In this document: positions 1-20,554 of the stretch, one piece after another | Layout of the letters: the number at the start of each line of letters is the position of its first letter | How positions within the stretch are numbered: position 1 is the first letter of the stretch | IMG/VR virus record: IMGVR_UViG_3300046012_000249 | Coordinates: 1-20,554 of that record | Source of the DNA: a virus | Direction: 5' to 3' (one strand) | Length of the DNA stretch: 20,554 bases | The notes under the pieces: generated by a model | What the model was told of the DNA's origin: nothing | Seen by the model: only the letters and a program-made list of their open reading frames with translations | Databases searched by the model: none | Position numbers and translations under genes: made by a program

Positions 1-152
1 AGACTATTTATGGCCGCGCGGATGAAGCCGCGTACCGTGTACAGTTGCCGTTACCGCGAGAGGAGCTTGGTAGATCCTCCGTCGGCACCCGAGGAGCTCC
101 AGTAGCTCTAAGAGCCACCGGAGTTCCAATCGCCGTGAGTGCCGATGACCCA
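1..152. other. Unassigned left edge with a long hairpin
   Basis: No gene can be supported here. A 49-codon minus-strand frame (4-153) starts with a TAATG overlap on the stop of the gene before it, but it lacks a Shine-Dalgarno sequence and is oddly rich in Leu and Arg. Positions 93-127 form a strong hairpin that is better as minus-strand RNA: two 16-nt arms around a TTA loop, with 13 Watson-Crick pairs, 2 G-U pairs and 1 mismatch. There is no U-run after it, so it is not a classical terminator. It may be an mRNA-stabilising or processing structure downstream of the small structural genes. Confidence 0.4.
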
Positions 153-455
153 TTACGACAGAGTGACCGTCACGGTCTGCGGCGCGGCGAAGTTGCTCGC
201 TGCAACGGGCACGGTGAACGCGGCAGTTACGGCTGCGCCCATCGGCGCGTTTGCCGCGTCCATTGCCGTGACCGAGATCGTGTACGCGCCAGCCGGAACA
301 TCAGCCGAGAACGTCACCGACGTAGCGGTGGAACTCATCGTCTGCACGACGGTTGTGCCATCCGCTGCGAGGATGTTGTACACGTACTGCGCGAAGGTCT
401 GACCGGCCGGTTGAGGCGTGTCGACGGTGACCAAGTCTGCTTTTACTGTTGCCAT
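153..455 (-). CDS. Small Thr/Val/Ala-rich Ig-like virion protein
   Basis: A 100-aa protein made almost entirely of beta-prone stretches. The segment VPAGAYTISVTAMDAAN resembles strands of the bacterial Ig-like or fibronectin-type folds that phages use as surface add-on domains. It has no signal peptide or membrane segment. The ATG at 453-455 follows AAGGAG with a 7-nt spacer, so the start is well supported. It is the last gene of the minus-strand structural operon visible here, 17 nt after the 151-aa gene. A decoration or tail/head accessory role is inferred from fold and position, and no specific family was recognised. Confidence 0.72.
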   Translation of the reverse strand: MATVKADLVTVDTPQPAGQTFAQYVYNILAADGTTVVQTMSSTATSVTFSADVPAGAYTISVTAMDAANAPMGAAVTAAFTVPVAASNFAAPQTVTVTLS

Positions 456-472
456 GATACTGCTCCTTCAGG

Positions 473-928
473 TTATAGGAAATCTTCTTCCCAGACTACA
501 TGGATTGAGCAAACGCCAGTGCCCGTAAGCGGGCGGAGTGAAAGTTGATCAGCGTTCGCTACGACGATCTCCTCGCCAGGGCGCGCCACCCAACGGTAGA
601 TGCCGCCGTTGGAGTTGACCGGTAGAATCAGCGCGTAGGTTCCGGTCAATGTTGGGGCTACTGAATACGTCGTGTTCGCAACGGTGTTGGAGACTGGCGG
701 GTTGGTGCTTGAATAACGGCCGTAGGCAGTCGGAGTAATAGCACCGCCCGGCGTGGTGCCTGACGTACTACGGTAAACGCCAAGCGAGTTCGCCGCGCTC
801 GCCGTGCCCATGCCGCCAATGCTGATCTCCACAATGCGAATCGGGTGAGCTGCGGCTGGAACTAGCGTGATTGCGTCCGCGGCTGTCGACAGCGTCACGC
901 TGTCTTTTGCGACTGAGAAAGTTCCCAC
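473..928 (-). CDS. Probable virion structural protein, beta-rich
   Basis: A 151-aa, Ser/Thr/Gly/Ala-rich beta protein. The start is GTG at 926-928, preceded by AGGAG with a 6-nt spacer; no in-frame ATG fits better. Its C-terminus (VVWEEDFL) resembles the LVWCPYNQ end of the 108-aa protein encoded just upstream. Both also share an N-terminal pattern of short strands followed by a hydrophobic VxxLxL/VEISIG strand, so the two could be distant paralogues. The neighbours suggest a role in the particle (head fibre, decoration or head-tail joining). No catalytic motif is visible. Confidence 0.75.
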   Translation of the reverse strand: MGTFSVAKDSVTLSTAADAITLVPAAAHPIRIVEISIGGMGTASAANSLGVYRSTSGTTPGGAITPTAYGRYSSTNPPVSNTVANTTYSVAPTLTGTYALILPVNSNGGIYRWVARPGEEIVVANADQLSLRPLTGTGVCSIHVVWEEDFL

Positions 929-937
929 AATGATCTC

Positions 938-1264
938 CTACTGGTTGTATGGGCACCAGACTAGCTGGATAGCAGTCGCGGTAGCGACGGTTTGACTGAA
1001 CACGAGCGCGTCTCCGATGTTGGTTTGAAACCAACCGACCTCACTGTACGGCAGCACAAAGCCACCGTTGGCAGCGAGCGAAAACGTAGCACTGATATCA
1101 GTCGGGCCAGTGCTGGTTTGAAACTTGACATTATCCGCGGTGCTTGCGATCACGCAGAGCTGCAGGACGACGATGCGTTGGGCAGCTTGCGCGGCAACAA
1201 TGGTCGTGGTGCCCGAACTCGCGGGTGTAGCAAACGCGTACTGGACGATGTTCTGCGAGGCCAT
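938..1264 (-). CDS. Probable virion structural protein, beta-rich
   Basis: A 108-aa protein with alternating hydrophobic strands (RIVVLQLCVIAS, GDALVFSQTVATATAIQLVW) and little charge, typical of small phage jelly-roll or beta-sandwich decoration proteins. The ATG at 1262-1264 overlaps the TAA of the preceding 53-aa gene as TAATG, which points to translational coupling. The gene lies in a run of same-strand structural genes downstream of the major capsid gene. The family was not recognised; possible similarity to the next gene (473-928) is limited to strand pattern and the C-terminal hydrophobic VW motif. Confidence 0.75.
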   Translation of the reverse strand: MASQNIVQYAFATPASSGTTTIVAAQAAQRIVVLQLCVIASTADNVKFQTSTGPTDISATFSLAANGGFVLPYSEVGWFQTNIGDALVFSQTVATATAIQLVWCPYNQ

Positions 1265-1425
1265 TATAGGGTGCTCTCGCTGGCGGGGGTGAAGTCACGC
1301 GGCGGCGCACTGACGCGCATCGTGGGCGAAATGGCCTCGATCTGCCCGTCCGCTTTGACCTCGATCACGACAAGCTCTATATCGTGCCAGATGACGAGGT
1401 CGCCTACTTGATATGGCGCGGCCAT
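1264..1425 (-). CDS. Small hypothetical protein with SH3-like pattern
   Basis: A 53-aa protein. The start is the ATG at 1423-1425, because AGGAGG lies 6 nt upstream and the ATG overlaps the upstream TAA (TAATG). The longer open frame beginning at 1569 runs inside the 143-aa gene and is not needed. The N-terminus YQVGDLVIWHDIELVVIEV has the V-G-D-hydrophobic spacing of small SH3-like barrels, followed by alternating strands. Function is unknown. Position among virion genes suggests a small structural or assembly component. Confidence 0.72.
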   Translation of the reverse strand: MAAPYQVGDLVIWHDIELVVIEVKADGQIEAISPTMRVSAPPRDFTPASESTL

Positions 1426-1856
1426 TATGCACCTCCTGCGCGGTTCTTGACTGCGTGGATGACGATCAGCACGGAGTAGAGCGTTGGCGCGCTGACTTCG
1501 GCCGCGGTGGTTGTGAGCATGATCTTCCCCGTAGGCGAGGTGGCGTTGTTCTGAAACCCACCGTAGCACTTAGGATCGAGCTTGCCGCGACCATACAACT
1601 CACAGATGATAATGGGTGATGCCGCGTCCCAGATCAACTGCGCGGTGATGCCGTCGGAGATCGAATAGTCAATATGGTCAATGCGCAGTAAAGTTGCTGG
1701 AAACGACCCCGCCATGCCTGGGAGCATGCTCGTCAAGACAGCCGGATCGAGGATGGTTTGGTTCGTAATCGGAGTGCCAATGGCGTTGTCACCAGTAGTT
1801 TTGGAGACTACGTTCCGAGGCCCGTCGATTAGAATTTGAGTGACAACGCCTGCCAT
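1425..1856 (-). CDS. Probable virion structural protein
   Basis: A 143-aa, beta-rich, weakly charged protein. The ATG at 1854-1856 is one base after the TAA of the 257-aa gene, with AAGGAG 7 nt upstream. Short strands recur, such as HIDYSISDGITAQLIWD and SAPTLYSVLIVIHAVKN, ending in a basic Gly-Ala tail. There are no membrane helices (the C-terminal strand is too short) and no enzymatic motif. Its place between the 257-aa and 53-aa genes indicates a particle component. The family was not recognised. Confidence 0.78.
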   Translation of the reverse strand: MAGVVTQILIDGPRNVVSKTTGDNAIGTPITNQTILDPAVLTSMLPGMAGSFPATLLRIDHIDYSISDGITAQLIWDAASPIIICELYGRGKLDPKCYGGFQNNATSPTGKIMLTTTAAEVSAPTLYSVLIVIHAVKNRAGGA

Positions 1857-1857
1857 T

Positions 1858-2631
1858 TTAACGCTCCTTGAAGGTGCCCATGAAGTCTACCGTGGCCACG
1901 ACCGCGACTGAACCCGCTTGCGTGAAGCCGATCGTCGGGCAGAGGTTCGCGGTAGTGAGCGTCGGTGCGGTGATGCGCGCGACTGCACCTGCGTTCTGCG
2001 GGCCGTTCGTGGTGCCGATGTTGGACTGCGGGACGAAGCCAACGAGCTGGGTGTCAACGTAGGCAAGGACGTCGCCTTGGCGCGTGATAGCGAAAGCGAG
2101 GTCAAGCGTCACGTTCGCGCCGGTGGTGTAGGCTGCCGTCGGAATCGCTACCGAGGTGATGACGCTGCCCACTGCGCTGTTGATCGCGAGCACACCCGCG
2201 GCCGACAACGTGAAGTACACACCGTCCGTCACCGTACCCGGCGTGGCAGTCGACTGAATCAGCCCGAACGTGCCCGTGAGTCCGGCGCTGGCCCATGCAC
2301 TTAGCTTCAAGCGCATTTCCCAGAAGACCTTCTTCGGAAGCGAGTTGACGGTGAAGCCCGCAATGGCGCGCTGGATTGCGAGCACGCCTGCCGCGGTGCC
2401 CGTAGTGCCAGCGATCAGACCGCCGTCACCAGCTGTGCCAGCGAACGCGGCGACTGCCGTTCCGGTTGCGGTCGAGGTATAGCTCGCCGCAACATACGGA
2501 CCGAAGTCATCGTAGTCCGAGTGGTAGAAGAACGGATTCGGGACGCCGCATAGGTCGAGCGGTTGAAAATTCGCGTCAAACGAAACGCCACAGTCGAACT
2601 GTGCCGGTGGCTGGCTTGCTACTGTTACCAT
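1858..2631 (-). CDS. Probable virion structural protein, lectin-like beta fold
   Basis: A 257-aa protein, very rich in Ala, Thr, Gly and Val. After an N-terminal region with aromatic clusters (FFYHSDYDDFGPYV, residues about 34-47) comes a long alternating-strand region that includes KVFWEMRLKLSA, VYFTLSAAGVLAI and VTLDLAFAITRQGDVLAYVD. This pattern is common in concanavalin-type or jelly-roll virion proteins and is seen here only as a strand pattern. AAGGAG lies 8 nt before the ATG at 2629-2631. It follows the capsid gene and a short 68-aa gene, so a head-surface or neck role is inferred. Confidence 0.75.
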   Translation of the reverse strand: MVTVASQPPAQFDCGVSFDANFQPLDLCGVPNPFFYHSDYDDFGPYVAASYTSTATGTAVAAFAGTAGDGGLIAGTTGTAAGVLAIQRAIAGFTVNSLPKKVFWEMRLKLSAWASAGLTGTFGLIQSTATPGTVTDGVYFTLSAAGVLAINSAVGSVITSVAIPTAAYTTGANVTLDLAFAITRQGDVLAYVDTQLVGFVPQSNIGTTNGPQNAGAVARITAPTLTTANLCPTIGFTQAGSVAVVATVDFMGTFKER

Positions 2632-2643
2632 GACAAGTTCTCC

Positions 2644-2850
2644 TTAGGCTTTGCAAGGGCTGGTGTAGCGCTTGATTCGCGTTGCACCAAGGCTTGAATT
2701 GGGTTGCGTGCGGGGGCCAGACGTGCGCGTAGGCGTCACACAGTTGCGCGTCGGGTCGTTTGGGATACTGGGAACGGGAGTCGAACCGCTGGTCGCGGAC
2801 GGGCCCTGGTCGTTAGCAGTCGCGTAGTTCTCGCGAAGTTTGCGGTTCAT
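2644..2850 (-). CDS. Small Pro/Thr/Ser-rich hypothetical protein
   Basis: A 68-aa basic protein, low in hydrophobic residues and rich in Pro, Thr, Ser, Asn and Arg, probably largely disordered. AGGAG is 7 nt before the ATG at 2848-2850, and the stop is 12 nt before the next gene, so expression is plausible despite the biased composition. It is the first gene after the hairpin that follows the major capsid gene. No family recognised. Confidence 0.6.
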   Translation of the reverse strand: MNRKLRENYATANDQGPSATSGSTPVPSIPNDPTRNCVTPTRTSGPRTQPNSSLGATRIKRYTSPCKA

Positions 2851-2892
2851 CGAGAGGCTCCTAGAGCTTGTGGTTTACCGTGGGGTACAACC

Positions 2893-2913
2893 GGGGGTTT
2901 ATTGCAAACCCCC
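2893..2913 (-). terminator. Hairpin after the major capsid gene
   Basis: A perfect 8-bp stem, GGGGGTTT with AAACCCCC, around the 5-nt loop ATTGC, 23 nt past the stop of the capsid gene on the minus strand. Neither side carries a run of T, so it is a partial terminator or an mRNA-processing or stabilising hairpin rather than a full intrinsic terminator. A hairpin here would let capsid mRNA be present in excess over the downstream structural genes. Confidence 0.5.
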
Positions 2914-2935
2914 CTGCCTAGGATTACGTGGAGCC

Positions 2936-3859
2936 TCAGGGACCGTTGCTGCCCCAGAGCGTGCGCGGGTCGCCCCAGAAGATCGAGTAGCGTTCGCGCG
3001 ATTTGGCCTTCGCGTTGTCCGTGTCGAAATCGTTGTCTTGCGTAAACGAGATCGGGACGCGGCTGAAATAGATCAGGCCATTCGGCGCGTTCGAGCGCAA
3101 GAACCACGCATGCGGCGACGTGAAGTAGTGGTTCAGGTGAATCCCGCCGGGGATGCTGTTCGTGGCCTTGAGCACGTTGATATCGTTGTCAGCGGTGCCA
3201 GACTGGAACACTGACTTCAAAATGCGGTTGGCGTTGAACCATTCCTGGCGCGCGATATGCAGCGAGCGCGGGATGATGTTGATGAGATTGCCCACGTCGT
3301 CCGTCGCACCCATCATCTGGATGATCAGGTCTTCAAGTGAAGCTTCGCTCAGGTCCGCGCCGACCGCAAGCATGTTCGACCACGTGCCGCCGCTCGTGTT
3401 CGGGTGCGCCGTGTTCAGCAACGACACGCCATCGCCGCCGATGAAGTTGGCCGAGAACGCATTGTTGTAAACGTTTGCGACGACGTTCTCTTTCGTCTGG
3501 TTGAACGCGAAAGCCAGTGCGCGAGCACGGGTCTTCGACACAGCCTCGTAGAGGTTGTCTTCGAGTTCGACTTGGGAAACGATGTAGCCCAGGCTGTACT
3601 CGACGTGCGTCCAGATGCTCGAGAAGCCTTGAACCTCGGCTACGTAGTTCGTAGCTCCGGTTTCTTGCTTCACCTGCGCGAGACCGAAGCCGATGATCTG
3701 CGTGTCTTTCTCGTAGTTCATCGACGACGTGTCTTGCTCGCACAGCGCCATCCATTCCGGCGCGTGCTCGTTGTACATCCGCCCCCACCACTTGTGAATA
3801 CCAGGCCACAATGCTAGGGGGTGTGCGCCAGTGGTGATCGGACCGCCAATTGCACCCAT
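2936..3859 (-). CDS. Major capsid protein
   Basis: A 307-aa protein with the look of an HK97-fold major head subunit. A charged helical stretch (YEAVSKTRARALAFAFNQTKE, about 105-125) is followed by the segment LLNTAHPNTSGGTWSN (about 147-162), a pattern widespread in phage capsid proteins, and then by a helix that starts SLEDLI. The C-terminal strands contain GIHLNHYFTSPHAWFLRSN. AAAGGAG lies 7 nt before the ATG at 3857-3859. It sits two genes past the scaffold-like gene, the usual order, and forms the icosahedral shell. Length fits the family. The assignment rests on motif pattern and context. Confidence 0.88.
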   Translation of the reverse strand: MGAIGGPITTGAHPLALWPGIHKWWGRMYNEHAPEWMALCEQDTSSMNYEKDTQIIGFGLAQVKQETGATNYVAEVQGFSSIWTHVEYSLGYIVSQVELEDNLYEAVSKTRARALAFAFNQTKENVVANVYNNAFSANFIGGDGVSLLNTAHPNTSGGTWSNMLAVGADLSEASLEDLIIQMMGATDDVGNLINIIPRSLHIARQEWFNANRILKSVFQSGTADNDINVLKATNSIPGGIHLNHYFTSPHAWFLRSNAPNGLIYFSRVPISFTQDNDFDTDNAKAKSRERYSIFWGDPRTLWGSNGP

Positions 3860-3871
3860 GATAATTCTCCT

Positions 3872-4477
3872 TTAGGCGGAAGTCACACCTACGGACTTGA
3901 ACGTGTGCTGGTTCCACGTGACGTTCAAGGGCGTAAATGACGCTTGGGTTGTCGCATTGATGCGAGGGGCCATCCCGAGAACGCGGAACGGGAGGGTGCT
4001 CGTGGTGTTGCTCGTCGCGGACGCGAGGACCGTGGCTGATACGGGAGAGATCCCGGTCGGCGCGGCAATCGTGTACGAGATGTTGCGACCAATCACAGTC
4101 GCAGCGAGCGCGCCAGCATTATCGCACTGAGCCTCGAACACAGCAAACGGATCATCCATAACGTAGACGTAGTAGTTAATCGCCTTCGTCGCGGGGACGT
4201 TTATTGTATCGAGCGAGAGCGGGTTGCGAAACACGCTGACGATGACACCGAGACCCACGTCCGTTGCCGGAGTGGTGGTTTTAATACACTGCGCGATGCC
4301 ATTAGCGCCCCAGATATTCGCGGTATCTGCGGCAGCTACGGGTTTCACCACGTCGCCGATATAGTACGCGGAACCGTCCGTAGACGGAATCTCGTACATA
4401 TGGCACATGGCGTTCCAGCTATTACCTTGGTTGGTAATGACCGGAGAGAACCCGTGAGGCGAGTTCGGTTGAGCCAT
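3872..4477 (-). CDS. Probable head decoration/minor capsid protein
   Basis: A 201-aa protein beginning MAQPNSPHGFSPV, then strands such as AYYIGDVVKPV and VGLGVIVSVF, and a middle motif KAINYYVYVMDDPFAVFEAQ. This arrangement (an N-terminal HGF, a G-D-V-V strand, and a Y-V-x-V-x-D-D-P-x-x-x-F-E motif) recurs in phage proteins encoded next to the capsid gene, usually annotated only as structural. AGGTGA precedes the ATG. It ends 12 nt before the capsid gene. Decoration or capsid-cementing is an inference. Confidence 0.75.
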   Translation of the reverse strand: MAQPNSPHGFSPVITNQGNSWNAMCHMYEIPSTDGSAYYIGDVVKPVAAADTANIWGANGIAQCIKTTTPATDVGLGVIVSVFRNPLSLDTINVPATKAINYYVYVMDDPFAVFEAQCDNAGALAATVIGRNISYTIAAPTGISPVSATVLASATSNTTSTLPFRVLGMAPRINATTQASFTPLNVTWNQHTFKSVGVTSA

Positions 4478-4485
4478 TTTGTCAC

Positions 4486-5022
4486 CTATTCAAGTTTGGT
4501 CTTGAGGGAGATGCCAGCGCCTTTGGGGTGATAGGTTTCAGGGCGCGACACACCGTCGATCTTTCCTGTCTTGATTTGCTGCTCAATCGCGCGAGTGCGT
4601 GAGGCGTAGTACTCTTGATTTTCCGCGTACCACTCGTTGCGAATTTTCATCAGATGCAGAGTAAGAGGCCGTCCGCTTTCGTGCGAGCCTGAGATACGAC
4701 TCACGCGCTCGCCGGCACTATCGCTATCGGAGCCAGTACGATTGCTGAGCTTGACTTCGCCACGGGTTACAAACTCGTAGCCGTTTTCTTCCGCGTCCTC
4801 GAGACGACCCGGGTAGTCTGCGATCCAGTGGAGGTGATAGCCCGGAATCGACGTGACGCCGAGCCGAAGCTTACCTACACCGAACGGGGTGCGAGTACGC
4901 GGGATGCCTTGTTCCATTTCTGGATTACGTTCGCGCGGATTCGTGACTTCCGATACAGCTGCGCGCGAGGGAATACGTTCGCTCGATTGTTCCATGCCTT
5001 CATTGCTGTCTGTGATTTTCAT
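4486..5022 (-). CDS. Conserved-type phage head-region protein, unknown role
   Basis: A 178-aa hydrophilic protein. The start at 5020-5022 is set by AGGAG with a 6-nt spacer, immediately after the stop of the scaffold-like gene; the longer frame is an extension into that gene. The central GYHLHWIADYPGRLEDAEEN (about 68-87) followed by GYEFVTRGEV, then a C-terminal helix MKIRNEWYAENQEYY, matches a protein type I know from the scaffold-capsid interval of other phages. The N-terminal 50 residues look disordered. Function is unknown; head assembly is the best guess from position. Confidence 0.75.
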   Translation of the reverse strand: MKITDSNEGMEQSSERIPSRAAVSEVTNPRERNPEMEQGIPRTRTPFGVGKLRLGVTSIPGYHLHWIADYPGRLEDAEENGYEFVTRGEVKLSNRTGSDSDSAGERVSRISGSHESGRPLTLHLMKIRNEWYAENQEYYASRTRAIEQQIKTGKIDGVSRPETYHPKGAGISLKTKLE

Positions 5023-5023
5023 T

Positions 5024-5875
5024 TCAAACTCCTGACTGAGAGAAGTACTCGTCTGCGTACTCCTGTAGATCTTTGTAGAGCTTCTGGCGAACGAACCGCT
5101 CACCAGCTGCGCGCGCGTCTGCGGGCAGGGCTGCGACCGATTTGGATGACTTGCGGGAGCCATCTCGGCCACCGCCTTCGCCAGAGCCGCTGGTCACTGC
5201 TACCCGCTTGCGCGGGGTAAAACGATCGGGGAAAGCCTTTTTCACGCGCTCGGTCAACATTTCGAGCCGGTCGTCGATAGACAGGTTCGGGATGGTACCA
5301 ATCTTCTTAGCCATGCCGTCTGCGTAGGCAACGAGGTCTTCGTTCTCTTCCTCGGTGTTGTACCATGCAGCGTTGTCTGCGTGCCACTTCTTGACTTCAG
5401 GCGGCATCTCGACCGCAGTCGTGGTGTCGTCCTTTTTCTCAGCCGGTTTCTTGACCGGTACTGCCGACGGTGCTTCACGCAACTCGTCGATGTCTTCGTC
5501 TAGCTCGCTGGCGAGAGCAAGATTGCCTTCGGCCAGTGCTTGTTTCTTTTCCGCGCGGAGGCGGGTGATAGCTGATTCAATCGCGCGTTTCTCCATGCCA
5601 GCATGGTACTCGCGGATTTCCTCGATCGTCTTGCCTTGCTCTTCAGCAACGCGCTTGGCTTCTGCTAGTTCGCGCCGAAGTTGCTCGTTTTCTTTCTTGG
5701 TAAAGGTCCGGATTTCTTTCCCGCGCTCGAGAAAGGTCTCGGCGTCAACCCAATGCTTGGGGTTGCCTGCGTACTCTTCTTGAGGGCGCCAGCCTTGCCG
5801 ACGTGCATCAGCTTCGGCGCGCTCTTGCATCTCAGCGACGTCATTAGCGTCGCGCTCTTCCTGAAGGTCACTCAT
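5024..5875 (-). CDS. Scaffolding-like coiled-coil protein
   Basis: A 283-aa, highly charged, mostly helical protein. The start at 5873-5875 overlaps the end of the chaperonin gene by 8 nt and follows GGAAG. Residues about 27-53 contain RRQGWRPQEEYAG and HWVDAETFLERG, the N-terminal motif of a family of phage scaffold-type proteins. A long coiled coil (about 58-137) follows, then a Lys/Glu-rich linker and a helical C-terminus that could bind coat subunits. Encoded between portal and capsid, it is expected to guide procapsid assembly and then leave or be degraded. No protease domain is evident in this frame. Confidence 0.8.
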   Translation of the reverse strand: MSDLQEERDANDVAEMQERAEADARRQGWRPQEEYAGNPKHWVDAETFLERGKEIRTFTKKENEQLRRELAEAKRVAEEQGKTIEEIREYHAGMEKRAIESAITRLRAEKKQALAEGNLALASELDEDIDELREAPSAVPVKKPAEKKDDTTTAVEMPPEVKKWHADNAAWYNTEEENEDLVAYADGMAKKIGTIPNLSIDDRLEMLTERVKKAFPDRFTPRKRVAVTSGSGEGGGRDGSRKSSKSVAALPADARAAGERFVRQKLYKDLQEYADEYFSQSGV

Positions 5876-6275
5876 GATTTTCTTCCTTGCCACGGAGTAC
5901 CATCGTGATGTCTGTATCGTGGAGAACGCGGTACTCGTACTTTTCGTCTCCGACTGTTTCGAGATGAACCCAACCGTGGTGGAGCTGGAATTTAACCCGG
6001 TCGCCGGGACGAATCCAGTCCAGTTGAATCCACTCCTGCTTGTCGCCATCCCACGCGCGCATATCTTTATAAGCGAGTGGCCCGAGAACCGCAACCGTAC
6101 CTTCGGTCTGGTTCATCTGGTTTCGCTCCGTGAGCTGCGGTGGCACGTAAATACCACTGTGGGTGAATGACTCTACCTTGTCGAGTTGCACCATGATCTT
6201 GTTGCCGGAGGGGACCCAATCTGGTTCCCGTAGGTCAAGTTTGGTGGTCTTCGAAATCACTAACTTGCTTGTCAT
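5868..6275 (-). CDS. GroES-like co-chaperonin
   Basis: A 135-aa protein with the co-chaperonin pattern. It has GNKIMVQLDKVE (24-35; GroES-type first strand), a mobile-loop-like segment SFTHSGIYVPPQ (36-47) where GIYV would replace the GroEL-binding GIVL, then EGTVAVLGP (58-66), RPGDRVKF (89-96) and YEYRVLHDTDITMVL (113-127), matching the C-terminal strand of GroES. Compared with the roughly 95-aa bacterial protein it has an N-terminal extension of about 20 residues and an insertion near 70-88. By analogy with T4 gp31 it would cap host GroEL and enlarge the chamber for capsid folding. The start is the third in-frame ATG, which has GAGG 6 nt upstream. It lies among portal, scaffold and capsid genes. 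Confidence 0.85.
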   Translation of the reverse strand: MTSKLVISKTTKLDLREPDWVPSGNKIMVQLDKVESFTHSGIYVPPQLTERNQMNQTEGTVAVLGPLAYKDMRAWDGDKQEWIQLDWIRPGDRVKFQLHHGWVHLETVGDEKYEYRVLHDTDITMVLRGKEENHE

Positions 6276-6492
6276 CTGCATCCTCATCAGTCATCATCAG
6301 CTCTATCAGCTGGTCTATTTCGTTGATTCGGCCGACTACTTCAGCCGTCTTTAAGGCCGTGGCCTCACACGTTTTATACGTGAAGACCCCGGTAGCAAGC
6401 GACTCAACGAAAGCCGCTCTGCGTTCTTTCAGCCCACTAACTACTAGAGCTGTTCCCTCGTGAGCCCGCCATGCTTGCCAGAGCGCGCTCAT
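6235..6492 (-). CDS. Small helical hypothetical protein overlapping portal
   Basis: An 85-aa, largely helical, acidic-tailed protein (LIELMMTDEDADD near the end). Its 5' end overlaps the portal gene in another frame by 56 nt and its 3' end overlaps the chaperonin gene by 41 nt. The start is uncertain. ATG at 6492 gives an N-terminus SALWQAWRAHEGT, resembling small proteins encoded near portal genes, but it has only a weak AGAAG upstream. An alternative ATG at 6513 would lengthen the overlap. No function can be assigned. Confidence 0.6.
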   Translation of the reverse strand: MSALWQAWRAHEGTALVVSGLKERRAAFVESLATGVFTYKTCEATALKTAEVVGRINEIDQLIELMMTDEDADDKQVSDFEDHQT

Positions 6493-8590
6493 GGCTTCTG
6501 TCTGCGTCCGCATTTTCGCTGTCTACCTGTGTTTGCACCATGCCGTGGGCGATCTCGATTGCCTTAAGCACAGAGTCTAGATGCGCGTTCTTCGCGCCGA
6601 TTTGAGCCTCGAGCATTGCAATCGCATGCCCTTGCTCGACACCTTTGGCCTGAGCCATTTGGTTCGCGGCCTGCGAGGCAAGTAGAGCAATTTCGTACTT
6701 GAGCTTCGCGGCTTCCATCTGTAGCTCGGCCTCGGCCAACTTGCCTTTGTTTTGGACGTCTTGCATCTTGGCTTGCGCGACCATGTTCTTGGCCTGGATC
6801 TCGAGCATTTTCGGATTCGGCATTGGCTGCGCGCCAGCCGGTACTTTGCCCGACGGAGGCTTGCCTGCTTGCTGCAGCTGTTGGTCCTCGGCAATGAGTG
6901 CCGGATCGATTACGAACCGATCGGGGTCTTGGACCTTAAGCGCTTCGTAGTAGTAGAGGATGGCTTGGTAGCGATCACCGTAGGGGAGGTTTGTTGCCGT
7001 TTGCAAGATCGCCGTGGATTGCTGGAGCCGCTGCATGTCTGACATGTAGAAAGGCGAAGCCGACGGGCGAATGAGGTTAATGCCGGGCGAGGTATAGTCC
7101 GCGCCAAACACCTCGGCCATGTTGCCCTTCGTGTCGTAGAAGCGCGTTGCGTCTTCAGACTGGAAGTTGATATTGAGGCGGAAGAGTTTTTGAAACTCCC
7201 GCGTCATGCCTTTGTGCGTGCGCTTGTAAATGCCGTTGAAGGTCGTCATGCCTTGTTCGATCATGGATTGCTGAGTCCCGGCGGGTGTGTTCTGGCCAGG
7301 GTTCTCACCCATCATTGCGTCTGTCGCGCCAGAGATCATCTGGCCGTACTGAATCAAAAGGCTGATGAGTTTGAACAATCCCTCGCTCGGTTGCGGAGTC
7401 GGCAGCGCCATTACGTTGTCGCGGATTTCGCCACCGAGGCAGTCAAGCGTGATCCACTTGCCCGGGCTGATATGGAGATCGCCTTTCTTGAGCTTCGCGC
7501 CCTTACCGAGGAAGCCGCCACCGGCATTCGCCATTGTGCCCGCGTCGAGCATCTGGTTGATGCCGCTGTCGATAACGTGGTTGATCGGGCCGAGCAACGC
7601 GCCGAGTCCAAGGTCATAGATGCCACCGTCGGGCGAGGGAATGAACGTGTACTTGGTGTACATTCCGCAGGGCTCGATGCGCAGGATGCGAGGCTTTTTC
7701 TCGCGCGAGTAGGTGATATCCTTACGAGTGAAGAGCGGGGCGAGGCGAAGTAGCTGGCGCGTGTCATGACGGACAGTGGCGACGTATGGCTCGCGGTAGT
7801 CGTCCCCATCGAGGTCGAGGTAGAGACACTGCTCGAGGCATTCGTAAGGGGTGTCGGAGTCGACCGGAGGCGGCGAGGTTCCTTGGCGCTTGTCTACGCC
7901 GTTGCCATCGCGCTCAGTCGGCTGCGTCACGTGCGCGCCAGGATGGAATTCCTCGAACACGCCAAGCATTTGTTTCTCGCGCACATCGTTGTGGCTGAGG
8001 TAGAGCAAGTGCGTAACACGCTGGCACTCTTCGACCGACGTGGCCCAGTAGTTCATGTACAGATCGCGCGGGGAGACACACACCGAGCGGTTAATCGCGC
8101 GGACAGGATCGTGCCAGGTCTTTTTGAACACGCAGCCCATGATGGCCTGAATCAAGAGCGCCTTGTCAGCCTCTTCTTCCCAGTCGAGCATTTGCTCAAG
8201 CACCTGGTAGGACATGTGCGCGGAGATGCGCTTGGCGCGGGCTTCCTCGTCAGGCTTGCCGGGCACGAGCGGCTTGGTGGTGACAGGGTTCGGGCCGCCT
8301 ATGAGCGCGGGGTATGCGCGCGACTGGAACTGGAGTGCGGCGATTGTGACGAGCGGGAACTTGACATTAGCCGCGCCTTCCCAGGGGAATGTCTTCTTCT
8401 CTACCACTTGGAGCGCGAGCTCCATGCCCTTACGCATGCGGTCTTCCCAACCGGCGCGTGATTCTTTGTCTCGCTTAAAGCTCTCGCAAATGTCGAAGCC
8501 GAGTCCGCGCGCCTCATCCTCGCTCAAAGCGGGAACAAGGTTCGGACTCTTTAAAATCTTTTCGAGCGGGACAATGGTTTCGAGATTCAC
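6437..8590 (-). CDS. Portal protein
   Basis: A 717-aa protein fitting a long phage portal, the dodecameric ring through which DNA enters and leaves the head. Visible portal-type segments include FPWEGAANVKFPLVTIAALQFQ early on, the SPRDLYMNYW stretch (about 170-180) and GAKLKKGDLHISPGKWI in the middle. The last 150 residues are Gln/Ala/Lys-rich and coiled-coil (MLEIQAKNMVAQAKMQDVQN), like the extended barrel or helical tail of large portals. The start is GTG at 8588-8590 with GGAG 8 nt upstream. It lies directly after terminase and the small Cys-rich gene. The assignment rests on family resemblance plus position. Confidence 0.85.
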   Translation of the reverse strand: MNLETIVPLEKILKSPNLVPALSEDEARGLGFDICESFKRDKESRAGWEDRMRKGMELALQVVEKKTFPWEGAANVKFPLVTIAALQFQSRAYPALIGGPNPVTTKPLVPGKPDEEARAKRISAHMSYQVLEQMLDWEEEADKALLIQAIMGCVFKKTWHDPVRAINRSVCVSPRDLYMNYWATSVEECQRVTHLLYLSHNDVREKQMLGVFEEFHPGAHVTQPTERDGNGVDKRQGTSPPPVDSDTPYECLEQCLYLDLDGDDYREPYVATVRHDTRQLLRLAPLFTRKDITYSREKKPRILRIEPCGMYTKYTFIPSPDGGIYDLGLGALLGPINHVIDSGINQMLDAGTMANAGGGFLGKGAKLKKGDLHISPGKWITLDCLGGEIRDNVMALPTPQPSEGLFKLISLLIQYGQMISGATDAMMGENPGQNTPAGTQQSMIEQGMTTFNGIYKRTHKGMTREFQKLFRLNINFQSEDATRFYDTKGNMAEVFGADYTSPGINLIRPSASPFYMSDMQRLQQSTAILQTATNLPYGDRYQAILYYYEALKVQDPDRFVIDPALIAEDQQLQQAGKPPSGKVPAGAQPMPNPKMLEIQAKNMVAQAKMQDVQNKGKLAEAELQMEAAKLKYEIALLASQAANQMAQAKGVEQGHAIAMLEAQIGAKNAHLDSVLKAIEIAHGMVQTQVDSENADADRSHERALASMAGSRGNSSSS

Positions 8591-8593
8591 TCG

Positions 8594-8758
8594 TCACACT
8601 CCAAAATCACAGTTGCAGCTCGCCACATCGCGTCCACACAGGCCGCATTGCGACATCGCGCACTCACACACATCGGACGGAATATCGACTCCATCAGGCA
8701 GTGTGCTACGTGTATGCGCCGACCGGAGGTCGGCAAGCTGTTCTTGAACCGTTGCCAT
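8594..8758 (-). CDS. Cys-rich microprotein between terminase and portal
   Basis: A 54-aa protein whose C-terminal third holds seven residues of Cys clusters: CECAMSQCGLCGRDVASCNC. The six cysteines (three C-x-C or C-x-x-C groups) could bind zinc. The ATG at 8756-8758 has GAGG 8 nt upstream; longer in-frame starts fall inside the terminase gene. Four-nt gaps or less link it to the portal gene. Function is unknown. A treble-clef or knuckle-type metal site is possible but is inferred from Cys spacing only. Confidence 0.65.
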   Translation of the reverse strand: MATVQEQLADLRSAHTRSTLPDGVDIPSDVCECAMSQCGLCGRDVASCNCDFGV

Positions 8759-8768
8759 TTGCATTACC

Positions 8769-10304
8769 TCAGTAACCTGTCGTCTCGCTGCGGCCCGAGC
8801 TGCCCGTTCCAATAACCATTTCGTGGTAGTCTTCTTCATCCTGCTCTTCCTCGCTCAGGGCGGGAGCCTGCGCGTCAAGGTCCATACCGATCATGCTGAG
8901 AACGTCGACACGATCGTCGTGCTTCGCGCGGGGAAATGCTTTCATCTCGTGTTCGAGATCGTCGTAGCCGCCAGGCATTTGCTTGTTGTAGCGAACGCCT
9001 CGGGCTGCGTGGACTGCTTGCCAGGAACGAGCGCGCATCTTTTTGTCGCTTTTGGGTCGCACGAGCTTGATATTGAGGAAATGGTTTCGCTCGATCATCA
9101 TCTTGCGCAAGAACGGTCCGACGGACTTGGAAATGTTCTCGTCTTCCACGATCCAGTATTCAGGTTTGTACATCAAATCTAGCTCGAACCAGCGTTCTGC
9201 CGCGTCGAGGGTATCGCGAATTTGCGCGTCCATTTCGAGCACGTTGCGCATGTTCTCGCTTGTGACGCCGACCAGACCGAAAGCGGTATTGTCTGTGTCT
9301 TGCTTGGTGCTCACGGCGAAATCAATCGCGCCGTATTTGTTCATCACGCGCTGGAAGTCCGATTCCTCCATTGCCGCGAAGCCTTCTGAGACAAAGAACT
9401 CATTGCCCTCAGCGATCGGAATGCCGAGGTATTCTTGCGAGTAACCGTTGAGGTTCTTCGACAAGCTGTAGCGTTGTTTAATCCGCTTGAGCTTGATCTC
9501 GGAGAACATCTCGGGCCAGAGGATATCGCGAAAGTCGTCGATGCCTCGGTGAGCCGAGCGGAAGAAACCGTACCACGTTGGTTCGATACCACGCGCCAGA
9601 CATTCCGCGCTGTGCAACTGTGACTGGTGAATGTAGTTGTTCAGCAGCGAGTCTTCATGCAAGATCGTTCCGACCATGCGGATCTGGCCGCCGTCCGCAG
9701 GCGCCGGAAGCACAGCGTTCTCAAACCAGTGTTTGGTCTTCGCGCGCGAGTCCGGGTTCAATACTTCCTCGTCGTCCTCGAGGTCATCGACGCGGATCTT
9801 GCCAGGGCGCTTTTGCCGCCACAACTCACCGCGGACTTTTTGCCCCTTGCCGCGTGCCATGAGGCAGAACTCTCGGCCCTTCACTCGGCCAACAAGCTCT
9901 GTCTCATTGCTCCGCACTACCTCTACTTGGAAAGCTTCCTGCAGCCCGATGTATTGTTCATCGGTGAGAATGTAATCAATGTTCGCCAACAGTTGCGCGG
10001 CCTTCTTCTCATTCACGCCGATAAGAATCTCGAAATCCTCCGCGCCGAACAGGACGTCAGCCAGCGCGCAGGTGATTGTGGAGCTAGTCGTCTTCGCGTG
10101 ACCACGCGGGCATACGGCAACGCCGAGTTCTGCGTCACTACAATCCCACTCCCATAAGTCACGGTGGAAAGCAGGAGCAGGCTTAGGCTTATCGAATCCA
10201 TCGTGGAGGAAGACTTCCGAAAAACCTGCAATCATGTTCGGCGTGAGCTTGATGCGCTCAGCCCCTGCTGTGGGGTGCGGATAGTCGTTTGCTTTACGCG
10301 CCAA
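8769..10304 (-). CDS. terL: Terminase large subunit
   Basis: A 511-aa packaging motor. Numbering starts from TTG at 10302-10304, chosen because GGGGAG lies 7 nt upstream; a TTG five codons earlier is possible. The ATPase domain shows a Walker A variant CPRGHAKTT (65-73, Lys71) and Walker B IRVDDLEDDE (170-179) with adjacent acidic residues. The C-terminal RNase H-like nuclease shows AIDFAV (Asp328), IVEDEN (Glu387) and HDDRVDVLSM (Asp463/Asp467), the expected acidic triad. It drives ATP-dependent DNA packaging and genome cutting at the portal. The C-terminal tail is acidic (SEEEQDEEDYHE). All active-site residues appear intact. Confidence 0.94.
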   Translation of the reverse strand: MARKANDYPHPTAGAERIKLTPNMIAGFSEVFLHDGFDKPKPAPAFHRDLWEWDCSDAELGVAVCPRGHAKTTSSTITCALADVLFGAEDFEILIGVNEKKAAQLLANIDYILTDEQYIGLQEAFQVEVVRSNETELVGRVKGREFCLMARGKGQKVRGELWRQKRPGKIRVDDLEDDEEVLNPDSRAKTKHWFENAVLPAPADGGQIRMVGTILHEDSLLNNYIHQSQLHSAECLARGIEPTWYGFFRSAHRGIDDFRDILWPEMFSEIKLKRIKQRYSLSKNLNGYSQEYLGIPIAEGNEFFVSEGFAAMEESDFQRVMNKYGAIDFAVSTKQDTDNTAFGLVGVTSENMRNVLEMDAQIRDTLDAAERWFELDLMYKPEYWIVEDENISKSVGPFLRKMMIERNHFLNIKLVRPKSDKKMRARSWQAVHAARGVRYNKQMPGGYDDLEHEMKAFPRAKHDDRVDVLSMIGMDLDAQAPALSEEEQDEEDYHEMVIGTGSSGRSETTGY

Positions 10305-10306
10305 CG

Positions 10307-10696
10307 TCAGTCTCCCCAATCTGCAGACACCTCACATTCGATAGTGAAATGGGGCGTCCAGCGAGGTCGTGTTCGCCATATGAGCCTGTTACGCGATCCA
10401 ATCCAGGCTGTGAGGGCGCAGTCGAATTCGGCGAGGCTTTGTCTGACGTCGCGGGTGTCGCCGGGTTCAGTGAACCGGAACCAACGTGTCCCCCTGTCGG
10501 AAATGGCCAGGTTTTCAACTCGTCGAGTGCCATCCACCACAATGCCAGATTCGGGTTCCAGGTAGCTACAATAGTACCCGTGGTAACACACCCAAGCTGC
10601 GAACCACTCATCAATCATCTCCTGTAACTGTTTCGCCAACGAGGGATTCTTCCCGATGAGAGCAGGGAGAGGTAGCTTCAGCTGCGGGCGGGACAT
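10307..10696 (-). CDS. Hypothetical protein between terminase subunits
   Basis: A 129-aa protein with many Trp and Tyr residues (EWFAAWVCYHGYYCSYLEP, WRTRPRWTPHFTIECEV) and a beta-rich C-terminal half. The start at 10694-10696 has a textbook GGAGG with a 6-nt spacer, which places its first 86 nt inside the terminase small-subunit gene in another reading frame. Its stop lies 2 nt before the terminase TTG start, with the shared GGGGAG just upstream. The function is unknown and no nuclease or HTH motif is seen. Co-transcription with both terminase genes suggests a packaging-linked role. Confidence 0.75.
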   Translation of the reverse strand: MSRPQLKLPLPALIGKNPSLAKQLQEMIDEWFAAWVCYHGYYCSYLEPESGIVVDGTRRVENLAISDRGTRWFRFTEPGDTRDVRQSLAEFDCALTAWIGSRNRLIWRTRPRWTPHFTIECEVSADWGD

Positions 10697-11285
10697 AGTG
10701 CGCCTCCACATCAATCACGCGCCGAGCGTCTGCGGGATTGCGCGAGCCTAGCGCCTCGAGCTTTTTCGAAAGTTCTTCGAGCTTCTTGTTTGCGCCGTCG
10801 ATGTGGGTGGGCTCACCCATCAGCAACTGGCGTTGTTTGAACACGGCTTCGGCCACTCGCGCGAGATCGCGCCCGTTCATTTTCTGCCGGATGAAGCCCT
10901 TGCCGTGGAGGACATAGTCGCCGTGCTCGAGCCGGTCTTCGAGGGCTTCGAGGGTGAGGTTATGGATGCGCGTGAGCTTGGCGTTTTTCATCGCGCTGGC
11001 TTCGCGCCGAAGCGCGGCGAGCTCGTTCTGCCACCATTCCGTGCGTTGGAGCTTTTGCAGCTGGTAAATCGCGATGCCGAGTTGGCGCGAGACTTCCGCC
11101 AGGCTCCCGGTCTCCGCGTACATCCGCACGGCTTCGAGCTCGATCGAAACCGGCGCGAGATTCTTCGCGTCCGCAAGCAAGTCTGTAGCAGGCTCGACAG
11201 GCGCAGTTGCGCGAGCCACCAGCGCGTCAAGCTCGCGCGAGGGCGACTCTGCAACCAACGATCCTGTCTTGCTATAGACTCTCAT
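10611..11285 (-). CDS. Terminase small-subunit-like DNA-binding protein
   Basis: A 224-aa protein with a helix-turn-helix-like region AVRMYAETGSLAEVSRQLGI followed by YQLQKLQRTEWWQNEL (52-89), the pattern of phage small terminases that recognise the packaging site. A long helical oligomerisation region (about 90-185) follows, then a flexible acidic tail that would contact the large subunit. The start at 11283-11285 follows a GAGG-type site and lies 4 nt after the preceding stop. Gene order (just upstream of terL) supports the call. The last 86 nt also encode the start of the next gene. Confidence 0.78.
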   Translation of the reverse strand: MRVYSKTGSLVAESPSRELDALVARATAPVEPATDLLADAKNLAPVSIELEAVRMYAETGSLAEVSRQLGIAIYQLQKLQRTEWWQNELAALRREASAMKNAKLTRIHNLTLEALEDRLEHGDYVLHGKGFIRQKMNGRDLARVAEAVFKQRQLLMGEPTHIDGANKKLEELSKKLEALGSRNPADARRVIDVEAHYVPPAAEATSPCSHREESLVGETVTGDD

Positions 11286-11289
11286 TTCC

Positions 11290-11583
11290 TCACTCCGCCT
11301 TCGGTTCCGCAGGTGCGTTCGGCGCAACGGGCTCTTGCGTCGTCACGGCCGGCGCGGGAGGGTCCATGTCAACAGTCGGACCCTCGGGTTCGCCAATATT
11401 GTTCGTTGGCGCGAGGTAAGCTTCCACCTTCGCGAGCAACGCGCTGAAGCCATCCGCGCTGCGAATCTTATCAATCCACTCTTCCGTCACCTGCACGCCG
11501 TGCTCGTACTCGAGCTTGACCGCAGCCTCTGCGCTCGACAGCCCAGCCTTCACGTACGCGCCAATCTTTTCGATGATGTTCAT
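11290..11583 (-). CDS. First gene of the head operon, hypothetical
   Basis: A 97-aa protein: a helical N-terminal 65 residues (IIEKIGAYVKAGLSSAEAAV) and a Pro/Ala/Glu-rich disordered tail. AAGGAG lies 7 nt before the ATG at 11581-11583. It is the promoter-proximal gene of the minus-strand structural operon and is followed within 4 nt by the terminase small-subunit gene. No motif for a specific function was recognised. Confidence 0.72.
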   Translation of the reverse strand: MNIIEKIGAYVKAGLSSAEAAVKLEYEHGVQVTEEWIDKIRSADGFSALLAKVEAYLAPTNNIGEPEGPTVDMDPPAPAVTTQEPVAPNAPAEPKAE

Positions 11584-11657
11584 TGCCAGACTCCTTAGCC
11601 AATGCCAGGTTAGACTTTCCCGCGCGTGTGGAAGTTCACAGAGGGGCGGGGGATAAG

Positions 11658-11667
11658 CTAGGGTTTA
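11658..11667 (+). repeat. CTAGGGTTTA repeat copy
   Basis: This ten-mer is identical to 17202-17211. Read on the minus strand, its surroundings (11670 down to 11648) give CTATAAACCCTAGC followed by TTATCCCCC, which aligns with CTATAATCCTAGG followed by GGTTATCCC at 17243-17264 on the plus strand. Both lie 60-90 nt upstream of an operon start in the matching direction. Promoter or operator function is inferred. Confidence 0.5.
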
Positions 11668-11720
11668 TAGCGCGCCCGCTACGCCGTTCCTGCGCGCGGG
11701 GTCATTACCATACGCGCCCG

Positions 11721-11742
11721 GCGTTTAAACGCGTTCTAACGC
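11721..11742. promoter_or_regulatory. Tandem palindromic operator-like sites
   Basis: The perfect 12-bp palindrome GCGTTTAAACGC (11721-11732) shares its last two bases with the near-palindrome GCGTTCTAACGC (11731-11742). Centres are 10 bp apart, one helical turn, as expected for cooperative dimer binding by a repressor or activator. It lies about 140 bp upstream of the head operon. The binding protein is unknown. Confidence 0.5.
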
Positions 11743-11828
11743 ATTCCTGGGGCATTGCCGGTCATTCGCGCCGGGCCGCGCGCCGGACCACAGCCACGGC
11801 CGACAGAAGCGGGGCCAGATCACTAAAC

Positions 11829-11841
11829 ACCCCTAGTATTA
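11829..11841 (-). repeat. TAAWMCTAGGGGT motif, copy 1
   Basis: On the minus strand this reads TAATACTAGGGGT, matching 12 of 13 bases of the plus-strand TAATCCTAGGGGT at 17246-17258 and 11 of 13 of the minus-strand TAAAACTAGGGGT at 17237-17225. It points toward the head operon. A degenerate neighbour, CCCTAG, is at 11855-11860. It is a candidate phage-specific promoter or regulator site. Confidence 0.5.
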
Positions 11842-12103
11842 CGCAAAAATAAATCCCTAGCTTCTCTGGGCAATTCCGGCCAAGCGCCATCTCTGGGCTA
11901 TATCGCGCGCGCGGGTGCGAGCTTTTTGCCCCCCACCGCCTCCAAGGGGCACTGGACTAGGGCCAGGCGCGGGGGCGCAGGCTCGGTGGCAGGGGCGCGT
12001 AGGCTTACAAACCGTCGGGGTTGTAACAATGGCTTGCATGTGTCGCGCTATGCACTAGACTCTAATCACCGGGCCACAATGGCGCGGGCAAACGGAGAAC
12101 GCA

Positions 12104-12295
12104 ATGACCTACACACAATACGACGAGCGCGCAGCCTGCGCATCGTTCAAGCTACGCACGGACTGGGAAGAAGCCTGCGCGGTTGACTTCACCTATGAAT
12201 GTCTTGATGCACCTGACTCACTAAGCGGCGCGACACACGCAGCACCGTGGGATGGCGGCGCAAGTGGCGCGGGTATGGTTTACTTCGAGCGGTGA
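12104..12295 (+). CDS. Small hypothetical protein
   Basis: A 63-aa acidic protein (TYTQYDERAACASFKLRTDW at the start) with a Gly-rich C-terminus. GGAG lies 6 nt before the ATG. It is the first plus-strand gene after the divergent control region and is followed by the inverted-repeat element, so it may be expressed early. No family recognised. Confidence 0.6.
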   Translation: MTYTQYDERAACASFKLRTDWEEACAVDFTYECLDAPDSLSGATHAAPWDGGASGAGMVYFER

Positions 12296-12301
12296 AACTC
12301 C

Positions 12302-12342
12302 CGCAACTATTGGAACATAGTTCACACAGTTCACATAGTTGC
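12302..12342. repeat. 9-bp inverted repeat around the left iterons
   Basis: CGCAACTAT (12302-12310) and ATAGTTGCG (12334-12342) are perfect reverse complements flanking a 23-nt spacer that contains the left arm of the larger inverted repeat. Within it AGTTCA recurs at 9-bp spacing. It looks like a cluster of protein-binding half-sites. Confidence 0.55.
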
Positions 12343-12538
12343 GTAGTTGGCGATAGGTTGGAATGGGGGGAGGATGGCTGGCGTGGTGGTGGTGTGTGTA
12401 GGGGTGTGTATATGTATGAAGTAAAAAAAAAATATAGAAACATATACACTACTACAACTCTCTCCACTCCACCCACTCCTTCCACCGACCACACGCGACG
12501 GACGCGGGACCGGGCCAGCTATGTGAACTGTGTGAACT
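12319..12538. repeat. 220-bp element with perfect 20-bp inverted repeats
   Basis: AGTTCACACAGTTCACATAG (12319-12338) is the exact reverse complement of 12519-12538, and similarity continues outward with few mismatches to about 12313 and 12544. Each arm is itself two 9-bp units of AGTTCACA type. The interior is G-rich on its left (12357-12405) and C-rich, almost G-free, on its right (12449-12486). The apex has GTGTATATG (12406-12414) pairing with CATATACAC (12441-12449) around a run of ten A (12423-12432). The whole can fold into one long imperfect hairpin. Candidate roles are a replication origin, a MITE-like element or a regulatory cruciform. There is no gene in 12296-12666. Confidence 0.75.
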
Positions 12539-12598
12539 GTGTTGCGCGGGTGGCGGTGTTTCGATTGGTTCGTGATTGGTATTAGGGTTTGTACCTAT

Positions 12599-12627
12599 GT
12601 TTGTTTCGGTGTTTCGGATTGTATAAT
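12599..12627 (+). promoter_or_regulatory. Probable sigma70-type promoter
   Basis: A perfect -10 box TATAAT occurs at 12622-12627, 39 nt before the ATG of the next gene. The -35 is weak: GTTTGT at 12599-12604 gives a 17-nt spacer, or TTGTTT at 12601-12606 a 15-nt spacer. A TTAGGGTTTG copy of the CTAGGG-type motif sits just upstream (12582-12591). Confidence 0.5.
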
Positions 12628-12666
12628 GTTCATGTGCGCGTGTTGTGCGCGCGACTGGAGTCTATC

Positions 12667-12855
12667 ATGACTGCATGGCTCGTTTGTTTGGCGATTGGAG
12701 TGCACGCGCAACGTGTGGCTGTGCGCGCCGACTCGGCGGAAAGCGCGTTCGAGGTTGCGCGCGGGTATTGGCACACGCATGCAGGTGTGGTAGGAGAGCC
12801 TGTGTTTGCGCGGGTGTTAGCAGAGGATAGTGTAATGGCGCGCACAGCAGTCTAG
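12667..12855 (+). CDS. Small hypothetical protein, hydrophobic N-terminus
   Basis: A 62-aa protein. The start is set by GGAG with a 6-nt spacer; the longer frame back to 12589 includes the promoter. The N-terminus (TAWLVCLAIGVHA) is hydrophobic and ends in a VHA that could be a signal-peptidase site, but it lacks positive charge, so export is doubtful. The 17-nt leader GGAGTCTATCATGACTG (12657-12673) is identical to that of the gene at 18017. Function unknown. Confidence 0.6.
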   Translation: MTAWLVCLAIGVHAQRVAVRADSAESAFEVARGYWHTHAGVVGEPVFARVLAEDSVMARTAV

Positions 12856-12863
12856 TCCGCTTA

Positions 12864-12883
12864 CGAATAGCTCGCGCTATTCG
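12864..12883 (+). other. Intergenic 8-bp hairpin
   Basis: CGAATAGC and GCTATTCG form a perfect stem with a TCGC loop, flanked on both sides by the direct repeat CTAGTC (12852-12857 and 12884-12889). There is no T-run, so it is not a terminator. It lies 20 nt before the next start codon and might be an mRNA-processing or regulatory structure. Confidence 0.5.
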
Positions 12884-12903
12884 CTAGTCGATTGGAGGCA
12901 GAT

Positions 12904-13287
12904 ATGGTCAAGAAAGTAGAGGATTTTCCGCAAGCATTCTTGCGCGCGCTCGAGACTGTGCATGCGCGCGGGGAATTGGTGGTTGCGTTCGCGACTGAGG
13001 AAGAGTGCTATGCCGAACGCTTGCGGTTCTATAAGTTTCTAGCCGCAGTGCGCGCCGATCGTGGCCATGCGCTGTATGACACAGCCTGCGCGTGTGTGTT
13101 GCAATGGCGCGCGATATCCGGCTCGAAAGTTAAGCGTGTGCTGAAGATTGTACGCGCCGATACCCGCGCGGCAGCATGGGGCGAGGCAATAGCACCGGAC
13201 GCGAATGCGGACGTAGTGAAACAGCTGGAAATCGACGAAGCGATGGCGCGCGTAAAAGCGGAGATGAAAGAAAAATTCGGCGCGTGA
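12904..13287 (+). CDS. Hypothetical helical protein
   Basis: A 127-aa, predominantly helical, charged protein ending in a Lys/Glu-rich helix (ARVKAEMKEKFGA). GGAGG with a 6-nt spacer sets the start at the second ATG of the frame. It has several Cys residues (TACACVLQW) without a metal-site spacing. No family recognised. It is separated by a 127-bp gap from the 191-aa gene downstream. Confidence 0.68.
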   Translation: MVKKVEDFPQAFLRALETVHARGELVVAFATEEECYAERLRFYKFLAAVRADRGHALYDTACACVLQWRAISGSKVKRVLKIVRADTRAAAWGEAIAPDANADVVKQLEIDEAMARVKAEMKEKFGA

Positions 13288-13414
13288 AGCTAAAGTGTAA
13301 CAGAACTGGTAGTTTTACGCGCGGGTACTATACTAGTTTTAACGGTGGCGCAGGTAGCGGCACCAAACCACGCGCCGTTAGGCGTACATTTCAACCCATG
13401 GTAGGAGAGGCAAA
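13288..13414 (+). promoter_or_regulatory. Intergenic gap with possible promoter
   Basis: The 127-nt gap holds TATACT at 13329-13334 (a -10-like box) with no good -35. It is followed by CTAGTTTTA (13333-13341), identical to 17229-17237 in the second control region. This supports a promoter or operator for the 13415 gene, but the evidence is thin. Confidence 0.35.
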
Positions 13415-13990
13415 ATGTCTGACGTTACTCAAGAGCAAGTGCAAGAAGGCGAAACGGCAACTGTAGCAGCAGTGCCAAAGAAAATGAAAATGACCGAGAC
13501 GCACCGTGAAGGCTCGGTAGTGGTTTTTAATGCGAAGTTCGCGAACGGCGAAGAGCACGAGTTTACGCTCGATCCGTCGCATCCGCTGTATCACTCGTTC
13601 GCTGTGCATGGTGCGCGCCAGAAACTGAGCGACGCAGGCTCAACCAAAAAGACGGCCGATGATGCTGCGAAAGCGGTCGGTGGTCTGATCGAAGCGCTCG
13701 AAGCGGGTGAGTGGTCGCAGCGTGGTACGGGTGGAGACGGAGAGCCTACGGGTGGCTTGCTCGCCAAGGCACTGGCTAACTTGTACGGCAAGCCGTTGTC
13801 GGAAGTTCAAACCTATCTTGCAGGCTTGTCGGACGAGCCGAAAGAACGGACCAAGATCCACAATGCACTGCGCGCGCAAGCGGAAGTCGCGGCAGAGATC
13901 GAACGCATCCGGCCGCCGAAGAAGGAGCGCAAGGTTAATGACGCGGCAGCCAAAGCGGCAGCCGAGGCACTCGCGGGATTGGCGAACTAG
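13415..13990 (+). CDS. Hypothetical phage protein
   Basis: A 191-aa protein. Residues about 33-75 form a beta-type domain around FNAKFANGEEHEFTLDPS. Next come an Ala/Gly-rich helix, a segment LLAKALANLYGKPLSEVQTY, and a Lys/Arg/Ala-rich helical C-terminus (PPKKERKVNDAAAKAAAEAL). The layout resembles a small domain with a basic tail, possibly nucleic-acid binding, but no named family was recognised. GGAGAGG precedes the ATG. It is followed by a 22-nt repeat and a GC-rich hairpin, so the transcript may end here. Confidence 0.7.
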   Translation: MSDVTQEQVQEGETATVAAVPKKMKMTETHREGSVVVFNAKFANGEEHEFTLDPSHPLYHSFAVHGARQKLSDAGSTKKTADDAAKAVGGLIEALEAGEWSQRGTGGDGEPTGGLLAKALANLYGKPLSEVQTYLAGLSDEPKERTKIHNALRAQAEVAAEIERIRPPKKERKVNDAAAKAAAEALAGLAN

Positions 13991-13992
13991 GC

Positions 13993-14014
13993 AACGCGCC
14001 AATAGGCGAAAAGC
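13993..14014 (+). repeat. 22-bp direct repeat, copy 1
   Basis: The 22 bases beginning AACGCGCCAATAGGCG recur at 14253-14274 with one substitution (G to A). This copy starts 2 nt after the stop of the 191-aa gene and is followed 9 nt later by a hairpin. Confidence 0.7.
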
Positions 14015-14023
14015 GCAAAGCAT

Positions 14024-14048
14024 AGCGGGGCTGGTGTCTGGCCCCGCT
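14024..14048 (+). terminator. GC-rich hairpin, probable weak terminator
   Basis: AGCGGGGC pairs perfectly with GCCCCGCT around a 9-nt loop, followed by GTTTCG. The short T-run makes it a weak intrinsic terminator or attenuator downstream of the 191-aa gene. Confidence 0.55.
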
Positions 14049-14059
14049 GTTTCGAAACC

Positions 14060-14082
14060 AGCAATTCATCGGAGAAATTGCT
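14060..14082 (+). promoter_or_regulatory. Hairpin presenting a ribosome binding site in its loop
   Basis: AGCAATT (14060-14066) and AATTGCT (14076-14082) form a perfect 7-bp stem that ends exactly at the ATG of the next gene, and the Shine-Dalgarno GGAG (14071-14074) lies in the 9-nt loop. An AU-rich stem abutting the start codon could modulate translation. Confidence 0.55.
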
Positions 14083-14265
14083 ATGGCAACAAAGTCACAA
14101 CGGCTTACGCGCGAGCGTAACTGGTGCATCTACATGCTGCGCGGAATGCTCGCTATCACCGAGAGCTACTTCGCGCGCCACGTCGAAACGACCGCATTGC
14201 AAATTGCGCTCACACAAGTGCTCTACGCGCTTCAATCGCTGCAATATAGGAGAACGCGCCAATAA
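14083..14265 (+). CDS. Small basic hypothetical protein
   Basis: A 60-aa protein, basic at both ends (ATKSQRLTRERNW, LQYRRTRQ) with a helical, moderately hydrophobic middle (CIYMLRGMLAITESYFARHV). GGAG is 8 nt upstream, inside a hairpin loop. An overlapping frame at 14078 lacks a ribosome site. The stop falls inside copy 2 of the 22-bp repeat. No function recognised. Confidence 0.62.
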   Translation: MATKSQRLTRERNWCIYMLRGMLAITESYFARHVETTALQIALTQVLYALQSLQYRRTRQ

Positions 14266-14274
14266 GCGAAAAGC
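14253..14274 (+). repeat. 22-bp direct repeat, copy 2
   Basis: The second copy of the repeat at 13993-14014, with 21 of 22 bases the same. It overlaps the last codons and TAA of the 60-aa gene and is followed after 1 nt by a 12-bp hairpin. Both copies therefore sit between a gene end and a stem-loop. Confidence 0.7.
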
Positions 14275-14275
14275 A

Positions 14276-14410
14276 GTGCACTTGCTCGCACGAGTGAGTG
14301 CACATTACCAGGGGCTCTAGTAACGTCTAATCAACGGTGGCGAACGCGGGAAGTGATTACCCCGCGCGAACCTTTGAAACGAGCCCCGCGTAATGTGCAA
14401 TATCGCACAT
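14276..14410 (+). ncRNA. Candidate structured RNA with competing stems
   Basis: Four helices can be drawn. P0 pairs 14276-14287 with 14292-14303 (12 bp including two G-U, loop GCAC). P1 pairs 14299-14308 with 14390-14399 (10 bp) and continues, after a 2x2 internal loop, as 14311-14317 with 14381-14387 (GGGGCTC with GAGCCCC). An inner hairpin pairs CGCGGG 14345-14350 with 14361-14366. A 3' hairpin pairs ATGTGC 14393-14398 with GCACAT 14405-14410. P0 and the 3' hairpin each use bases of P1, so the pairings are mutually exclusive, as in switching leaders. It fills the gene-free 14266-14476 interval upstream of the 72-aa gene. No known class recognised. Confidence 0.5.
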
Positions 14411-14476
14411 GGTTCGCTGACAAGTGGGCAAAAAGGTAGCGGAAAAAAAGGAGGGAAGTCGGATCAGGTGAGTATC

Positions 14477-14695
14477 ATGTCGAAATATTTTCTAGGCAGA
14501 GCAGGCAAGTCATTTATCGTCTTTGAGCTGCGTGAGGACGTCCAAACTCTCGGCGTTAAACTGAGATTCGACGGCAAACACGGGCAAGGTGTTGTGCTTA
14601 CTACGATAGCGGCGGCGCGGAAGAAGTTGCCCGCGCAAAGAGACGAAGTGGATGAACTGGTCGCGCAATGTCTGCCGATTCACGGAATGATTTAG
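14477..14695 (+). CDS. Small hypothetical protein
   Basis: A 72-aa protein. The start was chosen for AGGTGAG just upstream; the frame extending to 14393 would begin inside the structured leader. A beta-rich first half (SFIVFELREDVQTLGVKLRF) precedes a charged helix. No family recognised. An A-rich tract and GGAGGG (about 14443-14457) lie farther upstream and might act as a ribosome standby site. Confidence 0.65.
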   Translation: MSKYFLGRAGKSFIVFELREDVQTLGVKLRFDGKHGQGVVLTTIAAARKKLPAQRDEVDELVAQCLPIHGMI

Positions 14696-14706
14696 GAGAA
14701 AATCAT

Positions 14707-15063
14707 ATGGCACACAAGCATAAGCAATCACGCAACACTCGCGCACATGCGGAAGCGCTCGCGCGCCGAAACGTGCCTGTCGATGAACTCGGGCGAGTGC
14801 GGTCGAGCATTTTCGGCATGGATCGGGCACTGACGCGCGCAGTGCGTGAGCTACGCGCCAAGCTCTCGGGCCACACGAGCGCACGGTCGCGCTACATGCC
14901 GCACTTTGGCGCGAAGCAGGAACGCAAGCTCATAGCCGCGCGAGTCGCAGCGGTCGCGAAGCAGGCGCGCTTGTGGGAGCGTTCGCCAAGCGTAGGCTGG
15001 GCAGTGTGGCAGCCTAACGATCCGAGCGATCGAAGCGCGCCGTTTGGCTGGCGCAGCGTCTAA
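14707..15063 (+). CDS. Basic hypothetical protein
   Basis: A 118-aa, strongly basic and Ala-rich protein (AHKHKQSRNTRAHAEALARR; KQERKLIAARVAAVAKQARL) that could bind nucleic acid, though no defined fold was recognised. AGGAG with an 8-nt spacer sets the start 11 nt after the preceding stop. The open frame upstream (14668) overlaps the previous gene. It is the last gene before the double-terminator island. Confidence 0.68.
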   Translation: MAHKHKQSRNTRAHAEALARRNVPVDELGRVRSSIFGMDRALTRAVRELRAKLSGHTSARSRYMPHFGAKQERKLIAARVAAVAKQARLWERSPSVGWAVWQPNDPSDRSAPFGWRSV

Positions 15064-15116
15064 CGAGAAACCCCGCTCGCGCGAGTTTATCGTGTCCGCT
15101 TGCGCGAGAGTTCCAA

Positions 15117-15148
15117 GCCCTTGGTGGCAAACGCCAAGGGTGCTTTTT
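15117..15148 (+). terminator. Intrinsic terminator T1
   Basis: CCCTTGG (15118-15124) pairs with CCAAGGG (15134-15140), extended to about 9 bp with a GCAAA loop, followed by TGC and TTTTT (15144-15148). It ends the 14083-15063 gene group. Confidence 0.85.
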
Positions 15149-15149
15149 C

Positions 15150-15225
15150 AAGCCTGCTCCGGCCTCGTGCATGCGAGGTAGCACTCTCCGACACGCGAAA
15201 GCGTGGCTTTAAACCGAGCAGGCTT
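15150..15225 (+). ncRNA. Candidate three-way-junction RNA between two terminators
   Basis: AAGCCTGCTC (15150-15159) pairs perfectly with GAGCAGGCTT (15216-15225). Inside lie two hairpins: CCTCG with CGAGG (15063+100 to 15178, that is 15163-15167 with 15174-15178), and CACGC with GCGTG (15192-15196 with 15201-15205) capped by a GAAA tetraloop. The 76-nt fold is not a tRNA (no 7-nt T loop, no CCA, no anticodon arm). It lies directly after T1 and before T2. It may be a stable small RNA from read-through, or the sensor part of a termination-controlled leader for the tailspike genes. Confidence 0.5.
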
Positions 15226-15246
15226 TAACAAGCATCAACGAGCAGC

Positions 15247-15267
15247 GCCCCTTTCGAGGGGCTTTTT
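15247..15267 (+). terminator. Intrinsic terminator T2 upstream of the tailspike group
   Basis: GCCCCT and AGGGGC form a 6-bp stem with a stabilising TTCG loop, followed by TTTTT (15263-15267). It ends only 20 nt before the next start codon, leaving no room for a promoter between. Expression of the following genes must therefore come from read-through or antitermination. Confidence 0.85.
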
Positions 15268-15286
15268 CGCGTTTATGGAGCCCAAG

Positions 15287-15517
15287 ATGCCGCGAGACCC
15301 TAGCAAAGTGATTCCAGCTGTAATGGACGTGCCTGTGCTGTACAGTACGAAAACGTGCTATGTGCAATTGCCTGGCCACGCGAACATGGTCCAGATGCAT
15401 TCGGTCATACGAGTGTATGGCGCGTACGAATCGCCCTCGGTCGCGTTGTTCATCTCGCGCGAGCACGCAGGCGAGTATGCCAACTACCTGACTGTGAATC
15501 GAACCGAAATCCTCTAA
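15287..15517 (+). CDS. Small hypothetical protein
   Basis: A 76-aa protein. The ATG at 15287 is preferred because GGAG lies 6 nt upstream; an ATG at 15275 overlaps that site. The sequence is beta-rich (AVMDVPVLYSTKTCYVQLPG) with a conserved-looking ALFISREHAGEYANYL. No family recognised. It lies just after terminator T2 and ahead of the membrane microprotein and tailspike genes. Confidence 0.62.
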   Translation: MPRDPSKVIPAVMDVPVLYSTKTCYVQLPGHANMVQMHSVIRVYGAYESPSVALFISREHAGEYANYLTVNRTEIL

Positions 15518-15542
15518 CCCTTAACGCACCTACGGAGCGCTC

Positions 15543-15626
15543 GTGACTATTATAAAATACGTTGAACTCGTTATCGGACTCGTAGCGGCAATTGTATTCG
15601 CTTGGTCCGTTACTCAACCTCGTTAA
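15543..15626 (+). CDS. 27-aa single-pass membrane microprotein
   Basis: Begins with GTG at 15543, with GGAG 5 nt upstream, and ends TAA 12 nt before the tailspike ATG. The peptide is short polar (TIIKY), then a hydrophobic helix YVELVIGLVAAIVFAWSV, then TQPR, so it is one transmembrane segment with a short basic tail. Possible roles include a holin- or accessory-lysis-type peptide or a superinfection or membrane modulator. None is shown by sequence. Confidence 0.55.
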   Translation: MTIIKYVELVIGLVAAIVFAWSVTQPR

Positions 15627-15638
15627 AGGATTTCTCTA

Positions 15639-17138
15639 ATGACTACCGCCCAAGGTATTCTCGCAGACGGCACTTATGTTCCTCCGTTGCAGGGTCTAAT
15701 TCCGATTGTTACGAGCGCAGTGCCTGGACCGCTCATTACGGGCTCGCTTGGCGTGTCTGGCGAGTTTATGCATAATATCAATGTACCGGCTCTGTCCGCT
15801 TACGGCGGCGCGGGACCGGACACAGAGCTGATTGTCGCGGTGACTTGGACTTGTAACTCCAGCGCGGGGAATAAGTCCATTGCGTGCTCGATTGGCAACG
15901 TAGGCGGGAGTGTTACTTCAAACGTCTACAGCGACACGCAGACGACTAACGTCACCAACGAGTGGTTTTTTAAGATCTCCTGCCGCGGCTCGACCAAGAG
16001 CCCACTGTGCTCGGCCACGCCTTCGCTCACGTCCAACAGCTCGACTGCGGTCAAAGTCCTGACTAATATGGACATGACGCAGTCGATTTCGATTGTCTTC
16101 TTCGGGTCGGTGGCGGTTGGCACCGACTCGCTGCAGATACAGCGTTATACGGTTTATCTGTCAAACGGGCCGACGCAGAAGTTCCAGCGTTTTGGCTATG
16201 GCAAAAAGTGGTTCTGGGGCATGAATACGCATTGGGATGAGTTCACGACCGGCGGCGGACCGACCACGCCCGCGCAAGGCATTACGAACTATACCACGCT
16301 CGGCGCGACAGTCATGCGTATCACGAACGAGGGCGGGACGTCCATGAACTCGATCACGGCCGTCGCGCAGGCTCTGGTCGGGACCGCGATCAAGATGTAT
16401 TGCTGTATCGACATAGGCATACCGCTGTTTGCCGGCGCGAAGGAAAGCGACGCGTATGCAGACGGCTATCAGGCAGGCCGAAGCACGGCACTCGCTCTCG
16501 CGCCGTACGGTGTGACGGTTTACGAGTGCGGGAACGAAATGGACACGAAGGCGGGTATCAATGTCGCAGGCGACAATGGCGCGTTTCCGAGTTCGTTCTC
16601 GAACACCCTCTGGCCCTTGTTTCGCGGCGAGATTGCAGGCTGTATCGACGGAGTGCATTCGGTGCCAGGCTGCTACGCGGCGTCGAACGCGTTTACTATC
16701 TGCGGCATTGGCGCGATGGATATGTTGTACTTCGGCACCGCGCCAGATGGCTCGAGCGGCTACAAGCAACTGCGGTGGGATATCAGTGCCTTTCACAACT
16801 ACCGTCCGTATGGCCCGCTCACCGCAGTGCAGACGTACTCGGGCGGAGGCTGGGTTAATATTTACGAATATCTCCAGCGCACGTATGGCGCGCCAATCTA
16901 TATCTCGGAATTCAACGACCAAGTCGGGGATACGGACGCGCAAATTGCACTGTGGAATACGCGCGTGATGACCGAGATGTACGCCAATCGCTACAAGTAT
17001 AACATCATGGGCTGTAATATTTACGAAATGCTCGGCGGCAATCCGTGGGGAATGTTTGACTCGCCCGGCGTCCCGAACAATCCGCGCGGAACTACTGTTC
17101 AGGCCTTCATCGCGGCTAATCCCGATACCGGTCTGTAG
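15639..17138 (+). CDS. Tailspike-like protein with glycoside-hydrolase-type domain
   Basis: A 499-aa protein. Residues 1-185 form a beta-rich domain (for example SISIVFFGSVAVG) likely to attach to the virion. Residues about 190-499 look like a clan-A TIM-barrel glycosidase. They have GMNTHWDE (194-201), VMRITNEGG, YECGNE (295-300) with Glu300 as candidate acid/base, FHNY (385-388), and IYISEFND (420-427) with Glu424 as candidate nucleophile. The spacing of the N-E and I-S-E-F motifs is as expected. It would degrade a host surface polysaccharide during adsorption. AGGA precedes the ATG. It lies on the strand opposite to the head genes. The substrate is unknown; a non-virion enzyme is an alternative. 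Confidence 0.78.
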   Translation: MTTAQGILADGTYVPPLQGLIPIVTSAVPGPLITGSLGVSGEFMHNINVPALSAYGGAGPDTELIVAVTWTCNSSAGNKSIACSIGNVGGSVTSNVYSDTQTTNVTNEWFFKISCRGSTKSPLCSATPSLTSNSSTAVKVLTNMDMTQSISIVFFGSVAVGTDSLQIQRYTVYLSNGPTQKFQRFGYGKKWFWGMNTHWDEFTTGGGPTTPAQGITNYTTLGATVMRITNEGGTSMNSITAVAQALVGTAIKMYCCIDIGIPLFAGAKESDAYADGYQAGRSTALALAPYGVTVYECGNEMDTKAGINVAGDNGAFPSSFSNTLWPLFRGEIAGCIDGVHSVPGCYAASNAFTICGIGAMDMLYFGTAPDGSSGYKQLRWDISAFHNYRPYGPLTAVQTYSGGGWVNIYEYLQRTYGAPIYISEFNDQVGDTDAQIALWNTRVMTEMYANRYKYNIMGCNIYEMLGGNPWGMFDSPGVPNNPRGTTVQAFIAANPDTGL

Positions 17139-17201
17139 TAGAGCGCTCGTATCGCTCGCAGTCAATCCGCGCGCTAGGCGCGATCCGGCTGCGAAGCGGC
17201 A

Positions 17202-17273
17202 CTAGGGTTTACCCCGATATGAATACCCCTAGTTTTATGCTACTATAATCCTAGGGGTTATCCCTTATATCGG
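17202..17273. promoter_or_regulatory. Nested inverted-repeat promoter/operator
   Basis: ACCCCTAG (17225-17232) and CTAGGGGT (17251-17258) are perfect inverted repeats 18 bp apart. They are enclosed by a second pair, CCGATAT (17214-17220) and ATATCGG (17267-17273). A TATAAT -10 box (17244-17249) lies between the inner arms, pointing to the plus-strand genes at 17323. Another copy, CTAGGGTTTA, starts at 17202. A protein bound at the arms would cover the promoter. The motif is shared with 11658-11860. The 17139-17322 gap holds no gene. Confidence 0.65.
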
Positions 17274-17322
17274 AGTGCATCCTGCTCCGCACCCTAGTCA
17301 GATGGTTTTCTCGGAGAGAGCC

Positions 17323-17556
17323 ATGTTAGTTCGACTGCAGTTCATTGTCAATCTCGGCGTGTCGCAAGGTTATTACCAAGGCACGGCGCTCGCATGGCCG
17401 GAAATGAAGTACGGCAACATGCAACTCACACACGAGCCTCTCGACTCTATTGGCTACGGCAGCGAAGCTGTCGCAATCGCCGATCTCGATCGCTGGCTCG
17501 CCAAATTCCCTTGTATCACCGAAGCCGAAACTGTCGTCCTTGGAGACCTGTCATGA
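17323..17556 (+). CDS. Small hypothetical protein
   Basis: A 77-aa protein (LVRLQFIVNLGVSQGYYQG at the start), beta-rich and slightly acidic, with a C-terminal helix DLDRWLAKFP. GGAG with 6-nt spacing sets the start 49 nt after the inverted-repeat promoter. It is the first gene of a thirteen-gene overlapping cluster and shares an ATGA junction with the next. No family recognised. Confidence 0.65.
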   Translation: MLVRLQFIVNLGVSQGYYQGTALAWPEMKYGNMQLTHEPLDSIGYGSEAVAIADLDRWLAKFPCITEAETVVLGDLS

Positions 17557-17930
17557 TGCCCGACCTCGATCTACTCGTCGCGAATGCGCGCGAGACTATT
17601 CGCCCCTATCGCTGGCTGGTCAAGCAAAGCCGTTGCCGCGCTTGCGGTAATGTGCACGAGCGTGAGCCGCTTCTAATGCGCGAGGTTCCTTCCGGTTGGG
17701 CGTTCGAGGCTACCGACGATGGCTCGCACAATGGCGCGCCAGTTGTGTTTGAAGAAATCGTGCTCGCATGGTGCGAGGCTTGCAATACCAAAGCCGCATG
17801 TGAGCTAACGCGCGAACTACGCGAGATCATTGACGTCTATGCTAACACTACCGCGCTCGCTTCCCGCGTCGAGCGCGCGCTGGTCAAATACGACGCGGCG
17901 AAACTCAAGGAGCATTTCCATCATGCATAG
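17553..17930 (+). CDS. Putative zinc-ribbon-like protein
   Basis: A 125-aa protein with two C-x-x-C knuckles, CRACGN (Cys28/Cys31) and CEACNT (Cys74/Cys77), spaced as in a zinc ribbon with an intervening beta region. A helical C-terminal half (LTRELREIIDVYANTTALAS) follows. GGAG lies 7 nt before the ATG at 17553. The long open frame back to 17394 runs inside the previous gene. DNA- or protein-binding is plausible; no named family is claimed. Confidence 0.7.
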   Translation: MMPDLDLLVANARETIRPYRWLVKQSRCRACGNVHEREPLLMREVPSGWAFEATDDGSHNGAPVVFEEIVLAWCEACNTKAACELTRELREIIDVYANTTALASRVERALVKYDAAKLKEHFHHA

Positions 17931-18024
17931 CTCAGTTATCATCCTCATTGTCAGCCTGATGTTCTGGCTCGTATTCGGCGTCGGCTTCGCGCGCGTAGCT
18001 ACCAACGGAGTCTATCATGACTGA
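17923..18024 (+). CDS. 33-aa single-pass membrane microprotein
   Basis: Starts inside the end of the zinc-ribbon-like gene (AAGGAG 10 nt upstream) and overlaps the start of the next gene. It has one hydrophobic helix, VIILIVSLMFWLVFGVGF, and a short polar tail (ARVATNGVYHD). The topology resembles small phage membrane peptides; function unknown. Its last codons double as the ribosome site and start of the next gene. Confidence 0.5.
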   Translation: MHSSVIILIVSLMFWLVFGVGFARVATNGVYHD

Positions 18025-18280
18025 CATCGTTCGTGTGGTGCGTATTCTCGAGTACATTGGTCCGCGCGAGTGGGTTGAGCATACCCTCGCCACAGGCGGC
18101 GTACCCGCGCAAGGCCAAATGAGTATTCACAACGGCGCAGTTATTAGATCCGCAATCCTCGGGAGCTTTCCCGAAATCATGGAGCCTCGCGATGCCACGC
18201 CCGCGCGCAGCAGTACCACCGAAAGAGATCTTTGTCTCGATACCAGGACCATTGTACGAGCGCATGGAGGCAATACTTAG
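18017..18280 (+). CDS. Small hypothetical protein
   Basis: An 87-aa protein with GGAG 6 nt before the ATG (the leader is identical to that of the 12667 gene). The first 55 residues look coding-like (RVVRILEYIGPREWVEH). The last 30 are low in structure and overlap the following gene by 89 nt in another frame, so the C-terminus may be a late extension. No family recognised. Confidence 0.58.
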   Translation: MTDIVRVVRILEYIGPREWVEHTLATGGVPAQGQMSIHNGAVIRSAILGSFPEIMEPRDATPARSSTTERDLCLDTRTIVRAHGGNT

Positions 18281-18380
18281 ATCAGACCTCGACGGCAAGA
18301 TCCCGTACGGGGCGAGGTCGGACCTGATCGTCTCGTTGCTCACCAACTACCTCAACCTCGTGGAGGGGATTGTAGAATGA
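18192..18380 (+). CDS. RHH-like small protein, putative
   Basis: A 62-aa protein. The segment EIFVSIPGPLYERMEAIL followed by ARSDLIVSLLTNYLNL fits a short strand plus two helices, the shape of ribbon-helix-helix regulators, which bind DNA as dimers. GGAG has a 7-nt spacer to the ATG. Its first 89 nt overlap the previous gene in another frame, and its stop overlaps the next start. DNA binding is inferred from pattern only. Confidence 0.62.
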   Translation: MPRPRAAVPPKEIFVSIPGPLYERMEAILRSDLDGKIPYGARSDLIVSLLTNYLNLVEGIVE

Positions 18381-18559
18381 AATCAGTTGGCGCGCAGATC
18401 AAGCAGCTCCATGGCATCATCGAGGAGCTTAGCGACTGGGAACAGTCCTTTGTCGAGAGTGTCTGGACCCGCAGCGACGAGGGGCGCAAGACTCTTAACT
18501 TAACCGAGCGGCAAGTCGATATCGTCCCGACGATTTACCGCAAACACTTCGGAGATTGA
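18377..18559 (+). CDS. Small helical hypothetical protein
   Basis: A 60-aa, fully helical-looking protein (QIKQLHGIIEELSDWEQSFV; LTERQVDIVPTIYRKHF). The ATGA junction with the previous gene and upstream GGAGGGG support translation. The pattern recalls small phage proteins of unknown function. No catalytic or DNA-binding motif is evident. Confidence 0.62.
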   Translation: MKSVGAQIKQLHGIIEELSDWEQSFVESVWTRSDEGRKTLNLTERQVDIVPTIYRKHFGD

Positions 18560-18561
18560 CA

Positions 18562-18756
18562 ATGAAACGTAAAGTAGTTCAAATGTGCGCCATTGGCGAG
18601 AAGCAGAACCTCTGCGTTCTTGCCGACGACGGCTCGCTGTGGGTTCGCGTCATTACTTGCACGCAGGCCAACGGCCACAAGACTTTCGACGCGCAGTGGA
18701 AGCCAATGCCCGCGCTGCCGGAGAATACAGGCAACTTGACCAAGGTCTCGCCATGA
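18562..18756 (+). CDS. Small hypothetical protein
   Basis: A 64-aa beta-rich protein. The ATG at 18562 is favoured because GGAG is 7 nt upstream (spanning the previous stop); an ATG two codons earlier is possible. The segment CVLADDGSLWVRVITCTQ suggests a small barrel or blade strand pair. No family recognised. Confidence 0.62.
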   Translation: MKRKVVQMCAIGEKQNLCVLADDGSLWVRVITCTQANGHKTFDAQWKPMPALPENTGNLTKVSP

Positions 18757-18977
18757 CCCCAGAACTTTCCGCTCAGCTCGCGCTCTATCGTCAGAAGTGC
18801 GCGCAAGGCACCATCACACGCGAGGAACTCCGTGAGGCAATTGAAGCGCTGCGTCAAGTGCGTTCGGGTGCAGCGACGGTTGCGCGCACGTCTGCTCGCG
18901 CGAAGGCGCTCGGTACTTCTCCAGGCATCGACGCCTCGTCTATTCTCAAAGGTCTTGGGGAGATGATAAAGAAATGA
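18753..18977 (+). CDS. Small helical basic protein
   Basis: A 74-aa protein. The start is at the ATGA junction; the open frame back to 18585 overlaps the previous gene. It has two helices (LSAQLALYRQKCAQGTI, TREELREAIEALRQV) and a basic Ala/Arg tail. The helix-turn-helix-of-helices arrangement resembles short conserved phage proteins of unknown role. No function assigned. Confidence 0.62.
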   Translation: MTPELSAQLALYRQKCAQGTITREELREAIEALRQVRSGAATVARTSARAKALGTSPGIDASSILKGLGEMIKK

Positions 18978-19099
18978 CCGTCCAGGATGCAGTTCTCGCG
19001 GCAATCCTCGTAATCGTCGCCGCGCATTTCACTGCCGATCTTTACCAAGATTGGCCCTCTCTAACCGGCTTCTACGATCACACGGTGGCTTGTAAATGA
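18974..19099 (+). CDS. 41-aa membrane microprotein
   Basis: Starts at the ATGA junction with the 74-aa gene and ends overlapping the next start (AAATGA). The N-terminal helix AVLAAILVIVAAHF is a likely membrane segment or signal anchor, followed by a polar tail with Trp/Tyr residues and a C-terminal Cys. The Shine-Dalgarno is only moderate (GGAG 12 nt upstream). It could be a small membrane or lysis accessory peptide, but this is unproven. Confidence 0.5.
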   Translation: MTVQDAVLAAILVIVAAHFTADLYQDWPSLTGFYDHTVACK

Positions 19100-19272
19100 C
19101 TATCCAGACTACATTCAAATTCACAGTCTCGATCTCGGTAGCAAACGCGGCTTACCTTGACGAGCATTTTATTGCTTGCGCAATCGAAGCCGCCATCCGC
19201 GCGAGCCATCCACCGCTTCTCGCGCCGAAGGCCCCACGCACGGCGCTCACTGTAACAGCGGTGGCGGTATGA
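19096..19272 (+). CDS. 58-aa hypothetical protein
   Basis: ATG at 19096 overlaps the TGA of the 41-aa gene, and TGA at 19270-19272 overlaps the next ATG, so the frame fits exactly in the translational-coupling chain. The sequence is Ala/Thr-rich: beta first part (TTFKFTVSISV), then a helix (IACAIEAAIRAS), then a Pro/Ala-rich stretch and a final short strand. No family recognised. Confidence 0.52.
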   Translation: MTIQTTFKFTVSISVANAAYLDEHFIACAIEAAIRASHPPLLAPKAPRTALTVTAVAV

Positions 19273-19469
19273 GCAGAATCCTGCACGAGCAAGTCTATGG
19301 TGGCAGCCGTCATCTGTTCACCGAGGACAAAGTCTACTCGTTTAGCGGCACGGAGCCGCTCAAGCTCCGCAGCGAAACGTACTACGCGATCGAAGGCCCC
19401 GATACGCACTTTATCGGGAATGAGTACGGTTCATGGATCAATTGCTATTACTGGGGGCTTAGACTATGA
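19269..19469 (+). CDS. Small hypothetical protein
   Basis: A 66-aa protein with an SH3-like or beta pattern (HLFTEDKVYSFSGTEPLKLR; YAIEGPDTHFIGNEYG), ending in aromatic residues. The start is at the ATGA junction with a G-rich but weak ribosome site (GGTGG), so it probably depends on coupling. The longer open frame from 19176 overlaps the previous gene. No function assigned. Confidence 0.6.
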   Translation: MSRILHEQVYGGSRHLFTEDKVYSFSGTEPLKLRSETYYAIEGPDTHFIGNEYGSWINCYYWGLRL

Positions 19470-19660
19470 ACACTGAGGAACAAACGCGCTTCAACCTCGC
19501 GCGCGAGGAAGCCAACCGGAAGCTATCCGACTTCGAGTTAGCGCGCATCAGCTGGTGGGGGGACCTCATGCTCGATGGCGAATTCGACGAGGACCAGCTA
19601 TTAGCCATCATAGCCATCTTGCGCGAGTTCCACCTCGCGCGTAAGGGAGAGACGAAATGA
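19466..19660 (+). CDS. Small acidic helical protein
   Basis: A 64-aa protein, acidic and helical throughout (TRFNLAREEANRKLSDFELA; DEDQLLAIIAILREF). It is linked to both neighbours by ATGA overlaps. No motif beyond the amphipathic helices; function unknown. Confidence 0.62.
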   Translation: MNTEEQTRFNLAREEANRKLSDFELARISWWGDLMLDGEFDEDQLLAIIAILREFHLARKGETK

Positions 19661-20085
19661 AGCTACCGATCGCAGTATTTGCGATGATCGAAGAGAAGTA
19701 CAACCACCAGTCCGGAAAGGTTGAGGAAACGGTTTGCTATTATCTCAAAGAATGGTCTAATGCAGATGGTCTCGCTTACTACAAAAAAGAGGGCTATGTG
19801 CTCGTCGAGGTCAAGGATGTAGAGTTCGAAGAACTCACACACGACGCTGTGGTGCAAGGCACAGTCGAAGCCCTGCGCGCGAGGAAGGTCCAGGTGCAAG
19901 CCGAAGCGCAAAAGAACCTCACCGAGATTGACAGGAAAATAAACTGTCTGCTGGCACTAGAGTATGTGCCTAGCGTTGATCCTAAAGGTGAGTTCGCGCC
20001 GCGCTCGCGCGCGCAAGACGTAACCGACGTCGATCCACTGACCCGCTACGACGGCTACCACGATCCAGACGACCTACAAGCCTAG
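19657..20085 (+). CDS. Hypothetical protein, last of the small-gene cluster
   Basis: A 142-aa protein. A beta-rich N-terminal half (KVEETVCYYLKEWSNADGLA, YVLVEVKDVEFEEL) is followed by a helix (AQKNLTEIDRKINCLLALEY) and a polar tail. GGGAGAGACGAA precedes the ATG, which overlaps the previous stop. It is followed 20 nt later by a terminator, closing the operon. No family recognised. Confidence 0.68.
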   Translation: MKLPIAVFAMIEEKYNHQSGKVEETVCYYLKEWSNADGLAYYKKEGYVLVEVKDVEFEELTHDAVVQGTVEALRARKVQVQAEAQKNLTEIDRKINCLLALEYVPSVDPKGEFAPRSRAQDVTDVDPLTRYDGYHDPDDLQA

Positions 20086-20105
20086 AGCTCTCGCAAGCCT
20101 CGCAC

Positions 20106-20126
20106 AGCCCTCTACGGAGGGCTTTC
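20106..20126 (+). terminator. Intrinsic terminator after the small-gene operon
   Basis: AGCCCTC and GAGGGCT form a perfect 7-bp stem with a TACG tetraloop, followed by TTCCCG. The short T-run makes it moderate in strength, but its position just past the last operon gene fits termination. Confidence 0.7.
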
Positions 20127-20213
20127 CCGCTGCAAGGCATTGTTGTTTCTTACCTTATCCCTCGAAACGAGAATGCGGAGGCCATATGCATCCCCGGTAC
20201 TAAAGCCCGGCCT
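20127..20213 (+). other. Inter-terminator segment
   Basis: An 87-nt stretch with no gene between two stem-loops. It contains the hairpin CTCG-AAA-CGAG (20161-20171), flanked by GCATT and AATGC that could extend pairing, and AGGCC/GGCCT arms around a CCGG-rich stretch. The layout mimics the island at 15117-15267, though without sequence similarity. Confidence 0.35.
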
Positions 20214-20233
20214 AGCCCCGTTCGCGGGGCTTT
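20214..20233 (+). terminator. Second terminator before the exported-protein gene
   Basis: AGCCCCG and CGGGGCT form a 7-bp stem with a TTCG loop, then TTTG. It lies 45 nt before the next start codon, again suggesting read-through control. Confidence 0.75.
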
Positions 20234-20277
20234 GCCACTGAAGCGGCATAGTGCCGTCGACTTAAGGAGACTACCGA

Positions 20278-20554
20278 ATGAAACCACGCTTGTCACACGT
20301 CGTTATCGCCTGCGCACTCGCAGTCGCAGCGCATCACGCTCGTGCTGAATCTTTTCTCGCGGCAGAAGTTGGTCTCGGGATGCAACAGACTGCAGACATG
20401 GGCGACGGGACTTGGGTGCAGACCTCGGCCTCGATCGACCATCATGAGAAGCTACGCTCGCCCGCTTTCCTCGCGGGTATTGGAGGCGAGCTAGTCGCGG
20501 TTGGCGCGTGGAATCTGCGCTACCACGCGAACTACGTCTATTTCGGCCAGATTA
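20278..20554 (+). CDS. Exported beta-barrel-like protein (3' end beyond window)
   Basis: The first 92 residues of a longer protein, with AAGGAG 8 nt before the ATG. A basic start (KPRLSHVV), a hydrophobic core (IACALAVAAHH) and ARA form a signal peptide with likely cleavage after about residue 22. The mature part has alternating strands and motifs GLGMQQTADMGDGTWVQ and LRSPAFLAGIGGELVAVGAW, resembling exported proteins of unknown role found in some phages of Gram-negative hosts. Outer-membrane or periplasmic location is inferred. Truncated by the window edge. Confidence 0.72.
   Translation, partial: MKPRLSHVVIACALAVAAHHARAESFLAAEVGLGMQQTADMGDGTWVQTSASIDHHEKLRSPAFLAGIGGELVAVGAWNLRYHANYVYFGQI

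Follow-up and report, generated by a model that had tools for sequence, protein, structure and literature searches.

What does a long palindrome do at the point where the structural and early genes of an uncultivated phage diverge, and which protein, if any, reads it? The window, by which we mean the whole stretch of DNA analysed here and an entire virus record of 20,554 bp, carries one such element. Its left arm (AGTTCACACAGTTCACATAG, + strand, 12319-12338) consists of two 9-bp units (AGTTCACAC and AGTTCACAT) and returns as its exact complement at 12519-12538 (right arm, the same units inverted, - strand), giving perfect 20-bp inverted repeats with 180 bp between them and an outer span of 220 bp, as an earlier note on this DNA had described. 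In 300 dinucleotide shuffles of the 300-bp stretch around the element, no perfect inverted repeat exceeded 11 bp. Imperfect pairing reaches past the arms, to about 12290-12565, and this whole self-complementary stretch folds on itself far more stably than its dinucleotide shuffles, both as DNA (z -7.95) and as RNA (z -7.41). The arms are found only once within the window when up to 3 mismatches are allowed. Plain folding energy is unspecific as a detector of the element; among 280-bp DNA folds in the window, the most stable are found elsewhere, near 14760-15280, and may reflect composition only.

The interior between the arms is strand-biased. A G/T-rich half (12339-12422, + strand) is followed by an A10 tract at the apex (12423-12432) and by an A/C/T-rich half (12433-12518, + strand), an arrangement that the earlier note had also recognised and that gives the highest-scoring G-to-C strand flip in a skew scan of the window (score 57; runner-up 27). 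The second half, described there as almost G-free, is nearly devoid of G up to about 12490 but GC-rich thereafter (GCGACGGACGCGGGACCGGGCC). The inverted repeat reported at the tip is present, with a length of 10 bp rather than 9 (GTGTATATGT at 12406-12415, + strand, pairing in the predicted fold with ACATATACAC at 12440-12449). The apex core (12414-12455) is composed of GTATGAAG (12414-12421), the A10 tract and ACTACTAC (12448-12455). The element proper contains no gene, as had been stated, but a possible ORF of 63 codons, preceded by GGAG, occupies the + strand at 12104-12295 and ends at the left foot of the element; no homologue of it was found.

Terminase and capsid searches retrieved five relatives that cover the site, with TerL identities of 62-76%: L006 (=G001), L007 (=G002), L105 (=G004), L025 (=G005), and L026 (=G006). 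In the window, the terminase, portal, and capsid genes (TerL and portal identified by profile search) lie on the - strand below 11583 and the early genes on the + strand above. Whole relatives have the element where the two gene arms diverge, and these arms rejoin about 30 kb away. Their early arm encodes a DUF3987 protein, a ParB_N-methyltransferase, and a family A DNA polymerase that is divided between two neighbouring ORFs, of which the first bears a uracil-DNA-glycosylase domain; this split recurs in three genomes (G001 41-2345; G002 31746-34407; G004 6759-9204). The early arm of G001 additionally holds an RtcB-type RNA ligase-like protein (39680-40867), named by eye and unseen in the gene list of G002. 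The capsid protein (window 2936-3859) is 92-94% identical where the terminases are only 67-76% identical.

The search in related phages that the earlier note had advised located the element in all five relatives covering the site, each time where the structural and early gene arms diverge. Perfect arms measure 20 bp in the window and 16, 18, 25, 17, and 18 bp in G001, G002, G004, G005, and G006, respectively, with outer spans of 220, 201, 193, 255, 229, and 212 bp in the same order, and units of 8-10 bp, as judged by eye, make up the arms of all six phages. The relatives have in common an interior that runs from G-rich through an AT-rich T-run to C-rich, and the apex is partly conserved, with GTAGTAGT, the T-run, CTTCATAC, and ACTACTAC recurring in several members. 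The arms themselves undergo paired turnover: their letters are replaced while the match within each phage persists, as is evident from alignment scores of 17.5-25 for arms of one phage versus at most 10.5 for arms of different phages. The earlier note had counted unconserved arms in relatives against a functional element; the letters are indeed unconserved, yet complementarity is conserved. Pairing extends into the interior, with z-scores against half-wise shuffles of -1.6 (window), -2.4 (G001), -3.3 (G002), -4.0 (G004), -5.2 (G005), and -4.3 (G006). Each set of arms is confined to a single locus in its own genome (up to 3 mismatches), except for the overlapping contig end of G002. That genome closes into a circle; its ends share about 141 nt inside the element, apart from a difference of one T in the T-run. 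Because the arms are phage-specific, their exact sequence had no match in viral contigs. Megablast and blastn against isolated phages likewise gave no match, and a capsid search of cellular genomes returned no relative. A unit core ACRYRG was spotted post hoc in five of the six phages, and no claim made here rests on it. Outside the right arm, TAGGGTTTGTACCTA at 12583-12597 of the window is a possible operator; a similar AGGTACAAACCCTA is found on the other strand at the corresponding element side in L025, and a weaker version in L026.

Two relatives that are close to each other, G004 and G005, indicate which protein might read the arms. Their 66 orthologues have a median identity of 85%, with higher values for TerL (96%), the two parts of the DNA polymerase (94 and 92%), the DUF3987 protein (95%), an AAA protein (98%), the TerS-like protein (97%), and the capsid (98%). 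The flanking DNA aligns on either side of the element but the arms do not. None of these conserved proteins is thus likely to recognise both sets of arms by sequence. A small early gene that lies next to the element in each of the six phages, which we call p49 (127 aa, window 12904-13287, + strand), is hypervariable: its products in G004 and G005 are only 33% identical, the second lowest value of all orthologues after one large structural-arm protein, and about as different as those of any two members. Since the arms differ and p49 diverges with them while the other proteins are conserved, p49 is the best candidate reader and a putative binder of the arms. In this pair, divergence also affects two further small genes close to the element (48-50% identical), and over the six phages p49 similarity and arm similarity were not significantly correlated (Mantel p 0.17). 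In an AlphaFold model of p49, the confidently predicted core has the order H-E-H-H-E-E, which is compatible with a winged helix. Comparison of p49 with PDB folds and viral folds returned no significant structural match, and PHROGs, Pfam, and PDB sequences gave sub-threshold matches only (e.g., FtsK_gamma, E 0.038). More distant phages have weaker homologues of p49 in their early region; the p49 search added no members to the known five, and none among isolated phages.

It is tempting to see in this two-fold symmetric site a phage replication origin, as its most likely role, with iterons that are read by the adjacent, changeable small protein. We hold this reading tentatively, at slightly less than an even chance, and favour it because of the two-fold symmetric iterons, the AT-rich apex, the position at the divergence point, and the presence in all members. 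Iterated 8-10-bp units stand beside an A/T-run apex in all six phages, and the polymerase and DUF3987 protein encoded in the early arm next to the divergence point also count in its favour. Briefly, a phage protein, possibly p49, would bind the iterons in both inverted arms and bend or loop the element, the AT-rich T-run apex would melt, the self-complementary strands might extrude as hairpins, and the replisome (the split family A polymerase and the DUF3987 protein) would be loaded at the element, in an order of events that we infer. Arms and an equally changeable p49 would thereby give each phage its own recognition code. Among the three suggestions of the earlier note, an iteron origin is thus the best supported, given the divergence point, the inverted iterons, the AT-rich apex, and its recurrence in five of five relatives, though it is not demonstrated. 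The GC-skew analysis proposed there agrees with an origin in part: in G004 and G005 the minimum falls about 270 bp from the element, but in G002 and G001 the distance is 6.6 kb and 13.3 kb, respectively. The AT-skew minimum falls within 0.1-2.2 kb of the element in all four genomes, which may only mirror gene direction. A Rep_3 initiator was not found (controls positive); a RepA_N search gave no match, but its controls were silent as well.

Should the element be an origin, close relatives would each recognise their own DNA in a different way, with their other replication proteins kept. Such a system would parallel plasmid incompatibility in phages and offer a natural setting in which to study joint change of a DNA-binding protein and its sites. 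One might go further and regard the arms and p49 as a replication-specificity module that diversifies jointly and fast, leaving near-identical phages with different origin codes and no cross-firing in co-infection; we consider this extension possible but doubtful.

Other explanations account for parts of the same evidence. The inverted iterons could be the operator sites at which an early regulator, perhaps p49 itself, switches between early and structural transcripts. The location of the element between divergent gene arms and the position of p49 among the first early genes beside it are what such a control region would predict; however, bidirectional transcription control does not by itself require an element of 200-250 bp that pairs along its interior, and a consensus promoter scan gave no site in 11500-13000, including at the TATAAT (12622-12627, + strand) seen by eye outside the right arm as a possible -10 of an early transcript. 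We regard this explanation as unlikely, and consider it somewhat less likely still that transcription through the element yields a long RNA hairpin, which would act either within the early leader or as an RNA of its own. The regulatory hairpin of the earlier note survives in this form as a live rival: the RNA fold is as strong as stated above, pairing is kept while the letters change, as covariation would give (which fits DNA equally), and one strand is richer in G-U pairs in most members. As RNA, however, the element has no consistent strand preference, since most of the apparent preference comes from composition, and against half-wise shuffles its sign differs among members; nor was there an Rfam match, and a tRNA scan found nothing. 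It is also conceivable, though improbable, that the arms have no specific function and mark a mutation-prone spot where template switching creates palindromes and keeps them matched, and slippage expands them into 8-10-bp repeats. The number of units is unequal between left and right arm in G002 and G005, and the neighbouring small genes are divergent too, both in line with such a process, but the element keeps one place and a similar span in six of six phages, beside a partly conserved apex.

Sites for packaging or recombination are far less probable. Proximity to the terminase genes would suit a pac or cos site read by the small terminase subunit, yet the TerS-like protein of G004 and G005 is nearly identical despite wholly different arms, and contig ends, with the exception of the G002 overlap, do not cluster at the element. 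We therefore reject a TerS-read packaging site, as site and TerS do not change together in this pair, and rate packaging in general as very improbable. Iterated arms around a T-rich core resemble a phage attP, and terminal inverted repeats look MITE-like, but an attP-like recombination site or a mobile insertion is the least probable reading of all. Neither tyrosine integrase (PF00589) nor serine resolvase (PF00239) was detected in four genomes of about 50 kb (controls positive), and we reject attP on this ground. The MITE-like element suggested by the earlier note is contradicted by a single copy per genome, at the same place and with a different sequence in every relative; with no copies elsewhere and the site occupied in all relatives covering it, a mobile insertion is rejected as well.

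Returning to the origin reading, the layout has counterparts in systems whose likeness is one of possible working and not of membership. The nearest worked example is oriS of herpes simplex virus, in which inverted protein boxes surround an AT-rich spacer and a hairpin arises once the origin is unwound, and which is bound by UL9 (PMC12543377). Inverted boxes and an AT-rich spacer are common to oriS and the element, but oriS is far shorter, its boxes are fixed in sequence, and it is bound by a large helicase, compared with about 125 aa for the candidate here; the virus being unrelated, the analogy is one of layout only. RepA_N iterons, such as those at the origin of the PLE satellite, have inverted repeats of 8-13 bp converging on a poly-A tract (PMC7145576). 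The element may be compared with them in that its short inverted repeats converge on a poly-A tract, but the PLE repeats lie within one iteron, in contrast to the present arms, which a strand-biased interior of about 150-205 bp separates. Long palindromes of insect mitochondrial control regions have been studied with the replication origin in mind; they are AT-rich organelle DNA and appear to be without iterated arms of the phage-specific kind (PMC1762429).

More distant phages suggest where the element may have come from. In Alcaligenes phage vB_Af_QDWS535 and in MW202796, the divergent intergenic region upstream of the terminase genes likewise has a G-run followed by a T-rich core, but it lacks long perfect arms, and close by lies a (TA)n tract, distinct from the core and about 100-120 bp long. 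At TerL identities of 33-41%, many phages show a strong G-to-C flip that is located 1.0-1.6 kb upstream of TerL and often includes a G-run, a GCACC core, and a T-run, with no hairpin folding (z near 0). The strand-flip core occupies the corresponding divergent region in distant phages, adjoined by a (TA)n tract in two records, which also counts in favour of the origin reading. The palindromic arms may thus be an addition in the clade of the window to an older strand-biased core. The element can serve as a recognisable marker of a large phage group, most of it uncultivated. Across this group, the flips in L028-L103 (e.g., L054:8740, L057:5686, L082:8391 and 8680) are conserved and often come in twos, about 160-300 bp apart.

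Follow-up and report, generated by a model that had tools for sequence, protein, structure and literature searches.

Regulatory RNAs are known from few phages outside the model systems. At lambda sib/tI, the RNA that reads through the terminator makes an extra helix, which is impossible in the terminated RNA. The cuckoo RNAs of Alphaproteobacteria are bacterial anti-Shine-Dalgarno (anti-SD) sRNAs with an exposed CU-rich anti-SD motif. The c4 antisense RNA of phages P1 and P7 complements, through short unpaired segments, the ribosome-binding region of an mRNA of the same phage (PMC12197685). Retroregulation of lambda int is exerted by sib, which lies downstream of the gene (PMC5300877), and R1.1 of T7 is a 60-nt hairpin substrate of RNase III, with an asymmetric internal loop of 4/5 nt (PMC6121014). 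The put RNAs of HK022 (approx. 70 nt), which are located downstream of early promoters, consist of two tandem stem-loops and are conserved at the base level (PMC9378689).

The DNA analyzed in this study (the whole stretch of 20,554 bases, referred to as the window) is a virus record with minus-strand structural genes at its left and a plus-strand operon that starts at about 12.9 kb. A preliminary description of this DNA had reported a terminator (T1) directly adjoining a perfect 10-bp closing stem with two internal hairpins, one of them GAAA-capped, and a second terminator (T2) with a TTCG loop. Inspection of the nucleotide sequence confirmed this arrangement: T1 occupies positions 15117-15141, the stem is formed by 15150-15159 with 15216-15225, the hairpins are at 15163-15178 and 15192-15205, and T2 lies 21 nt past the 10-bp stem, with the ATG at 15288 about 20 nt further on. 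The features of the region are the following:

13415-13990, plus strand: marker gene (191 aa, function not assigned), which sets the syntenic position in the relatives
15076-15108, plus strand: hairpin A (CTCGCGC...GCGCGAG, long loop), located 5′ of T1 (-15.1 kcal/mol for 15077-15109)
15117-15141, plus strand: T1, a 10-bp terminator-like hairpin followed by GCTTTTTC (-17.7 kcal/mol)
15141-15159, plus strand: 5′ strand of the closing helix P1, starting in the T1 U-tract; 17 of the 19 positions pair with 15216-15234
15163-15178, plus strand: hairpin P2 of the predicted fold, CCTCG(TGCATG)CGAGG
15184-15191, plus strand: unpaired motif CUCUCCGA between P2 and P3, the proposed antisense seed, with an SD complement at 17311
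15192-15205, plus strand: hairpin P3 of the predicted fold, CACGC(GAAA)GCGTG
15216-15234, plus strand: 3′ strand of P1, whose A-rich end pairs with the T1 U-tract
15247-15262, plus strand: T2, a 6-bp terminator-like hairpin (TTCG loop, T-run), present in the window only
15276-15517, plus strand: small downstream gene (SD GGAG at 15277, ATG at 15288; possible in-frame ATG at 15276)
17311-17325, plus strand: proposed target, i.e. the SD UCGGAGAG, perfectly complementary over 8 nt to 15184-15191, and the ATG at 17323 of the gene that opens the next operon

The junction fold exceeds chance: its minimum free energy (MFE) is -35.3 kcal/mol, compared with -23.8 ± 3.0 for shuffled sequences (z -3.8), and none of the 200 shuffles reached it. 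Judged by their sequences, both T1 and T2 would qualify as intrinsic terminators (a GC-rich hairpin plus a U-tract); terminator-like matches show no overall excess across 13-20.5 kb. The 10-bp stem proved to be part of a longer helix, of which it makes up the inner half. In its true extent, P1 is formed by 15141-15159 and 15216-15234 (17 pairs and 2 mismatches), and its outer half consists of the T1 U-tract and the A-rich strand past the junction. As P1 starts within the T1 U-tract, only a transcript extending past T1 could form it.

The earlier suggestion that the fold controls termination at T1 or T2 found no support: T1 and the junction share no contested bases, the junction is made later, and T2 is missing in the relatives. 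The reverse relation fits better, with read-through of T1 apparently permitting the folding, since the U-tract of T1 supplies the outer portion of P1. A terminator/antiterminator switch was also rejected, because T1, hairpin A and the junction share no bases, and therefore no mutually exclusive folds are evident.

The relatives of the window (W in the genome labels) were collected by terminase and marker-gene searches. Five of them cover the region of the element: L002 (genome G001), L218 (G017), L219 (G018), L136/L217 (G005) and L003/L008 (G002). The marker gene shows 56-76% identity to its homologs in L002, L008 and L217, and homologs are also present in L218 and L219. Two further phages were gained with a four-member alignment of the marker gene, while a marker-gene scan of 84,980 bacterial and archaeal genomes yielded no members, and a scan with the downstream gene no further ones. 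Nothing comparable to the element was found in G003. A simple CTCC-junction descriptor lacked specificity, and viral contigs scanned for the DNA pattern CTTTTT-TCTCCGA-TAAAMC gave at least 120 stretches, with no new member recognized among the listed structure-ranked candidates. The comparison set thus comprised six genomes and one distant one, whose ORFs and SDs were called with simple rules. In the Microcystis phage Mel-JY34 (L240, 1490-1755), a marker-gene homolog is followed by GTCTCTCC, a GCCCCC...GGGGGC-ATTTTTT terminator and a possible TTGACA-like promoter. No junction was recognized after this homolog, so the operon boundary appears to be retained there without a recognized junction RNA.

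In all five relatives, the non-coding stretch that follows the marker gene contains hairpin A, the T1 hairpin with a U-rich tract, and a long stem around arms. The counterpart of hairpin A is at the same position in each of them and is part of the conserved layout. An equivalent of T1 (a hairpin or a small junction followed by a U-rich tract) occurs in all six genomes, as a weaker terminator in L008, L218 and L219; in the latter two, a small three-way junction takes the place of the plain T1 hairpin. T2 has no counterpart in L002, L217, L008, L218 or L219, and being trapped between two terminators, as the RNA was previously described, is therefore peculiar to the window and not the conserved property.

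Across the six genomes, P1 spans 15-22 positions, of which 17/19 are paired in W, 18/20 (plus one bulge) in L002, 16/17 in G005, 15/15 in G002, 21/22 in L218 and 20/22 in L219. Most of these pairs are present in the MFE fold of every genome, and a small mismatch interrupts the helix in five of them. In the interior of the G005 element, the MFE prediction gives one irregular arm. In each genome, no more than one of 200 shuffles of the syntenic region equalled its long-range stem (1/200 for the window). A search for U-tract-initiated stems as strong as these recovered the element in each of the six genomes, few other sites in 251 kb, and only 7 in 1.18 Mb of other terminase-related contigs. A further long-range stem of 25-27 positions, located off the element, is kept in G017 and G018 (L227 2317 and L231 15523, both on the plus strand), and is possibly another structured RNA or a coincidence of the coding region.

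The divergent members were beyond MAFFT alignment of P1, and the helix was therefore compared by explicit pairing and in L218 and L219, which can be aligned by sequence. For the window and L002, which were misaligned, the RNAalifold fold was meaningless. Between L218 and L219, 12 of the 47 consensus pairs are altered on both sides with pairing kept. A search for covariation in related phages had been suggested in the preliminary description, and covariation together with a conserved architecture was indeed found in the six genomes. Judging from these comparisons, the fold is a conserved RNA of the transcribed strand, to which the G-U pairs in its helices point. Of the protected small RNA proposed earlier, the structured RNA is thus strongly upheld by conservation and covariation, while its stability is inferred.

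The sequence common to the members is otherwise slight, apart from the strand between the two hairpins, which reads (G/C)UCUCC in four of the genomes, with UCCUCC in one more. CUCC (CTCC in the DNA) is present at this site in 5/6 genomes, while G002 has the scaffold and no motif. GTCTCC is also found before hairpin A in four genomes; in the loci L218 and L219 (approx. 12.5 kb each) and in positions 1-9000 of L002, the two copies within the element are its sole coding-strand occurrences. The mean probability of the motif being unpaired is 0.92 in W, 0.72 in G005 and 0.59 in L002. It is predicted to be mostly paired in L218 (0.29) and L219 (0.20), where its opening costs 4.2 and 1.2 kcal/mol, respectively.

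The motif complements SDs of the phage that carries it. In W, CUCUCCGA is complementary over 8 nt to UCGGAGAG at 17311; in L002, AGUCUCCGA complements UCGGAGACU at two SDs (9 nt each); in G005, CCUCCGUA complements UACGGAGG (8 nt). The motif GUCUCCAC of L218 and L219 complements GUGGAGAC at three SDs per genome, over 9, 9 and 8 nt in L218 and 9, 8 and 8 nt in L219. As any CUCC can pair with any GGAG, the matching of the flanks to own SDs was tested against that to the SDs of the other phages, at first with five genomes; MW202489 was then added as a sixth.

MW202489 is a distant phage (its marker-gene homolog has 34% identity), and it was examined only after the antisense idea had been formed. 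It carries the motif without the junction: the gap after the marker homolog contains an 11-bp hairpin whose apical part includes AGTCTCCGA, and the SD of a gene two places downstream shows complementarity over 10 nt. Six SDs of this phage show a match of at least 8 nt (P 0.0008, random flanks). When the motifs were swapped among the genomes, the true assignment scored 18 against a mean of 7.7, and 4 of the 720 assignments, itself included, were equal to or better than the true one; the single-genome P values outside MW202489 were 0.06-0.31. Four of the tested genomes had already served to develop the idea, and L218 and L219 are closely related; we therefore regard as moderate the evidence that the motif, with its phage-specific flanks, complements own SDs. 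Enrichment of GGAGAC SDs was discarded as an explanation: at gene starts they show no special enrichment over other GGAG SDs (GGAGAA/AT/GC), and only the matching to the own motif was retained.

Some SDs are located in the loops of small hairpins, e.g. GUUG-UGGAGA-CAAC and UAUCG-UGGAGA-CGAUA. Such hairpin-borne SDs were observed at L218 4910, 6628 and 7165, at L219 4983 and 7409, and, on the minus strand, at L002 5480 and 4489. By their shape, they might be suited to a kissing interaction or to a translational repressor.

Taken together, we tentatively favor, as a quite possible reading, that the element is a phage antisense RNA which blocks SDs, and whose scaffold is completed only by read-through of T1. 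RNA polymerase arriving from the upstream operon would occasionally pass T1. In the read-through RNA, the U-tract of T1 and the next bases would pair with the A-rich strand, forming P1 around the two hairpins, and the open strand between these would present an anti-SD motif of the GUCUCC type. The motif could then pair with the SDs of a few mRNAs of the same phage, lowering their translation; in the window, the gene predicted to be targeted is the one that opens the next operon (start at 17323). The RNA would accumulate either by processing of the read-through transcript or by the protection offered by P1. We infer that it is made and stable, binds SDs and represses them, and propose the phage's own early genes as the regulated targets. 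The wider claim, i.e. a new antisense family in which the seed co-evolves with a few own SDs on a read-through-completed scaffold, serving as a translational brake on early genes, is somewhat doubtful.

The main rival to the antisense model, and one that we consider rather unlikely, is a site of RNase III processing or retroregulation, in which P1 of the read-through RNA is cut. Such a cut would split the mRNAs of the two operons or, in the manner of lambda sib/tI, trigger decay of the upstream mRNA, from which the T1-terminated mRNA would escape. Enclosure of the T1 U-tract in P1 in all six genomes, with a sequence free to vary, agrees with this, as do the internal mismatch of P1 in five of the six and the motif-less G002, for which it accounts. 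Conversely, a plain hairpin would suffice for cleavage, which leaves the two arms, the CUCC motif and the SD matches unexplained, and the helix of G002 has just 15 bp. The presence in G002 of the scaffold without the motif suggests that the scaffold may have a second role, for which RNase III processing is the best candidate; antisense action and processing can both take place. We consider improbable a cis-acting leader of the small downstream gene, in which, for instance, CUCC pairs with the gene's own SD and tunes translation or mRNA stability. A small gene does follow in 5/6 genomes, its SD in L219 is a few bases past P1, and the SD GGAG at 15277 of the window can pair with CUCC. The gene at 15276-15517 has homologs in L002, L217 and L008. 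The next gene nevertheless varies (the window and L002 have the A1-type gene, whereas a small membrane-like protein is encoded in L217, L008 and L219), no alternative fold is evident, and in L218 a promoter-like site is found a few bases past P1 with no gene between, so the element is not simply a gene leader; this general role is unlikely. In L219, a small gene separates the element from the next strong promoter.

The same loci bear on the earlier statement that no promoter fits downstream of T2 and that the following genes must be reached by read-through. No sigma-70-like promoter was detected in the window between 11.5 and 15.7 kb, which agrees with the first part and, together with the small gene of L219, makes the second plausible. 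This arrangement, with a structured phage RNA of similar size placed right before T2 and no promoter beyond, would also suit a put-like antiterminator, whose nascent RNA binds the polymerase and carries it past T2 and later terminators. We hold it to be very improbable, given that the arms are enclosed by a long variable helix, that there is little sequence conservation, and that none of the relatives has T2. Even less probable is a replication or packaging signal acting at the DNA level and merely resembling an RNA fold: the inverted repeats and the fixed genomic position would suit it, but the G-U pairs keep pairing solely on the transcribed strand, and a strand-specific U-tract with a terminator-like hairpin precedes the element in 6/6 genomes. 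That T1 and T2, both good matches to intrinsic terminators, are simply a double terminator of the ordinary kind, enclosing a fold that arose by chance, is the least probable reading of all, in the face of a stem matched by at most 1/200 shuffles in each of six genomes, its covariation and the near-uniqueness of the locus. A self-cleaving ribozyme or riboswitch was rejected, as there is no permissive Rfam match and no conserved core beyond the short motif.

Several other loci of these phages were noted. The plus-strand gene at 15639-17138 (499 aa), previously labeled as tailspike, gave no PHROGs, Pfam or PDB-sequence match, which leaves the label unsupported; parts of its product look glycoside hydrolase-like by eye. 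The gene was not recognized in the intergenic gap of the relatives and may be an insertion. Before the gene at 17323, the window contains an inverted repeat (17222-17258, CCCCTAG...CCTAGGGG) around a TATAAT-like box, and a related copy, AACACCCCTAGTATTA at 11826, is present at 11826-11852; by sequence, these repeats look like the operator of a phage repressor. The equivalent promoter of L002 carries CCTAGGGTTTTATCCTA directly after the TTGACA box. Near the next operon, L002 also has, on the minus strand, a tRNA-like gene with an odd anticodon reading and a tRNA-Ile(gat) gene (4506-4581 and 1603-1676); no tRNA genes were found in the window. Sequences of the GTGTGTATGTAGTAGTTAC type, together with simple-repeat tracts, recur between divergent operons (at the record ends of L003 and L008, at about 7640-7860 in L002 and about 12394-12429 in the window), and this region is a candidate origin or promoter.

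The window matched no family of Rfam 15 at the gathering score, and with permissive E-values nothing near threshold was obtained for the window, L219, L002 or L218. The anti-hemB model (Burkholderia) scored 14.1 bits in L218 against a threshold of 49.5, which was taken as chance, and the C4 covariance model (RF01695) had no match in the window up to an E-value of 10. The element, defined comparatively and with no Rfam entry, predicts SD partners base by base for each phage. If the antisense model is true, a leak past a terminator yields an RNA that turns down other genes of the phage; if RNase III processing is true instead, the element provides a new natural example of sib-like processing that depends on read-through.

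With lambda sib, the element shares a helix (P1) that forms only in the terminator read-through RNA, in 6/6 genomes; it differs in that no upstream integrase gene was recognized, and in its interior arms and anti-SD motif. Like R1.1 of T7, it is an intercistronic stem with an interruption, located between phage genes, although it is branched, 94 nt long, with small symmetric mismatches, and placed behind a terminator-like hairpin. Like putL and putR of HK022, it is a structured phage RNA of comparable size whose operon contains terminators, but instead of tandem stem-loops it has two arms within a long closing helix. With the cuckoo RNAs it would have in common the exposed CU-rich anti-SD motif; unlike them, it is phage-encoded, and it has another fold and no Rfam match. 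As in c4, a phage-encoded structured RNA would present an unpaired complement of an own SD (15184-15191 against 17311-17318 in the window); unlike c4, its scaffold needs read-through of T1, its target is different, and several SDs match in a single genome.
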